Source: Kangiella taiwanensis
GTDB taxonomy: Bacteria > Pseudomonadota > Gammaproteobacteria > Enterobacterales > Kangiellaceae
NCBI RefSeq assembly: GCF_020005165.1
Contig: NZ_JAHCLT010000002.1
Location: 248,001 to 312,000, forward strand
DNA length: 64,000 bases
Direction of reading: 5' to 3'
Shown: piece by piece, positions 1 through 64,000 of the stretch
Layout: each line of letters starts with the position of its first letter
Position numbering within the stretch: position 1 is the first letter of the stretch
Made by a program: the position numbers and the translations under genes
Notes under the pieces: model-generated
The model's input: the letters and a program-made list of their open reading frames with translations, nothing else
Databases searched by the model: none
What the model was told of the DNA's origin: nothing

Positions 1-54
1 CAAAAATACACAGCTGATCAATAAAATGCGCCATTTGAGAGATAAAGATTTCAT
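1..54 (-). CDS. Partial sensor histidine kinase, first 18 residues (candidate PdsS)
   Basis: An ATG at 54 opens a frame that runs off the window start. The 18 visible residues begin MKSLSLKWR and continue into a hydrophobic stretch, like the cytoplasmic tip and first membrane helix of a sensor kinase. It starts 18 bases after the stop of the response-regulator gene on the same strand, the usual place for the partner kinase. No clear ribosome binding site is visible, so the exact start is uncertain. The identity is inferred from the neighbour only; no kinase motif lies in the window. Confidence 0.45.
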   Translation of the reverse strand, partial: MKSLSLKWRILLISCVFL

Positions 55-72
55 CAGTAAAGACTATACCAA

Positions 73-765
73 CTAAGCTTGATTCCAGCGATAACCCATC
101 CCATAAACCGTCTCAATAGAATCGAACTCTTTGTCGATACGCTGAAACTTTTGGCGGATGCGCTTAATGTGAGACGTAATGGTACTATCATCGACAACAG
201 CTTTTACCGCCTGCATCAATTGCTCACGGTTTTTAACATGACCCGGACGAGACACTAACGCGTTGACGATCCAAAACTCACTGACCGTTAAATCGACTAA
301 CTGGCCGTTCCATTTCACACTTAAGCGCTCGTTATCAATCTCAAGAGAACCTACTTCATGAATGGCATTCGCATTAGGAGCGGTCTGCAAAGAGTCTAAG
401 CGACGAAATAGTGCTGAAATTCGGGCCAAGAGATGCGGTAAGCTGATATCCTTGGTCAAATAATCATCAGCACCTAAGCGTAATCCAGAGATAATGTCTA
501 AATCACTGTCTAAGGCCGTCAAAAAGATGATGGGTAACTGGGTCGATTTTTGGCGCAAACTACGGCAGATCTCAAACCCTGCTTCATGCTCATTTCCCAG
601 GCCAATATCCAATAAAACTAAATCAGGTAGACGATTAGCAAAAGCCGTTTCTGCTTCTTGCTTCGTTTCGTAAACTACGACTTCGTAGCCGGACTTTTTT
701 AAAGCCATGCTATAGTTTTGTTGTAACAATGGTTCGTCTTCAACAACTGCGATTCGCTTGCCCAT
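73..765 (-). CDS. pdsR: OmpR-family response regulator, dedicated-sortase type (PdsR-like)
   Basis: Cytoplasmic transcription factor of 230 residues. A receiver domain (about 1-120) has the acidic pocket E9/D10, phospho-acceptor D53 in LLDIGLG, T83 and K105 in LTKDISLP. A winged-helix trans_reg_C DNA-binding domain covers about 135-228 and ends GMGYRWNQA. The receiver wording (LDIGLGNEHE, LTALDSDLD, LGADDYLTKDISLPHLLARI) is what I recall for the proteobacterial dedicated sortase system regulator, a two-component system encoded near marine-type sortases and their substrates. The kinase start follows directly downstream. OmpR-family membership is certain; the sortase assignment rests on recalled family wording and would need its neighbours to confirm. 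Confidence 0.8.
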   Translation of the reverse strand: MGKRIAVVEDEPLLQQNYSMALKKSGYEVVVYETKQEAETAFANRLPDLVLLDIGLGNEHEAGFEICRSLRQKSTQLPIIFLTALDSDLDIISGLRLGADDYLTKDISLPHLLARISALFRRLDSLQTAPNANAIHEVGSLEIDNERLSVKWNGQLVDLTVSEFWIVNALVSRPGHVKNREQLMQAVKAVVDDSTITSHIKRIRQKFQRIDKEFDSIETVYGMGYRWNQA

Positions 766-857
766 GGAATTTCCTAATTTTTCGCTTGTCTACCAGTTTA
801 TAGGTAAGTAAGGTAAAATAACTTTACTGAATAATCCAACCATTTTAAGACTTTTTC

Positions 858-1613
858 ATGCAAAACTACCAACCTAACGACAACTTTCTTCAAGATAAAA
901 TCATTTTGGTCACTGGAGCAACAGACGGAATCGGCAAAGAAGTCGCTCTTGAGTATGCAAATAACGGGGCAACGGTGGTTCTATTGTCCCGAGATACGCG
1001 TAAACTAGAGAAAGTCTATGATGAAATTGAGGCGTTAGGTTATCCGCAACCCGCCTACTTACCTGTAAATTTACAAGACAATAACCCTGAGACCTACCAA
1101 AAGGTCGCGGAAGTTATCGAGAAAGAATTTGGTCGCTTAGACGGATTGCTACACAATGCCGGTGATTTGGGACTATTAAGCCCTTATGAGCACTTTGATG
1201 ACGAAACTTGGATGCGAGTCATGCAGATCAACGTTAATGCACCCTTTTTACTGACAAAATACTGCATCCCTCTACTGAAAAAATCGAAAAGCTCATCGTT
1301 AGTATTCACCTCTTCAGGTGTAGGTCGCCAAGGAAGAGCCTACTGGGGTGCATACGCAGCCTCTAAATTTGCAAATGAAGGCATGATGCAGACATTAGCT
1401 GACGAGCTTGAGACTAGCAATGTCCGTGTGAATAGCATTAACCCAGGCGCAACTCGGACCAAAATGCGAGCAAACGCTTATCCTGGCGAAGATCCTGAAA
1501 CATTACCAACACCTGAAGACATCATGCCTGCCTACTTGTGGTTAATGGATGACGCGTCGAAAGCAGCTAACGGACAAGCCATTGACGCTAGAGATTTCAT
1601 CAAAAAAGCTTAA
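858..1613 (+). CDS. yciK: YciK-family short-chain dehydrogenase/reductase
   Basis: Rossmann-fold oxidoreductase of 251 residues, probably NAD(P)H-dependent; the substrate is not established. Visible SDR signatures are the nucleotide-binding TGATDGIG at 19-26, the NAG motif at N100, the catalytic Ser region TSSGVG near 151-156, and the YAASK motif with Y166 and K170. The segments GRQGRAYWGAYAASKFANEGMM and EDPETLPTPEDIMPAYLWLM match the E. coli YciK family closely. The gene is divergent from the response regulator (92-bp gap) and is followed 21 bp later by ppx, suggesting co-transcription. Confidence 0.9.
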   Translation: MQNYQPNDNFLQDKIILVTGATDGIGKEVALEYANNGATVVLLSRDTRKLEKVYDEIEALGYPQPAYLPVNLQDNNPETYQKVAEVIEKEFGRLDGLLHNAGDLGLLSPYEHFDDETWMRVMQINVNAPFLLTKYCIPLLKKSKSSSLVFTSSGVGRQGRAYWGAYAASKFANEGMMQTLADELETSNVRVNSINPGATRTKMRANAYPGEDPETLPTPEDIMPAYLWLMDDASKAANGQAIDARDFIKKA

Positions 1614-1634
1614 GCTCGATACAAGGAAGCATGC

Positions 1635-3182
1635 TTGAAGAACCTCAGTTTACATAAAGCAACAACGGCTGACTCCACAGTAGAGTCAGCTGTCCCAGTA
1701 CAGTTTGCTGCAATAGATCTTGGCTCCAATAGCTTTCACTTAGCTGTTGCAGAGTTTGATGGGCACACACTTCGCGTCATCAGTCGCTTAAAAGAAAAGG
1801 TTCAGCTAGCCGCAGGACTAGACCAGAACGATATTCTTTCCGACGAAGCTATTCAGCGCGGACTAAACTGCTTACAGCTCTTTGCTGAGCGTATTCAAGA
1901 TATTGATCGTCAATTTGTTACTGTCGTCGGCACATTTACGCTGCGCAAAGCCGTTAACGCCTCAACGTTTGTTAAGCAAGCTGAGCAAATACTCAATCAC
2001 AGCATTGATATTTTACCCGGTCGCGAAGAGGCTCGCTTGATCTATGACGGTGTGTCGCACAATCATCCCGACCTCAAGCGTGCTTTAGTGATTGATATTG
2101 GCGGGGGTAGTACAGAGATTATATTAGGTGAACAGTTTGAATCCGAAGTGTTAGATAGCCTCGGACTTGGATGTGTAACAACCAAAAAATTCTTCCCAAA
2201 TGACGTCATCAACGAACAAAACTTTAATCAAGCCGTGATTAATACGGCTATTGAAGTCTCTGAGGTTAAAAAGTTCTATCGCGCTGGTAACTGGGAACAT
2301 TGCCTAGGCTCATCTGGCAGTATCGAATCGATCTATAAAGTTTTAACCAACTTAAATCTCGCTCAAGGCTTTATTACCTTTGAGCATTTAAAGTTCTTGA
2401 AACAAAAACTGATTGAAATTGGTCATTTCGATCATGTCAGTTTTTCTGGTTTAACCGAAAGTCGTAAAAGTACATTTGCTTGCGGCGTAGCTATTCTTTA
2501 CGGCCTTTTTGAAACACTTGATATTGATAAAATGCATATCGCTGATGCATCCCTACGGGAAGGCATTTTGTTAGAGTTAGCTGAAGAACTCAAAGGGAAT
2601 GATATACGTCACCAAACAGCTTTTAGTTTAATGAAACGGTTTAACGTCGATCAAGAGCACGCTCATCAGGTTCAGCAAAGCGCACAACTGATATTCGACC
2701 AAACGGCTGATCTATGGGGAATATACGATCCTATCTACAAGAACTATCTTGATTGGGCTTGTCAGTTGCACGAAATCGGTTTATCCATCAGCTTTTCGAA
2801 GCTAAGAATGCATAGTGCCTATATTGTTCAATACGCAGACATGCCGGGGTTTAGCCAACAAACGAAGGACTCTTTAGCTGCCATCATAGCCAATCAAAAG
2901 AAAAAGCTTTTTGTTGAGCAGTTGGACAATAAGTACGACCCGCAATCCGCCTTACTTTCTGTGGTCCAAATATTGCGTTTGGCGATTCTGTTTAATGTCA
3001 AACGTGACACACACAATATTCAGACATTAACATTCAAAGCTGATGTCAACCATGGGTTAACCATCAACATCCCTAGCTCTTGGGCCGAAGAGCACCAGCT
3101 TGTGATAGCCGAGCTTAATCGCGAGGCCGCTTACCTTGAGTATCACGGTATCAGGCTAACAATACATACTCTAGATTCGTAA
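1635..3182 (+). CDS. ppx: Exopolyphosphatase (Ppx/GppA family)
   Basis: Hydrolyses terminal phosphates of inorganic polyphosphate, and in some members pppGpp. It has 515 residues, about the size of E. coli Ppx (513). The ASKHA phosphate-1 motif AAIDLGSNSFH lies at 25-35, the GREEARLI segment carrying the catalytic Glu at 129-136, and phosphate-2 DIGGGST at 154-160. A C-terminal HD-like helical domain follows from about residue 310. The start is a TTG at 1635 with AAGGAAG five bases upstream; an ATG at 1631 is in another frame and gives only a few codons. It is convergent with ppk (47 bp between stops) rather than in the ppk-ppx operon of enterobacteria. Confidence 0.93.
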   Translation: MKNLSLHKATTADSTVESAVPVQFAAIDLGSNSFHLAVAEFDGHTLRVISRLKEKVQLAAGLDQNDILSDEAIQRGLNCLQLFAERIQDIDRQFVTVVGTFTLRKAVNASTFVKQAEQILNHSIDILPGREEARLIYDGVSHNHPDLKRALVIDIGGGSTEIILGEQFESEVLDSLGLGCVTTKKFFPNDVINEQNFNQAVINTAIEVSEVKKFYRAGNWEHCLGSSGSIESIYKVLTNLNLAQGFITFEHLKFLKQKLIEIGHFDHVSFSGLTESRKSTFACGVAILYGLFETLDIDKMHIADASLREGILLELAEELKGNDIRHQTAFSLMKRFNVDQEHAHQVQQSAQLIFDQTADLWGIYDPIYKNYLDWACQLHEIGLSISFSKLRMHSAYIVQYADMPGFSQQTKDSLAAIIANQKKKLFVEQLDNKYDPQSALLSVVQILRLAILFNVKRDTHNIQTLTFKADVNHGLTINIPSSWAEEHQLVIAELNREAAYLEYHGIRLTIHTLDS

Positions 3183-3229
3183 GCGCGCGACGATATAGTT
3201 ACTTAAAAGAGGTGTAGTGTAATGCGTTT

Positions 3230-5374
3230 CTAACGCGAAAGACGCTCAAGCAATTGTTGCTGAACTTTAGGCTTAGTGTTTTTTGACGGTTCCAGACGAT
3301 ATTCGCCATCAGCCTGTAATATCCAGCTTTGCTGGGTATCCTTAAGCATCAATGACAGTTCGTCTAGCATGCGTTTTTTTATGTCTGCCTGTAGGATTGG
3401 GAAGCACGTTTCAACACGATGGTAAAGGTTACGCTCCATCCAATCAGCAGAAGCTGCATATAAATTTTTCTCACCATCATTATAGAAATAGTACACCCGT
3501 GAATGCTCAAGGAAACGCCCAATAATTGAACGGACTCGAATATTCTCAGACACGCCTTTAATACCAGGCGACAAGCAGCATACCCCTCGAATGATCAAGT
3601 CAATCTTAACTCCAGCAATTGACGCTCGGTATAACGCTTCAATAAGGGACTGGTCAGTAAGGGAGTTGAGCTTTATGATCATTCGCCCTTCCTTCCCTGC
3701 TAAAGCGTTTTTTGTCTCTCCGTCAATGGCTGCGAGTATGTTCTTATGCAAGGTAAATGGTGCATGCCATAACTGGTTGAGCTCATAAACCTTGCCCATT
3801 CCTGTCAGCTGCTGGAAGACCTTATGCACATCTTCACACATCTCGGGGTTCGAGGTTAATAAACTGTAGTCGGTATAAAGCCGAGCATTTCCTGCATGAT
3901 AGTTACCCGTGCCTAAATGAACAAATCGTGTGAGCTTTTTACTTTTTTCTTCTTTTTTAACCACCAGAGTCATTTTAGCGTGCGTCTTGTAACCCACGAC
4001 ACCATAAACCACCAACACCCCAGCCTCTTGGAGTTTTTGGGCAAGCTCAATATTATCAGCCTCATCAAAACGAGCTCTTAACTCAACGACAGCTGTTACT
4101 TCCTTACCGGCATGAGAAGCCTCAATTAACGCCTCGACAATGGCTGACTGGCTTCCTGTACGATACAGCGTCTGTTTAATCGCTAAGACGTATGGGTCAC
4201 TAGCCGCTTGCCGGACTAGGTCCACCACGGGCTGGAAGCTTTGATAAGGGTGATGCAACAAAATATCACGCTCAGCCATGACCTCAAACACACCTCGGCG
4301 AGCAATCTCACCTGGTACTTTCGGAGTAAAACCACTAAACCTCAGATCTGGTCTATCAACTAACTCCGGCAAGGACATAAGACGGTTTAAATTGACCGGT
4401 CCATCGACACGGTAAAGCTCATCAGGCGTTAAATTACACTTTTGCAAAAGGAAATTAACGATCTTGTTGGGGCAAGACTTCCCCACTTCCAACCGTACAG
4501 CAGCACCGAAGTTTCTCGACTGAAGTTCACGCTTTAAAGCACTTGCCAAATCTTCAATAGAATTTTCTTCGAGTAGTAAATCACTATCTCGCGTTAGACG
4601 GAATTGATAACAGCCATGAATATCCATCCCAGGAAACAAGTCTTCAGCAAATTCTGAAATAATCGACGACAAATAAACAAAGTTGTGCTCTTTCGAACCA
4701 CCCACTTTTTCTGGAAGCTCAATAATTCTGGGCAACGATCGAGGCATGTGTAATACCGCATACTCAAGATCTCGACCAAAGGCATCATTACCGTGTAGGT
4801 GCAGTAGGAAATGCAAACTCTTGTTAACGAGTCGTGGGAAAGGATGAGTTAAATCAAGGCTGATCGGACTAATCACAGGCATGACTTGTTGCTTAAAGTA
4901 TTTTTTTAACCACTTATATTGCTCATCATTCCACTCATGTGACGGTAGAAATTGGATCGACTCCTCAGCCAATTTAGGCAATAGCTCTTCATTAAAAATC
5001 CGGTATTGCTCATCAACTAACGCATGGGCACGTTCGTTAATATCTCTTAAGACTTGCTCAGTTGACGCGCCATTCAGACTCGGCTTGGTATCACCTCGAG
5101 CCAAGTCATGGCGTAGCCCAGCGACACGAACTTCAAAGAATTCATCAAGGTTGTTACTGCAAATGAAGATAAAGCGAATACGTTCCAGTAGTGGAATACT
5201 GAGGTCAAGAGCTTGCTGTAATACTCGCCAATTGAAAGCGAGTAGGCTCAACTCTCGGTTCAAGTAGTGACTCGGGTTAGTCAGGTTCATTCCCTCAAGC
5301 TTTTCAAAAGTTAACGCCTTTATGTCTGCTACTGAGTTAGCAGATTGTGACGGTTGGGTAGAAGCCTTGTCCAT
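3230..5374 (-). CDS. ppk: Polyphosphate kinase 1
   Basis: Reversibly transfers the ATP gamma-phosphate to polyphosphate. The protein has 714 residues from the ATG at 5374; an in-frame TTG at 5392 would add six, and neither has a strong ribosome binding site. The N domain shows YLNRELSLLAFNWRVL and CSNNLDEFFEVRV. The PLD-like catalytic halves carry GYKTHAKM with the expected phospho-His at about 465, FVHLGTGNYH, and LEHSRVYYF with the second essential His at about 624. Both histidines known in E. coli PPK are present, so the enzyme looks intact. It is tail-to-tail with ppx, so the opposing polyP enzymes are adjacent but transcribed separately. Confidence 0.95.
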   Translation of the reverse strand: MDKASTQPSQSANSVADIKALTFEKLEGMNLTNPSHYLNRELSLLAFNWRVLQQALDLSIPLLERIRFIFICSNNLDEFFEVRVAGLRHDLARGDTKPSLNGASTEQVLRDINERAHALVDEQYRIFNEELLPKLAEESIQFLPSHEWNDEQYKWLKKYFKQQVMPVISPISLDLTHPFPRLVNKSLHFLLHLHGNDAFGRDLEYAVLHMPRSLPRIIELPEKVGGSKEHNFVYLSSIISEFAEDLFPGMDIHGCYQFRLTRDSDLLLEENSIEDLASALKRELQSRNFGAAVRLEVGKSCPNKIVNFLLQKCNLTPDELYRVDGPVNLNRLMSLPELVDRPDLRFSGFTPKVPGEIARRGVFEVMAERDILLHHPYQSFQPVVDLVRQAASDPYVLAIKQTLYRTGSQSAIVEALIEASHAGKEVTAVVELRARFDEADNIELAQKLQEAGVLVVYGVVGYKTHAKMTLVVKKEEKSKKLTRFVHLGTGNYHAGNARLYTDYSLLTSNPEMCEDVHKVFQQLTGMGKVYELNQLWHAPFTLHKNILAAIDGETKNALAGKEGRMIIKLNSLTDQSLIEALYRASIAGVKIDLIIRGVCCLSPGIKGVSENIRVRSIIGRFLEHSRVYYFYNDGEKNLYAASADWMERNLYHRVETCFPILQADIKKRMLDELSLMLKDTQQSWILQADGEYRLEPSKNTKPKVQQQLLERLSR

Positions 5375-5474
5375 ATACGATAGCCGAATCAAAAATGACT
5401 TATCAAATATAGCAAATCTGCATCACAGCCACACCTAGGTAATGTGACAGTTTGATGACTAAACGATAGTCAAA

Positions 5475-6299
5475 CTACCCTTTTTTCCAAATATTTTTAC
5501 GCTTACTGCTTTTAGGCTTAGGCTGGCTTTTGCGTGGTTTCACATCAAGCTTAACTAAATCAGCGACTTTCTGAATTTGTTCTTCACTCAAATCCATCCA
5601 GCGGCCACGGCTCAAGCTTTTTGGCAGATCTACCGGCCCATACTCTATACGAATAAGCCTTGAGACGTCGACGTCTTGTGATTGCCACAACTTTCTGACC
5701 TCTCGGTTTTTGCCTTCCGACAAACCAACCTCATACCACTGATTAGCCCCTTCTCCACCGCCAGGTTGGATGTAGTTAAACTGACACATATCGCCATCAA
5801 TCAGTACACCCTCTCTTAGGTTTTTCAGCATCTCGTCGGTCACTTCACCATGAATGCGCACGGCATATTTTCGTTCAACCTGATAAGAAGGATGCATCAG
5901 ACGGTGCGCCAATTCGCCATTATTCGTAAACAGTAAAAGACCTGTCGTATTAATATCTAAGCGACCAATACTGATCCAACGGCCAAAGCTAGTTCGAGGA
6001 AGTTTTTCAAATACGGTCGGACGCCCCTCAGGATCTTTCTGAGTCGACACTTCACCCAATGGCTTATGATATGCGATGATCCGTGTATAGACTTCCTCTG
6101 ATGGCTTGATCTTAATCACTCGGCCGTCAACTCGGATAGTATCTTTATCGGTAGCACGCTCGCCTAAATCCGCGATTGAGCCATTAACACTGACTCTGCC
6201 GTCCGCAATCCATTTCTCAATCTCTCGGCGTGAACCTAAGCCAGCATTAGCGAGAATTTTTTGCAACTTTTCGGACTTGTTAGCTCTTTGGTTGGTCAT
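5475..6299 (-). CDS. rluB: 23S rRNA pseudouridine synthase RluB
   Basis: Pseudouridine synthase of the RsuA/RluB/RluE family, expected to modify position 2605 of 23S rRNA. The 274-residue protein has an N-terminal S4 RNA-binding domain (about 9-55, EKLQKILANAGLGSRREIEKWI). The catalytic domain has GRLDINTTGLLLFTNNG with catalytic D115, and KNREVRKLW. A lysine-rich tail after about residue 255 probably contacts RNA. It follows scpA-scpB and the CheY-like gene on the same strand; the scpA-scpB-rluB order is widely conserved. RluE is the main alternative; the S4 domain and context favour RluB. Confidence 0.9.
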   Translation of the reverse strand: MTNQRANKSEKLQKILANAGLGSRREIEKWIADGRVSVNGSIADLGERATDKDTIRVDGRVIKIKPSEEVYTRIIAYHKPLGEVSTQKDPEGRPTVFEKLPRTSFGRWISIGRLDINTTGLLLFTNNGELAHRLMHPSYQVERKYAVRIHGEVTDEMLKNLREGVLIDGDMCQFNYIQPGGGEGANQWYEVGLSEGKNREVRKLWQSQDVDVSRLIRIEYGPVDLPKSLSRGRWMDLSEEQIQKVADLVKLDVKPRKSQPKPKSSKRKNIWKKG

Positions 6300-6389
6300 A
6301 AAAGGTTATTTAGTATCAGTAATAAGGCAATTTTAGGGGTTTAGAGGCGTGCAGTCGAGGATAACTGCACTTATTTTTGGATAAGGTCT

Positions 6390-6908
6390 TTATGAAACGA
6401 TGCGCCTGATACGCTTATCTAGGCCAATAAAGTTCTCGATACGGTGGAACACCTCATAACGTGAGAAAGGTTTCTTCATAAAGTCATCGGCTCCTATACG
6501 TTCCGCATAATATTTTTCCGTCGCCAAAACGTTGCCACTGATCATGATGACCGGGATGTGCTGAGTTTTGGGATCCTTACGTAATTGCCGAAGGACTTGG
6601 AAACCATTAATTCCCGGTAAAACAATATCGAGAAAGATCAGATCGGGCTGGTGCTCTTTGGCTAACCTGAGTCCAGTTTCACCATCGAGGGCGATTCCAA
6701 CCTCATACTGATTCTGAACCAACATTTTTTTAAGCAAAGTACATATGGTTTTCGAGTCGTCAATGATTAACATTTTTGTGCCCGGACGGGCATTAACACG
6801 CTTTTTTCTTCGCCTTTCGACATTACTTGACTCATCATCAGCACTGTCTGTGCGTCCTGATGATAAGGAAGAGCGAATCTTGTCTAATATACTCAAGCCA
6901 ACCCCCAA
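6390..6908 (-). CDS. Single-domain response regulator with N-terminal extension (CheY/PilH-like)
   Basis: The receiver domain covers about 44-165, with D50/D51 in LIIDDSKT, phospho-acceptor D94 in IFLDIVLPGINGF, S124 in MISGN and K146 in MKKPFSRYEV. No output domain follows, so it probably acts by protein contact, like the type IV pilus regulators PilG/PilH. The first 43 residues are basic and Ser-rich and belong to no fold I recognise. The frame opens with TTG at 6908; a TTG at 6896 preceded by GGGGG is an alternative start. It sits between scpB and rluB, which says little about its role. Confidence 0.8.
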   Translation of the reverse strand: MGVGLSILDKIRSSLSSGRTDSADDESSNVERRRKKRVNARPGTKMLIIDDSKTICTLLKKMLVQNQYEVGIALDGETGLRLAKEHQPDLIFLDIVLPGINGFQVLRQLRKDPKTQHIPVIMISGNVLATEKYYAERIGADDFMKKPFSRYEVFHRIENFIGLDKRIRRIVS

Positions 6909-7019
6909 TTTGTGGCGTTAATCATACGGAGTGTTTTTCTTATTGTTGTGCCTATTGTATTAAAAGTGTGGGGTAAATACTTAGATAGGCTTAGCAAATA
7001 TTACTATTCAGCATCAAAG

Positions 7020-7877
7020 TTAATGAAGCTCTGTCGGCTTGAGGCTGGCGTCACTTTCTTCTTCACCTTCACTAGAGCCTACTTCTGCCTCTTGAGCGTT
7101 GCTATCTTCTTCTGCTCCGTCAGATTCATCGTCAATATGCTCTTGAGGCGCATCATCCTCATCAGAGCCCGCACCCTCAGAAACCTCTACACTCGACTGT
7201 TCATCGCTATAGTGCTCCTCACCAGTTTCTTCTTCAGCTTCTTGCTCCGCATGGTTAGTATCATCAGCGTCGACTTCTTGTTCACTTTCTGAGCTATTAG
7301 CCGCTTCTTCATCACCATCAAATTTGAGCTCTGGATTTAAGTTATCCAGATCTTTAATTTCAGCTAAAGAAGGCAACTCGTCCAAGCTCTTTAATCCAAA
7401 ATAGTCTAAAAAGTATTTGGTTGTTGCGTATAACGCAGGCTTGCCAGGCACATCTCGATGCCCCACCACACGAATCCATTCACGCTCTAATAAGGTTTTG
7501 ATAATAGACGAACTTACGCCAACACCACGAACCTGTTCAATATCACTACGGGTTGTCGGCTGACGATAGGCTATGAGTGATAAAGTTTCTAGCAATGCTC
7601 TAGAATAGCGTGAAGGACGCTCTTCCCATAACCGAGCAATCCACTCTGCGTAGTCCTGACGCGCCTGATAGCGATAGCCTGTGGCAACCTCTACCAGCTC
7701 AACACCGCGGCCTTCTGTCTCTTGAATTAGGGCATCTAACGCTTTAGTAATATCAGATGTTTTGACCTTTTCTTCTTCGGCGAACAACTCCACCATGCGC
7801 TCTTTCGATAACGAACTTCCTGCAGCCAGTAGCGCAGCTTCAATAATGCACTTAATTTTTTCTATATTCATACTCAT
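7020..7877 (-). CDS. scpB: Segregation and condensation protein B
   Basis: Kleisin-associated subunit of the SMC-ScpAB condensin. Two winged-helix domains fill about 5-175, with the conserved LSLIAYRQPTTRSDIEQVRGV segment. The remaining tail (about 187-285) is almost entirely Glu, Asp, Ser and Ala, a long disordered acidic extension beyond the family's usual 180-200 residues. It overlaps scpA by 4 nt (ATGA), consistent with translational coupling and stoichiometric assembly. The matching SMC protein is not in the window. Confidence 0.92.
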   Translation of the reverse strand: MSMNIEKIKCIIEAALLAAGSSLSKERMVELFAEEEKVKTSDITKALDALIQETEGRGVELVEVATGYRYQARQDYAEWIARLWEERPSRYSRALLETLSLIAYRQPTTRSDIEQVRGVGVSSSIIKTLLEREWIRVVGHRDVPGKPALYATTKYFLDYFGLKSLDELPSLAEIKDLDNLNPELKFDGDEEAANSSESEQEVDADDTNHAEQEAEEETGEEHYSDEQSSVEVSEGAGSDEDDAPQEHIDDESDGAEEDSNAQEAEVGSSEGEEESDASLKPTELH

Positions 7878-8794
7878 GCTTGATCGCTTGTCGTTTCTAC
7901 TTCTGCCAATGCTTCTTCAATGTCATCCTCTCCCTCCATGCTGCCGCTAGTTTTAGCACGCACATGAATCGGACCATAGCCTTCACTTTGAATAATCTCG
8001 AGCAGAGATTCTTTTGCTAGTTCCATAATCGCTAAAAACGTTACCACAACACCAGCACGCCCTTCTTCTGGGTCAAACAGTTTAGCGAAGTCAGTAAACG
8101 ATTGTGCTGAAATTCGCTCCAACACTTTACCCATGCGTTCACGAACTGACAATGCCTCAAATTTAACTTGGTGGCTTGAAAACATTTCCGCACGCTTTAA
8201 GACATCGCGAAGAGCAATTAATAACTCTTTCATGTCGACTTCAGGCTCTGGCTTTATGATGTTCATATCCGGCTTTTTGGCACTAACCTGATACACATCA
8301 CGCCCCATACGCGGTAACTCATCCATATCTTCCGCAGCCTTCTTAAACTGCTCATACTCTTGCAGCCGGCGGATTAAATCCGCACGAGGATCATCCTCAT
8401 CCTCATCTTCCGCAGGTGGTCGAGGTAGCAACACGCGACTTTTAATTTCTGCCAGCATCGCCGCCATCACCAAATATTCTGCGGCTAACTCCAACTGAAA
8501 AGCTTTCATTAACTCCACATATTCCATGTATTGCTCGGTAATGTGGGCAATGGGAATGTCACGGATATCTACATTTTGGCGTTTAATTAAATAAAGCAGT
8601 AAATCCAGAGGCCCCTCAAAAGCTTCCAAGAAAACTTCTAATGCATCTGGAGGAATATATAAATCCTGGGGAAATTCTTCGACCTTTTCACCATCAACTA
8701 AGGCAAACGGCATTTCTTCCTGAACATGGTCAGACCCAGGATGCTCCTGTTGGGTCTGCTGCTCGTTGTCTACTTCACCTGTTTGCTCAGTCAT
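7874..8794 (-). CDS. scpA: Segregation and condensation protein A (kleisin)
   Basis: Bridges the SMC heads with ScpB. The 306-residue protein has the ScpA signature FEGPLDLLLYLIKRQNVDIRDIPI near 57-82, AAEYLVMAAMLAEIKSRVLLP near 103-123, and a C-terminal winged helix (FLAIMELAKESLLEIIQSE). A Glu/Gln-rich N-terminal stretch of about 45 residues precedes the core. It lies 28 bp downstream of trpS on the same strand and overlaps scpB by 4 nt, so trpS-scpA-scpB probably forms one transcript. Confidence 0.93.
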   Translation of the reverse strand: MTEQTGEVDNEQQTQQEHPGSDHVQEEMPFALVDGEKVEEFPQDLYIPPDALEVFLEAFEGPLDLLLYLIKRQNVDIRDIPIAHITEQYMEYVELMKAFQLELAAEYLVMAAMLAEIKSRVLLPRPPAEDEDEDDPRADLIRRLQEYEQFKKAAEDMDELPRMGRDVYQVSAKKPDMNIIKPEPEVDMKELLIALRDVLKRAEMFSSHQVKFEALSVRERMGKVLERISAQSFTDFAKLFDPEEGRAGVVVTFLAIMELAKESLLEIIQSEGYGPIHVRAKTSGSMEGEDDIEEALAEVETTSDQA

Positions 8795-8822
8795 CTATTG
8801 GTCTCAGTGATCGTTGTATATC

Positions 8823-10040
8823 TTATTTATAAGATAAGCCCATGGCCTGACGAACATCATCCATCGTTTCACGCGCTACGTCACGCGCTCTGTCACAACC
8901 TTCAGAAACAATGTTTCGCACGATTTCAGGGCTTTCTTCGTATTCTTTTGCACGCTCTAGGAACTGCTGCTGCTCTGCGCAAACCCCATCTATAACGGGC
9001 TGTTTACACTCGACACAACCGATTCCGGCTGACGTACAACCTTTTTGAACCCACTCTTTAACTTCATCGGACGAGTAGATTTTATGAAATTCCCACACAG
9101 GGCACTTCTCTGGGTTGCCAGGATCATCGCGACGGACACGCGCGGGATCCGTTGGCATGGTGCGGATTTTCTTCTCTACTGACTCACGCGGCTCACGCAT
9201 CGAAATCGCATTGCCATACGATTTGGACATCTTTTGCCCATCAAGTCCTGGCATTTTGGATACCGGTGTCAGTAGCGCTTTAGGCTCAGGCAGAATAACT
9301 TTACCTGCACCATCCAAATAACCGTACAAACGCTCACGGTCATTCAGTGAAATATTGGCTTGGCTTTCGACCAAGGCTTGCGCTGTTTCCAGCGAAGACT
9401 GATCGCCCTCTTCTTGGAACTTTTTGCGTAAGCTTTTGTATAACTTAGCGTTTTTCTTGCCCATCTTCTTGATGGCTTCCGCTACCTTTTCCTCAAAGCC
9501 AGGCTCTTTACCATAAAAATGGTTAAATCGACGAGCTGCTTCCCGTGTCATTTCTACGTGCGGCACCTGATCCGCGCCCACCGGAACATTGCCCGCGCGG
9601 TAAACCAGAATATCAGCAGCCTGTAACAAAGGATAGCCTAAAAATCCGTAGGTCGATAAGTCTTTGTTTTGCAGCTTTTCTTGTTGCTCTTTATAGGTCG
9701 GAACCCGCTCTAACCAGCCTAATGGCGTGGTCATCGACATCAATAGGTGAAGTTCAGCATGCTCAGGCACCTTTGACTGCACAAAAATAGTCGATGAGCT
9801 TGGATTAATACCCGCCGCTAACCAGTCGATCACCGTATCCCATACGTACCCTTCGATTTGCGAGGTATCGTCGTAGTTAGTGGTCAAGGCATGCCAATCA
9901 GCCACCATGAAGAAGCACTCATACTCATGCTGCATTTGTGCCCAATTCTTTAAAACCCCATGGTAATGCCCTAAGTGTAATGGTCCCGTAGGACGCATGC
10001 CGGATAGAACGCGCTTTTGGCCAACAGATATCGAACTCAA
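8823..10040 (-). CDS. trpS: Tryptophanyl-tRNA synthetase, long form
   Basis: Charges tRNA-Trp with tryptophan. The class I signature is PTGPLHLGH at 17-25 (HIGH equivalent) and KMSKS is at 270-274. At 405 residues it is about 70 longer than the E. coli enzyme. The extra length lies in a charged insert about 181-250 and a Cys-containing C-terminal region (GCTSAGIGCVECKQP), a layout also known in pseudomonad-type TrpRS. The start is a TTG preceded by AAGGA at a spacing of six, and the frame reaches the conserved VLSGMRPTGP soon after, so the TTG is well supported. Confidence 0.93.
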   Translation of the reverse strand: MSSISVGQKRVLSGMRPTGPLHLGHYHGVLKNWAQMQHEYECFFMVADWHALTTNYDDTSQIEGYVWDTVIDWLAAGINPSSSTIFVQSKVPEHAELHLLMSMTTPLGWLERVPTYKEQQEKLQNKDLSTYGFLGYPLLQAADILVYRAGNVPVGADQVPHVEMTREAARRFNHFYGKEPGFEEKVAEAIKKMGKKNAKLYKSLRKKFQEEGDQSSLETAQALVESQANISLNDRERLYGYLDGAGKVILPEPKALLTPVSKMPGLDGQKMSKSYGNAISMREPRESVEKKIRTMPTDPARVRRDDPGNPEKCPVWEFHKIYSSDEVKEWVQKGCTSAGIGCVECKQPVIDGVCAEQQQFLERAKEYEESPEIVRNIVSEGCDRARDVARETMDDVRQAMGLSYK

Positions 10041-10193
10041 TGGAAATCCTTGAAGTAGCTTTTTATATAAATTTATTCAGACCGTCCATTATAACGAGAA
10101 CATTCCAAAACGCTATATTTCTGTATTTTGTGACGCTGAAATTAAGGCAAACGTCGACTGGCTATCATCTATTGTTCATAAAACAAACAATTC

Positions 10194-10222
10194 TTGACAA
10201 ACACAGCTACGTGTATATACAC
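10194..10222 (+). promoter_or_regulatory. sigma70-type promoter with palindromic operator for the marR operon
   Basis: A perfect -35 TTGACA lies at 10194-10199 and a TATACA -10 at 10216-10221, with a 16-bp spacer. The -10 is buried in the perfect 12-bp palindrome GTGTATATACAC (10211-10222). MarR dimers bind such palindromes, and this position would block RNA polymerase, so autorepression is the natural reading. The predicted transcription start falls within a base or two of the marR ATG at 10230. Confidence 0.6.
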
Positions 10223-10229
10223 TTAATTT

Positions 10230-10643
10230 ATGAGCAATGCCAAAGACCAATCTTATCCTGAGTTCTACGAGACTAAGGATTGCTACTGTTTAGAAGCACG
10301 CCGCAAAGCTCGTGCGATCACCCGGCTGTATGAGGAAAAACTTCGGCCGCATGGCTTAAGAGCAACTCAGTTTTCAGTGTTAGCAACGCTAAAGCTCAAA
10401 GGCCCTACTCCCGTCACCGAGTTGGCGGAGTTTTTGGTATTAGAACGTACGACCATGACGCGAGGCGCTGCCGTGATGGAGAAAAAAGGTTGGATTACGC
10501 CTGCGACCACTGAAGATGCTCGCGTCAGAGCTTGGCAATTAACCAAACAAGGTCGTCAAAAGCTCAAGGAGGCCTACCCTGCTTGGAAAGCCGTGCAAAC
10601 CTCACTTAATGAGGCCCCCACAGACAATAAGGAGTCAGCATGA
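10230..10643 (+). CDS. MarR-family transcriptional regulator
   Basis: Winged-helix repressor of 137 residues. The N-terminal CYCLEARRKARAITRLYEEKLRPHGLRATQFSVLATL and the wing region TRGAAVMEKKGWI..DARVRAWQLTKQG are typical of a MarR subfamily with conserved Cys residues near the N-terminus (C18, C20 here), which might sense oxidants or electrophiles. The ATG at 10230 has no ribosome binding site and lies almost at the predicted transcript 5' end. It overlaps the GST gene by 4 nt (ATGA) and leads a four-gene operon that it probably represses. Confidence 0.85.
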   Translation: MSNAKDQSYPEFYETKDCYCLEARRKARAITRLYEEKLRPHGLRATQFSVLATLKLKGPTPVTELAEFLVLERTTMTRGAAVMEKKGWITPATTEDARVRAWQLTKQGRQKLKEAYPAWKAVQTSLNEAPTDNKESA

Positions 10644-11257
10644 AGCTGTATTACGAGGAAACCGCTAACTGCTATAAAACCTGCGCTGTAGCAAAGCATT
10701 TACACATTCCTATTGAGTTTGTCCGAGTCGACCTTGGTCAAGGCGAACACAAAACTGCTGAGTTTTTATCAAAGAACCCTAACGGAAAAGTCCCGCTTCT
10801 AGAGACTTCTCAAGGAAATATCTGGGAATCCATAGCAATTATGTGCCACTTCGCTCGTGAAGCTAAATCAGACTTATGGCCGACGGATCATCGCCAAGTC
10901 GATGTGATGCGCTGGCTCAGTTGGGATATGGATCATTTCCTTCCAGCGATTGGCGTTTATTATTTTGAGCACATTATTAAGCCTAAGTATGGCTTTGGAG
11001 AACCGAGCCTTGAAGCCATTGAGCAAAACGAAAAAGAGTTTAAACACTACGCTGAAATTCTTAATCAGCACCTCAGAGGCAAAGACTATTTAGTAGGTAA
11101 CACTTTAACGCTGGCTGACTTTTCAGTCGGCGCTATGCTGCCTTACGCAGAAGAAGCGAAGATTCCCCTTGAAGAATTTACTGAAATTAAGCGCTGGCAT
11201 GACAACATGATGCAATTGCCTGCATGGCAAAACCCCTTTCCCCAACATGAGAAATAA
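10640..11257 (+). CDS. Glutathione S-transferase family protein
   Basis: Cytosolic GST of 205 residues. The N-terminal thioredoxin-like domain (about 1-75) has the cis-Pro motif GKVPLLET and the ES glutathione contact in IWESIAIM. The C-terminal helical domain contains LVGNTLTLADFSVGAML, the usual N-capping/hydrophobic-staple region. The N-terminal YYEETANCYKTC places Asn/Cys near the position of the catalytic Ser/Tyr. The substrate cannot be told. It is translationally coupled to marR and followed by DUF1428 and VOC genes, suggesting detoxification of an electrophilic compound. Confidence 0.87.
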   Translation: MKLYYEETANCYKTCAVAKHLHIPIEFVRVDLGQGEHKTAEFLSKNPNGKVPLLETSQGNIWESIAIMCHFAREAKSDLWPTDHRQVDVMRWLSWDMDHFLPAIGVYYFEHIIKPKYGFGEPSLEAIEQNEKEFKHYAEILNQHLRGKDYLVGNTLTLADFSVGAMLPYAEEAKIPLEEFTEIKRWHDNMMQLPAWQNPFPQHEK

Positions 11258-11268
11258 GGAGATCGACT

Positions 11269-11631
11269 ATGTCATTTTATATTGATGGATATGTATTACC
11301 GGTACCTAAAGATAAATTGGACGAATACATTGAAATGGCGCAACGCGCTGGCAAGGTTTGGAAAGAGTACGGTGCCCTGAAGGTCGTCGAAGCTAAAGCT
11401 GACGATGTACCCGATGGGAAAGTCACCTCGTTTGGTCAAAGCGTGAAACTTGAAGAAGGTGAAACGGTTATCTTCTCTTATATTCTTTATGAATCACGTC
11501 AAGCACGCGATGAAATCAACGAAAAGGTCATGAAGGATCCGCGGCTCGCCGACATGATGGATCCGAAAAACTTGCCGTTTGATGGTATGCGCATGTTTTG
11601 GGGTGGTTTTACCCCTATCGTAGAGCTCTGA
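11269..11631 (+). CDS. DUF1428 family protein (YbaA-like)
   Basis: Small 120-residue protein with the whole-length DUF1428 pattern: YIDGYVLPVPKDKLDEYIEMA at the start, FSYILYESRQARDEIN in the middle and MPFDGMRM-like LPFDGMRMFWGGF at the end. The fold is a ferredoxin-like dimeric barrel; the function is unknown. The start has AGGAG six bases upstream. It is the third gene of the MarR operon, 11 bp after the GST gene, which is the only hint of a stress or detoxification role. Confidence 0.87.
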   Translation: MSFYIDGYVLPVPKDKLDEYIEMAQRAGKVWKEYGALKVVEAKADDVPDGKVTSFGQSVKLEEGETVIFSYILYESRQARDEINEKVMKDPRLADMMDPKNLPFDGMRMFWGGFTPIVEL

Positions 11632-11663
11632 TCGTCAAACTAAATGATAAAGGAGTATATTTA

Positions 11664-12143
11664 ATGAGTGATCAAAAAGTTGAATTAAAAGCACCTATAG
11701 CACACTTGGTCTGTGACCCATGCGAAGAAGCCATCGCTTTTTATCAAAAGGCGTTTGGTGCTGAAGAGTTACAGCGAGTCCCAGGCCCCAATGGTGAAAA
11801 GATCATGCATGCCTGCTTAAAGATCGACGATGGTTATATTTTCCTTGTAGATGACTTTCCTGAGTTTAACCCAGAGGGAAAGTCAATGTCGCCAAAATCC
11901 CTTGGCGGCAGTCCAGTCACCATCCATCGTTACGTCGAAAGCTGTGATGAAGCATTCAAGCAAGCAATAGACGCTGGCGCAACTTCAAAAATGGAACCAC
12001 AAGATACCTTCTGGGGCGATCGTTATGCAGCTTTTGTTGACCCTTTTGGTCACAACTGGTCAATTGCTCATCGCGTTAAAGATGTTAGCGACGAAGATCT
12101 TAAGAAGGCTATGAACGAAGAATTTAGCGGTGAGAAGTGTTAA
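11664..12143 (+). CDS. VOC-superfamily protein, PhnB/glyoxalase-like
   Basis: A single VOC domain of 159 residues, with APIAHLVCDPCEEAIAFYQKAFGAEELQRV and a C-terminal WGDRYAAFVDPFGHNWSIAHRV, the classical PhnB-like layout. The start is the ATG at 11664 with AAAGGAG upstream; the frame is open further upstream but overlaps the previous gene and carries no family sequence. Members may be metal-dependent lyases or binding proteins; the reaction is not predictable. It is last in the MarR operon and followed by a hairpin. Confidence 0.85.
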   Translation: MSDQKVELKAPIAHLVCDPCEEAIAFYQKAFGAEELQRVPGPNGEKIMHACLKIDDGYIFLVDDFPEFNPEGKSMSPKSLGGSPVTIHRYVESCDEAFKQAIDAGATSKMEPQDTFWGDRYAAFVDPFGHNWSIAHRVKDVSDEDLKKAMNEEFSGEKC

Positions 12144-12154
12144 GAGAAACTGTT

Positions 12155-12177
12155 ATACCGCGGCTTGACCGCGGTAT
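12155..12177. terminator. Hairpin between convergent genes, possible bidirectional terminator
   Basis: A perfect 9-bp GC-rich stem, ATACCGCGG and CCGCGGTAT, with a 5-nt loop, centred between the stop of the VOC gene and the stop of yciO on the opposite strand. The T-tracts on both sides are short, so it is a weak intrinsic terminator on either strand. Confidence 0.5.
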
Positions 12178-12192
12178 TTATCAGTTGAGATG

Positions 12193-12816
12193 TTACTCAA
12201 AGGCAGAGCTATCGCCAGCGCCTTCACGAACGACCTCTGGATACCCAGAGGTCAAATCAATCACGGTCGTTGGCTCGTGTCCACAGTAGCCACCATCAAT
12301 GACCACATCCACACGCCCGTTAAGCAGCTCATGAATTTCATACGGCTCTAGGATCTGCCCTTCTTCCTGCTGAGGCAATATCAAACTAGAACTCATCAAT
12401 GGCTCGCCCAAATCGTCCAGTAACGCCTGAGTAATCGGTGTTTCTGGAACACGAATTCCTATCGTTTTCTTCTTTGGATGCTTTAGCCTATTGGGTACTT
12501 CACCAGTAGCCCTCAAGATAAACGTGTAAGGCCCAGGCGTGTTATTTTTGATTAAGCGAAATGCTGCATTATCCACCCGCGCGTAAGTCGCTAATTCAGA
12601 TAAATCACGACAGACCAATGTAAAGTTGTGCGACTTGTCTAAATTACGAATACGACGAATTCGATCCAAGGCATTCTTATCACCAATATGGCAGCCTAAT
12701 GCATAGCCTGAATCTGTCGGGTAAGCTACCAAAGCCCCTTGGCGAATTTTAGCCACCACCTGGCTAATTAATCTTGGCTGAGGTGTTTCGTTATGAATTT
12801 CAATAAGTTGCGTCAT
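12193..12816 (-). CDS. yciO: YciO, Sua5/YciO/YrdC family protein
   Basis: TsaC-like fold protein of 207 residues. RQGALVAYPTDSGYALGCHIGDKNALDRIRRIRNL and NNTPGPYTFILRATGEVPNRL match the E. coli YciO family over the full length. TsaC homologues make threonylcarbamoyl-AMP for the tRNA t6A modification; YciO is a paralogue of less certain role. The ATG at 12816 aligns with the E. coli start; an upstream in-frame TTG at 12828 is less likely. It follows rnm by 18 bp, reproducing the E. coli yciV(rnm)-yciO pair. Confidence 0.9.
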   Translation of the reverse strand: MTQLIEIHNETPQPRLISQVVAKIRQGALVAYPTDSGYALGCHIGDKNALDRIRRIRNLDKSHNFTLVCRDLSELATYARVDNAAFRLIKNNTPGPYTFILRATGEVPNRLKHPKKKTIGIRVPETPITQALLDDLGEPLMSSSLILPQQEEGQILEPYEIHELLNGRVDVVIDGGYCGHEPTTVIDLTSGYPEVVREGAGDSSAFE

Positions 12817-12834
12817 ATTATTAGTCAATTATTA

Positions 12835-13686
12835 TTAGCAATTGCTCCACGAATGAGATTCCCAAACCGGTGTCGCTTTTTCTGGAATAGGGGCAAACTT
12901 CCCTAGCAATGCCCATGGCTTATCAGGCGAATGGAAATCTGAACCCTGCGAAGCATACAGTTCAAACTGACGACACCAGTCCACTAACAAATTTTTCTGT
13001 CCTGGGTGAATATTAGGGTAACACGTTTCTAAAGCTTGCCCACCCACTGATTTAAACTCTTCAATTAACCGTTTGAGTTTATTCGAGCCCATACCGTATC
13101 GGGTAGGATGTGCTAGCACCGGGATCCCACCAGCCTTTCGAATCATAGCGATAGCATCTTCTAAATCAAACCATTCATCTTTAACGTAAGCTTTGCCACC
13201 TTTTGCCAAATACTTCTTAAAGGCATCGCCAAAGTTTTTCACCACGCCTCGCTCCAAAAGGTATTGCGCTAAATGCGTTCGACAGACCATCGGCTGACTA
13301 TCAATAAAGTACTCAATATCCGGCTGCGCCCCTTTGACACCAGCCGCTTCAAGTTTTTTGCCCATATCCAAAGCTCGCTCTCGTCGTTTCTCTTGGATAC
13401 TACCCAAGAAACGCTGCAAACTTGGGCTAGTATGATCAACCTGAAGTCCAACAATGTGTACTGTATCTTGCCCTTTACTACCCCAAGAAGCGGAGATTTC
13501 GACACCTGGAATAACAGTTACCGAATACTCCTTAGCAACCTCTAACGCCTCTGCAATAGAACCCACAGAGTCATGATCCGTGATAGCCAGCTGATCCACA
13601 CCTCGCTCTTGCGCGAGCAGTATAAGCTCTTCGGGCGACAAGCTGCCGTCTGAAGCTGTGGTATGGCTGTGCAAATCACGTAACAT
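12835..13686 (-). CDS. rnm: PHP-domain 5'-3' exoribonuclease RNase AM
   Basis: 283-residue PHP-superfamily phosphoesterase. Metal-binding motifs are LHSHTTASDG near 5-14, ITDHDS near 36-41, PGVEIS, LAHPTRY and QGSDFHSPDKPW. E. coli YciV/Rnm removes nucleotides from 5' ends of short RNAs and matures 5' ends of 23S, 16S and 5S rRNA. The ATG at 13686 is chosen; an in-frame GTG at 13695 would add three residues. It is divergent from yciB, with yciO downstream. Confidence 0.88.
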   Translation of the reverse strand: MLRDLHSHTTASDGSLSPEELILLAQERGVDQLAITDHDSVGSIAEALEVAKEYSVTVIPGVEISASWGSKGQDTVHIVGLQVDHTSPSLQRFLGSIQEKRRERALDMGKKLEAAGVKGAQPDIEYFIDSQPMVCRTHLAQYLLERGVVKNFGDAFKKYLAKGGKAYVKDEWFDLEDAIAMIRKAGGIPVLAHPTRYGMGSNKLKRLIEEFKSVGGQALETCYPNIHPGQKNLLVDWCRQFELYASQGSDFHSPDKPWALLGKFAPIPEKATPVWESHSWSNC

Positions 13687-13783
13687 AGTACTCACTCATC
13701 AAAGTCATCAAAATATTGCTACCGCTAGTTTGCCTACCTTTTGCGATAAGGTAAACTTAGCATGCATTTTAACAGGTATTTAT

Positions 13784-14344
13784 ATGACGTTTTTTAAAGA
13801 AAACTATCCGATTGTCGGTTTTATTGCCGCATATCTCATCACCAAGAACCTCATTTTAGCGGCGGCTATCTGGAGTGGATTAACCTTAGTGCAGATGATC
13901 GTACACTACTTTACTCAGAAGGAAGTTAAAAAAAGCCACATAGCTCTTTTCTTTGTGGGCTTAGCACTGGTTGCCCTCGCCTACTATTTCGATGATGATG
14001 ACTTTATCAAATGGAAAACCAGTATCGCTGTATGGGCTGGTGCCTTATTTATCTTGATTAGGCAACTAGCCTCAGGAAAATATGTTATTCAAGATCTCAC
14101 AAAATCGAGCGGCTTGATTAAGGATACGGCACCAAAAAACCTGTTGGCAAAAGTTAACTGGATGTGGGTTATCGTGTTAGCAATGTATGGCGGTTTAAAC
14201 CTATACATTGCTTTCAACTTTAGCACCGACTTCTGGTTCTACTTTAAATTGATTAGCATGTTTGTGTTACTGTTTGGCCTACTGATTATCAGTATCGTCA
14301 TGCTCAAAGAACATTTGCATTTAGAAGAAGAATCATCTAACTAA
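13784..14344 (+). CDS. yciB: Inner-membrane septation-related protein YciB (IspZ)
   Basis: Multi-pass membrane protein of 186 residues (E. coli YciB 179). About five hydrophobic segments are visible, with the family's FIAAYLITKNLILAAAIWSGLT, FDDDDFIKWKTSI and NWMWVIVLAMYGGLNLYIAFNFSTDFWFYFKL. In E. coli it interacts with division and elongation proteins and helps envelope integrity. The ATG at 13784 gives the family start; the longer open frame upstream overlaps rnm on the other strand and is not conserved. Confidence 0.9.
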   Translation: MTFFKENYPIVGFIAAYLITKNLILAAAIWSGLTLVQMIVHYFTQKEVKKSHIALFFVGLALVALAYYFDDDDFIKWKTSIAVWAGALFILIRQLASGKYVIQDLTKSSGLIKDTAPKNLLAKVNWMWVIVLAMYGGLNLYIAFNFSTDFWFYFKLISMFVLLFGLLIISIVMLKEHLHLEEESSN

Positions 14345-14365
14345 TACTGAAATGAGACTACCATA

Positions 14366-14665
14366 ATGCTTTACATGATTTATTCCGTAGACGTTGAAAA
14401 CTCCCTGCCATTGCGTGCTAAAGCGCGACCAGTACATATTGAACGTTTAGAAGCACTGAAGAACGAAGGTCGATTGATCATGGCAGGACCTTTACCAGCC
14501 ATTGATGCCAATGATCCAGGTGAAGCAGGCTTTACTGGCAGTTTAATTGTAGCCGAGTTCGAATCACTCGAAGCAGCCAAAAACTGGGCTGATGCCGATC
14601 CTTACATCGAAGCAGGCGTTTACGACAGTGTTACCGTGAAGCCTTACAAGAAAGTATTACCCTAA
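14366..14665 (+). CDS. yciI: YciI family protein
   Basis: 99-residue ferredoxin-like protein. The family pattern is complete: [26 protein letters not shown] with the conserved His (H24) thought to pair with an Asp in the active-site dyad, [26 protein letters not shown] and a C-terminal [11 protein letters not shown]. The function is unknown. It lies 21 bp after yciB and 27 bp before bolA, in a likely operon. Confidence 0.9.
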
Positions 14666-14692
14666 GCCCGACAAGACTAGATTGGACAAGAA

Positions 14693-14971
14693 ATGACACA
14701 ACAAGCACCAGACAACACAGCCCGCATCGAAAAGATGCAGCAACTGATTGCAGACGCTCTACAGCCTGAGCAACTTGAGATTATTGACGATAGCCACAAA
14801 CACATCGGTCACGCAGGCGCCAAAGGCGGTCTAGGCCACTTTACCGTTATCATCAAAAGTGACGCTTTAGAAGGCAAGCGCATGATTCAGCAACACCGCA
14901 TGATCTACGACGCCCTAGGCGACATGATGCAAACGGATATTCATGCGTTGGCGATTAAGGTAATAAAGTAG
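14693..14971 (+). CDS. bolA: BolA family protein
   Basis: 92-residue BolA-type KH-like protein. The signature includes IGHAGAKGGLGHFTVIIKSDALEGKRMIQQHRMIYDALGDMM, containing the conserved His used with monothiol glutaredoxins for [2Fe-2S] binding, and the C-terminal DIHALAIKVIK. BolA proteins act in iron-sulfur trafficking and, in E. coli, morphology and transcription. It ends the yciB-yciI-bolA run. Confidence 0.92.
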   Translation: MTQQAPDNTARIEKMQQLIADALQPEQLEIIDDSHKHIGHAGAKGGLGHFTVIIKSDALEGKRMIQQHRMIYDALGDMMQTDIHALAIKVIK

Positions 14972-14977
14972 GTTTAA

Positions 14978-15679
14978 TTGAAACAACAAACTCTACAGAT
15001 TGTACTTTTAGGACTTTTTATAACAGCTCTATCAGTTGTAGCCTATTATTTTGCAAAGCCGCCCCGCTATGTAGAAAAACACCAACCGAATATCAGAGCT
15101 GTCTTTATAGCAAAGCATATGAGTACAAATTTTTATCAAAAACACGAAGCTTCATTTAATGGACAAGAGGAAAATTTTGATAAAGTCTTACCATTATTTA
15201 AATACAAAGGCTCACTCATTAAACGAATTGAACACTCAAATAGTTGCGGGATACAGGAGTCTCGTTTTTTTAGTAAGAAGCATCTTGAAGGGTTAGAACA
15301 AAATATTTATAGCGTTTATTCTGTTTCCGGTGAATGGTGCGAGCCTTACTATCAGTCCCAAATAGCACTGATTGAAGCTTTGAAGGATAAAGATGGCTGG
15401 ATATTACATAGGTACTACCCGTTAGCCAGAGACTCGATGGGCGAGCTTTTTATTGCCGAGCTCATTGTAGGTGAAGTGGCGGGGGTTAATTTGGAAGAAT
15501 TGAAGAATTACCTGTTAGAGCCTTATTACTTTGCTGAAGAGAGCTATATTGGAAAGTATAGACTCAATGAAAGTCTGCAAAAGGGAGATACTATAAAGGT
15601 TAATGAAAAGGTCTTTCTGAAAAAGTCTGTATATATAAAAGACATAGAATCAGTGCTCAGTACTCAACAAAAGAATTGA
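14978..15679 (+). CDS. Uncharacterised membrane-anchored protein, 233 aa
   Basis: Not recognised. One N-terminal hydrophobic helix (about 7-26) is followed by a soluble domain that would face the periplasm, rich in Lys, Tyr and Glu, with two Cys (in NSCGIQ and GEWCEPYY) that could form a disulfide. The start is a TTG at 14978 with a weak AGG upstream. The base composition looks more AT-rich than the neighbours. It begins 6 bp after bolA and converges on nlpD, exactly where rpoS would follow nlpD in many gammaproteobacteria. Confidence 0.6.
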   Translation: MKQQTLQIVLLGLFITALSVVAYYFAKPPRYVEKHQPNIRAVFIAKHMSTNFYQKHEASFNGQEENFDKVLPLFKYKGSLIKRIEHSNSCGIQESRFFSKKHLEGLEQNIYSVYSVSGEWCEPYYQSQIALIEALKDKDGWILHRYYPLARDSMGELFIAELIVGEVAGVNLEELKNYLLEPYYFAEESYIGKYRLNESLQKGDTIKVNEKVFLKKSVYIKDIESVLSTQQKN

Positions 15680-15681
15680 GA

Positions 15682-16692
15682 TTACCGCTTAGGCAGATAC
15701 CTCAACGGATCAACGGGCTTACCTTTGAAGCGAATTTCGAAGTGAAGTTTTGGGATATCTGAGTCGGTATTACCTATTTCAGCAATTTTTTGTCCAGCTT
15801 TGATGATCTCGTTTTCTTTCACGAGCAAGCGCTTGTTATGTGCATAAGCACTGATGAAGTCGTTATTGTGCTTTACAATAATTAAGTTGCCGTAACCTCG
15901 TAAGCCACGCCCCGAGTAAACCACAAGCCCTGGCGCAGCGGCTCGAACCGGCTCACCCATGTTACCCGCGATATCAATGCCCCGAGAGCCTTTGCCACCA
16001 GAAAAACGGGCAATCACTTTCCCCATATTGGGCCACATCCAATACTTCACTGGGCGGCTGGTAAAGGTTTGAGTGGTTGCAGGTTTCGCTTTTGGTTTCT
16101 GCTTTACGGTTTCAGTTTTTTTCGGCTGGGATTTAGGCTGAGACTTGGGTTGAGTGCGCGGCTGACGCTTTGGCTCTGTTTTTGTTGCTGGTGTTTTAGT
16201 CGCGTCAGGCTTAGTTACAGGGCGCTCAACCGTCTTAATCGCTTCACGGCTCACTTCCTGCACACCTCGTCGGCTCGCAGCTACACTGTTTGAAGTATCG
16301 TCGGCCTGTGCGATTTGTGACGTATCGATATTACGCTGACTTTCAAACTGTCTAGCTTTTTCTAAATCCAGCTTCTGGCCAGGGTAAATGGTAAAGGTTG
16401 CATCAATATTGTTAGCTTCAGCTAGGGTTTTATAGTCAAAGCCATAGCGAAAAGCAATGGAATACAAAGTGTCGGCTGGCTGTACCACGTAGAACTGCTG
16501 ACTGTTATCCACTTCTGTAGGTGGGTAGAAGCTATGGAGTTGCGCGCCATTACCTGTGGCCTGCCGCTCCTCTACTGGCGCTAACCTCGGGTTACCACAC
16601 CCTTGCAAAAAGTATAGTGCTAAGACAATCGCCACGATCCACAAAGAACGAATCGCTGAACGCTTCAGTATGTCTTTTGTTTCTTTTTGCAT
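15682..16692 (-). CDS. nlpD: NlpD, LysM/LytM-domain murein hydrolase activator lipoprotein
   Basis: Outer-envelope lipoprotein that activates amidases at the septum. A signal segment ends in the lipobox LQGC (Cys about 32), a LysM domain follows (about 68-109, YVVQPADTLYSIAFRYGFDYKTLAEANNI), then a Pro/Lys/Thr/Gln-rich linker and a C-terminal LytM (M23-like) domain (about 225-332). The LytM zinc site is degenerate: SRGIDIAG has Arg where active peptidases have His, and the last motif reads KLHFEIR. This fits an activator, not a peptidase. ATG 16692 is preferred over an in-frame TTG at 16698. It is last in the ispF-truD-surE-pcm-yqaA-nlpD run; no rpoS follows. Confidence 0.9.
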   Translation of the reverse strand: MQKETKDILKRSAIRSLWIVAIVLALYFLQGCGNPRLAPVEERQATGNGAQLHSFYPPTEVDNSQQFYVVQPADTLYSIAFRYGFDYKTLAEANNIDATFTIYPGQKLDLEKARQFESQRNIDTSQIAQADDTSNSVAASRRGVQEVSREAIKTVERPVTKPDATKTPATKTEPKRQPRTQPKSQPKSQPKKTETVKQKPKAKPATTQTFTSRPVKYWMWPNMGKVIARFSGGKGSRGIDIAGNMGEPVRAAAPGLVVYSGRGLRGYGNLIIVKHNNDFISAYAHNKRLLVKENEIIKAGQKIAEIGNTDSDIPKLHFEIRFKGKPVDPLRYLPKR

Positions 16693-16757
16693 TAACAAGC
16701 TATCCCTATTGCAGTAAGCTGTAATTCAACCTTTTGAAAAGTAAGACTATTTAGCCA

Positions 16758-17345
16758 TTAATTGGCGATGTTGTAAATAATGTAGGCTAAAACACCCAAA
16801 ATAAGCACGCCCCAACCAATCCACTCTACATATTGACGCAATTTATGCTCCATTTGTTCCCCACCCCACTTCACTAATCCGCCGATGAGAAAAAACTGAG
16901 CACTTCTCGCCACAATAGATGCAATTAAAAACGGGATGAACGCCATACCCAGAGCGCCCGCTGTTAACGTGAAAATTTTATAAGGAACAGGCGAAAAGCC
17001 CGCCACTAATACCACCCAAACGCCGTATTCCGCAAACCAGTCCAGCGCACGGTTATAGGTTTCTTGATAACCTAGTTCAACAATCCAAGGCAATACCCAG
17101 GATTCAAAAGCAAAGGCTCCGATTAAGTAAGCTGCGACGCCACCCAGCACCGAAGTTACCGTCGCCACGAAAGCCAGCCATAGCGCACGGCTTGGCTTTG
17201 CTAACGCCATTGGCGCCAGCATTACAGCTGTGGGGATAGGGAAAAAGATGGACTCAATAAAACTAACAAAACCTAGAATATATACCGCATATTGGTGACG
17301 AGCCCAACGCAAGCAAGCATCGTACATTTTCGTGAAGATTTTCAT
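16758..17345 (-). CDS. DedA/YqaA-family membrane protein
   Basis: 195-residue inner-membrane protein of the VTT/SNARE-associated superfamily. Four or five hydrophobic segments are present, with the family pattern FIESIFFPIPTAVMLAPMAL near 29-48, GGVAAYLIGAFAFESW and GFSPVPYKIFTLTAGALGM. DedA relatives are linked to lipid flipping and envelope stress; the substrate of YqaA-type proteins is not settled. It overlaps pcm by 4 nt (ATGA), a pairing found in several gammaproteobacteria. Confidence 0.87.
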   Translation of the reverse strand: MKIFTKMYDACLRWARHQYAVYILGFVSFIESIFFPIPTAVMLAPMALAKPSRALWLAFVATVTSVLGGVAAYLIGAFAFESWVLPWIVELGYQETYNRALDWFAEYGVWVVLVAGFSPVPYKIFTLTAGALGMAFIPFLIASIVARSAQFFLIGGLVKWGGEQMEHKLRQYVEWIGWGVLILGVLAYIIYNIAN

Positions 17346-18010
17346 CGAGCAACACCGCTAACTAAAGGCACAAACTTTACTTTCTCAATAAAGGTTTCCT
17401 CTATCTTAGTTCCTTTACGCTGAACCAGAACTAAATCCTGAGACGCTTCTGTCGTACCCACAGGAATCATCATGCGACCACCATCGGCCAGCTGACTCAC
17501 TAACTTCTCAGGAATACTCGGCGGGGCTGCGGTAACGATAATGCCATCAAACGGCGCATATTGATGCCAGCCATTGAATCCGTCCGCGAATAAATACTGA
17601 ATATTATGCTGCCCAATCCCAGTTAAAGTTTTGCGCGCCTGCATGTGTAACGCTCGAATGCGCTCTACAGTGAATACCGTCTTAGCAACTTTAGACAGAA
17701 TTGACGTTTGGTAGCCACAACCGGTGCCGATTTCGAGCACTTTATTCATGCTACCCGTTTCCATCAACATTTCGGTCATGCGAGCCACGATATAGGGTTG
17801 CGAAATGGTCTGCCCCATTCCGATTGGCAGCGCTGTGTCTTCATAAGCTCGATGAGACAAGCCTTCATCAATAAACAGGTGTCTAGGCGTTAACTCTATG
17901 ATTTTTAAGAGCTCTTCATTCTTAATGCCTTCGGCACGCAAGCGTTCAACAAGGCGCGTGCGCGTGCGCGCAGAGGTCATGCCAATTCCCGAAATGTGTG
18001 TTGCATTCAT
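17342..18010 (-). CDS. pcm: Protein-L-isoaspartate O-methyltransferase
   Basis: Repairs isoaspartyl residues in aged proteins using S-adenosylmethionine. It has 222 residues, with RHLFIDEGLSHRAYEDTALPIGMGQTISQPYIVARMTEML, the SAM motif LEIGTGCGYQTSILS, and DGIIVTAAPPSIPEKLVSQLADGGRMMIPVG. All family blocks are present. It is 16 bp after surE, the classical surE-pcm pair, and overlaps the yqaA-like gene. Confidence 0.95.
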   Translation of the reverse strand: MNATHISGIGMTSARTRTRLVERLRAEGIKNEELLKIIELTPRHLFIDEGLSHRAYEDTALPIGMGQTISQPYIVARMTEMLMETGSMNKVLEIGTGCGYQTSILSKVAKTVFTVERIRALHMQARKTLTGIGQHNIQYLFADGFNGWHQYAPFDGIIVTAAPPSIPEKLVSQLADGGRMMIPVGTTEASQDLVLVQRKGTKIEETFIEKVKFVPLVSGVAR

Positions 18011-18026
18011 ATATTTATTATCTGTA

Positions 18027-18779
18027 TTAGTTATCGATAGTTTTTAAAAAGTCCTCAAGCTCGTCAAAACTATTGTATGCCGTTAAATCGACATTGATCG
18101 GTGTTACAGAAACATAACCGTTTAAAACCGCATGAAAATCAGTGCCTTCCCCCACATCCTGGCCTTCTGGCAGCGGTCCCAACCAATAAATAGGACGACC
18201 TTTTGGATCTTTATCGGGAATTATAGTATCAGCACGGTGGCGATTTCCCAAGCGCGTTAATTTAATTCCTTTCAATTCATCGTATGGCACATCTGGAACA
18301 TTAATATTCAACACACGATTCTGTTCCATCGGATGTGTTTGCAAGCCTTTGATAATATCCACAGCAACCTTAGCAGCCGTAACATAGTGCTCGCAATTAT
18401 GGCCAACCAAAGAAACAGCCACCGCTGGGTAGCCTAAAGCCCGCCCTTCCATCGCTGCAGCGACGGTGCCAGAGTATAAAGTGTCATCACCTAAGTTAGC
18501 ACCGGTGTTAATCCCTGCCACCACCATATCGGGTGGTTCAGGCATCAGATGGTGTGTGCCAAGGTGAACACAGTCTGTCGGCGTTCCGGTAACCGAGTAG
18601 AAGCCTCGCTCGGTTTCATTAACACGAATCGGTTTGTCTAAGGTCAATGAATTGCTGGCGCCACTACGGTTACGGTCAGGAGCCACCGTTGTGACTTCAG
18701 CTATTTTCGATAAGTGGTCAAACAGTGTGCTAATTCCTGGTGCAAAATGTCCATCATCATTGCTTAAAAGTATTTTCAT
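18027..18779 (-). CDS. surE: 5'/3'-nucleotidase SurE
   Basis: Metal-dependent nucleoside monophosphatase of 250 residues. The N-terminus [16 protein letters not shown] carries the D8-D9 metal ligands, and [46 protein letters not shown] and LNINVPD are all canonical. It follows truD by 24 bp and precedes pcm. Confidence 0.95.
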
Positions 18780-18803
18780 ATCTTATTTAATCGTTAAGAG
18801 GAT

Positions 18804-19871
18804 TTACTCACCGGCCATGGTATAAGCCGGCTTATTTTCATTCAACGTTACCAGCTCACGCAAAAAGCTGGTTGCGAAGGCACCTTTTGGCAAATCAAAA
18901 GACAGCGTAAGGTCAGTATCATTATGCCAGTCTGCTATGACATTTTGAGGAAAACACAGCATAGTTCGACGCTCTTCATTGAATCGCTTATTGCTGAGTT
19001 TCTCAATAAGCACTTGGTAATCAGCCAAGCTGTCCATTTCAAAGGTTAACGCCTCATTCTTGGTCTGCGAACGTGAGCCAGCCAGTGGTGCGGTCAAAAG
19101 GACATCGTTTTCTTTAAAACGCTGTTGCTCCGCTGTTAGATCATCTACCACAAAGCCTTTCTCAGAACCGCTAAGCATAACGAAGTCACCTTCGAGTAAT
19201 GTTTGCGCTAGGCCTTTGTTGATTCGCTCAGAAACCACATGGTTATACAAAAAAGACCTCACCGCTGAAAACAGCAAACCTTGCAGATTACGGTTTTTGA
19301 GTCTCTTATTCTTGAGCAAGAGATCGATACCACGGCTTAAGTTAGCGCCGTCGTTGCCAAAGCGTTGCTCACCAAAATAGTTAGGGAAACCGCACTGTGA
19401 CACTAGCCCAAGTCGCTGCTGAAAGTCTTCTTTGGCACAGCTAAGGTCACGTAGTTTAATCTGGAAGTGATTCGACTTAACAGCGCCGATCCGTAATTTC
19501 TTATCATGGCGAGTGACGCTGAGTACCTTCACTTCGTCATCGTTAAACTCGTTCCAATCAATCTCTTGCAATAAGGGCAACTGCACACTGTACCATTGTC
19601 TGGCCACAGCAAAGCGATCTTTTTTACCAGCATACCCGACATCGGTGGGCTTGACCTCAGCAAAGCGCATCAGTTTTTTGACGACAATGTCAGTATTGAT
19701 GTTCTGCTTTTCGATATAAAGATAATGATGAGCACCTTCGCCAGAAAGCTCAAAGCGTAAGGTTTCTTCGACGACAAAATCTTGAGGTTTTGACTTGAAG
19801 GTTGCACTACCCAGAGGATCGCCATGAAGTCGCTCCCACTCATAGCATTGAGTTTGCGATAAGTCGCTCAT
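18804..19871 (-). CDS. truD: tRNA pseudouridine(13) synthase TruD
   Basis: Makes pseudouridine at position 13 of tRNA-Glu. The 355-residue protein has [25 protein letters not shown] near 31-55, the catalytic block [19 protein letters not shown] with D85, and [18 protein letters not shown] before the TRUD insertion domain. It overlaps ispF by 4 nt (ATGA), so expression is coupled to that essential gene. Confidence 0.95.
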
Positions 19872-20347
19872 GAAGCGCTCTGTAGCAGGCAGACCGCATG
19901 AACCGCGATACCTTCTTTGCGGCCGACAAAACCTAGCTTTTCTGTGGTTGTGGCTTTGACATTCACTTGATGGAAATCTGCATCACAGGCAGCGCATAAA
20001 ACACCTCGCATCCCTTCGATCTTATCCGCCATTTTTGGTGCTTGTGCAACGATGGTCACGTCAAGATTTCCCAACTGATAACCTTCTTTAGAGACTAAAG
20101 CCATAACGGATTTCAGTAACTCTTTGCTGTCAGCACCTGCAAATTCGTCGCTGGTATCAGGAAAGTGATGCCCGATATCGCCTTTGGCGATTGCGCCAAG
20201 CAAAGCATCGCACACCGCATGAAGCACAACATCGCCATCCGAGTGGGCAAGCAGGCCTTGCTCACCCTCAAACAACACACCGCCTAAAATTAACGGTTTG
20301 TCACCACCAAATTTATGGACATCATAGCCATGACCAATTCTGAACAT
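19868..20347 (-). CDS. ispF: 2-C-methyl-D-erythritol 2,4-cyclodiphosphate synthase
   Basis: MEP-pathway enzyme making MEcPP, essential for isoprenoids. It has 159 residues with zinc ligands D9 and H11 in GHGYDVH and H43 in [14 protein letters not shown], plus [11 protein letters not shown] and [17 protein letters not shown]. Its usual partner ispD lies about 7.5 kb upstream, separated by the whole his operon. No terminator is visible in the 24 bp after hisD; a candidate promoter overlaps the hisD 3' end. Confidence 0.96.
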
Positions 20348-20371
20348 ATATCGATCCGTAAAACATCATTT

Positions 20372-21592
20372 TTAAGATCTTACCGCCATTGACTGTTTAT
20401 GCCAAACCAATTGCTCTGCCTCCGCTATTTTTTCTCCCATGGCGGACAGTTTCTTTCGGCCAACTTCATGCACGGCTTGTACCGACTGCACTTTAAGAAA
20501 GCTCAAAACACTCAACCCACTGGAGCGATTTGCCGTACCCATGGTGGGTAATGTGTGGTTAGGTCCAGAGCAGTAATCGCCATAGGCCACAGCACTGTTT
20601 TCGCCAACAAACAAAGATCCGAAATTGGTCAATAGCGATTGATCAACTCGACGATCAGCCAACAAAAGGTGCTCAGGCGCATATTGATTACTAAAAGCGA
20701 TCATGTGCTCAATGTTGTCAGCCTTAAGCAAAATGATCTGCTCCTTATCCAGCAATTGCTTCAACTCTGAATCGTTAGCCAGAGAAGCCTCAACACTATT
20801 CAGTAGTTCAGAACTATCCGAAACCAACAAACTTTGTGCTTGTGGGTCATGCTCGGCCTGTGCCGCCATATCGGCAATAACCCACTCCTGATTGACCGTT
20901 TCATCCGCTAAAATCAGTAATTCACTAGGTCCAGCCGCCACGTCAATCTGAATGGTTTGACTTAATAGCTGTTTGGCTGCGTTGACATACTGATTACCCG
21001 GCCCCACGACCATTTGTACCGGCTTCATTGAGTCGTAACCATAGGCCATGGCTCCTATCGCTTGCGCACCACCCAGCTTCAAGAAGCCCGTCGCTCCCGC
21101 GAGACTTGCTGCCGCTAAAATAGCGGGGTGATCCGAAGGAGAACACGCAATACGTTCCTGACAGCCTGCTAACCTAGCAGGGATGAGGGTCATAAGCGCC
21201 GTTGAAATCAACGGAAAACGCCCGCCAGGAATATAGGCTCCAATTCGTTCAATCGCTTGGTAACGAAAACCAAACTCACCGCAGTCATCAACGTAAGTAC
21301 TATCAATCAGTTTATCGCGTTGAAATTGAGCAAACCCCTCAATACGGCTGGCCGCATCCTTTATTGCTTGCAACAGTTCAGGCTCAAGTTCATAGTCCTC
21401 AGGTGACTTTAACTCAATCCAGGTTGGCGCAAAGCCATCAAACTGCTGGCTCATCTCATCTACAGCAGCGTCACCCTCTTGCTCTATTCGACCCAGTAAC
21501 TCGCGCACCGTAACGTCAACATTGCTTTGACTGTTGCTTTGTTCGCGTTGCCATTTTTTGCAATCGATAATAGAGGTCACACTATCCTGCAT
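20372..21592 (-). CDS. hisD: Histidinol dehydrogenase
   Basis: Catalyses the last two oxidations, L-histidinol to L-histidine, with NAD+ and zinc. It has 406 residues from the ATG at 21592, chosen because GGGAG lies 8 nt upstream; an in-frame GTG at 21610 would add six. Diagnostic segments are ERIGAYIPGGRFPLISTALM, GGAQAIGAMAYG, VGPGNQYVNAAKQ, DVAAGPSELLILAD, AQAEHDPQAQ with zinc-binding His, YAPEHL and SGPNHTLPT. It overlaps the hisA-hisIE fusion by 11 nt and is last in the operon, whereas hisD is usually second. Confidence 0.95.
   Translation of the reverse strand: MQDSVTSIIDCKKWQREQSNSQSNVDVTVRELLGRIEQEGDAAVDEMSQQFDGFAPTWIELKSPEDYELEPELLQAIKDAASRIEGFAQFQRDKLIDSTYVDDCGEFGFRYQAIERIGAYIPGGRFPLISTALMTLIPARLAGCQERIACSPSDHPAILAAASLAGATGFLKLGGAQAIGAMAYGYDSMKPVQMVVGPGNQYVNAAKQLLSQTIQIDVAAGPSELLILADETVNQEWVIADMAAQAEHDPQAQSLLVSDSSELLNSVEASLANDSELKQLLDKEQIILLKADNIEHMIAFSNQYAPEHLLLADRRVDQSLLTNFGSLFVGENSAVAYGDYCSGPNHTLPTMGTANRSSGLSVLSFLKVQSVQAVHEVGRKKLSAMGEKIAEAEQLVWHKQSMAVRS
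20377..20405 (-). promoter_or_regulatory. Candidate sigma70 promoter for ispF at the 3' end of hisD
   Basis: Read on the minus strand, TTGGCA (20405-20400) and TAAGAT (20382-20377) are separated by exactly 17 bp. Transcription would begin near 20370, about 23 nt before the ispF ATG at 20347. It would free ispF-truD-surE-pcm-yqaA-nlpD from histidine attenuation. This is a pattern match only. Confidence 0.45.
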
Positions 21593-22829
21593 TTCGAGCT
21601 CCCAGTTCACTAATAATTTCCGCTGGCGCTACACCCTTTGCTTTCGCATTCACTAAGGCAAAGAATATTAAGTCCGCCGCTTCCCAGCGTACTTCATCAT
21701 TATCTTGCGCTTCGATCAATTCTTGACACTCTTCATTAAGCTTTTCGATTTGCAAAGCTTCGCTACTGAACAGCTTTTGTGAAAATGACTGAGGTTCGCC
21801 TGCGTCTAGTTCTTGCAGTCGCTTATCAAATACTTGGTTTAAGCGATTCAAATCAAATTGCGGCGACTGTGATGCGAAACAGCTATAACGCTCAAAGTGA
21901 CAAGCGTTGCCTTGCTGTTTCACTTTAAACAGTAAAGTATCTCCGTCACAATCATAATCGATATTAACAAGAGCTTGAGTGTTACCGCTGGTTAACCCTT
22001 TTTGCCACAACTCTTGGCGAGAGCGGCTATAATAGACACCAGCCTTTTTGTTGATGGCTTCTTGCAAAGACTCTTTTGTCGAGTAGGCCAGCATTAATAC
22101 TTGGTTCGTACCAACATCTTGCACCACCGTTGGCATCAGTTCAGCTTTATCAAAGTCCAAACAGCTAAACAATGCATCATCCAGCTTTAGCTTTCCGGTA
22201 TACACCGACATGCCTATCTGACTGTTAGCTCCGAGGCTATTAATGGTTTTGACGTCGTCTAAAGTTGTAATTCCGCCAGCAACCGTCACCGGTATTTTTG
22301 AGGTTTTAACAACACTCCTAACGCGCTCTTCATCAATACCTTGTAGCAATCCTTCTTTCTGTACCTGAGTGTATAAAAACTCAGAGCAGTTGCCTTGTAT
22401 CTCTTCGATGAGCTCCAATACCTTAACCGTGTCAGTAGACTGCCAGCCATGAGTCACCCAGTCATCACCCTTCGCATCAATCGCAAAAATCAGTTGCGAG
22501 CTGGGTAATTTCTTAACAAACTCAGAGCGACATGAAGTGCCCAAAATCACTTTCTTCGCGCCTGCTGACAAATATTCACGAGCCGTGTCATAATCTCGAA
22601 TACCACCACCGACACGGCATGGGTATTTTTTAATTAACTGCTTAATTAAGTCTTTGTTGCTACCACGACCTAAAGCAGCATCAAGATCGATAATCGCTAC
22701 TTCGCCATACAAAGAGAAGCGCTCCAGTAAACCAAAAACATCTTCTTCTTCAATAATTTTTCTATCAGGGTTGCCCTGCTCTAACTGAACGGCTTTACCG
22801 TCGAGTAAATCAATACTTGGAATTAACAT
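21582..22829 (-). CDS. hisA-hisIE: HisA-HisI-HisE trifunctional fusion
   Basis: One 415-residue chain carrying three steps. Residues 1 to about 228 are HisA (ProFAR isomerase), with catalytic-type D7 in PSIDLLDG and D118 in FAIDAKG, phosphate-binding VGGGIRD and VAGGI. About 231-322 is HisI (PR-AMP cyclohydrolase), with YYSRSRQELWQKGLTSGN, the metal motif DCDGD (293-297) and C310/C317. About 325-415 is HisE (PR-ATP pyrophosphohydrolase), with EKLNEECQELIEA and EAADLIFFALV. HisIE fusions are common; joining them to HisA is not the usual arrangement. AGGAG precedes the start by 6 nt. Confidence 0.9.
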   Translation of the reverse strand: MLIPSIDLLDGKAVQLEQGNPDRKIIEEEDVFGLLERFSLYGEVAIIDLDAALGRGSNKDLIKQLIKKYPCRVGGGIRDYDTAREYLSAGAKKVILGTSCRSEFVKKLPSSQLIFAIDAKGDDWVTHGWQSTDTVKVLELIEEIQGNCSEFLYTQVQKEGLLQGIDEERVRSVVKTSKIPVTVAGGITTLDDVKTINSLGANSQIGMSVYTGKLKLDDALFSCLDFDKAELMPTVVQDVGTNQVLMLAYSTKESLQEAINKKAGVYYSRSRQELWQKGLTSGNTQALVNIDYDCDGDTLLFKVKQQGNACHFERYSCFASQSPQFDLNRLNQVFDKRLQELDAGEPQSFSQKLFSSEALQIEKLNEECQELIEAQDNDEVRWEAADLIFFALVNAKAKGVAPAEIISELGARNAG

Positions 22830-22847
22830 TAAAAACTCCTAGTTACG

Positions 22848-23630
22848 CTATCGCGTTAAAATCTGTTGTTGTTTAAGGGCTTTCTTCACATCTTGCACGC
22901 TATACTCTCCTCGGTGGAACATGCCGGCCGCTAAAGCTGCATCACTCCCCGCCATAAAAGTATCGACAAAATGCTGCTCGTTGGAGGCACCACCGGACGC
23001 AATGACTTGAATGTTGCGTTCTTTCGCCACACGCGACATCAACTCATTATCAAAGCCGATACCAGTTCCATCACGGTGCATCGCGGTCAGAAGAATTTCA
23101 CCTGCGCCACGTTTCTCAACTTCTCTAAACCAATCAAAAGCATTAACCTCGGTTCGAACATGACCACCGCTGACGTAAACCGCGTAATCATCGGTTTCAT
23201 CCTTATTCACATCGATAGCCACAACCACACACTGTGAACCGAAACCTTCAGCGATCTCATTAATTAGAGTAGGCGTTTTGACCGCTGCCGAGTTCAATGC
23301 CACCTTGTCAGCACCGGCATTCAAAAACTGCTCAACATCAGCATAACTATTAAGGCCGCCGCCCACCGTGAATGGAATCGATAAGTTTTGCGCTACTCGA
23401 CGAACCGTATCCAGCGCATTAGCACGATTTTCCAAAGTGGCCTTAATATCGAGGAATACAATTTCATCAGCTCCCTGCTCTTGATATCTCAACGCCAACT
23501 CCACTGGATCGCCCATGTCGGTCAATCCTTTAAAGTTAACGCCTTTGACCACGCGACCATTAGCCACATCAAGACAAACGATCACTCTTGGGATTAGACC
23601 ATTATTAACTTGCTCTAGCTGCTCAGACAT
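22848..23630 (-). CDS. hisF: Imidazole glycerol phosphate synthase, cyclase subunit
   Basis: With HisH converts PRFAR and glutamine-derived ammonia to ImGP and AICAR. It is a 260-residue TIM barrel with an N-terminal extension of about 10 residues. Catalytic D21 is in [15 protein letters not shown] and the second Asp in [56 protein letters not shown] and IASGGA follow. The AMHRDGT motif has His where most homologues read (S/T)(M/I)DRDGT. Its start overlaps the hisH end by 16 nt, as expected for subunits made together. Confidence 0.94.
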
Positions 23631-24229
23631 TGCTTAATGACCTCCTCGCCGGTATCACCTGACTTTTCAGGGTGAAACTGAAATGCCCAAATGTTGCCTT
23701 GATTAATAGCAGCCACAAACTGCTCGCCATAAGTCACCGTGGCCGCCGTTACCTTAGACTCTTTAATGCCGTAACTATTGACGAAATAAACAATCTTCTC
23801 ATTCAGGTCGCTCATACCCGAGCTAAGCTTTGACCAGCCTACCATCGGTTGCTTCGGGCTATTTAAGCGCTCAACCTTGCCTTGGAAAATACCTAACCCA
23901 GGAATACCGGGATCTTCTTCAGACTGGTTAAAGAGCACCTGAAGTCCAACACAAATCCCCAGCAGTGGCTTATCCTGCTTAACCCAATCGATAATTTCTG
24001 CATCCAGACCTGTGGCACTCAATTGCTTCATGACCTGCCCAAAACGCCCTTGTCCCGGAATAACCAATGCATCGACCTGATTAACCTCAAGATCACTCGG
24101 TTGATTGATTTGTACAGTGGTATAGCCAATACGCTTTAAACAGGCGTACAAGCTAAACAAGTTCCCTGCTTTGGTATTTATAACGCCAACCACTTTAGGT
24201 TCGACAGAGCCATTTAACCCAGCACTCAT
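23615..24229 (-). CDS. hisH: Imidazole glycerol phosphate synthase, glutamine amidotransferase subunit
   Basis: Class I glutaminase supplying ammonia to HisF. It has 204 residues, with catalytic C93 in LLGICVGLQVLF and the H186/E188 pair in FQFHPEKSG. Two normally conserved motifs differ: the N-terminal (I/V)DYGAGN is VINTKAGN, and the oxyanion-strand PGVGAF is PGQGRF (59-63). The catalytic triad is intact, so it should be active. It overlaps hisB by 4 nt. Confidence 0.92.
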   Translation of the reverse strand: MSAGLNGSVEPKVVGVINTKAGNLFSLYACLKRIGYTTVQINQPSDLEVNQVDALVIPGQGRFGQVMKQLSATGLDAEIIDWVKQDKPLLGICVGLQVLFNQSEEDPGIPGLGIFQGKVERLNSPKQPMVGWSKLSSGMSDLNEKIVYFVNSYGIKESKVTAATVTYGEQFVAAINQGNIWAFQFHPEKSGDTGEEVIKQCLSS

Positions 24230-24804
24230 AACATCCCCTTGGTACTGTTATCACGCTCGCTCACCTGTAACGCTTCTCTTAAAGCAAATGCCAAGCCTTT
24301 AAAGCTGGCTTCTACTAAGTGGTGATTATTGTCAAAGTACTCCGTTTTAATGTGCAGAGTGATGGCGCTATTTATCGCAAAGGTATAAAAGAAGTGATTC
24401 CACATTTCAGTACCGATACCGCCTAAACTTTCCCTTGTAAAAGGCAAATCAGTGATCGAGTAAGCACGTCCACAGACATCCACAGCCACGATTAGCAAGC
24501 TTGCGTCCATGGGTAATAAGCGCTGACCATAGCGAACAATCTTTCCTTGCTGACGCCATGCTTGATTGAAAGCCTGCCCTAAACAAATAGCCACATCTTC
24601 AATCAAGTGGTGATCATCAACCTCCAAATCACCTGTCGACTTTAGCGTTAAATCCCAGCCGGCGTGCGTTGCCAATTGATTGAGCATGTGGTCAAAGAAC
24701 GGGAGCCCTGTATCTATCGAGACATTCTGTTGTCCATTAATATTGAGCCCCAGCTCAATAGTGGTCTCTTTCGTTTCACGATTTAAGGTGATGGTATTAC
24801 TCAT
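24226..24804 (-). CDS. hisB: Imidazoleglycerol-phosphate dehydratase, monofunctional
   Basis: Dehydrates IGP to imidazole acetol phosphate. At 192 residues it is the dehydratase only. Manganese-binding motifs are LPFFDHMLNQLATHAGWD, DDHHLIEDV and NNHHLVEASFKG, and it ends with the standard STKG plus two residues. It lacks the N-terminal HAD phosphatase that enterobacterial HisB carries; a HAD domain is instead fused to HisC next door. It overlaps both neighbours by 4 nt. Confidence 0.95.
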   Translation of the reverse strand: MSNTITLNRETKETTIELGLNINGQQNVSIDTGLPFFDHMLNQLATHAGWDLTLKSTGDLEVDDHHLIEDVAICLGQAFNQAWRQQGKIVRYGQRLLPMDASLLIVAVDVCGRAYSITDLPFTRESLGGIGTEMWNHFFYTFAINSAITLHIKTEYFDNNHHLVEASFKGLAFALREALQVSERDNSTKGML

Positions 24805-26516
24805 AACAACTCCTCTAATTCATTAACCGACTCCAGCGCAAGATCAGCCCCAAAGTCGTACAAACTCTCACTACCGATACCAATAGCCAATGCTCCGGCA
24901 CCATTCGCAGCAGCCATATCGTCAGGCGTATCGCCCATCATCCAGCAGTTCTCTTTACCGAAATAGCGCAATGCTTTTTGAACACCTTCTGGATTAGGTT
25001 TGGACTCAGTCACATCATCGTCACTAATAATCAGGCAGTTCTTAGCACCAACCAACTCAGCACCTTCAATCGCCTCGTCTTTCGGGCGTCCAGTAACAAT
25101 GGCTGTTTTCAGTGTTTTAGTACCTGTAATAAATAAACGCGTCGCAAAGTCTCTACTCATAAAAGCCTTTTCTATGGCTTTAAAACCTTCCTGTGAAGCG
25201 CTACCTTGGTAAAAGCCCTGAAAGACATCAACCACTTTGTCAAAGTCAACGTTTTCAGAACCAGCTAACTGTTCATTGGTTAAGGCCTGAGCTAACACCC
25301 AGTCGTTGTTATAGCCACCCTGACCTCGCAAGCGCTCAATGTCATGTTGAGTCACAGACTCACCACTTAACTCTTTCACCGTTGCCTTAATCGCCTCGTC
25401 ATAACTTTGGCTGGTATCAATCAATACACCGTCCATATCGAAGCACAATAACTCTGGCTTAAGCGCCAAACACAGAGCATTGAGCAATGGTCTAATGTAA
25501 AAAGGAATGGTGATTCGAATCGCATTGATATCTACGCGCTTTGCACTTAAACCTGATAGCGTGGTTTTGATGATAATATTGCGTTTCTGACATGCCGCTT
25601 TAATTAAGCGCAGCTTAGCGTCGCTTCCTTGTACAAAAACAAAGTTGGCACTACTGTCTACGACCTTTAAGCCAGATTCAGTGAGTAACGATGTAATTTG
25701 CTCACGATTTTGGGCAATAGTTTGCGCATAATTGCTGACTTCCAATCGAGCACTTTCGCTAAACGCTTTTTTCGCAACCTCAATTGTCGGAGAAGGCAAG
25801 TTAAAAGGCATGGCTAATGATGTGAACTGCGAAATCATAGCTTGCTGTCCCAGTAAATAACCACAGCGTATTCCTGCCAAACCGAAGGCCTTTGATAAGG
25901 TTCGTAAAATCACTAGGTTGTCAAAGCGCTGAATCAGCTCAAGCGTAACGTCTGTCATGTTGCAGGCAAACTCGATATAAGCCTCATCAAGAAACACAAC
26001 CGCGTCTTTAGACTTAGCTAACTCACAGGCTTTAACCAGCTCATCATAAGGAATCAACTCACCAGTGGGATTATTAGGGCTGGTTAAAATTAATATTGAT
26101 TTGTCGCTTAAACAATCGAGCGCCGAAGTTAAATCAATGCGCATATCGTCCAAAGGCTCAATTAATTCAATATCGCTTTTCCAAGTGTCTTTTCCAACAA
26201 GGTATTGACTAAAAGCAGGCAGTGGCAAAATCAATTTACGTTGCTGCAAGCAGGCTAACTTAAATAACAACTCAATCGATTCATCGCCACCATTAGTCAA
26301 GAGTAACTGCTTTTCAGACACACCGTAGAATTGACTGGCTTGGGTTTGCAACCCCTGTTTATCAGGGTACTTCCACAAACACTCTGTAGACAGTGTTTCT
26401 TCGCTTAGCCAAAGAGGTCGACAATCTGAACGCTCGTTGAAGTCTAGCTTGAGAGGCCGCCTTACGCTTCCACCCGCAGCCTGGTTGTTCAGGGAGTTTT
26501 GGTATAAAGGCTTCAT
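24801..26516 (-). CDS. hisC: HisC fused to a C-terminal HAD-superfamily phosphatase-like domain
   Basis: 571 residues. The first ~350 form histidinol-phosphate aminotransferase (fold type I PLP enzyme), with TNGGDESIELLF, SPNNPTGE (N149), FLDEAYIEF (D177, Y180), PLP lysine K209 in TLSKAFGLAGIRCGY and R334 in IRITIPF. Residues ~356-571 are a HAD domain, with nucleophile D360 and D362 in FDMDGVLIDT, motif II TGRP at 475-478, K506 in ESKPNP and GDTPDD at 528-533. HAD residues are all present, so it should be a phosphatase. The operon has no other histidinol-phosphatase, making this domain the obvious candidate. It resembles HAD-IA proteins linked to his genes (TIGR01548 type, from memory). Confidence 0.9.
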   Translation of the reverse strand: MKPLYQNSLNNQAAGGSVRRPLKLDFNERSDCRPLWLSEETLSTECLWKYPDKQGLQTQASQFYGVSEKQLLLTNGGDESIELLFKLACLQQRKLILPLPAFSQYLVGKDTWKSDIELIEPLDDMRIDLTSALDCLSDKSILILTSPNNPTGELIPYDELVKACELAKSKDAVVFLDEAYIEFACNMTDVTLELIQRFDNLVILRTLSKAFGLAGIRCGYLLGQQAMISQFTSLAMPFNLPSPTIEVAKKAFSESARLEVSNYAQTIAQNREQITSLLTESGLKVVDSSANFVFVQGSDAKLRLIKAACQKRNIIIKTTLSGLSAKRVDINAIRITIPFYIRPLLNALCLALKPELLCFDMDGVLIDTSQSYDEAIKATVKELSGESVTQHDIERLRGQGGYNNDWVLAQALTNEQLAGSENVDFDKVVDVFQGFYQGSASQEGFKAIEKAFMSRDFATRLFITGTKTLKTAIVTGRPKDEAIEGAELVGAKNCLIISDDDVTESKPNPEGVQKALRYFGKENCWMMGDTPDDMAAANGAGALAIGIGSESLYDFGADLALESVNELEELL

Positions 26517-27361
26517 AGCGCTTTCCGAATCGGTGTTTCAAGAATATCCGTAGCACCAGCGCTAATTAACTTTGGCAATAAGTCTTTAATTAACTTGCGC
26601 TCAATCGCTGCTTTAATTGCAAATCCATCGGCGTTATACAGCTCACTCACCGTCGGCGCTCTCATGGCAGGTAATAAGTTCACTACACTATCAATGGTCT
26701 CTTTACCACAGTTCATTTCAAGCAAAACACGCTTACGCCCATTCATCACGCCACGCATCAGCAACAATAAGTTATCAATCTGCTCTTTTTTCGCTGGGTC
26801 TTGTAACGTTTCTTTGTTGGCAATAAATTGAGTCGAACTTTCAATAACCGTATCGACAATCTTTAAACGGTTTGCTCGAATGGTAGAGCCTGTGCTGGTG
26901 TTGTCGATAATCATATCAGCATCTTCCGGCGGAAAAACTTCTGTGGCGCCGTATGCACGCAACAACTTAAATGGCACGCCCAACTTAGACAGGTAGTCGT
27001 TCGCGATTTTTTTGTATTCTGAAGCCACAATAATATTTCTTTGCTTCACTTCTTCCCAATTCCACTCCTCAGGAATACACGAGACCAGTTTCACAGGGTT
27101 AAAACCTAGGTCCTCGAGTACCTCGACATCGGCTTCCTGCTCAATAATCCAGTCCATACCGGCAAAGCCAATGTCATGCTGCCCTAACGCTACCATTTCT
27201 GGAATGTTCTGGCTTTTCAGTAACTTAACCTCAATATCACAACCGTACAGCGTTGGTCGATAATTACGGCTATCACCAACTAACGTTAAACCCACTTCTG
27301 ACAAAAGCTCTGCAACCTTATCGTAAAGCTTGCCTTTTGGAATTACCATTTTCAAAGTCAT
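26513..27361 (-). CDS. hisG: ATP phosphoribosyltransferase, long form
   Basis: First committed step, joining ATP and PRPP. It has 282 residues from the ATG at 27361, which has AGGAG 7 nt upstream; a longer open frame to 27382 lacks support. The catalytic part shows MVIPKGKLYDKVAELL, GFAGMDWIIEQ and the PRPP loop IDNTSTGSTIRANRL. The C-terminal domain (NGRKRVLLEMNCGKETIDSVVNLLPAMRAPTV) is the ACT-like regulatory domain of the long form, normally giving histidine feedback inhibition. No HisZ is needed. It is the first structural gene after the tandem attenuators. Confidence 0.95.
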   Translation of the reverse strand: MTLKMVIPKGKLYDKVAELLSEVGLTLVGDSRNYRPTLYGCDIEVKLLKSQNIPEMVALGQHDIGFAGMDWIIEQEADVEVLEDLGFNPVKLVSCIPEEWNWEEVKQRNIIVASEYKKIANDYLSKLGVPFKLLRAYGATEVFPPEDADMIIDNTSTGSTIRANRLKIVDTVIESSTQFIANKETLQDPAKKEQIDNLLLLMRGVMNGRKRVLLEMNCGKETIDSVVNLLPAMRAPTVSELYNADGFAIKAAIERKLIKDLLPKLISAGATDILETPIRKAL

Positions 27362-27410
27362 TGTGTATCTCCTGAATATCAATATATAAAAATGTAAAAG
27401 TCTAAAAACG

Positions 27411-27444
27411 AAAAAACCCGCTGTCCTTTCGGAGCAACGGGTTT
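27411..27444 (-). terminator. Proximal his attenuator terminator
   Basis: On the minus strand, AAACCCGTTG pairs with CAGCGGGTTT and, after a one-base bulge, TCC pairs with GGA across a GAAA tetraloop. The 3' arm runs into TTTTTT. It sits 49 nt before the hisG ATG. The 5' arm (plus 27432-27440) can instead pair over nine positions (one G-U) with plus 27490-27498 inside the leader, right after the His codons, which would be the antiterminator. Confidence 0.85.
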
Positions 27445-27462
27445 GGAATTCTTTGCTGAGAG

Positions 27463-27546
27463 TTATTTCGTCAAATACAACTCATCCCACCGTCGCTCGC
27501 GCAGTGTATGATGGTGATGATGATGTAATTGACTGATTAAATTCAT
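27463..27546 (-). CDS. hisL: Proximal his operon leader peptide, 27 aa with six consecutive His
   Basis: A 28-codon frame starts MNLISQL, then six His codons (CAT CAT CAT CAC CAT CAT), then a short Arg/Glu/Trp-containing tail and TAA. AGAG lies about 8 nt before the ATG. Its last codons run to within 19 nt of the terminator stem. This is the classical transcription-attenuation layout: ribosome stalling at His codons when charged tRNA-His is scarce leaves the downstream antiterminator free to form. Confidence 0.88.
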   Translation of the reverse strand: MNLISQLHHHHHHTLRERRWDELYLTK

Positions 27547-27609
27547 GTTTTTACTCTAACTCTACTCTTTCATTAATGCTTGCTTTGCCTTGAACACTTC
27601 TTTAAGGGC

Positions 27610-27641
27610 AAAAAAAAGCCCCGCTCAATGGCGGGGCTTTT
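27610..27641 (-). terminator. Distal his attenuator terminator
   Basis: Minus strand AAAAGCCCCGC pairs perfectly with GCGGGGCTTTT around a 6-nt loop and runs into a T-tract, so it is a strong intrinsic terminator. Minus-strand CCGCCA in its 5' arm and loop (plus 27629-27634) can alternatively pair with TGGCGG in the distal leader (plus 27683-27688), the candidate antiterminator. It lies between the two leader peptides. Confidence 0.85.
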
Positions 27642-27665
27642 GAATTCTTTAACTGAATGACATTA

Positions 27666-27740
27666 TTAAAGACAATAGCTCACCGCCAACACGTTTGCGT
27701 GATGGTGGTGGTGATGTAATTCGCTTAGTAATGTATTCAT
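27666..27740 (-). CDS. hisL: Distal his operon leader peptide, 24 aa with six consecutive His
   Basis: A 25-codon frame begins MNTLLSEL, followed by six His codons (CAT CAC CAC CAC CAT CAC), a short hydrophobic tail and TAA. It shares the pattern MN-x(3-5)-L-His6 with the proximal leader, with different codons and tail, so the pair is either an old duplication or convergent. The predicted transcript start is only about 2 nt before this ATG, so it has no room for a ribosome binding site and may be leaderless. Confidence 0.85.
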   Translation of the reverse strand: MNTLLSELHHHHHHANVLAVSYCL

Positions 27741-27748
27741 ATGAGTGC

Positions 27749-27777
27749 ATTAAAACCTGATAACTCAACCTTGTCAA
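27749..27777 (-). promoter_or_regulatory. sigma70-type promoter of the his operon
   Basis: Minus strand: consensus -35 TTGACA (27777-27772), 17-bp spacer, -10 TTTAAT (27754-27749). Transcription should begin near 27742, immediately upstream of the distal leader ATG (27740). It lies in the 78-bp gap after ispD, so the his operon need not depend on the pyrG-ispD transcript. Confidence 0.7.
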
Positions 27778-27780
27778 CAC

Positions 27781-27808
27781 GCCTTTATGACATTTTGGTT
27801 ATAAAGGC
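27781..27808. repeat. Inverted repeat between ispD stop and his promoter
   Basis: Perfect 8-bp arms GCCTTTAT and ATAAAGGC with a 12-nt spacer, placed just after the ispD stop and 3 bp upstream of the his -35. It could be a weak terminator for the ispD transcript (no T-tract on the minus strand) or an operator for a regulator. Sequence alone does not decide. Confidence 0.5.
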
Positions 27809-27818
27809 TCTATTGAAG

Positions 27819-28523
27819 TTAATCCAAGCCATGGTTTAGCCAAATTGATGCCAGCAATAAATCCTCTTGCTCTGTAACTTTCAGGTTTTTACGTGATCCT
27901 ATAACCAGCGAGGGGTGATAACCGGCAAATTCCATCGCAGATGCTTCGTCAGTCACAACAGCTTTAGCTGCTAAGGCTTTCTCGATGGCATTGCTTAAGC
28001 TAATAAGTGGAAAGAACTGTGGCGTTTGCGCTAACCAAATAGTGTCCCTATCAATGGTTTTGTCGATTACTTGCTGTTGATTCGCTTGTTTTACCGTGTC
28101 GATTGCACCAATCGCCAAAATAGCGCCGTCAGGAGATGACTCTTTGGCGTGAACCAGATCATCAATATGGCGTGAGCTTAAGCAAGGTCGAGCGGCATCA
28201 TGCACCATAACCCAGTCATGCTCAGTCCCTTCAATATCACGAATAAGCTGCAAGGCCGACAAGACAGAGTCAACTCGGTTCTGCCCCCCGTTAGTAGTCA
28301 AGACACGAGGGTTATCGGTAAAAGGGAGCTTTGCCCAATAATCGTCACTAGGATTAAGTGCAACAACGACTTTATGGATTTTTGAGTGCTCAAGGAAGTG
28401 ATTGATGCTGTACTCAAGAATGGTCTTGTCTTCAATCTTAAGGTACTGCTTGGGAATATCAGAATTCATCCGTGAGCCAATACCTGCGGCTGGAATGACA
28501 GCCCATATACGATTTGATGACAT
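27819..28523 (-). CDS. ispD: 2-C-methyl-D-erythritol 4-phosphate cytidylyltransferase
   Basis: MEP-pathway enzyme forming CDP-ME. It has 234 residues with the nucleotidyltransferase start VIPAAGIGSRMNSDIPKQYL, GGQNRVDSVLSAL, VHDAARPCLS and VTDEASAMEFAGYHPSLVIGS. It follows ftsB by 11 bp, the conserved ftsB-ispD order, but ispF is displaced to the far side of the his operon. Confidence 0.96.
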   Translation of the reverse strand: MSSNRIWAVIPAAGIGSRMNSDIPKQYLKIEDKTILEYSINHFLEHSKIHKVVVALNPSDDYWAKLPFTDNPRVLTTNGGQNRVDSVLSALQLIRDIEGTEHDWVMVHDAARPCLSSRHIDDLVHAKESSPDGAILAIGAIDTVKQANQQQVIDKTIDRDTIWLAQTPQFFPLISLSNAIEKALAAKAVVTDEASAMEFAGYHPSLVIGSRKNLKVTEQEDLLLASIWLNHGLD

Positions 28524-28534
28524 AAGCTTCTCGA

Positions 28535-28810
28535 CTAACGGCTCTCTAGAATCCGGATAAACACTTCGCCCTCTTTAATCATTCCTAACTGATAGCGGGC
28601 GCGCTCCTCAATAGCATCTTTACCGTCTCGGAGGTCAGTAATTTCAGCAACAATCTTTTGATTTCTGAGTTCTAACTCTTTGTTTTCTTTACGGATATTG
28701 TCTACTTTTTCAAGCTGTTGCTTTATTTCACGAAATGAGGACTCGCCGAACCAGATTCGGTATTGAAGCGTCGTAAAAATTACGACCAATATTAGAGCCA
28801 CCCATTTCAT
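28535..28810 (-). CDS. ftsB: Cell division protein FtsB
   Basis: 91-residue bitopic divisome protein of the FtsQLB complex. One N-terminal membrane helix (about 3-18, WVALILVVIFTTLQYRIWFG) is followed by a coiled coil (about 27-65, EIKQQLEKVDNIRKENKELELRNQKI) and the family end ARYQLGMIKEGEVFIRIL. It sits between eno and ispD as in most gammaproteobacteria. Confidence 0.95.
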   Translation of the reverse strand: MKWVALILVVIFTTLQYRIWFGESSFREIKQQLEKVDNIRKENKELELRNQKIVAEITDLRDGKDAIEERARYQLGMIKEGEVFIRILESR

Positions 28811-28915
28811 AAAATAAACAATACCCGAAAAGCAGTTTTAATTACAACACAAGAGCAAAGCTTGTAATTTATAATCACGTCTAAATAGAGCTAGAAAGCT
28901 TAAGTTCAAGGCTTT

Positions 28916-28971
28916 CAGCCAGTGAACAAACGGAGTGTATCCCAAGTACATGAGTACCTTTTCACTGGCTG
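28916..28971. repeat. Hairpin repeat element, family member 1 (core CGGAGT-N13-ATGAGTAC)
   Basis: Perfect 11-bp outer arms (28916-28926 and 28961-28971, CAGCCAGTGAA and TTCACTGGCTG) enclose a core with CGGAGT at 28931 and ATGAGTAC at 28950, and an inner TGTA/TACA pairing. It lies in the 188-bp gap between ftsB and eno. The same core spacing recurs in the element at 38095-38155 with entirely different arms. There is no T-tract, so it is not an ordinary terminator. Confidence 0.65.
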
Positions 28972-28998
28972 TATAACGCAGAAATTAAGTTTTATAGA

Positions 28999-30312
<1,314 letters not shown>

Positions 30313-30350
30313 TCAGAACACAATAAAAACAAAAAAATAACAAAATACGG

Positions 30351-31211
30351 TTACAGCAGGTCACCACTACCAAAGTCAGTAATGGAGTCCTCGGCAAAAC
30401 CTGCTTTTTTAACAATGGTGTCCAACTCTTTCATGACCTTCAGGGTTTCCTCAATGCGGTACATCGGGAAAGAGTTTGGACCATCACATTTGGCAACGCT
30501 TGGATCAGGATGACTTTCCATGAAGACACCAGACACGCCCGCCGCGATAGCCGCACGCGCTAATACTGGGATCACTTCACGTAAGCCGCCTGATGATGAA
30601 CCCTGCCCACCTGGTAACTGTGCCGAATGAGTCGCGTCATACACCACCGGACAGCCTGTTTCGCGCATGATTGATAGCGAACGCATATCCGATACGAGGT
30701 TGTTATAACCAAAAGAGGCGCCACGTTCACAAACCATGATGTGCTCATTACCCGTTTCACGCGCTTTTTCGACCACATTGTTCATGTCCCAAGGAGACAA
30801 AAACTGGCCTTTTTTGATGTTAACAGGTGTCCCCGGCTCACAAACCTTACGAATAAAATTGGTCTGACGGCATAGAAAGGCTGGCGTCTGCATCACATCA
30901 ACCACCGACGACACTTCTTTAATTGGCGTATCTTCGTGAACGTCCGTCAAGACAGGAACGCCAACTTGATCCTTAACCTTTTGTAGGATTTCTAAACCCT
31001 TTTCTAAGCCCGGCCCACGAAAACTTTTGCTCGACGAGCGATTTGCTTTGTCGAACGACGATTTGTAAATAAATGGGATGCCTAAACGATCCGTCATTTC
31101 CTTTAAGTAGCCAGCAGTGTCGATAGCGAGCTGTTCACTCTCAATCACACAGGGACCGCAAATCAAGAAAAACGGTTGATCGATACCCACTTCCCAATTT
31201 AATAACTTCAT
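30351..31211 (-). CDS. kdsA: 3-deoxy-8-phosphooctulonate synthase
   Basis: Condenses PEP and arabinose-5-phosphate to Kdo-8-phosphate for lipopolysaccharide. The 286-residue protein has [61 protein letters not shown] and [19 protein letters not shown]. It implies a normal Gram-negative outer membrane. It lies 38 bp after pyrG in the same operon. Confidence 0.97.
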
Positions 31212-31249
31212 ATACCTGCCTTTGGCTTATGCCAATGTTGCGCCGCGGC

Positions 31250-33245
<1,996 letters not shown>

Positions 33246-33695
33246 ATGAAAATATGGGTTGATGCAGATGCCTGCCCAGTGGTTATCAAAGATATTCTAT
33301 TTCGAGCAGCACAACGAGCTGAGATCCACACTTGCCTTATTGCTAATCAATATATCAAAGTCCCACCTTCACCTTTTATTAAGTCATTACAAGTAGCATC
33401 AGGTTTTGATGTCGCTGATAACGAAATCGTGCGCCGCGCCAGTTCGGGTGATCTCGTCATCACCGCCGATATCCCGCTCGCTGACGAAGTTATCAGTAAA
33501 GGCTGTACAGCATTAAGCCCTCGTGGTGAGTTATTTACCAAAGAGAATATTAAGGCTCGCTTAACCATGCGGGACTTTATGGAAACCCTACGCTCTAGCG
33601 GCATCCAAAGTGGTGGCCCGCCTCCTCTTGATCATGGCGACCGCATGAAGTTCGCTAACCACCTTGATCGTATCATTGCAAAAAAAGCGAAATGA
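33246..33695 (+). CDS. yaiI: YaiI/YqxD family (DUF188/UPF0178) protein
   Basis: 149-residue PIN-like NYN-superfamily protein. The start is the ATG at 33246, giving the family N-terminus [62 protein letters not shown] and [21 protein letters not shown] follow. The acidic residues fit a nuclease-like fold, but no activity is established. It converges on mazG with a 6-bp gap. Confidence 0.92.
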
Positions 33696-33701
33696 CCAGA
33701 T

Positions 33702-34484
33702 TCACACGTCTATTTTTGCTTGCTGCCACGCAGCTTCTAATTGCTCTAAACTGGCTGTATCAACGGTCAGTTCTTGTTTTGTAATAATCTTTTCTAACGC
33801 TCTAAATCGTAGCTCAAACTTTCGGCAACTTTTGCGCAGTGCTGATTCAGGATCGACCTTTAAATGGCGTGACAAATTAACACAACTAAACAACACATCG
33901 CCCAACTCTTCTTCTATATGCATTTGGTCCTGCTTGGCAATCGCTTCTTTGAGTTCCGCAACCTCTTCTTCCAGTTTGGCTACAACGCCGTCGATATCTG
34001 GCCAATCAAAACCGTGTCGCCCAACCCGTTTTTGCATCTTTTGTGCTAATGACAGCGCTGGGAAGCTTCGTGGTAAATCATCAAGCAAACTAACATTCGC
34101 CTGATTTTTGCTCTGACGCTCCTGTTGTTTGAGTTTTTCCCAGTTTTGCTTAATCGCCTCGTCGGATTCAAGCGACATATCAGAAAACACATGAGGGTGA
34201 CGACGCACCAACTTATCGCTCATGGCCCGAGCAATCGACTCAAAATCAAATAGCTCTTGCTCTTGGCCTAGCTGAGCATAAAACACCACCTGAAACAGCA
34301 AGTCGCCCAACTCACCTTCGAGTTCAGCCATATTGCCGTTTTCAATGGCATCAGCGACTTCATAAGCCTCTTCCAAAGTGTGAGGCACGATAGTTTCAAA
34401 TGTCTGTTTTTTATCCCAAGGACATCCCTTTTCGGGGTCACGCAGTGTGCGCATAATATCCAGTAAGCGTTCGGTATGCTTCAT
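33702..34484 (-). CDS. mazG: Nucleoside triphosphate pyrophosphohydrolase MazG
   Basis: Hydrolyses (d)NTPs to monophosphates; in E. coli it also limits (p)ppGpp effects. Two MazG repeats: the first with LRDPEKGCPWDKKQTFETIVPHTLEEAYEVADAI and ELEGELGDLLFQVVFYA, the second with FDWPDIDGVVAKLEEEVAELKEAI and EEELGDVLFSCVNLSR, i.e. EExxE...ExxD metal sites in both. ATG 34484 is preferred to the adjacent TTG at 34487. It begins 3 bp after the relA stop, the conserved relA-mazG pair. Confidence 0.95.
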   Translation of the reverse strand: MKHTERLLDIMRTLRDPEKGCPWDKKQTFETIVPHTLEEAYEVADAIENGNMAELEGELGDLLFQVVFYAQLGQEQELFDFESIARAMSDKLVRRHPHVFSDMSLESDEAIKQNWEKLKQQERQSKNQANVSLLDDLPRSFPALSLAQKMQKRVGRHGFDWPDIDGVVAKLEEEVAELKEAIAKQDQMHIEEELGDVLFSCVNLSRHLKVDPESALRKSCRKFELRFRALEKIITKQELTVDTASLEQLEAAWQQAKIDV

Positions 34485-34487
34485 CAA

Positions 34488-36698
34488 TTAGTTCGTCTTT
34501 CGCTCTATCGAAAAAATACTTGGTAGCTGCTTGATCATCATCATGACACGATTCAAGTCATCGACCTTACTCAGCTCCACTTCGACCCATAACTCAACTT
34601 GCTCATTTCGCTTATGCGTAGAAAGATCGGTAATACTTGCCTGTTCATTCGCGAGTACTGTTGTAATGTCTTTAAGTAAAGACTTTCTATCCATAGCCAT
34701 GATACGTAAATCAACAGCATAAGCATTGCTCGCTTCGGCTTCCCAGCTCACTGGGATGAGTCGCTCTGGTCGATCGCGATGAGCTTTTTTAACGTGAGTA
34801 CAGGTTTCACGATGTATCACAATACCACGTCCCTGAGTAATGTAGCCCACAATATCCTCACCGGGAACTGGCTTACAACACTTTGCGATTTGAGTTAACA
34901 GATCGCCCACACCAGACACTGAAATATCATTGTACGACTGACGTTTCGTTTTTTTACGAAGCGTTGGTTTAATGTCTCGGCGAGGCTCTTTTTCCTCTTT
35001 AAATTCTTTTGCGCGATTCAGAGCCTGCATGATACCTAGATCACCTGAGCCGACTTTAATATATAACTCCTGCTCGCTAGCAAGGTGCAATCGCTGGGCA
35101 AGTTCTCGATGATCCGTATCGGAAAGATGAGCACGACTTAACTCACGCTCCAATAAAGCTTTACCGGCATTAAGATTATCTTCTTTATCGAGCTTATTAA
35201 AAAACTGACTGATCTTATGACGCGTTCGAGTGCTACCAATATACTCATTGTAAGGGATTAACCAGTCACGACTGGGCAGCTCTTCTGTCTTAGTCATGAT
35301 TTCTACCACTTCACCCGTACTAAGCTTATGCGTCAAAGGCACGATCCGCCCTTTTACTTTTGCTCCAATACAGCGGTGACCAATTGAGGTATGGATACGA
35401 TACGCGAAATCAATCGGGGTACTACCAGAAGGCAAGTCGATCACTTTGCCCTGCGGCGTGAACACAAAAATACGATCCTCCGACACCGAGCTTTGGAACT
35501 CCTGCATCAAATCGTCGCTCGCGGTATCAGCCAGCTCGCTCTGCCACTCTAGTAATTGACGCATCCACTCAATTTTTTCATCGACGCCAACTTTATTAAG
35601 GTTTGTGCCTTCTTTGTAGGCCCAATGCGCCGCAATGCCCTTTTCCGCCTCATCATGCATTTGATGAGTACGAATTTGAACCTCAAGCACTTTCCCTTCA
35701 GGCCCTACTACCGCAGTATGGATCGAGCGGTAACCGTTCTCCTTCGGCGTCGCCACATAGTCATCAAACTCTTTAGGTATATGCTGCCAACTGCCATGAA
35801 CAATACCCAAAGTCGCGTAACAATCTTGAACTTTATCGACTAAGATTCGAACCGCGCGCACATCATAAATTTCTTCGAAACTAACCTTTTTACGGGTCAT
35901 CTTTTTCCAAATCGAATAAATGTGCTTCACTCGTCCAGTAACATCAGCCTTGATTGACTCTTCAGCTAGCTTTTCATTCAACAAATCTAAAACATCTTGA
36001 ATGTATTGCTCACGAGCCACTCGCTTCTCGCGCAAACTTTTGGCGATTTTTTTATAAGCATCAGGCTCAAGGTATCGAAAAGCGAGATCTTCAAGTTCCC
36101 ATTTAAGCTGTCCAATGCCTAAACGATTCGCCAAAGGCGCGAAGATATCTTTAGTTTCCTTAGCGAACAACATTTGAAGATCGGAGCTCGCATCTTTGAT
36201 ATGACGCAAGGTCACCACACGGTCAGCCAACTTGAGTAATACTACCCGCGCATCATTGACCATCGCCAACAGCATCTTGCGCAAGCTCTCTACTTGTTGC
36301 TCATCGTTCTCCGCACCAGACGACTGTTGTAAACTGCGCATGGCCTCCATTTGACCAGCGCCATGCACCAACTCAGCAATACTCGCGCCACAGTGCTTTT
36401 TCAAGGTTTCCGTATCAATAGTACCGCTAATTACCGCAGGTAACAGAACCGACGCCGTTAACGTCTCATTATCCGCATTAAAGTGCGTCAAGACCTCAGC
36501 CAACTCAAGACCAGCAGCCAACGTATTCAGCTTAATTACCGGCGTCTTCGAGATATTCTTCTCAGCAAGATTCACAGCCTTACGCAATTTCTTAAGCGCA
36601 TTATCCGCCAACGACAAATCATTCAGCGCTAACCACTGCTCAAAATCAAAGTTCCCAGACTCAACAATCTCAAATATGTCGTGTTCTTTACGCTTCAT
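34488..36698 (-). CDS. relA: (p)ppGpp synthetase RelA
   Basis: Ribosome-associated stringent-response synthetase of 736 residues. The N-terminal hydrolase-like domain lacks the His-Asp motif, as in monofunctional RelA. The synthetase domain contains VTGRVKHIYSIWKKM and FDDYVATPKENGYRSIHTAV. TGS (VFTPQGKVIDLPSGSTPIDFAY), Cys-containing zinc-finger-like (IAKCCKPVPGEDIVGYITQGRGIVIHRETC) and C-terminal ACT domains follow. It senses uncharged tRNA on stalled ribosomes, so it works on the same signal as the his leader peptides. rlmD, normally just upstream, is about 1.5 kb away. Confidence 0.96.
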   Translation of the reverse strand: MKRKEHDIFEIVESGNFDFEQWLALNDLSLADNALKKLRKAVNLAEKNISKTPVIKLNTLAAGLELAEVLTHFNADNETLTASVLLPAVISGTIDTETLKKHCGASIAELVHGAGQMEAMRSLQQSSGAENDEQQVESLRKMLLAMVNDARVVLLKLADRVVTLRHIKDASSDLQMLFAKETKDIFAPLANRLGIGQLKWELEDLAFRYLEPDAYKKIAKSLREKRVAREQYIQDVLDLLNEKLAEESIKADVTGRVKHIYSIWKKMTRKKVSFEEIYDVRAVRILVDKVQDCYATLGIVHGSWQHIPKEFDDYVATPKENGYRSIHTAVVGPEGKVLEVQIRTHQMHDEAEKGIAAHWAYKEGTNLNKVGVDEKIEWMRQLLEWQSELADTASDDLMQEFQSSVSEDRIFVFTPQGKVIDLPSGSTPIDFAYRIHTSIGHRCIGAKVKGRIVPLTHKLSTGEVVEIMTKTEELPSRDWLIPYNEYIGSTRTRHKISQFFNKLDKEDNLNAGKALLERELSRAHLSDTDHRELAQRLHLASEQELYIKVGSGDLGIMQALNRAKEFKEEKEPRRDIKPTLRKKTKRQSYNDISVSGVGDLLTQIAKCCKPVPGEDIVGYITQGRGIVIHRETCTHVKKAHRDRPERLIPVSWEAEASNAYAVDLRIMAMDRKSLLKDITTVLANEQASITDLSTHKRNEQVELWVEVELSKVDDLNRVMMMIKQLPSIFSIERKTN

Positions 36699-37390
36699 AG
36701 CTACAAATCGTTCTTTTTATGAGTTTTATCAGACTCTTAGGCTACGACACCCACAAAAGGTATCTCCATAATCCATGAATTAAACATAGTAGCAGTATAA
36801 AAATTTATTGGAAGTGAGTGAGTGGATATTTCAGGATTTGTCATTATTGGGAAGGTTTAGTGGTTATTCTGTTTCCCAATGATGCAGGGGTAACTCCTTC
36901 GGTCGCTTACCGCGGGATCCAGTGACTAAAATGTCTTTGTCACTTTTCTTGCATGCCCAAGAAAAGTAACCAAAAGAAAGGCCCCCCGGACGTTAGGTGC
37001 TTCGCACTCCCCTCGCTCATCAAAGTTACTCACGCGCCGTCAAACTCGACGTCCTGTCTCGATTTGACTAATTTGGGCTATCCCTGCCCAAATTACGCTA
37101 TAACTTTGCCTCACTCGGCTAACTTTAAGGGGTAATTAGGTCAAGCCTCAGGTGATATATTATAATTGCTATGCCTTGCGTAGCCTCGAAAGGTAGGAAT
37201 GACTTCAAAGTTTGAAATCAAAATACTACAACATTCCCTCGATTACGTCCGTAGAAAGTGCCGGTAGTGCGCCATAGCTAATCGAAGCTACATTTGCTAA
37301 TGTTTTATACTTTAAGTCTTGTATATATCAGTTTCTTGATTTTAAAGTTTTAGCATCTGGTGTAAGAAATAAAGACCATTAAGGAATAGA
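36699..37390. other. Gene-poor interval upstream of relA containing an inverted repeat
   Basis: 692 bp with no credible gene. It holds the 12-bp inverted repeat at 36939-36970 and a GC-rich stretch at about 36970-37130 that differs from the AT-rich DNA on both sides. The short frame at 36953-37135 starts inside the repeat and resembles no protein I know. The last 100 bp before 37391 are AT-rich and probably contain the promoter of the next gene, which has AAGGAA before its ATG. Confidence 0.5.
36939..36970. repeat. Inverted repeat GTCACTTTTCTT / AAGAAAAGTAAC
   Basis: Twelve-base arms with one mismatch around the 8-nt spacer GCATGCCC. The following sequence (CAAAAGAAAGG and onward) together with the palindrome looks like a dispersed element I recall from many gammaproteobacterial genomes. 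Only one copy is present here, so repetition within this genome cannot be shown. Confidence 0.6.
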
Positions 37391-37825
37391 ATGAAAAAAA
37401 TTCTTTTTATATTAATAACTCTTTTACCATTTAGCGCTATGTCAACCGAGATGTTTATTTTCGACAGGAAAATTGAGTTGCCAGAAACTTGTATGATGAT
37501 AATACCTAGCAAGAATAACTCCTTTATCGACGGTGCAAACCTTTATTGTAATTATCAAGATAAGAGCACCTTAGAGTTAACTATTAATCAGAGTTGCAAT
37601 ATTCAGCTTTTTACAGATGCAGTCAATGAAACAGGCGAGAAGTTGGCAGTGGCCCGAAAGGAACATGGAGTTAGTTACATGGAGTTTCATTTAAAAGATA
37701 AAAACAATGGAACACCGGTATTCCTTCGTGTAATTCGAGACGAGTCTCACTGCTTGATAACCAAAGGGACTTCACTAAAATCAATAAAAGATATAACTAA
37801 AACTTTGTGGTTTATCGGTGACTAA
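37391..37825 (+). CDS. Uncharacterised secreted protein, 144 aa
   Basis: Not recognised. The N-terminus MKKILFILITLLPFSAMS is a clear signal peptide, so the mature part (about 125 residues) is probably periplasmic. It has four or more Cys (near CMMI, LYCNY, QSCNI, SHCLI) that could form two disulfides. AAGGAA lies 7 nt before the ATG. The composition is AT-rich. It interrupts the otherwise conserved rlmD-relA-mazG cluster on the opposite strand, flanked by inverted repeats, suggesting an inserted segment. Confidence 0.65.
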   Translation: MKKILFILITLLPFSAMSTEMFIFDRKIELPETCMMIIPSKNNSFIDGANLYCNYQDKSTLELTINQSCNIQLFTDAVNETGEKLAVARKEHGVSYMEFHLKDKNNGTPVFLRVIRDESHCLITKGTSLKSIKDITKTLWFIGD

Positions 37826-37945
37826 TAATCAAGGAAGACGTAGTCTCAAAAAATGAAATGCCTCCAGGGCTATGACTTCCCTTTAAAAAAACCTCTGGAT
37901 TATGAAATACATACTGCATTTCACCAAAGGCCAGCTTCGCTGTTC

Positions 37946-37987
37946 AAAATCGCTCCATGCGATTTTAGTCCGTGGCTAAACCACGGA
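37946..37987. repeat. Two adjacent short hairpins
   Basis: AAAATCGC/GCGATTTT (37946-37953, 37959-37966, 5-nt loop) followed by TCCGTGG/CCACGGA (37969-37975, 37981-37987, 5-nt loop). They lie in the 349-bp gene-free interval between the secreted protein and rlmD. Neither has a T-tract. They could be a degenerate dispersed repeat or a structured 3' end for the upstream gene. Confidence 0.5.
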
Positions 37988-38073
37988 ATAACGGAGGTTG
38001 ACTGAAAGGGATATAAAACTGCTTTAGCTATGTTCTATACATTGAAAAGATAATGACCGATAAGAAAAGATGA

Positions 38074-38177
38074 TAAATTCGTTTGAGACGCGGCAAATTG
38101 ATATTTTGAGGGGCGGAGTTTAGTAATACTAAATGAGCACTCAAAATATCAATTTAACAAAGTATCAAGCGAATTTA
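38074..38177. repeat. Hairpin repeat element, family member 2 (core CGGAGT-N13-ATGAGCAC)
   Basis: Perfect 16-bp inner arms (38095-38110 and 38140-38155, AAATTGATATTTTGAG and its complement) enclose CGGAGT at 38114 and ATGAGCAC at 38133 with an inner TTTAGT/ACTAAA stem. Outer 13-bp arms with one mismatch (38074-38086 and 38165-38177) extend the structure into the last codon of rlmD. Core spacing is identical to the element at 28916-28971, while arm sequences are unrelated. Confidence 0.7.
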
Positions 38178-39527
38178 GCGCTTTTCTCTTTCGAAAAGAG
38201 CGATAGATTCTGTATGCGCCGTATGAGGAAACATATCCATCACTCCAGCTTTTACTAATTTATACCCTCTTTCCTTTAATTCACCACTATCACGAGCCAA
38301 CGTCGCTGGATTACAAGAAACATAGACGATGCGCTCAGGATTAAAGCGTGCGATGTTTTGTACCACGTCTAATGCACCGCTTCGAGGTGGGTCAATTAAA
38401 ACTTTGTTAAAGCCTTCTTGCGCCCAGTCTTCCTGCGTGAAGTCTGCTTGTAGGTCTGTGGCGTAGAATTTGACGTTGTCGAGCTTGTTGTGTTTGGCGT
38501 TCATGCCGCCACGCTCAACCATGTCTTCGCTGCCTTCGACGCCAACAACGTTTTGCACTTGAGTGGCGAGTGGGATAGTGAAGTTACCCAGGCCACAAAA
38601 TAGGTCAAGAATACGATCGTCTTTGCTTGGCTCTAGCCAGTCGATAGCCCGCTTAACCATTTGCTGATTAATGCTGGCGTTAACTTGTGTGAAGTCCATT
38701 GGATGGAATAGTAATTCCACACCATAATCATCAAGTTTGTAACTGAGCCACTCTTTCTCTTCAGGGCCATAAATTTTATGAACCGTTTTAGGGCCTTTAG
38801 GTTGTAGGTAAATATACAAACCATGCTCTTTACCAAACTCGACCCACATATCATGGTCTTTCTCGGTGAGCGGTTCTAAATGTCGCACAACAAGCGCGAC
38901 TTGGTCGTCACCCATGGCAACTTCAAGTTGTGCCGTTTTATTGTTGGTATCGAGCTCTGAAATCATCTCTTTTAGTGGCGTAATTAACTGGCCGACCCTA
39001 GGATCTAAGACTTCGCACGAATCAATCGTTGCTAAGAAGCTGCTACGTTTTTCGCGGAAACCTACCAGTGCACCACCCTTTTTCGGCACAAACTTAACGC
39101 CAAGGCGTGCTTTACGACGATAACCCAGAACGTCAGCTTGCATCGGCTCAACCAGTTCGTAATCATCACGATCTAAGTCGTATTGCCCAAAATGCTTAAG
39201 TTGCTCCACCAAAACCGATTGTTTGTGAGCAATCTGTGCAGGGTTGCTCATATGCTGCAAGCTACACCCACCACAGATATCCGCATGAACACACGGCGGT
39301 GTCACACGATCATCAGAGGCGCGATGAACTTCTTCGGCGACGCCTTCATCAAACTTGCCGCGCTTTTCGGTGTAAATAAATGATACTTCTTCGCCAAGGA
39401 GTGCGTTATCAACAAACACTGTTTTGCCATCTACGGAGGCAATTCCCCTGCCTTCATGAGAAAAAGCATGAATTTCTGCGCGTACGGGATCTTTCGGTAG
39501 CGGTTTTCTACGTCGTCTTCTTGCCAT
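38175..39527 (-). CDS. rlmD: 23S rRNA (uracil(1939)-C(5))-methyltransferase RlmD
   Basis: Iron-sulfur SAM-dependent RNA methyltransferase of 450 residues. It has a basic N-terminus, a TRAM domain (about 12-68), [4Fe-4S] cysteines C79, C85, C88 and C171, the SAM fold with LDLFCGLGNFTIPLA, IDPPRSGA, and catalytic C405 in YVSCNPATLARD. All key residues are present. Its 3' end overlaps an outer arm of the hairpin element. Confidence 0.95.
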   Translation of the reverse strand: MARRRRRKPLPKDPVRAEIHAFSHEGRGIASVDGKTVFVDNALLGEEVSFIYTEKRGKFDEGVAEEVHRASDDRVTPPCVHADICGGCSLQHMSNPAQIAHKQSVLVEQLKHFGQYDLDRDDYELVEPMQADVLGYRRKARLGVKFVPKKGGALVGFREKRSSFLATIDSCEVLDPRVGQLITPLKEMISELDTNNKTAQLEVAMGDDQVALVVRHLEPLTEKDHDMWVEFGKEHGLYIYLQPKGPKTVHKIYGPEEKEWLSYKLDDYGVELLFHPMDFTQVNASINQQMVKRAIDWLEPSKDDRILDLFCGLGNFTIPLATQVQNVVGVEGSEDMVERGGMNAKHNKLDNVKFYATDLQADFTQEDWAQEGFNKVLIDPPRSGALDVVQNIARFNPERIVYVSCNPATLARDSGELKERGYKLVKAGVMDMFPHTAHTESIALFEREKR

Positions 39528-39593
39528 TAAATTCGGTCTCTATTGCTTAAATTGTCGCTAAAATATAATTACTACTAATAAGAACAGCTTGAA

Positions 39594-40367
39594 CTATTCG
39601 CCAGCCCAAGCTGTTAAAAACTCGTTAAAGTGAGGCTGGTTTTCTTCTTTCAGATACTGCTTCAAAAAGCTTTCTTCAGCTTCCAGCTCTTCGGCGGTTA
39701 AGTTGCCACGCATCACCTCAAAACGTAAATACACCAGGTAGGTATTTAAAACATCGGTTTCACAGTAGTCCCGGATCGCTTTGAGATTGCCTTCGTTGTA
39801 GGTTTCCCATACTTTGGCACCGCTCATCCCCATCTTGCCGGGGTAGCCTAACATTGAAGCGATTTTATCCAAAGGCGCATTCGCCCGCGGGTTGTATAAC
39901 GCCAACAGGTCCATCAAATCGATATGGCGATTATGATAACGGCTGATGTAATTATTCCACTTAAATTGATTATCAATTTCGCCTGTATCCCAGTATTTCT
40001 GGGCGGTAACGTTATTCTTCATCGCTCGGTAGTGCAACACAGGCAAGTCAAAGCCCGAGCCATTCCAAGAGACAATAGTCGGCGCAAAACGCTCGATGCC
40101 ATCGAAAAAGCGTTGAACAATCTCTTTCTCATCGGCATCTTCTTCGCCTAACGACCACACTTTGACTTTATCGCCATGGCGGAATACCGCTGAGATGGCC
40201 ACCACTTTGTGTAAATAGAGTGGCTGAAAGGTGGTACCCGACTGCTGTACTCGTAAGTGCTCCATGGCCGAAACCACATCCTCGTCACTCAAGCCTTGGA
40301 AGTCATTCAATAAGCGTCCTGCCTCGACGTCTGGGATTGTTTCGATATCAAATACAAATAAATTCAT
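39594..40367 (-). CDS. PolB-like 3'-5' exonuclease (DEDD family)
   Basis: 257-residue RNase H-fold exonuclease of the DNA_pol_B_exo2 type. Exo I FDIETIP has D7 and E9; Exo II is SWNGSGFDLPVL; Exo III region is DYCETDVLNTYLVYLR. It is a stand-alone domain without a polymerase. Its role in repair or RNA decay is unknown. It precedes rlmD on the same strand (66 bp) and is divergent from the periplasmic protein gene. Confidence 0.88.
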   Translation of the reverse strand: MNLFVFDIETIPDVEAGRLLNDFQGLSDEDVVSAMEHLRVQQSGTTFQPLYLHKVVAISAVFRHGDKVKVWSLGEEDADEKEIVQRFFDGIERFAPTIVSWNGSGFDLPVLHYRAMKNNVTAQKYWDTGEIDNQFKWNNYISRYHNRHIDLMDLLALYNPRANAPLDKIASMLGYPGKMGMSGAKVWETYNEGNLKAIRDYCETDVLNTYLVYLRFEVMRGNLTAEELEAEESFLKQYLKEENQPHFNEFLTAWAGE

Positions 40368-40444
40368 ACAGCTGCTATCTCACCACCATCTCTTCAATGT
40401 TTCGATTTATTTATTATGTACGCCGAAATCCTTTAAACTCATCC

Positions 40445-40473
40445 TTGCCACGAGTATTTAGGCAAGGTAGATT
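40445..40473 (+). promoter_or_regulatory. Candidate promoter for the binding protein-barA operon
   Basis: TTGCCA at 40445-40450 and TAGATT at 40468-40473 with a 17-bp spacer, about 60 bp before the TTG start at 40535. The -10 is imperfect. No competing better match was seen between the divergent genes. Confidence 0.35.
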
Positions 40474-40534
40474 AGGCTACAAAAGACCCCGTAGTATAAC
40501 GATTTTGTCACCAAAAAGCTTGGAGAATTCACAC

Positions 40535-41548
40535 TTGCCTGAGGCACGAAACCTTTTCCAGATCACTCAACTGATTGGCGCTCTTTTATTGTTAATGGTG
40601 TTATTATTGACGCCATTAACCGCATTCGCCGAGCATGAACCTGAGCCTGAAACAGTAAAAGTTAATATTTTAAGTGCTTTTTCCACGACTCAAGAACGCG
40701 AGCTGGTGTATTCTTTTCGGCAAACCTTGGCCGACCAGTACAGCTTGAAGCTTGAGGAACAGCTGATATTTTGGCAACGACAAAACAACTGGCAGGAATT
40801 ACTCGAAAGCAACACCCCAGATTTGATAATCGTCATCGGCAATAAATCACTCAAAAAAATCGAACAGCTAGATCTAAACACGCCAGTTCTAGCGCTTATG
40901 ATCAACAAAAGTCAGTTTGAGAAACTTAGGAAATCTCCCAAAGCGAGCATTTACGCCATCAGCCACTCTCAACCCACCGAGCGGTTTGTACAATTGGCCA
41001 AAAGCTTGAATGTCTATCAAGCTCAAGTCGGCAGCTTTATCTCGCCACAAACGAAACACAATATCCAAGAGTTTGAAGAGTTAGCGGCATTTTATGACCT
41101 CTCCTACAGCCCAGTCATGGTCGAGCCGAAACTAAACGGGCGCGACGCGATGCGCCAACTCAGTTTATGTTGTTCTGTGATTATTCTTGAAAGCGACTGT
41201 GTTTTCCGGCCCGGAAAGGTCAGAAAGTCAATTATGGTCAATGCTTATCGCGAACGGATAATTGTTATAGCGCACTCAGAAAGTGTACTAAAAGAAGGAG
41301 CAATGCTAACATTGTTTACCCAGCCGTATGACATGGGGGTTCAAGCGGCGAACCTTTATCACGCCTTAGCGGAAGGTTCATTGACGCAGCCCTACCAGTA
41401 TCCTGATAAGTTTGCGATTGCAATTAACCGAAAAATCGCGCGTCTCTTAGGTTACGATGACTTGACGGTCGGTGGTTTGATGCAAAAAGTAGAAACTTTG
41501 GACTTCATACAAAGTGCAATGGGTAATGGGAAACAAAAAACACCATGA
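40535..41548 (+). CDS. Periplasmic ABC-type substrate-binding-like protein
   Basis: 337 residues from a TTG at 40535 with GGAGA eight bases upstream; the frame is open further upstream but that part overlaps the divergent exonuclease gene. A signal peptide (LLLLMVLLLTPLTAFA) is followed by an ABC_sub_bind (TrpX-like) pattern: TPDLIIVIGNKSLKKI, VLALMI, QPYDMGVQAANLYHALAEGS and YPDKFAIAINRKIARLLG. No transporter gene is near. It overlaps the BarA-like kinase by 4 nt, so it may feed a periplasmic signal to that kinase. Ligand unknown. Confidence 0.75.
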   Translation: MPEARNLFQITQLIGALLLLMVLLLTPLTAFAEHEPEPETVKVNILSAFSTTQERELVYSFRQTLADQYSLKLEEQLIFWQRQNNWQELLESNTPDLIIVIGNKSLKKIEQLDLNTPVLALMINKSQFEKLRKSPKASIYAISHSQPTERFVQLAKSLNVYQAQVGSFISPQTKHNIQEFEELAAFYDLSYSPVMVEPKLNGRDAMRQLSLCCSVIILESDCVFRPGKVRKSIMVNAYRERIIVIAHSESVLKEGAMLTLFTQPYDMGVQAANLYHALAEGSLTQPYQYPDKFAIAINRKIARLLGYDDLTVGGLMQKVETLDFIQSAMGNGKQKTP

Positions 41549-44388
41549 AAAACTGGGGAATTAGTCGACGAATTTTAACTCTGGCATTGACGCCTACGCT
41601 GTTAGTCTGTCTCTTGTTGGGTTTCTTTTTCATCAACAACCACATTCAGGATAGCGAAGACTCACTAATGTCGAGGGGCAAAACCATCGCCACCCACCTC
41701 GCACTCGCCAGTGAATACGGCATCATTACACTCGACAACTCCACGCTTCAAGAAATGGCGCAAGCTGCGCGCGACAACGATAAAGAACTATTAGCCGTTG
41801 CCATCTACGATCAAAACAATCGAATCTTAACCTCTGTGGGCGCAGCAGAGTACTTATCAAAAATGAGCATCCAAAGCCCTCATGATCTGACACAAATTGG
41901 TGCTCAGAGCAGCTTGATGCGTTATGCTCACGTAGAGCATCTAGATGAAGGCGTCGTTTTTCACGCGCCTATTTTATCGAAGTTCCCAGAAGACCATGAG
42001 TCGTGGCGCACAAACGTTAAAAGCAATACCGAGGTTTTAGGGTATGTTGCTGTTTTAATGTCCCAAGACTTTTCGCTGCTGAGTCGTTACAGCACGATTA
42101 TTACTACCATTATCATTAGTCTCATTGGCCTACTTATAGGTGGCTTTTTAGCAAGACGCATGTCGAGCAGCGTGACAGAGCCTATCGTCAGCATGGCTAA
42201 AGGCGTCGATAAAATTAAAGATGGTAAGCTTGATACGCGAATCAGTTCGGATGCCAGCGCTGAGCTAAAAACACTGCAAGATGGTATCAACCTGATGGCT
42301 GAGAGTATGGAGCACAATCAGGAAGAAATGCAGCAAGCCGTCGACCAAGCGACCGAGGATTTGCGCGAAACGCTTGAAACGCTTGAAGTGAACAACCTGG
42401 AATTGGATATTGCACGTCGCCAAGCAGTCGAAGCCAGTCGCATTAAAACCGAGTTCCTGGCCAACATGAGCCACGAAATTCGTACACCAATGAACGGTGT
42501 TATTGGCTTTACCGATCTTCTACTCAAGACCGAGTTAAATAATAAGCAGAAAGACTTCCTGTTCGACATTAAACGCTCTGCATCAGGGTTGCTGTCTATC
42601 ATCGACGATATTTTGGATTACTCCAAAATCGAAGCTGGCAAAATGTCCTTTGAGCGTTACCCGTTCGACTTGCGCGAGTGCGTGGACGATGTGTTCAAAA
42701 TCTTGGGGCCGAATGCCTCACAAAAAGGTATTGAGCTGGTATCACTCATTTATTCAGACGTACCGAAAGCCCTGCTCGGTGACCCAATCCGAATTAAGCA
42801 GATTATCACCAACCTTCTTAATAACGCGGTCAAATTCACCAAAGCTGGTAGTGTTGAACTTTATGCAGAAGTCGAGTCCGAAGGTAAAAAAGGACTCAAA
42901 CTCAAGATTCAAGTGAAGGACTCGGGTATTGGCTTAACTAAAGAGCAGCAGAGCAATTTATTCAAAGCCTTTAGTCAGGCTGATAGTAGCACCACCCGCG
43001 AATTTGGTGGTACCGGGCTCGGACTAGTCATATCAAAATCACTGGTTGAAAAGATGGGAGGCACCATCGGTGTCGAGAGTAACGAAGGCGAAGGGTCGAC
43101 CTTCTGGTTTACTCTGCAATGCGAGCGTGCCGAGTCGCTACCGGAAGATGGGTTAACTGGCGAGTTTTTGGCTGCGAAGTCAGTGTTGGTCTTCGACCCT
43201 CACCCTGCTACCCGACTGTCGCTAACCCAGATGCTGGAAGACTGGCAAATGCAAGTTCGCAGTTTTGAGAAAATCGACGATCTCATGACTGAAGTTGATC
43301 TTTACGCTCAAAGCGGTAAAAACGTCGACCTAATAATCATTGGCGGCCAACGTTTCCGCCGCCGAATGCAGCGAATAGAACATATTTGTGACAAAGTGAA
43401 TAACCAGCTCGGATGCCCAGTTATTACGTTCAGCACATCTAGTGACGTCGACTTTCTTGAGCACCTGTCCACGCTTGGCGTGTCGCGAGCCATGGAAAAG
43501 CCCATTACCTACCGTGCTTTGTATAACTCCTTAATTGAACTACTCCGCTCTAACAAAGGACGTAAGTCGAAAAAGCAAATACCAACACCTGTTAACACCA
43601 CAGACGCCACAGAGCTCAAAGGCAGTTACGTTTTAGCGGTTGATGACAACCCAGCTAACCTTCGACTGGTGACAACGCTTTTGAAAGATCTAAAAATTAA
43701 AGTCGATACTGCAGAAAGTGGTATGCAAGCTGTCGCACTAAGTAAAGATAAAGTGTACGACGCTATTTTGATGGATATTCAAATGCCAGAAATGAATGGC
43801 CTTGAAGCCACTAGGACCATCCGAGCTAATGCCACGAATCAAAGTACACCAGTGATTGCTTTAACTGCGCATGCGATGGCTAATGAGCGCGAAATTCTTC
43901 TCGACTCAGGCATGGATGATTACATGACTAAGCCTGTTTCTGAGCAGGATCTGATTAATGTTCTACTGAAATGGACCCAAGCAGACGCCTCCCTGAACAC
44001 GGTAGTACAAACGTCTGAATCAAGTGATGGACGACAAGAAGAAACACTGGATTGGGAGTTGAGTTTAAAGCTGGCGAATGGCAAAGCTGACTTGGCCAGA
44101 GATATGCTGAAAATGATGGTTGACTCTAACCATGAAACAGGGCGCGTCATTCATGCGGCCTACCAAGCACAAGACTTTGATGAGTTACTGCAACACATTC
44201 ACAAGCTACACGGCGCCAGTTGCTATGTGGGGACGCCAAGGCTGAAAAGTCTCAGTAACCAATATGAAACGAAACTGAAGAAACAGCAGTATAACCTGCT
44301 TGAAGATTTGCATAACGAATTGATTGTAGAGCTTAAAGCTATTAATGAAGCGGCCCAACCCTACCTTGACGAGGTTGCCGCAGATTGA
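41545..44388 (+). CDS. barA: BarA-like hybrid sensor histidine kinase
   Basis: 947-residue tripartite kinase: two membrane helices (about 10-31 and 183-205) around a periplasmic domain, HAMP (about 203-255), coiled coil, HisKA with H310 in NMSHEIRTPMNG, HATPase_c with N-box LLNNAVKF and GGTGLGLVI. A degenerate receiver (about 546-665) has LIIIGGQR in place of the acceptor Asp. A full receiver has D744 in LMDIQMPEMNG, and a C-terminal Hpt has H889 in HKLHGA. In E. coli BarA phosphorylates UvrY to drive CsrB/CsrC expression; uvrY is not in the window. It ends base-to-base against mtaB. Confidence 0.9.
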   Translation: MKNWGISRRILTLALTPTLLVCLLLGFFFINNHIQDSEDSLMSRGKTIATHLALASEYGIITLDNSTLQEMAQAARDNDKELLAVAIYDQNNRILTSVGAAEYLSKMSIQSPHDLTQIGAQSSLMRYAHVEHLDEGVVFHAPILSKFPEDHESWRTNVKSNTEVLGYVAVLMSQDFSLLSRYSTIITTIIISLIGLLIGGFLARRMSSSVTEPIVSMAKGVDKIKDGKLDTRISSDASAELKTLQDGINLMAESMEHNQEEMQQAVDQATEDLRETLETLEVNNLELDIARRQAVEASRIKTEFLANMSHEIRTPMNGVIGFTDLLLKTELNNKQKDFLFDIKRSASGLLSIIDDILDYSKIEAGKMSFERYPFDLRECVDDVFKILGPNASQKGIELVSLIYSDVPKALLGDPIRIKQIITNLLNNAVKFTKAGSVELYAEVESEGKKGLKLKIQVKDSGIGLTKEQQSNLFKAFSQADSSTTREFGGTGLGLVISKSLVEKMGGTIGVESNEGEGSTFWFTLQCERAESLPEDGLTGEFLAAKSVLVFDPHPATRLSLTQMLEDWQMQVRSFEKIDDLMTEVDLYAQSGKNVDLIIIGGQRFRRRMQRIEHICDKVNNQLGCPVITFSTSSDVDFLEHLSTLGVSRAMEKPITYRALYNSLIELLRSNKGRKSKKQIPTPVNTTDATELKGSYVLAVDDNPANLRLVTTLLKDLKIKVDTAESGMQAVALSKDKVYDAILMDIQMPEMNGLEATRTIRANATNQSTPVIALTAHAMANEREILLDSGMDDYMTKPVSEQDLINVLLKWTQADASLNTVVQTSESSDGRQEETLDWELSLKLANGKADLARDMLKMMVDSNHETGRVIHAAYQAQDFDELLQHIHKLHGASCYVGTPRLKSLSNQYETKLKKQQYNLLEDLHNELIVELKAINEAAQPYLDEVAAD

Positions 44389-45738
44389 TTATAGCTGAGT
44401 GATTTGAATCGCTTTCGACTCAAGCTCTGTAGCATCTGGAATATCTTCAAGGATATCACCCACTAAGCAACCTTGTTCAGTATCAACCGATACAAGCTTT
44501 GTCTCTAGGATCAGTCGTTCGGGGCTTTTACCAGCCGCTACATCCACCGCAACTTTGTGATAATTTGGTGTATAACCGTGATAACGCTTAGAGCCATCTT
44601 CATTGGTGAGGTTCGAACTTTCCCATAAAATTGGAACGGTCTGTCCTATCTGAGCTTCCAGTTCTTGTGCTTTTAATTTTGCCGCTAACTCATGCAAGCG
44701 TCTACTGCGCTCTTTTTTGACATCTTTACTGATCTTATTTGGCAAACGTGCCGCTTTAGTCCCTTCACGATCGGAATAGGTAAAGATATGAATGTGTCCG
44801 AAGCCGACCTGCTGAATATAGTCCATAGTCTGCTCAAACTCTTCGTCCGTTTCGCCTGGGAACCCCACAATAACGTCTGTGGTCACATTAAAACCTGGTA
44901 CTTGAGTTCGTGCCTGATTGACCAAGTCCTGGAAGTCTTCGGTACGACAGCGGCGCGACATGCGGCGCAAGACACTATCGGCACCACTTTGGATTGGCAG
45001 GTGCATATGAGCCATCAACCTTGGGTTTGCAAACAGTTCAAAGAAGTTTTCACCCAAGTCCCAAGGCTCAACTGAGGCAAAGCGAATACGCGGCATCTCC
45101 GTGCGCTCCAAGATATTTTCCACTAGCTCATACAAACTGGACTCGATGTCTGAGCCATAGCCACCGACATGAACGCCAGCCAGTACGATTTCTTGGATAC
45201 CTTCCGCATGAAGATTATTCACTTCTTCAACCAAATCATCGATAGAGCGACTTTTTTCTTCACCGCGCGCCACGGTAACAATGCAATAGGTACAGCGATA
45301 GCGGCAACCATCCTGTATTTTGATGAAGGCACGCTCACGGTTTCGAGCGAACAAAGCGCTTTCCCCAGGTTCTGTTGCAAACTCTGGCATTACCGGGATA
45401 TCCAAAACCTCTTTAACTTTATCAACCAGTACGTCTTTGTCTGAATTATCAACGACCAAATCAACACCCATGATTTGCTCAAGCTTTTCAGGCTCTAGCG
45501 ATGCATAGCACCCTGTAACCACCATACGAGCTTCAGGGTTGGTACGGTGAAAACGACGAACGGTTTGACGAGATTTTCGAGCAGCTTCCGCTGTTACGGC
45601 ACAAGTGTTTAGCACGATTAAATCTGCAGTTTCTGGTGTTGATGCCAATGAGTAACCAACTTTTTGGAAGGACGTCGCCCAGTTTTGTAATTCAGCTTCG
45701 TTAAGTCGACAGCCTAAGGCGCTTAAATGTACTTGCAT
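44389..45738 (-). CDS. mtaB: tRNA t6A37 methylthiotransferase MtaB
   Basis: Radical SAM enzyme converting t6A37 to ms2t6A37. It has 449 residues. The N-terminal UPF0004 domain has cluster cysteines C10, C46 and C77; the radical SAM domain has CRYRCTYC with C145, C149 and C152; a TRAM-like C-terminus follows. The N-terminus LSALGCRLNEAE and CRYRCTYCIVTVARG separate it from MiaB and RimO. Its stop codon abuts the barA stop with no base between. Confidence 0.9.
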   Translation of the reverse strand: MQVHLSALGCRLNEAELQNWATSFQKVGYSLASTPETADLIVLNTCAVTAEAARKSRQTVRRFHRTNPEARMVVTGCYASLEPEKLEQIMGVDLVVDNSDKDVLVDKVKEVLDIPVMPEFATEPGESALFARNRERAFIKIQDGCRYRCTYCIVTVARGEEKSRSIDDLVEEVNNLHAEGIQEIVLAGVHVGGYGSDIESSLYELVENILERTEMPRIRFASVEPWDLGENFFELFANPRLMAHMHLPIQSGADSVLRRMSRRCRTEDFQDLVNQARTQVPGFNVTTDVIVGFPGETDEEFEQTMDYIQQVGFGHIHIFTYSDREGTKAARLPNKISKDVKKERSRRLHELAAKLKAQELEAQIGQTVPILWESSNLTNEDGSKRYHGYTPNYHKVAVDVAAGKSPERLILETKLVSVDTEQGCLVGDILEDIPDATELESKAIQITQL

Positions 45739-45890
45739 AGCTCTCTAATCTCTAAAATCGAACGGTGTTGCGAATATTTTGATTGTGTACCACTAAAAAC
45801 GCACAACCAAAACGGGCGCTAATTGTACAGATTATAAACACTGGAATCACCTGTTTTGCCAGAAAAAGTCAGGAAATACTTCCTAAATGC

Positions 45891-45916
45891 AAAAAAGGCG
45901 CGGAAGCGCCTTTTTT
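45891..45916. terminator. Bidirectional intrinsic terminator after mscS
   Basis: Perfect 11-bp arms AAAAAAGGCGC and GCGCCTTTTTT with a GGAA loop, with T-tracts on both strands. It lies 24 bp after the mscS stop and so terminates that gene on the minus strand. Confidence 0.85.
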
Positions 45917-45940
45917 GTCAGTAGCTTACAGAACAATATC

Positions 45941-46840
45941 TTACGACGACTGTTCTACCTGATGTAAGTGAACGTCTCGCTGAGGGAATGGGATCGAAAT
46001 ACCATTCGCATCCAAAGCTTTCTTGAATGCTTCTAGGTTGTCCCAGTAAACACCCCAGTAATCACCGCTATCAACCCACACACGCAATGTGAAGTTAACC
46101 GAGCTATCCGCTAACTCTGCCACAGCAATAAATGGCGCAGGGTCTTTGTGGACTCGCTCATCAGCTGAGATAACGTCAAGAATGACCTTTTTCGCTGCGT
46201 CAATGTCATCTTCATAACCAATGCCTAAAGTGAAGTCGACGCGACGCTTCGGTTCTGTACTGTAGTTCACTAAAGAATCAGTAGAAATTGGTGAGTTTGG
46301 AATAATAATCGTTTTATTATCAGGTGTTTTCAAAATTGTATTAAAGATCTGGATTTCTTTTACTGTGCCCGAATAACCTTGCATCTCAACCCAGTCACCA
46401 ACTTTATAATGGCGGAAAATCAATAACATGACACCGCCAGCAAAGTTTTGCAGTGTTCCAGATAACGCCATACCGATAGCCAAACCTGCAGCACCTAACA
46501 AGGCAACAAAGGTGGTCATCTGAACACCCATAGTGCTAATAACCGTGATACCCAAAATCACTTTCAACAAAATCCCAGTGAAACTTAACAAGAAGTTCTC
46601 AAGCGTGGTATCAAAGTTTTTGACTTTAAATAACTTTTTCATAGCCCCTAGTAAGATCTTAATTAAGATCAAACCAACGATTAAAATCACAAGAGCTACC
46701 GCCAGCTTTGGCAAATAAATCATGGCATACTCCATCGCCAAGTCCGCCCAGCCAGAGATTTGGTCTGTGCTAATACCGAAACTGTCAGCCGCCTGTGCCG
46801 CTGACTCTTTCGCAGCATCAGCCGCTTTATTCGTAGACAT
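45941..46840 (-). CDS. mscS: Small-conductance mechanosensitive channel MscS
   Basis: Inner-membrane tension-gated channel of 299 residues (E. coli MscS 286). Membrane helices near 33-60, 85-105 and 110-130; the pore-lining TM3 is VALLGAAGLAIGMALSGTLQNFAGGVMLLIFRHYKVGDWVE. The beta domain FNTILKTPDNKTIIIPNSPI and C-terminal alpha/beta domain with SIPFPQRDVHL follow. A GGGGA ribosome binding site precedes the start by 7 nt. A monocistronic gene with its own terminator. Confidence 0.94.
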   Translation of the reverse strand: MSTNKAADAAKESAAQAADSFGISTDQISGWADLAMEYAMIYLPKLAVALVILIVGLILIKILLGAMKKLFKVKNFDTTLENFLLSFTGILLKVILGITVISTMGVQMTTFVALLGAAGLAIGMALSGTLQNFAGGVMLLIFRHYKVGDWVEMQGYSGTVKEIQIFNTILKTPDNKTIIIPNSPISTDSLVNYSTEPKRRVDFTLGIGYEDDIDAAKKVILDVISADERVHKDPAPFIAVAELADSSVNFTLRVWVDSGDYWGVYWDNLEAFKKALDANGISIPFPQRDVHLHQVEQSS

Positions 46841-47023
46841 AATGGTTCCCCGTAGTTGATAAATGTATCACGCGAGTATTCTATTAACTGGTTCCCAGAG
46901 TAACAAGCGTATGATTAAAATCAAGAAGTTACTTTTACAAATTTTAACGACAAAACACGTCTAATCTGTTAGTTTGTTAGCAGGATTGATTACATTTCAT
47001 CCACAGGATTTTAAGGAGTGCTC

Positions 47024-47443
47024 ATGACTTCATTGAAGATTCTCACCATTTCTAGCTTGGCAGCTCTATTAACCACAGGCTGTGCCAGTATCAAACCTGC
47101 TGAAGTTGATACCAAATTATCAGCTTGGCAAGGTAGCAACATCGATACGGTCATCCAAACATGGGGAGTCCCAAGCGCAGACCGTGAAATTAATGGAAAG
47201 CAGTACGCCAAATGGAATACTCGAGAAATAAAGAACCGTCCTTCTTTTAATATCGGTGTCGGCGGTTTCGGTGGTAACTTCTTCGGCAGTATTGGAACAA
47301 CTCTTTTTGGCGGTAAAAAAGATGTGTATTGCACTGTTCAAGTTGGTTATAACGAGCAAGGCATCGTTACTCAAACCAACTGGAGCGGCGATCCTGATGC
47401 CTGCAACTCAGCAATACCCGATCGCGAGGAGCAACAGTCATAA
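47024..47443 (+). CDS. Uncharacterised lipoprotein, 139 aa
   Basis: A signal peptide ends at the lipobox LTTGC (Cys 20). The mature part begins with an SmpA/OmlA-like reading (LSAWQGSNIDTVIQTWGVPSADREINGKQYAKW), then a glycine-rich stretch (FNIGVGGFGGNFFGS) and two Cys near the end. It could be a small envelope lipoprotein with an SmpA-type fold, but I do not recognise a named family. ATG 47024 is chosen with AAGGAG five bases upstream. It converges on recJ. Confidence 0.75.
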   Translation: MTSLKILTISSLAALLTTGCASIKPAEVDTKLSAWQGSNIDTVIQTWGVPSADREINGKQYAKWNTREIKNRPSFNIGVGGFGGNFFGSIGTTLFGGKKDVYCTVQVGYNEQGIVTQTNWSGDPDACNSAIPDREEQQS

Positions 47444-47464
47444 CCCTTGAGTTAATGTTATACG

Positions 47465-49177
47465 TTAAAGCGCCTCAAGATGACTGATGATAAGTTGTAA
47501 CTCAGCTTGATAGTAATCGTTAATATCAGGCCTAAATACTGCTTTAATGCGGGATATTGGTTGTGACCACAACACTGGATCAACGTTGAATGCAATCGCA
47601 GGAATCGGTGTTGCACACCCTTCTTTTTCCAACGTTAGTTTTAGGTGTTTTTCGCCGACAATTCGCTTATTAAGCACATTGAACTCATCGTCAAAACTAG
47701 GTTCAGCAAAACCTTGTCCGAATGGGCCCGCGGCTACTAGTAACTCGGCACTTGATAGCTGATACTCTTCAGGGAGTAAGGAGCCATCGGTTTCAACGAC
47801 ATCTTCCATAATAGTTTCGCCGAGGACTTGCCTAACCGCTTGCTCGAAAGCGAGCTGAAAATCATCAAAGTTATCTTTGTGCAATGACAAACCCGCAGCC
47901 ATAGCGTGGCCACCAAACTTATCAATTAAACCTGGGTGCTTGGCATCCACCAGCGCAAGTGCATCACGGATGTGTACTTCTTTTACTGATCTACCAGAGC
48001 CTTTAATAAAATCATCATCAGCATTCGCAAATACTATGCACGGTCGGTAGGTCTTATCTTTGAGACGCGAAGCCACCAAACCGACCACCCCTTGGTGCCA
48101 ATGCGGCTCATACAAACATAACGACGTAGCGCCCTCAATATTCTCCAACGGCATTGACTCGATCTGCGCCAAAGCCTCATCCTGCATTTCCTGCTCGACT
48201 TGCTGCCTATCGGAATTCAGACTATGAAGAATTTGAGCTAATTCAGCCGCTTTACCGCTATCATCGGCCAGCAGACACTCAATTCCAAGCCCCATATCGT
48301 CTAGGCGACCAGCAGCGTTTAGCCTTGGCCCTACGGCAAAACCCAAATCAGTTGACTTGATTTTTACAGGATCGCGCTTCGCTATCCGAAGCAATTCAAT
48401 AATCCCCGGGCGGCACTTCATGGCTTTGATTAGCTTTAAACCATAATGCACTAAAATTCGGTTGTTCTTATCCAATGGCACCACATCAGCGACAGTTCCT
48501 AAAGCCACGATATCAAGGTAGCGTGCAAGGTTAAGCTCTTCAATTTTTGAGCTCTCAAACCAATGCTTATCACGAAGAAAAGCGCGGAAAGCTAACAGAA
48601 CATAAAACACTACCCCGACACCCGCCAAGTTTTTACTCGGAAAGGTATCGCCCGGTTGATTTGGGTTCACAATAGCATCAGCCGCTGGTAACTCGTCCCC
48701 TGCCAAATGATGATCAGTCACCAATACTTTTATGCCAGCATCTTTCGCGGCTTTGACACCGGCGATACTTGAGATGCCATTATCTACCGTAATAATGAGA
48801 TCGGGCGCCATGTCTTTCGCGACCTCAACCAGCTCCGGAGACAAGCCATAACCGTATTCAAAACGATTAGGCACTAGATAATCCACCTGCATGCCCAGTC
48901 GCTCCAACACCAGCTTCGTTAGAGCGCTACTGGTCGCTCCGTCAGCATCGAAATCGCCTACGATCAAAACCTTTTCATTGCCGCTTAAGCTCTGCCATAA
49001 CAGTTCAACTGCTTGATCAATACCTTTGAGAGAGTGATATGGCTCCAATGCTGACAAACGATAATCAAGCTCTTCAGCACCTTCCACTCCACGGTTGGAG
49101 TAGACTCGGTTGAGTAGACTCGAATCCGTCAGATCGTGCTTAATGGCCGAAGTTCGGCGGCGAATATTTAGTGGCAT
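47465..49177 (-). CDS. recJ: Single-stranded-DNA-specific exonuclease RecJ
   Basis: 5'-3' ssDNA exonuclease of recombination and mismatch repair. It has 570 residues, with DFDADG at 75-80, VDNGIS, the DHH motif at 155-157, GPRLNAAGRLDDM and the DHHA1 region GSGRSVKEVHIRDALALV with GGHAMAAGLSL. A C-terminal OB-like domain closes the ring. It belongs to the conserved xerD-dsbC-recJ group, here split by an opposite-strand gene. Confidence 0.95.
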   Translation of the reverse strand: MPLNIRRRTSAIKHDLTDSSLLNRVYSNRGVEGAEELDYRLSALEPYHSLKGIDQAVELLWQSLSGNEKVLIVGDFDADGATSSALTKLVLERLGMQVDYLVPNRFEYGYGLSPELVEVAKDMAPDLIITVDNGISSIAGVKAAKDAGIKVLVTDHHLAGDELPAADAIVNPNQPGDTFPSKNLAGVGVVFYVLLAFRAFLRDKHWFESSKIEELNLARYLDIVALGTVADVVPLDKNNRILVHYGLKLIKAMKCRPGIIELLRIAKRDPVKIKSTDLGFAVGPRLNAAGRLDDMGLGIECLLADDSGKAAELAQILHSLNSDRQQVEQEMQDEALAQIESMPLENIEGATSLCLYEPHWHQGVVGLVASRLKDKTYRPCIVFANADDDFIKGSGRSVKEVHIRDALALVDAKHPGLIDKFGGHAMAAGLSLHKDNFDDFQLAFEQAVRQVLGETIMEDVVETDGSLLPEEYQLSSAELLVAAGPFGQGFAEPSFDDEFNVLNKRIVGEKHLKLTLEKEGCATPIPAIAFNVDPVLWSQPISRIKAVFRPDINDYYQAELQLIISHLEAL

Positions 49178-49254
49178 ATAAATCAGGGAGGTTACACTTT
49201 TCGTTGCTCAACGTTATACTGCAAATAGTCTTTTGGTGCAAAGTTGTTTCTTGT

Positions 49255-49623
49255 ATGGATATTTCGCTCGATCAAAACTCTGGTGACTACCTTATCCGCT
49301 CCTATTCAAGTGGCGTGGTTAAGGTTAACAATACTGAGTACACAAAACCGTTGGTTGTTAGCCTGAACTCTCTATCTCAAGAAAACCTGCCAAGTAGCGT
49401 TGATGAAATGAGCGTTGATACTTTAAAGATGCTCGAAATTGAAAAGTATGAAGCCGTGTTGTTAGGAACAGGCCCCCAACTTGAGCAACTTTCCTGGGAA
49501 CTGTTAGAGGAGGCGCAAATGATGAAAGCGCCACTTGAAGTAATGTCGACCGGGGCAGCCTGCCGAACCTTCACTGTGCTAGCAAGCGAAGGTCGACGGG
49601 TTTTAGCTATTTTATACCCCTAG
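49255..49623 (+). CDS. Mth938-domain (DUF498) protein
   Basis: 122 residues with the complete Mth938/Xcc1710-like pattern: YLIRSYSSGVVKVNNTEYTKPLVVSL, EKYEAVLLGTGPQLEQL and PLEVMSTGAACRTFTVLASEGRRVLAILYP. Relatives include the mitochondrial assembly factor NDUFAF3; the bacterial role is unclear. The ATG at 49255 is the family start, though no strong ribosome binding site precedes it. It sits between dsbC and recJ on the opposite strand. Confidence 0.85.
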   Translation: MDISLDQNSGDYLIRSYSSGVVKVNNTEYTKPLVVSLNSLSQENLPSSVDEMSVDTLKMLEIEKYEAVLLGTGPQLEQLSWELLEEAQMMKAPLEVMSTGAACRTFTVLASEGRRVLAILYP

Positions 49624-49648
49624 TAGGCACTACTACTGAAGTTACATT

Positions 49649-50698
49649 CTATCTGTTGGCGACTTTCTCTTGCTCTGAAGAAAGTTCAGTTAGTCGACGA
49701 TTCAAAACTTCAGCTGGCAAGTAGCCACCAATAAGGTCTCCATTCTCTAGAATAATTCCCGGCGTGCCATTGAGACCAAACTTGCGCACTAGCGCCATAT
49801 GCTCTTTAAAAGGTGTTTGGCAATTGCCTGTGCGATACTTATTTTGGATTTTCGCTTCAGTCATGGCCGTCTGTTGGTCGGCCGCACACCAAATACCCTC
49901 TAACTTTGCAGCTGACTTCGAGTCTAGCCCAGCTCGCGGGAACGCTAAATAGCGAAGTGTAATGCCTAAGTCTAAGTAGTTTTGACGCTCACGGTGCATT
50001 TTTTGGCAGAAGCCACAATCCACATCAGTGAAAATGGTAATCACATGTTTCTCGTTAGGGGCTTTAAATACCACCATGTCGCTTTCATCAAGACTATTGA
50101 TTTCCTTCATTCTCATCGGTGACTCTTTCTTTTGAATCTCAGCCATACGCTCCGATGATAAATTACGAACTTTTGGTGTAGAGATATCTAACACCTGACC
50201 TTTAATCAGATATTTACCATTGTTAGAAATATAATAAAGGTCTCCCTGAAGCACAAAAGAATACAAACCATCAATTTCAGAAGGAGCTATGTGCTGAATG
50301 TTAGCCGATGGAAATTTGTTTCTCAGTAAATCCGAGATTTGTTGACTATCCAAAACAGTGACATCCTGTAGGGGTTTAGTTCTAACATCTGTACGCTTAG
50401 ATGCTCCAGCGTTCTCTTCCCTTGGCGCTTGATTGGATGTTTCTTTGACAGGCTTTACTTGAGCTACTGTTTCAGTTTCCTGATTAGCGCTTTCGATTTT
50501 AGCACTGGTCTTTTCTGATTCAGTAGCGTCTTTAGAAACTTTGCTAGAGGGCTTTAATGCTCCTTCTTCAGAAGCTTTATTGCTAATCTTCTGAACCTTC
50601 TCGTCGGTAGTATTATCACTTGCAGCGTTATCACACGCAGTAACTCCCAGCGCTAGACTTAACAAACTGAACAAAGCCAAGCTTTTACTATTCATCAT
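49649..50698 (-). CDS. dsbC: DsbC-like thiol:disulfide interchange protein, predicted lipoprotein
   Basis: Periplasmic disulfide isomerase with active site CGFC at 228-231 in FTDVDCGFCQKMH and cis-Pro in NGTPGIILENG. The DsbC dimerisation domain starts near 113. Unlike E. coli DsbC (236 residues with signal), this has 349: the signal segment ends VTAC with C22, a plausible lipobox with Asp at +2, followed by a ~85-residue Glu/Lys/Ser/Thr-rich linker. This suggests a membrane-tethered form. AGGA precedes two adjacent ATGs (50698, 50695). Downstream of xerD on the same strand. Confidence 0.88.
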   Translation of the reverse strand: MMNSKSLALFSLLSLALGVTACDNAASDNTTDEKVQKISNKASEEGALKPSSKVSKDATESEKTSAKIESANQETETVAQVKPVKETSNQAPREENAGASKRTDVRTKPLQDVTVLDSQQISDLLRNKFPSANIQHIAPSEIDGLYSFVLQGDLYYISNNGKYLIKGQVLDISTPKVRNLSSERMAEIQKKESPMRMKEINSLDESDMVVFKAPNEKHVITIFTDVDCGFCQKMHRERQNYLDLGITLRYLAFPRAGLDSKSAAKLEGIWCAADQQTAMTEAKIQNKYRTGNCQTPFKEHMALVRKFGLNGTPGIILENGDLIGGYLPAEVLNRRLTELSSEQEKVANR

Positions 50699-50827
50699 AA
50701 TGTCCTGTCATCTTTAATTTGTTTCCAGAAAACTTGCAGTTAAAGAATATGCTCCCACTGCTCGCCAAATCATTCTAGCCAAGTTTTATGGGCACAAGTT
50801 AGTTGATTTACAAAGCTTTACATGGGT

Positions 50828-51754
50828 TTAACCACGTGGATGATGCTCAGAATGCATCTGTTTTAAGCGTTCTCGAGCAACATAAGTATAGATCTGGGTT
50901 GTCGACAAGTCACTATGACCCAGCAACATTTGCAACGTCCTCAGATCGGCCCCATGGTTTAAAAGATGAGTAGCAAAGGCATGACGTAAGGTATGGGGCG
51001 ACAAGTGTGTCCTAATGCCAGCCGTTTTCGCGTAATGCTTGATACGATACCAAAATGTTTGTCGCGTCATTCTAGAACCTCTTGTGCTCAAAAATAACCA
51101 ATCATTAGGATCGCTTCCAGCCAGTTCGGCCCGACCATGCTTTAGGTATTGCTGAACCGATGCCAAAGCTTCCTCACCAATTGGCACTAAACGTTCTTTA
51201 TCCCCTTTGCCAATAACCCGCATCACCCCCTGCACAAACCCGATTTGGTTCACTTCAATACTTATTAGCTCGGTTATACGTAAACCACTGCTGTATAACA
51301 ACTCAAGCATGGCTCTATCCCGTAACCCCAAAGCAGTCTCTAAATCAGGTTGCTCGATCAACGCCTCAACGTCTTTTTCACTTAATGACTTTGGAACTGG
51401 AGGTTGTATTTTTGGGTTCTCGATCTGCTGAGTCGGATCGACTTTTAGCCGATGTTGCTGACACAGATAACCATAAAATTTACGTAGCGATGATAGTAAG
51501 CGAGCGGTCGAACGCCCGCTGTATTGCTGCTGAAAGCGACATGCTAAATAGGATTGAATATCCCCTTCACCCACCGACAATAGTCTCTGACCTTGCTCCT
51601 TGAGCCAAGATGCAAATAGTTTTAGATCTGTTCGATAACTGGATAAAGTGGCATCCGATAAGCGTTGCTCCATCCATATGTGATCACAAAACAGTTCAAT
51701 CTCTTGAATATCTTGTTCTGTGGCTTTACTTTTCTTTCGACGCTTATCAACCAA
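50828..51754 (-). CDS. xerD: Site-specific tyrosine recombinase XerD
   Basis: Chromosome dimer resolution at dif with XerC and FtsK. It has 308 residues: an N-terminal SAM-like DNA-binding domain (about 18-105) and a catalytic domain with R159, K183, H254, R257, H280 and Y289 (SGLRITEL, GKGDKERLVP, SPHTLRHAFATHLLNHGADLRTLQMLLGHSDLSTTQIYTYV). The start appears to be a TTG at 51754; later Met codons would cut into the DNA-binding domain. The xerD-dsbC context supports XerD over XerC. Confidence 0.92.
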   Translation of the reverse strand: MVDKRRKKSKATEQDIQEIELFCDHIWMEQRLSDATLSSYRTDLKLFASWLKEQGQRLLSVGEGDIQSYLACRFQQQYSGRSTARLLSSLRKFYGYLCQQHRLKVDPTQQIENPKIQPPVPKSLSEKDVEALIEQPDLETALGLRDRAMLELLYSSGLRITELISIEVNQIGFVQGVMRVIGKGDKERLVPIGEEALASVQQYLKHGRAELAGSDPNDWLFLSTRGSRMTRQTFWYRIKHYAKTAGIRTHLSPHTLRHAFATHLLNHGADLRTLQMLLGHSDLSTTQIYTYVARERLKQMHSEHHPRG

Positions 51755-51846
51755 GGTTCACTACCGGTAATGATATTGAGTTAAGATTACCTTATGCCCT
51801 GCTCAAACAAAAGTAGGATTACGCCCTCACTTTTGTTTTGACCACA

Positions 51847-51874
51847 AAAAAAGCAGCCCAAAGGCTGCTTTTTT
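51847..51874. terminator. Intrinsic terminator after rplS
   Basis: Perfect 12-bp arms AAAAAAGCAGCC and GGCTGCTTTTTT with a CAAA loop, 21 bp after the rplS stop and upstream of xerD. The T-tract on the minus strand ends the rpsP-rimM-trmD-rplS transcript. Confidence 0.88.
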
Positions 51875-51895
51875 ATCACGTTATAAAAGTAACGC

Positions 51896-52252
51896 TTACT
51901 TTTTAACGTCAAGTCTTTCTTTAATACGAGCAGACTTACCGCTACGCTCACGCAAGTAGTAGATTTTCGCTTTACGAACATCACCACGACGCTTGATGTT
52001 AATGCTATCAACTAGTGGGCTGTAAGTTTGGAATGTACGCTCAACGCCAACACCAGAAGAAATTTTACGAACAGTAAAAGCAGAGTTTAAGCCGCGGTTA
52101 CGCTTGGCGATAACAACGCCTTCAAACGCCTGTAGACGCTCACGATCGCCTTCTTTTACTTTAACTTGGACAATTACAGTGTCACCAGCGCCAAATTCTG
52201 GCACTTCTTTATTCATTTGTTCAGCTTCTAGCTGTTGGATGATGTTACTCAT
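51896..52252 (-). CDS. rplS: 50S ribosomal protein L19
   Basis: 118 residues, the standard L19 length, located at the 30S-50S interface. Family segments are [65 protein letters not shown] and [31 protein letters not shown] precedes the ATG. Last gene of the rpsP operon. Confidence 0.97.
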
Positions 52253-52307
52253 GGCTGTTGCTCCTCATTTGAGCGTTTGCTCTGTCAAAATTAATCGATA
52301 AGAAGAG

Positions 52308-53084
52308 TTATGGCTTTAAACCGTTCTCTTCAATAAATTCTTGCAAGAGTTGTTGTTGCTCATCGTTAAGTTCGACGTGCTCTAACAAATCCTTGCGTCT
52401 TAGCCAGGTTCTCCCCAGAGATTGCTTCAGCCTCCAGCGACGAATACGTTCGTGGTCGCCAGTTAGCAATATGGGCGGGACCTGTCGACCCTCGTAAACC
52501 TCAGGTCTTGTATAGTGCGGATGATCCAATAAACCGTCCGCAAACGAATCTTGCTCTGCAGAATCTTGGTGGCCCAACACTCCCGGCAAGGTTCTTACAA
52601 CCGAGTCCATTACAGCCATAGCTGCAATTTCCCCACCGCTTAAAACAAAATCTCCGAGCGATATTTCTAAGTCTATTTCAGACTCAATCACACGCTCATC
52701 AATCCCTTCGTAGCGGCCAGCAACTAAAAGCAGGTTTTGCTTTTGTGCTAATTCTTTTACTAGCTGATGGTTTAGTGTTTTACCTTGCGGTGATAAGTAC
52801 ACCTTATATACAGGCTGTGACTCTTCACTTGCAGTATCGGCATCAATAGCCATAACACTTTCAGCATAACGAATAGCTTCTGTTAATGGAGCCGTCATCA
52901 TCAACATGCCAGGTCCACCGCCATAAGGCCTATCATCAACGGTACGGTGCTTGTCTTGAGTAAAGTCTCTTGGGTTAGTCACCCCAACATGGACCTTACC
53001 TTGTTTCACCGCACGACCAACAACACCTTGTTCGCAAATCGTATCGAACATTTGCGGGAAAAGGCTGATGACTTGGATGTTCAT
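52308..53084 (-). CDS. trmD: tRNA (guanine(37)-N(1))-methyltransferase
   Basis: SPOUT methyltransferase preventing frameshifting. It has 258 residues from the ATG at 53084, where the family start [13 protein letters not shown] lies; a longer open frame overlaps rimM. The trefoil-knot SAM site includes [46 protein letters not shown] and [13 protein letters not shown]. It sits 19 bp after rimM. Confidence 0.96.
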
Positions 53085-53103
53085 CAACGCTTTTACATCA
53101 GTG

Positions 53104-53619
53104 CTAATAGTCAGACTCCCAATCAACGAGCATTTCGCCCGCATTCAAGTCTACGTTAATAACGCTATACTCTGGTACATATGGAATTAGTAGTTCGCCA
53201 CCTTTGGGCTGCTTCACCACCAACACATCATTAGCACCAGTTTCCATCAGTTTTTTAATCTGCCCCAACTGTTCACCAGCTTGATTTACGACGTTTAATC
53301 CAATCAGATCTCGCCAGTAAAACTCACCATCGCCCAGACTCGGCAGCTGCGATTTTGAAATCGCAATTTCAACCCCGTGGTAACTTTCAGCCAAATTCCG
53401 ATCGTCGCAACCCTCAAGCTGAGCGACCAAGGTCTTTCCTTGCTCGCGACCGCTCAAGACAGTAACTTCCTGCCATTGACCGTTTTGTTTCAAATACCAC
53501 GGTTTGTAGTTAAGAATGTTCTCTTTAGGCGATGTAAAAGAGTACACTTTCACCCAGCCCTTGATGCCGTAAGCCCCATTTAACTTGCCAACAATAAGTG
53601 GCTCAAAAGCTTCAGACAT
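53104..53619 (-). CDS. rimM: 16S rRNA processing protein RimM
   Basis: 30S maturation factor that binds S19. It has 171 residues: N-terminal RimM domain with [27 protein letters not shown] and a C-terminal PRC barrel ([23 protein letters not shown] to [16 protein letters not shown]). Operon position between rpsP and trmD is canonical. Confidence 0.95.
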
Positions 53620-53647
53620 TAATAGTAATTCTTAACTATTCAGTAAC

Positions 53648-53893
53648 TTACTCAGCCGCAGCTTCTTTAACTAGCGCTGCAACGCGGCCAGTCATTTGTG
53701 CGCCTTCACCGATCCAGTGTTGAACACGATCAGTGTCCACACGTAGACGCTCTTCGTTACCACGAGCAACAGGGTTAAAGAAACCAACGCGCTCAATGAA
53801 ACGACCATCGCGACGTGCGCGAATATCAGCAACTACTAAGTGGTAAAAAGGACGCTTTTTAGAACCACCACGTGCTAAACGGATGCTAACCAT
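53648..53893 (-). CDS. rpsP: 30S ribosomal protein S16
   Basis: 81 residues with [41 protein letters not shown], the S16 signature. The ATG at 53893 has AGAGGA eight bases upstream; a longer open frame is not conserved. First gene of rpsP-rimM-trmD-rplS. The 344 bp upstream to the divergent gene at 54238 holds no gene; a weak hairpin (AAGCC/GGCTT) lies in the likely 5' leader. Confidence 0.96.
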
Positions 53894-54237
53894 ACGTTTA
53901 AATCCTCTAATATTAAATACAAAACACCCCAAAGCCCCCTTCATAAGGCGCTTCCGAGGCTTACAAATTTTTAAGAGCGCGAATTTTACATGAAATCGCA
54001 CCCATTTGGAAACGGTTTTTACTAATAAATCCGTATATTACAGGCTACTTGTAAGCCCGATAATGCTATAAAGCAAAGTCATGCTATTATAACAGGGACA
54101 GATGAGTATAAAAAACGCCTGATTCCACTCGGCCACTTAGCTCTAACTCTTTGTTTTAAAAACTTTGTTTTTATTTGACACGGATTTTGCTGTTAATCCG
54201 TCTTAATTCCTTAGAACGTAGAAAATTAAGGACAATA

Positions 54238-54909
54238 ATGATTAAACCATTAGTGATGATTGTATTCTTAGTGGCCTCTATGGCCGTTACAGCTAAGCAA
54301 AGTACTCCTTATCTCATCAAAGACCAAGATATTGCTCAAGCAGCCAAGTATTTTAATGAAGGCCAATATTCCGAAGCTCAAGCCATCTACCTTGACCTTG
54401 CTAGCGCTGGGGATAAATACGCTCAGTACATTTTGTCCGTCATCGAACTCCAGGGGCTAGTTGGTGAGCCCAATGTACCAAAGGCGTACGCATGGGCTAA
54501 AGTCGCTAAAGAAGGCAATAACGGGGTGCTGAAAGCGCATTTTGAAAAAGTGTCTAACCTCATTACAGACCCAAATGAAGATGAAGTCTTAAGCGTTTCA
54601 TCAGATATTTACAGTAAATACAGTAATATGGCTGTAGCAAAGCGTTACTTACGTCACCTAAGAAATGAAATGCCAAAATGCACTGGAAGCCGCCTTAGGG
54701 GTAACGTCACAGCTTGCCGTCGTATCAGGGTTTCTTGTGATCCAATGACGCTAACAAAGTCTGCATTAGAGTCTTGCCTTGAGTTTGTTGCAAAGATTCA
54801 GCCTGAAAATTTGAAAAGGATGAAGCATGATTTCAACCTGTTGAAAGACTATGTGACTGAGCTCGAAGAAAGGACTGGTAACGTCACAATTTCCGATGAA
54901 AATGAGTAG
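54238..54909 (+). CDS. Secreted Sel1-like repeat protein
   Basis: 223 residues from the ATG at 54238 (AAGGA upstream). A signal peptide (IKPLVMIVFLVASMAVTA) precedes a tetratricopeptide/Sel1-like region about 32-95 (YFNEGQYSEAQAIYLDLASAGDKYAQYILSVI..GEPNVPKAYAWAKVAKEG). The rest is helical with four Cys. Such repeats bind proteins; the partner is unknown. It shares a terminator with the next, opposite-strand secreted protein. Confidence 0.75.
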   Translation: MIKPLVMIVFLVASMAVTAKQSTPYLIKDQDIAQAAKYFNEGQYSEAQAIYLDLASAGDKYAQYILSVIELQGLVGEPNVPKAYAWAKVAKEGNNGVLKAHFEKVSNLITDPNEDEVLSVSSDIYSKYSNMAVAKRYLRHLRNEMPKCTGSRLRGNVTACRRIRVSCDPMTLTKSALESCLEFVAKIQPENLKRMKHDFNLLKDYVTELEERTGNVTISDENE

Positions 54910-54924
54910 GGGCTTACTTATAAA

Positions 54925-54955
54925 AAAGCGGCTAAGGCTTAGCCTTAACCGCTTT
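54925..54955. terminator. Shared terminator between convergent secreted-protein genes
   Basis: Arms AAAGCGG/CCGCTTT and TAAGGC/GCCTTA separated by one mismatch, with a 3-nt loop. On the minus strand it runs into TTTTTT, so it is strong for the gene at 54978-55376; on the plus strand the T-tract is only TTT. Confidence 0.75.
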
Positions 54956-54977
54956 AAATTCAATCAGTTAGATTGCT

Positions 54978-55376
54978 TTATTGCTTTGGAGAGCAGCTCT
55001 TAGCTTTTTCAGGATCAATGCCGTGTTCTTGTGAAACACCATTAGCACAGTTTTCCATTTCAGCATTCAATGCATCGCGCTCTTCTTGGCTCATACCTTG
55101 TGCAGCCATTAGTTTGCTGAAGTTTGGTGCCATACATTTGTTCAGAACACCATCCATCATTTCGCTACATTCAGCTTGAGTCACTTCCATACACGACAAC
55201 ATTTCTTTATCTTGGCAAGCCTTCTGCATTTGTTGCTTCATCATCTGCATCATCATCGCTTCCATACCAGCAGCTTGCTGCGCTTTTGCGTTATCAGTTG
55301 CTGCTGTTTCTTCAGCTTGAGCAGTAACAGACATAGCCAATAATGCACTACCAGCTAATAATCCAAGTAATTTCAT
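54978..55376 (-). CDS. Uncharacterised secreted Met/Cys-rich protein, 132 aa
   Basis: A signal peptide (MKLLGLLAGSALLAMSVTAQA) precedes a small helical protein very rich in methionine (GMEAMMMQMMKQQMQ near 37-51) with six Cys in the mature part. A Met-rich, Cys-containing periplasmic protein could bind copper or act as a redox scavenger, but no family is recognised. ATG 55376 has GGAG seven bases upstream. It lies 65 bp downstream of ffh on the same strand and ends in its own terminator. Confidence 0.7.
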   Translation of the reverse strand: MKLLGLLAGSALLAMSVTAQAEETAATDNAKAQQAAGMEAMMMQMMKQQMQKACQDKEMLSCMEVTQAECSEMMDGVLNKCMAPNFSKLMAAQGMSQEERDALNAEMENCANGVSQEHGIDPEKAKSCSPKQ

Positions 55377-55441
55377 AGAATTCTCCAAAAAATGATAAGT
55401 TCAAGTCGCCCGATTCTAACGAATATGCATCTAAGTACAAC

Positions 55442-56842
55442 CTATTTTCGGCCAAAAGGAGGCATACCTCCCATTCCACCGCCTCCGCCACCAGGCGGCA
55501 TCATACCCTGCATTCCACGCATCATTTTCATCATGCCACCCTTGCCTTTCATCTTTTTCATCATCTTTTGCATCTGATTGAACTGCTTTAAAAGACGGTT
55601 AACATCTTGAATTTGCGTACCTGAACCGTTAGCAATACGCTTTTTACGCGAGCCTTTGATAAGCTCTGGTCTCGCACGCTCTTTCGGTGTCATTGAATTG
55701 ATCATCGCAACCATACGGCCAGTCGACTTATCGTTCATCACTTTTTGTTTTGCCGCTTCTGGGATTTGGCCCATACCCGGCAATTTATCCATTAAACCAG
55801 CCATACCGCCCATATTCGACATCTGTAATAGTTGTTCACGGAAATCATGAAGGTCAAAACCCTTCCCTTTCATGATTTTTTTGGCGACTTTCTCAGCTTT
55901 TTTCTTATCGACCTTACGCTCAACTTCCTCGATAAGGCTTAATACATCGCCCATGCCCAAAATTCGAGAAGCAACACGCTCTGGGTGGAATGGTTCTAAT
56001 TGATCCAGCTTTTCGCCCATACCGATAAACTTAATAGGCTTCCCAGTAATCTGACGAATCGATAACGCCGCACCACCACGCGCATCACCATCGGCTTTGG
56101 TTAAGATAACACCGGTTAAGTCTAAAGCATCATTGAAAGCTTTCGCGGTATTCGCAGCATCCTGACCCGTCATAGAGTCGACAACAAACAATGTTTCTGT
56201 CGGCGACACCGCTTGTTGTAATTCACTAATTTCAGCCATCATCGCTTCGTCAACCGCCAGTCGACCCGCGGTATCAATGATGATGACGTCCATAAATTGC
56301 TTGCGGGCTTCTTCAATTGCGTCTTTCGCAATATCGACAGGCTTTTGCTCTGTTGTACTCGGGAAGAAAGTCGCGCCGACTTCACCAGCAACGGTTTCAA
56401 GCTGTTTAATCGCAGCTGGTCGATAAACGTCAGCACTCGCCACCATCACCGATTTTTTCTCACGATTAATCAATAAGTGCGATAATTTACCAGCACTGGT
56501 GGTTTTACCTGCACCCTGCAAACCCGCTAATAAAATCACAACCGGCGGTTTAGCGCCTAATTCTAGTGCATCATTCTCCGCACCCATCGCCTTAACAAGC
56601 TCGTCGTTAACGACTTTAATAAACGCCTGTCCAGGATCGAGGGCTTTACCGACCTCAGTACCTACTGCACGCTCTTTGACTGCGCCAATAAACTCTTTAA
56701 CAACAGGTAACGCCACGTCGGCCTCAAGTAACGCCATGCGCACTTCACGCAAAGTTTCCTTGATGTTGTCTTCGCTGATTTTGCCTTTGCCCGCTAAACT
56801 TTTAAGGGCTCCAGAGAGGCGATCACTTAAATTATCAAACAT
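55442..56842 (-). CDS. ffh: Signal recognition particle protein Ffh
   Basis: GTPase that binds 4.5S RNA and signal sequences for co-translational targeting. It has 466 residues: N domain (1-85), G domain with LLAGLQGAGKTTSAGKL (G1), DTAGRLAVDE, TKADGDARGGAALS and GMGEKLDQLEPFHPER, then the methionine-rich M domain (about 325-430, NRLLKQFNQMQKMMKKMKG). The tail is Gly/Met-rich. Divergent from ypjD. Confidence 0.97.
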   Translation of the reverse strand: MFDNLSDRLSGALKSLAGKGKISEDNIKETLREVRMALLEADVALPVVKEFIGAVKERAVGTEVGKALDPGQAFIKVVNDELVKAMGAENDALELGAKPPVVILLAGLQGAGKTTSAGKLSHLLINREKKSVMVASADVYRPAAIKQLETVAGEVGATFFPSTTEQKPVDIAKDAIEEARKQFMDVIIIDTAGRLAVDEAMMAEISELQQAVSPTETLFVVDSMTGQDAANTAKAFNDALDLTGVILTKADGDARGGAALSIRQITGKPIKFIGMGEKLDQLEPFHPERVASRILGMGDVLSLIEEVERKVDKKKAEKVAKKIMKGKGFDLHDFREQLLQMSNMGGMAGLMDKLPGMGQIPEAAKQKVMNDKSTGRMVAMINSMTPKERARPELIKGSRKKRIANGSGTQIQDVNRLLKQFNQMQKMMKKMKGKGGMMKMMRGMQGMMPPGGGGGGMGGMPPFGRK

Positions 56843-57061
56843 TCGCTATAACTCACTCGTATGATTTCAGTTAGCTCAAATTATTATAATAGTCTTAGGC
56901 TAGTTACTTAAAGCTAACGTCAAATTCGATTATGTATAAAAATATGGTCCAATTATACTTAATCAACCCAGAAATGCACGATATCAAAGGCTAGTGAGCA
57001 AGACCAAGCTCCACAAACTGGCTTTGTCACACCATTTTAACCCTTCCCCACTATGTTCCGC

Positions 57062-57089
57062 TTGTTAACGCGTGGTTTTCCTCTAAAAT
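57062..57089 (+). promoter_or_regulatory. Candidate promoter for ypjD-corB-MMPL
   Basis: TTGTTA at 57062-57067 and TAAAAT at 57084-57089 with a 16-bp spacer, about 36 bp before the GTG start of ypjD. Nothing better was seen in the 283-bp gap to ffh. Confidence 0.4.
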
Positions 57090-57125
57090 AGCCATTAGAA
57101 TTGACTGAGAACTATTTACAATAAC

Positions 57126-57920
57126 GTGACACTGATTTTTCAAATTTTAACTGGACTCGCCTATCTCGGCCTAGCGCTGTTTTTGGTGCGTCGAATCAAA
57201 AACCCTAAACAACAGGTTCCTGAGTGGGGCAAATGGTTACCGCTTATTCCTGCGACACTGCACCTATTTACAGTTTATCTACTAATTGATAAAAGCAGTG
57301 ATTCAGGTCAAAACTTATCACTGTTAAATTTGATTTCACTGATCACTCTGATTTTAGTGCTTTTGGTCGCCGTTTACCGCTTTAGCAAACAAACACCACA
57401 CCTGATGCTGTACACGGCTATTATAGCTGGGGTTATTAACTGGCTATCCATCATTCCTGAAGAGCCCAATATTGTGAACTTCAGTAATAACGGCCTAGGC
57501 ATACTGCATGTATGGCTTTCAATTATCGGCTTTAGCCTGCTACTAGCAGCCAGTCTGCAGAGCGCTCTCGTATTAGTTCTCCATGGTAAACTGCGTCATA
57601 AACCATCGAGTATCCACCCTCTTTTGCCACCGCTACTGGAAATGGAGCGTTTTTTATCAACGTTAGTGTTGTCGGGGATCATTAGCCTCGGAGTGGCTTT
57701 CGGTCTTGGCTTTGGCTTGCCTGAATCAGTCATCAAAGCCCAACCACTTCATAAAATCATTTTATCTTTATTAGCTTGGTTCAGCTTCTGTACATTTTAC
57801 ATCGGTTATAAGAGCTCTAAATTAAGCGGTATTCGATTCGCGAGATTCTGCATCATCGCTTTTGTTATTTTAAGTATAGGCTTCATTGGCACTAAACTGG
57901 TTATCCAGTACATTTTATAA
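57126..57920 (+). CDS. ypjD: CcsA-related inner-membrane protein YpjD
   Basis: 264-residue integral membrane protein with about eight hydrophobic segments, of the cytochrome c assembly (CcsA/ResC) superfamily. LHVWLSIIGFSLLLAASLQSALVLV and the late HKIILSLLAWFSFCTFYIGYK segment fit YpjD; the tryptophan-rich haem motif of true CcsA is absent. The ffh/ypjD/corB neighbourhood is widely conserved and supports the call. GTG start. Function unknown, possibly linked to CorB. Confidence 0.85.
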   Translation: MTLIFQILTGLAYLGLALFLVRRIKNPKQQVPEWGKWLPLIPATLHLFTVYLLIDKSSDSGQNLSLLNLISLITLILVLLVAVYRFSKQTPHLMLYTAIIAGVINWLSIIPEEPNIVNFSNNGLGILHVWLSIIGFSLLLAASLQSALVLVLHGKLRHKPSSIHPLLPPLLEMERFLSTLVLSGIISLGVAFGLGFGLPESVIKAQPLHKIILSLLAWFSFCTFYIGYKSSKLSGIRFARFCIIAFVILSIGFIGTKLVIQYIL

Positions 57921-57940
57921 GAACAATACGGAGTTAATTT

Positions 57941-59224
57941 TTGGAACAGCTGTCAACGGGAACCTTATTCTTAATACTGGGCTTATTAATACTACTTTCA
58001 GCTTTTTTCTCTAGCTCAGAAACAGGCATGATGTCGCTCAACCGTTACCGCTTAAAGCACCGCGCACGAAGTGGTGATAAAAGTGCCAAACGAGTTTACG
58101 ACATGCTAAAGCGTCCCGATAAATTATTAGGTCTTATTTTGCTAGGCAATAATATTGTCAATATTCTTGCCTCTGCTATTGCAACTGTGATTGCGATTCG
58201 ATTTTGGGGCGAAGGCGGTATTTTTGCTGCGACATTAATGCTCACTGTTGTGATTTTGATTTTTGCAGAAGTGACGCCAAAGACATTAGCAGCCTTAAAT
58301 CCTGAGAAAATCTCCTTTTTCGCGGCTCCAACGCTGAAAGTTCTTTCCACAATTTTCCACCCCGCAATTAAGCTCATTAGTTTTTTAGCCAACGGTTTAT
58401 TAAAGCTGTTCGGCGTTAACTCAAGCTCAGACACTGACGATCACTTAAGTCAGGAAGAGCTGCGAACCGTCGTTAATGAAGCTGGAACAATGATTCCCCG
58501 TCGTCACCAAAAAATGTTGCTGAGCATTCTGGATCTTGAAACGGTCACTGTTGATGACATTATGGTACCGAGAAACGAAATCATTGGTATCGACTTAAAT
58601 GATGATATGGACTATATCCTTGAGCAGATCCGAAACAGCATTCACACACGTCTACTCGTGTTTCGCGGCGAAATCGATAGCGTTGAGGGTTTTTTACATG
58701 CCAGAAATTTTGGTCGAGTTCTCGAAATGGAGTCGAACTCGCCGGAGGGGATATTGGATCACTTGGATCCGATTTATTATGTGCCAGAAGGTACGCCTCT
58801 ACATACGCAACTGATGAAGTTCCAGCGGAAACGTGATCGGATTGGCCTTGTCGTCGATGAGTACGGTGATATTGAAGGATTGGTGACCTTAGACGATATT
58901 CTAGAAGAAATCGTGGGTGACTTTACTACTGAAATGTCTAGTATTAATCGTGACATCCAAAAGGATGGTGACAACGCCTATTTGATAGACGCCACGGTTA
59001 CCGTTCGCGACCTCAATAAAACACTGGAATGGGAACTTCCTACCGAAGGCCCTAAAACTCTCAACGGATTAATTACAGAATACTTAGAAACTATCCCACA
59101 GTCGGGAACCTGTTTACGGCTTTATGGTTACCCAATGGAAATTTTGCAAATAAAAGATAACATCGTTAAGAGCGTACGTGCGATGCCGCATTTATACGCA
59201 CCACCTAACGATGACCAGGACTAG
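57941..59224 (+). CDS. corB: CNNM/CBS/CorC-domain membrane protein CorB (YfjD)
   Basis: 427 residues: a DUF21 transmembrane domain (about 1-150, FFSSSETGMMSLNRYRLKHRA, ILIFAEVTPKTLAAL), two CBS motifs (about 205-335, VDDIMVPRNEIIGID, GLVVDEYGDIEGLVTLDDILEEIVG) and a C-terminal CorC_HlyC domain. Relatives are Mg2+ or Co2+ transporters or modulators of CorA. Start TTG at 57941 with GGAG nine bases upstream. 20 bp after ypjD. Confidence 0.92.
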   Translation: MEQLSTGTLFLILGLLILLSAFFSSSETGMMSLNRYRLKHRARSGDKSAKRVYDMLKRPDKLLGLILLGNNIVNILASAIATVIAIRFWGEGGIFAATLMLTVVILIFAEVTPKTLAALNPEKISFFAAPTLKVLSTIFHPAIKLISFLANGLLKLFGVNSSSDTDDHLSQEELRTVVNEAGTMIPRRHQKMLLSILDLETVTVDDIMVPRNEIIGIDLNDDMDYILEQIRNSIHTRLLVFRGEIDSVEGFLHARNFGRVLEMESNSPEGILDHLDPIYYVPEGTPLHTQLMKFQRKRDRIGLVVDEYGDIEGLVTLDDILEEIVGDFTTEMSSINRDIQKDGDNAYLIDATVTVRDLNKTLEWELPTEGPKTLNGLITEYLETIPQSGTCLRLYGYPMEILQIKDNIVKSVRAMPHLYAPPNDDQD

Positions 59225-59232
59225 GACTGATA

Positions 59233-61719
59233 ATGACCCAACAGAAAGAAAGTATTTTCTTTAAGCTTTATAAAAAAATCATTCTCGACCACCCTTTAGC
59301 GAGCCTTGTCGTTGTTATATTGTTGACAGTGTTAGCGGCAAGCCAGCTCTACAAGTTTAGACTCGATGCATCTGGCGAGTCATTAGTACTTGAGAACGAC
59401 CAATCACTTGAATACTACCGGCAGGTTAATGAAAAGTATGGCTCTGATGATTTCTTGATCATCACGTGGCAGCCCAACAAGGGGCTGATGAGTGATGAAT
59501 CGATTGAAGGGCTCAAATCATTAACCTCTGAACTTAACAAGGTTCAAACTGTTTCCGGCATTAACAGCATTTTAAATGTCCCGCTACTCGAAGGCTTAAC
59601 TCTTGACACCGACGCTCTTGGTGACGAAATCCCTACCTTAGAAAGTCCTGATATCAACCGAGAAGAAGCCTTACAAGAGTTCACGTCGAGTCCGATCTAT
59701 AAAAACTTACTGGTTGGTGAAGACGGTACAACCAGCGCTGTTCAAATAAACTTTGAACGTGACGAAGAATATTTTTCTCTGCTGAGCGCAAGAGATGAAC
59801 TACGTGCTCGGGCAACCAAGAAAGAACTCTCTGCAGAAGAGCAAGCTAAACTCGAACGCCTTGAAGCAGACTTTGATAGCTACAGCAAAAAAGTTTCCGA
59901 TCGCACCAGTAACATTATTGCTGAAGTAAGAACCATCATGGAGGACTACCGCGGCATAGCCACGATGCATCTTGGCGGTATTTCCATGATCACAAATGAC
60001 ATGCTGACCTTTATCCAACACGACATTACAGTTTTTGGTATCGGCATCATGTTATTCATCATGCTGGCATTATTTGTATTCTTTGGCAAAGCTCGTTGGG
60101 TCGTACTGCCACTGTTCTCATGCATTGTTACCGTTGTCATGTTGGCAGGGTTATTAAGCTTTTTAGATTGGCGCATAACCGTCATCTCTTCTAACTTCCC
60201 TTCGATTCTACTGATTGTAATCTTGGCGCTGAATGTCCATCTCGCTGTGTATTACCGCGATTTTATTTCTTCAGCGCCTGAATCAAGCCAAGAACTGAGA
60301 GTATCTACCACTTTAAAAACCATGTTCTGGCCATGCTTTTATACTGCGCTTACAACCGTAGTAGCCTTTATATCATTACTGATTAGCGGCATCAGACCTG
60401 TAATCGATTTTGGCTGGATTATGACGATAGGTATCGTGCTAGGCTTTGTTGTCACTTTTGTGATATTCCCTAGCTTTATTCAGTTGCTGAAGCAGGATAC
60501 ACATACCAGTGGAACCAGTATTACTTATAAAATTACGCACTGGATTTATAATTTTACGGTGAATTTTAAAGCTGTAATTTTCGTTGCCACAGTCGCAATT
60601 ATTGCCTTTAGTGCTTACGGGATTACTCAACTAAAAGTTGAGAACCGATTCATTGATTATTTTAAACCCAGCACTGAGATCTACCAAGGTATGACTGTCA
60701 TCGATCAAAAGCTTGGGGGCACCACACCGTTAGATATCGTAATAGACAAGGGTGAAGAAAGTTCGTTGGTTGCTGATGATGAGTTTGAAGATGAATTTGG
60801 CGACGACTTTGATAGTGGCATTTATGATGCAGGTTACTGGTTCACTGGAGCTAAACTTAATCAGGTTGAGCAAATCCATGACTACATTGATGGTCTAGAT
60901 GTTACAGGAAAAGTTCAATCTATTGCGACATACTCGAAAGTACTTGAGAAGATGAATGGTGGGGAATACCCTGACGAGCTGACTTTAAGCCTAGTCCATC
61001 AAAAAACTCCTGAAGAAGTCCGCTCAGTGCTAATGGACCCGTACTTATCCGAAGACGGCAGTCAAATCCGTATCAATATTCGTGTTCAAGAGACAAACCA
61101 TGACCTTAAGCGTGCCGAACTGATCAACAATATCAACGATTACATTGTTGAAGAAGCCGGTATTTCTCAGGATAGAGTCCACTTCACGGGGATGCTTGTT
61201 CTCTACAACAATATGCTTGAGAGCTTGTTTGACTCACAAATCAAGACTATCGGTGCCGTATACCTAGCCATTTTGTTAATGTTTATTGTCCTTTTTCGCT
61301 CTGTGGTGTTGGCTATACTCGCGACCATTCCTAATGCACTGTCTGCGGCACTAGTTCTAGGGATTATGGGTTGGATGGGTGTACCGATGGATATGATGAC
61401 AATCACCATTGCTGCCATTGTCATAGGAATCGCGGTTGATAACTCAATTCACTATGTGCATCGCTTTAGGGCCGAGTTCCAGAAGGATCATAACTACTTA
61501 GAAACCATGAAGCGTTGTCATGGCAGTATTGGTAAAGCTATTTACTACACCGGCGTGACCGTAATTTTTGGTTTTGCAATCTTAGCCTTGTCTGAGTTTA
61601 TTCCTTCGATTTACTTTGGTCTGTTAACAGGATTAGCGATGGCAGTGGCTCTGTTCTTGAATTTAACCTTATTACCTTTGATGCTTATAACAATGAAACC
61701 TCTGAAAGCAAAAAAATAG
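59233..61719 (+). CDS. MMPL/RND-superfamily transporter, 12 predicted membrane helices
   Basis: 828-residue two-fold repeated permease: helix 1 near 22-40, a large periplasmic loop, a sterol-sensing-like block of helices near 260-420, then the repeat from about 445 with a second loop and helices 675-820. The SSD-type segments NFPSILLIVILALNVHLAVYYRDF and IAAIVIGIAVDNSIHYVHRFRAEF carry proton-relay-type polar residues. The second loop has a very acidic patch (DDEFEDEFGDDFD near 513-525). Cargo unknown, perhaps lipid or hopanoid-like. No membrane-fusion partner adjoins. 8 bp after corB. Confidence 0.85.
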   Translation: MTQQKESIFFKLYKKIILDHPLASLVVVILLTVLAASQLYKFRLDASGESLVLENDQSLEYYRQVNEKYGSDDFLIITWQPNKGLMSDESIEGLKSLTSELNKVQTVSGINSILNVPLLEGLTLDTDALGDEIPTLESPDINREEALQEFTSSPIYKNLLVGEDGTTSAVQINFERDEEYFSLLSARDELRARATKKELSAEEQAKLERLEADFDSYSKKVSDRTSNIIAEVRTIMEDYRGIATMHLGGISMITNDMLTFIQHDITVFGIGIMLFIMLALFVFFGKARWVVLPLFSCIVTVVMLAGLLSFLDWRITVISSNFPSILLIVILALNVHLAVYYRDFISSAPESSQELRVSTTLKTMFWPCFYTALTTVVAFISLLISGIRPVIDFGWIMTIGIVLGFVVTFVIFPSFIQLLKQDTHTSGTSITYKITHWIYNFTVNFKAVIFVATVAIIAFSAYGITQLKVENRFIDYFKPSTEIYQGMTVIDQKLGGTTPLDIVIDKGEESSLVADDEFEDEFGDDFDSGIYDAGYWFTGAKLNQVEQIHDYIDGLDVTGKVQSIATYSKVLEKMNGGEYPDELTLSLVHQKTPEEVRSVLMDPYLSEDGSQIRINIRVQETNHDLKRAELINNINDYIVEEAGISQDRVHFTGMLVLYNNMLESLFDSQIKTIGAVYLAILLMFIVLFRSVVLAILATIPNALSAALVLGIMGWMGVPMDMMTITIAAIVIGIAVDNSIHYVHRFRAEFQKDHNYLETMKRCHGSIGKAIYYTGVTVIFGFAILALSEFIPSIYFGLLTGLAMAVALFLNLTLLPLMLITMKPLKAKK

Positions 61720-61740
61720 TAACCCATTATGTTAAGTACA

Positions 61741-61769
61741 AAAAAGCCGCGATAATCGCGGCTTTTTTG
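61741..61769. terminator. Bidirectional terminator between MMPL gene and M6 protease
   Basis: Perfect 13-bp arms AAAAAAGCCGCGA and TCGCGGCTTTTTT with a TAA loop and T-tracts in both directions. It ends the ypjD-corB-MMPL operon and, on the minus strand, the protease gene (stop at 61786). Confidence 0.9.
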
Positions 61770-61785
61770 TTGCTATTGTTTTGAG

Positions 61786-64000
61786 TTAGCTTTTACGACG
61801 AAGTACTAAGCCTGCAGCAAGCAGCATCAGCAATAAGATATTGCCGCTACCACCACCGCCGCCGCCTGAGGACTTCTCTGCAACAGAGATGGTTTTGTTC
61901 ACCGTTACTTCAACACCAGTGCTGTCTGCGACAGTAAAGGCAACATCGTAACTACCCGCTGAAGCATATGTATGGCTTGGGTTAGCGCCTGTAGCACTGG
62001 AGCCATCGCCAAAGTTCCATGAGTAGCTATAGTTCCCATCACCACCACCAACATTAGACGTGAAGTTAACTTTTAATCCATTCGCTGAAGTGTTCATCGA
62101 AGCATTAAGCGCAGCGACGACTTGAACAACTTTAGACACTTCAACTGCTTGTTTATCACTGCTGGTAACACTTAGGGTAATCGTATATTCGCCAGTCAGG
62201 GCATAGGTATGCTCTCCTGAACGGTTACTACTGGTCGCGCCATCACCAAAATCCCAAGAGTAGGTATAGTCAGGTGAACCACCAACAGCATTACCTGATA
62301 CTGAAACTTTTGCACCATTGACTGAAGACACAATCTCGGCCTGTAACTCATCAGCAATACTGACTGACTTCGACTTGCTGTCGACTGTCGCTTCGCCGTC
62401 AGTAACGGTTAGAGTGACCGTGTAAACACCGCTTTGAGCGTAAGTGTGCGTTGGATTTGCGTCAACCGAAACAGCAGAACCATCACCAAAGTCCCATGCA
62501 TACGTATAATTAGCATCACCACCTTTAGTGTTATTGCTAAACGCTACTTGCTTGTAGTCGATATCAAATCCAAAATCAGCTGTTAAGGCAGGCGTCGCCT
62601 TCGAAATTTTAACCGTAGCGGTACTGCTATTAGTAGCCTGCGCAGTAACCTCGATTGATAGACCGTGAGTTGGTAATACTAAGCCTGACTCTGGCTGCTG
62701 TGGTAGAGAGTAATCTAAACTATCATCAAATGTTGCCGTTGATGATAAATGTGAGTCTCCACTGTAGCTTTTTTGGTTATACAAACCAAAGGCCGCGTCT
62801 ATCACCTGTAAGCTAGAGCTTGCTATCGAGCCATTACGTTTTATTGGGTTCTGATCAGCATCAACTACACCCAAGAAGCCATGTCCAGGATGCTCTTCAA
62901 CTTTGTTATCAGAGTATGCTTCATCGGCAAACCAAACTAATACGCCTGGGGTGTAAACAGTCCTTTTCAAACCTTCATCTTGACCATTCTCACTGCGTAA
63001 TTGGACCCAGTAATGTTGTGCTTTACCATCAGTTTTATCGCTCACTCTGAGGAAGCCATTTAAAGTCAAACTGCCTTCAGTTTCAGCGCCATCGGTAAAG
63101 ATATCGGAACCATTATTCAGAACCAAATCATCAATGACGAGACCGTAACCACCAACAGCAGGGTCAGTAACGTACTTAATCTCTACTGTCACCGACTGAC
63201 CCGCATATGCTGATAAATCAAACGTTAAATCTAGCCACCCTAATGCTCCTTCAGCACCAGAAATAGTTTTTGATTCTCCAGTAATGAAGTGAGTGACGCC
63301 ACTATGGTATTGGTTATTTACTTTTGTGTGGTTACCTGCGATAGGGTTTCCGTTAACAAGTACCTGCGCATAATCATAGTCAACTTCAATATCCCATCGG
63401 GCCTTCATGCTCAATACACTGTTGCCAGATGCCGGAATATTGACATCAAAAGATAGGGCGTTGTTTAGATAATGTCCTTCGTCTGAGTAATACTGATATG
63501 AGCCAGAGTATGGTGGCGCAAAGTCGACTAACGGCTTAGGCATATCAATTCTGATTTGGTTTAAGCCGTTATGATTTACAGCTTCAACTAAATCAAAATT
63601 TTGTGAGCCTGTTGCCATCGCTTTAAAATCAACGGTTTGCTCATCTATCCAATCGCCGCCATAGACAGACTGGAAATAGGCACGAGCGTAAGGACTGAAG
63701 CCTGTTGGCTGAGTACCAGCAACCTCACCTGCCCAACTACCGCCAGCCATCACTGACCAGTATCCCACTGGTGAGCCCACTGCAGAGCCAGCAATGTCAT
63801 ATTCATCAGGTACACCTAAGTCATGACCAAATTCATGAACGACAACACCTGTGGCGGCATCGATGGATTGAATAGTATAGCCAAACAGCTTCTTCCCTGT
63901 GCCTGGAATGGTATAACCATTTGTGTTGGTGTCAACAAAGAAACGATGCGACCAAATAGCATCCTCACCTAAATTACCACCGCCGGCTTCCTCGCCGATG
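61786..64000 (-). CDS. Secreted M6-family (immune inhibitor A) metalloprotease, C-terminal part, GlyGly-CTERM
   Basis: Partial: the frame is open past the 64000 edge (first full codon at 63999), about 737 residues visible. Zinc motif HEFGHD at 63837-63820 within VVVHEFGHDLGVPDEYD is the M6 signature. Then an immune-inhibitor-A-type beta region (LGWLDLTFDLSAYAGQSVTVEIKYVTDP), three PKD repeats (each with Y-x-W-(D/N)-FGDGS/A and HTYA), and a tail of six Gly, a hydrophobic helix and RRKS, which is the GlyGly-CTERM sorting signal that rhombosortase cuts. The GTG near 63780 is internal, not the start. Probably surface-processed and released. Confidence 0.88.
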   Translation of the reverse strand, partial: IGEEAGGGNLGEDAIWSHRFFVDTNTNGYTIPGTGKKLFGYTIQSIDAATGVVVHEFGHDLGVPDEYDIAGSAVGSPVGYWSVMAGGSWAGEVAGTQPTGFSPYARAYFQSVYGGDWIDEQTVDFKAMATGSQNFDLVEAVNHNGLNQIRIDMPKPLVDFAPPYSGSYQYYSDEGHYLNNALSFDVNIPASGNSVLSMKARWDIEVDYDYAQVLVNGNPIAGNHTKVNNQYHSGVTHFITGESKTISGAEGALGWLDLTFDLSAYAGQSVTVEIKYVTDPAVGGYGLVIDDLVLNNGSDIFTDGAETEGSLTLNGFLRVSDKTDGKAQHYWVQLRSENGQDEGLKRTVYTPGVLVWFADEAYSDNKVEEHPGHGFLGVVDADQNPIKRNGSIASSSLQVIDAAFGLYNQKSYSGDSHLSSTATFDDSLDYSLPQQPESGLVLPTHGLSIEVTAQATNSSTATVKISKATPALTADFGFDIDYKQVAFSNNTKGGDANYTYAWDFGDGSAVSVDANPTHTYAQSGVYTVTLTVTDGEATVDSKSKSVSIADELQAEIVSSVNGAKVSVSGNAVGGSPDYTYSWDFGDGATSSNRSGEHTYALTGEYTITLSVTSSDKQAVEVSKVVQVVAALNASMNTSANGLKVNFTSNVGGGDGNYSYSWNFGDGSSATGANPSHTYASAGSYDVAFTVADSTGVEVTVNKTISVAEKSSGGGGGGSGNILLLMLLAAGLVLRRKS

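What the first reader, a model, noticed from the sequence alone, without database searches (positions are those of the whole stretch)
27411..27777. Two complete His-codon attenuators in tandem ahead of one his operon
Seen directly: promoter, leader peptide 1 (six His codons), strong terminator, leader peptide 2 (six His codons), second terminator, then hisG. Both leaders share MN-x-L-His6, and each has a segment just after the His run that can pair with the 5' side of its own terminator (6 bp distal, 9 bp proximal). Classical his operons have one leader. Two in series should multiply repression and sharpen the response to charged tRNA-His, much as tandem riboswitches do. I do not recall this being described for peptide-coded attenuators.
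Basis: partly seen in the sequence, partly recalled or inferred. Interest (0 to 1): 0.88.

Follow-up and report, generated by a model that had tools for sequence, protein, structure and literature searches.

The report
Two histidine sensors in a row
In the marine bacterium Kangiella the histidine-making genes sit behind two successive "is histidine scarce?" checkpoints instead of the usual one, an arrangement kept across the genus and met again in distant bacteria, which should make the switch tighter and sharper.

Summary
On the minus strand one promoter (27777-27749) is followed by a His6 leader peptide, an intrinsic terminator, a second His6 leader, a second terminator and hisG. The genus is Kangiella. 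All 19 Kangiella hisG loci found carry both units; the units are conserved (mean pairwise identity 0.64 each), the spacer between them is not (0.26). All 38 units fold into a terminator and a competing antiterminator; each leader pairs best with its own terminator in 18 of 19 distal and 19 of 19 proximal units. No internal promoter beats shuffles, and in 6 of 19 genomes the gap is too short for one, so the units should act in series. The start codon of leader 1 is 6-8 nt after the -10 box, so its message is probably leaderless. The 11 other family and order loci read have one unit. Tandem His attenuators also occur in 8 of 12 Marinicella-order and 5 of 30 Bacteroidales loci read. My open-access searches found no same-signal tandem peptide attenuator; Salmonella mgtCBR has two with different signals. 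Serial action is inferred, not measured.

The parts
27749..27777 (-). Promoter: -35 TTGACA (27777-27772), 17-nt spacer, -10 TTTAAT (27754-27749); predicted start site at or within about 2 nt of the leader-1 ATG
   Evidence: 17-nt spacer and a -10 to ATG distance of 6-8 nt in 19 of 19 Kangiella loci; consensus inference, no start-site mapping
27666..27740 (-). Leader peptide 1 (distal), MNTLLSELHHHHHHANVLAVSYCL, probably translated from a leaderless mRNA
27699..27716 (-). Six His codons of leader 1 (segment 1)
27629..27688 (-). Antiterminator 1 (segments 2 and 3: UGGCGG with CCGCCA plus inner helices)
   Evidence: (dG -20.8, 0 of 200 shuffles as stable); core pairs kept in 94.5% of cells over 19 genomes
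27610..27641 (-). Terminator 1 (segments 3 and 4) and U run
   Evidence: (-19.3 kcal/mol)
27463..27546 (-). Leader peptide 2 (proximal), MNLISQLHHHHHHTLRERRWDELYLTK
27508..27525 (-). Six His codons of leader 2 (segment 1)
27430..27501 (-). Antiterminator 2 (segments 2 and 3: GAGCGACGG with CCGUUGCUC plus inner helices)
   Evidence: (dG -27.3, 0 of 200 shuffles as stable); core pairs kept in 95.8% of cells over 19 genomes
27410..27444 (-). Terminator 2 (segments 3 and 4) and U run
   Evidence: (-19.1 kcal/mol)
26513..27361 (-). hisG, first gene of the his operon
   Evidence: PF01634 1.5e-39, PF08029 4.2e-21
20372..26516 (-). Rest of the his operon: hisC-HAD phosphatase fusion, hisB (IGPD), hisH, hisF, hisA-hisIE fusion, hisD
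   Evidence: gene names from the Pfam domains and operon order

Best explanation
Two complete ribosome-mediated transcription attenuators, both sensing charged tRNA-His, lie in series on one transcript of the his operon. RNA polymerase starts at the single promoter. If His-tRNA is plentiful, the ribosome runs through the His codons of leader 1, the 1:2 and 3:4 hairpins form, and transcription stops at T1. If the ribosome stalls on the His codons, segment 2 pairs with the 5' arm of T1 and polymerase goes on to leader 2, where a new ribosome repeats the same test before T2. hisG is reached only if both tests are passed, so the read-through probabilities multiply: repression is deeper and the response to starvation steeper, at little cost to full expression. 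Shown by sequence: all parts, their conservation and the alternative pairings (as predictions). Inferred: termination, stalling, the single transcript and the multiplication.
For: Both leaders and both terminators in 19 of 19 Kangiella hisG loci. Antiterminator folds in 38 of 38 units; in 31 of 38 at most 10 of 200 shuffles fold as well. The 1:2 hairpin has 8 or more pairs in 37 of 38. Segment 2 pairs better with its own terminator than with the other's in 18 of 19 distal and 19 of 19 proximal Kangiella units. Units conserved at 0.64 against 0.26 for the spacer and 0.27 upstream. Promoter seen only before unit 1; gap from T1 stem to start 2 of 25-69 nt, at most 29 in 6 of 19. The pair of units stays with hisG where the upstream gene differs: no ispD match within 1500 bases in 4 of 19 loci (L005, L006, L015, L023). 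In L157 the proximal unit is missing relative to its sister L156 and one complete unit is left ahead of hisG, so a unit can stand alone. A simple race model with assumed parameters gives read-through 0.12 to 0.93 for one unit and 0.015 to 0.86 for two as codon reading falls from 10 to 3 per second. Kangiella lives on extracellular protein and can grow on amino acids alone (PMC6000758, passages), which would fit a need for tight repression.
Against: No RNA or expression data. The core antiterminator helices hardly vary within the genus: no pair changes on both sides and the percentage paired equals that of shuffled columns, so only the slid controls (27-61% and 34-58% paired against 94.5 and 95.8%) and the fold energies speak for them. 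In 7 of 38 units more than 10 of 200 shuffles fold as well. Some units look weak: interrupted His runs in the distal leaders of L006, L007, L013, L017 and L023, three consecutive His codons in the proximal leader of L018, an interrupted run in that of L023, a weaker T1 in L013 (-12.1), two His codon pairs only in the 1:2 fold of L010 proximal. In L013 the distal segment 2 pairs slightly better with T2 than with T1; so it does in four of eight tandem Marinicella-order loci (L152, L154, L155, L156), by 0.8 to 3.0 kcal/mol, and in L156 the proximal segment 2 does no better with its own terminator. Leader 2 has only weak Shine-Dalgarno-like sequence and L005 starts with GTG.
Confidence: 0.85

Rival explanations
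1. Unit 1 serves mainly to make a short RNA or peptide that acts in trans (as reported for rnTrpL and peTrpL of Sinorhizobium), and unit 2 alone regulates hisG.
For: Unit 1 is predicted leaderless, as is trpL in S. meliloti (PMC7298713, passages); its terminated RNA would be abundant when His is plentiful.
Against: His codons are kept, the leader peptides agree mainly where the RNA pairs, and an antiterminator is present as in unit 2; a trans RNA needs no antiterminator. The two roles do not exclude each other.
Confidence: 0.07
2. The two leaders are alternative, each behind its own promoter, not serial.
For: Spacers of up to 69 nt in some genomes could hold a weak promoter; a 9-of-12 match exists in L003, L004 and L017.
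Against: In one search the best match between the units is reached by 19 to 100 of 100 shuffles in every one of 19 loci; six genomes have a gap of 25-29 nt only. The distal promoter scores 9-11 of 12 in 18 of 19 and 7 in L016. One search used a wrong second start in four loci (L003, L013, L014, L017), which only lengthens the stretch searched.
Confidence: 0.04
3. Unit 1 is a decaying or neutral duplicate, or an insulator against read-through from ispD.
For: Some distal His runs are interrupted; ispD lies directly upstream in the window and eight other Kangiella loci.
Against: Kept in 19 of 19 genomes at the same identity as unit 2, including loci with no ispD match upstream; an insulator needs no His codons or antiterminator.
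Confidence: 0.03
4. Chance His runs or an assembly duplication.
For: None found.
Against: The two units differ in sequence (LAV type against RRW type), recur in 19 genomes, and only one is seen in 11 related loci.
Confidence: 0.01

Closest known systems
Classical his operon attenuator of Escherichia coli and Salmonella (hisL; Rfam RF00514; mechanism recalled)
   Same: His-codon leader peptide, 1:2, 2:3 and 3:4 alternative hairpins, intrinsic terminator ahead of hisG
   Different: One unit there, two here; sequence below the Rfam cut-off; unit 1 probably leaderless
Tandem attenuators of Salmonella mgtCBR (mgtM and mgtP; Lee and Groisman 2012, PMC3641672; abstract and section 11 read)
   Same: Two short ORFs in one leader, each acting as an attenuator
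   Different: There two different signals (ATP, proline) acting independently and additively, with stem-loops that do not resemble intrinsic terminators; here one signal read twice, each with its own terminator
Tandem riboswitches and T-boxes (recalled; the metE tandem riboswitches are mentioned in PMC3641672, section 11)
   Same: Repeated sensing-plus-terminator units in one leader
   Different: Here the sensor is a translating ribosome, not RNA binding of a ligand or tRNA
Leaderless trpL attenuator of Sinorhizobium meliloti (PMC7298713, passages)
   Same: RNA begins at the leader-peptide ATG
   Different: Trp, single unit
Structured 5' element upstream of hisG in Flavobacteriaceae (PMC9723704, passages)
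   Same: Leader-peptide attenuation inferred ahead of amino-acid operons in Bacteroidetes
   Different: No tandem arrangement in the passages seen

Membership tests
Ribosome-mediated (leader peptide) transcription attenuator | Short ORF with a run of codons for the product of the operon | tested here: met
   His6 in both leaders, his operon downstream
Ribosome-mediated (leader peptide) transcription attenuator | Intrinsic terminator between leader ORF and the next gene or unit | tested here: met
   T1 and T2 predicted in 19 of 19 genomes
Ribosome-mediated (leader peptide) transcription attenuator | Mutually exclusive antiterminator linking the region after the regulatory codons to the terminator 5' arm | tested here: met
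   structure prediction only, no covariation of the core helix within the genus
Ribosome-mediated (leader peptide) transcription attenuator | Read-through rises when the cognate tRNA is uncharged | not testable with these tools
   needs RNA or reporter data
Rfam RF00514 His_leader | Score at or above the gathering cut-off (49 bits) | tested here: not met
   no match in the window; 30.0 bits for unit 1, none listed for unit 2
Tandem attenuator of the mgtCBR kind | Two units answering different signals | tested here: not met
   both units carry His codons; mgtCBR from PMC3641672
T-box leader | Match to a T-box model in Rfam | tested here: not met
   no family at gathering score in the window; no T-box among the 49 matches listed for 27300-27850

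The most novel reading that the evidence does not exclude
Same-signal tandem peptide attenuation is a recurrent regulatory architecture: a whole attenuator was doubled and kept ahead of hisG in Kangiella, in Marinicella relatives and at least once, probably twice, in Bacteroidales, giving a multiplicative, two-checkpoint response to histidine supply. It is the ribosome-coupled counterpart of tandem riboswitches, with a first unit on a leaderless message.
Probability: 0.6. Interest if true: 0.75.

Novelty: new variant of a known kind. Interest (0 to 1): 0.66.

Why it matters
Leader-peptide attenuation is a textbook mechanism taught as one leader per operon. A genus-wide, apparently convergent doubling gives natural material to test how the sensitivity of attenuation is tuned (Elf and Ehrenberg 2005, PMC1183508, passages, tie it to the number and fraction of regulatory codons), and whether nature multiplies checkpoints instead of lengthening one His run. 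Natural one-unit loci, such as L157 beside its two-unit sister L156, make the comparison direct.

Tried and rejected
Rfam at gathering and at E up to 10: the sub-threshold list is dominated by terminator-like matches and decides nothing. The tool's promoter scan does not list the promoter because of its own rule on the -10 box; not taken as evidence of absence. Formal covariation of the core antiterminator within Kangiella: none, because the helix is nearly invariant; the terminators show a little (2 pairs changed on both sides, one cell each, in A1; 1 pair with 7 such cells in A2). Tandem leaders at other amino-acid operons of the window's genome: ilvB, leuA and trpE show none in the 700 bases upstream; ilvB and trpE follow other genes closely, so this is a weak test.

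Rows and numbers set aside. One search's rule missed the proximal leader of L018 and the distal leader of L023, both plain; one search's rule missed the second, three-His leader of L152 and L154, read by eye there. One search took wrong start codons for L003, L008, L010-L014 and L017; the starts used are those. In one search the end of the His run of L016 proximal was set too late, so its fold is of a shortened stretch. In one search extra weak terminator-like hits were dropped by hand: L021, L022 and L027 (single-leader family loci), L149 and L159. In one search L023 and four others are long branches. (Bacteroidales tree) is unreliable: L162 was left out because its hisG frame is broken, and L163 entered in a wrong frame because its locus is cut short, labelled 'other' although one search showed it to be tandem; I use no count from that tree. 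Of 54 genomes with a HisG match I read upstream DNA for 30. Of 73 Bacteroidales genomes matched I read 30; L179, L181 and L190 showed no His leader by my rule (L163 showed none at first, for the cut locus). That pattern finds 13 of the 19 Kangiella loci, so it misses some. Paper listings were capped (30 of 156, 15 of 3,013, 20 of 30, 20 of 57, 12 of 19).

Full report
What is there. Reading the minus strand: after ispD (27819-28523) comes TTGACA, 17 bases, TTTAAT, eight bases, then the ATG of a 24-residue peptide with six consecutive His codons, a stop, a GC-rich hairpin with a T run, 67 bases from the stem to the ATG of a 27-residue peptide with six consecutive His codons, a stop, a second hairpin with T run, and hisG at 27361. 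The genes downstream are hisG, a hisC-HAD phosphatase fusion, hisB, hisH, hisF, a hisA-hisIE fusion and hisD. Each unit folds better than all of 200 shuffles.

Whose it is. Same-genus loci L005 and L008 lie on contigs of 350282 and 732984 bases, the lengths of contigs of Kangiella shandongensis and K. aquimarina DSM 16071 that carry the same leaders, so the genus is Kangiella. I did not identify the species.

Conservation. Of 20 genomes of the genus searched (own included) 19 gave a HisG match; the one without is 55% complete. All 19 carry a distal leader of one type (His run followed by ..LAV.. or variants) and a proximal leader of another (..TLRERRW.. or variants). In one search my rule missed the proximal leader of L018 (three His codons) and the distal leader of L023 (interrupted run); both are plain in the sequence. 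Both terminators are predicted in 19 of 19. Mean pairwise identity is 0.64 for each unit, 0.50 for the promoter stretch, 0.26 for the spacer between the units, 0.40 between T2 and hisG and 0.27 for 100 bases further upstream. Selection therefore appears to act on two blocks, not on one long leader.

Working parts. With the terminator's 3' arm left out, all 38 units fold into an antiterminator that pairs codons just after the His run with the 5' arm of the unit's own terminator, usually continued by an inner helix; in 31 of 38 at most 10 of 200 shuffles fold as well, in 7 (L010, L012, L013 and L016 distal; L014, L015 and L016 proximal) more do. In Kangiella the own-terminator pairing is stronger than the cross pairing in 18 of 19 distal and 19 of 19 proximal units; in four of eight tandem Marinicella-order loci the distal segment pairs better with T2. 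A 1:2 hairpin between His codons and segment 2 has eight or more pairs in 37 of 38. Between lineages the two strands change together, for example AACGGGG with CCCCGTT in several Marinicella-order distal units but AACGAGG with CCTCGTT in L158 (by eye). Within Kangiella the core helix hardly varies: 94.5 and 95.8% of cells are paired, no more than in shuffled columns, with no two-sided change; slid versions fall to 27-61%. The terminator helices give slight covariation support.

Series, not alternatives. The distal promoter has a 17-nt spacer in 19 of 19 loci (the pattern missed L017). In L016 it is weak (7 of 12). Between T1 and leader 2 no promoter-like match beats shuffles (19 to 100 of 100 as good), and the distance from the end of the T1 stem to the second start codon is 25-29 nt in 6 of 19 genomes, too short for a promoter outside T1. 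Transcription that reaches leader 2 should therefore have passed T1.

A leaderless first unit. The last base of the -10 box is 6-8 nt before the leader-1 ATG in 19 of 19; the 12 Marinicella-order loci look the same by eye. With the usual distance from -10 box to start site (general knowledge) the RNA begins at or next to the AUG. S. meliloti trpL is a precedent. This is a prediction.

How widespread. The 11 non-Kangiella loci read (ten of the same family, one of the same order) show a single His leader; eight of them show one terminator, and L021, L022 and L027 a second, weaker terminator-like hit that I set aside. A pattern scan of one genome per species for two His runs with a T run between them (truncated) brought three Marinicella and two Bacteroidales genomes with hisG behind the leaders. 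Protein searches then gave 12 HisG loci among 101 genomes of the Marinicella order: 8 with two units, 4 with one. Two of the eight have only three His codons in leader 2. L157 has one unit where its sister L156 has two; L157's stretch after its terminator resembles what follows T2 in L156 (by eye), as a deletion between the two terminators would leave. Among 30 Bacteroidales loci read, 5 have two units: L161, L162, L182 and L184 with both terminators computed, and L163 by eye. The tree of 42 gammaproteobacterial HisG proteins needs at least three gains or losses of the tandem state; one old gain with several losses is not excluded there, but the Bacteroidales cases have a HisG only 29% identical to Marinicella's and different leaders. 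Two origins are therefore likely and four possible.

How it most likely works. Each unit is a ribosome-mediated attenuator for charged tRNA-His. In series their read-through probabilities multiply and their logarithmic sensitivities add. A simple race of ribosome against polymerase (six codons, 40 nt at 43 nt per second; my assumed numbers) gives 0.12 and 0.015 read-through for one and two units at 10 codons per second, and 0.93 and 0.86 at 3 codons per second: a lower floor for little loss at the top. Kangiella degrades extracellular protein and can grow on amino acids alone (PMC6000758, passages), so histidine should often be plentiful and tight repression useful; that link is inference.

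What is known. Salmonella mgtCBR has two peptide-ORF attenuators in one leader, for ATP and proline; [quoted passage not shown]). Naville and Gautheret (PMC2965389, passages) report a second terminator in tandem in rimP leaders. A Mycobacterium abscessus paper (PMC4974804, passages) only refers to the magnesium-transporter case. Searches listed no paper on two leaders for one amino acid; they cover open-access full texts only and several listings were capped. Older comparative papers on attenuation that I recall (Vitreschak and colleagues 2004) I did not read. I therefore call it a new variant of a known kind, with that caveat.

Noticed in passing
window 17342-28523: The his operon lies between ispD and ispF; hisD ends 24 bases before ispF, so this isoprenoid gene and truD, surE and pcm behind it (the last two named from recall) may depend partly on his transcription. 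An ispD match lies within 1500 bases upstream of hisG in 15 of 19 Kangiella loci, directly before leader 1 in 9 of them; none in L005, L006, L015, L023.
   Followed up: partly
window 24801-26516 and 21582-22829: Two gene fusions in the operon: hisC with a HAD-type phosphatase, and hisA with hisI-hisE.
   Followed up: partly
hisG, window 26513-27361: HisG of this type is rare: with the Marinicella HisG as query only the window's own genome matched at 1e-60 among 369 genomes of the class, and 18 of 24 order-level genomes have only a HisG of 24-33% identity. The operon may have been acquired horizontally.
   Followed up: no
L005, L006, L008-L011, L014-L016, L018, L023, just after T1: These Kangiella loci have an ATG directly after the T1 U run (CTTTTTTTATG), also seen after the single terminator in several family loci; its short reading frame does not look conserved. 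Unexplained.
   Followed up: no
L162 (Bacteroidales): The hisG frame of this tandem-leader genome holds a stop codon: a broken gene or an assembly error.
   Followed up: no
L192 (window's genome C1:1048256-1049416): The leuA-like match covers only positions 1-386 of 494 and includes a stop.
   Followed up: no
window 62037, + strand: A third run of four His codons in a 20-codon frame; not examined.
   Followed up: no
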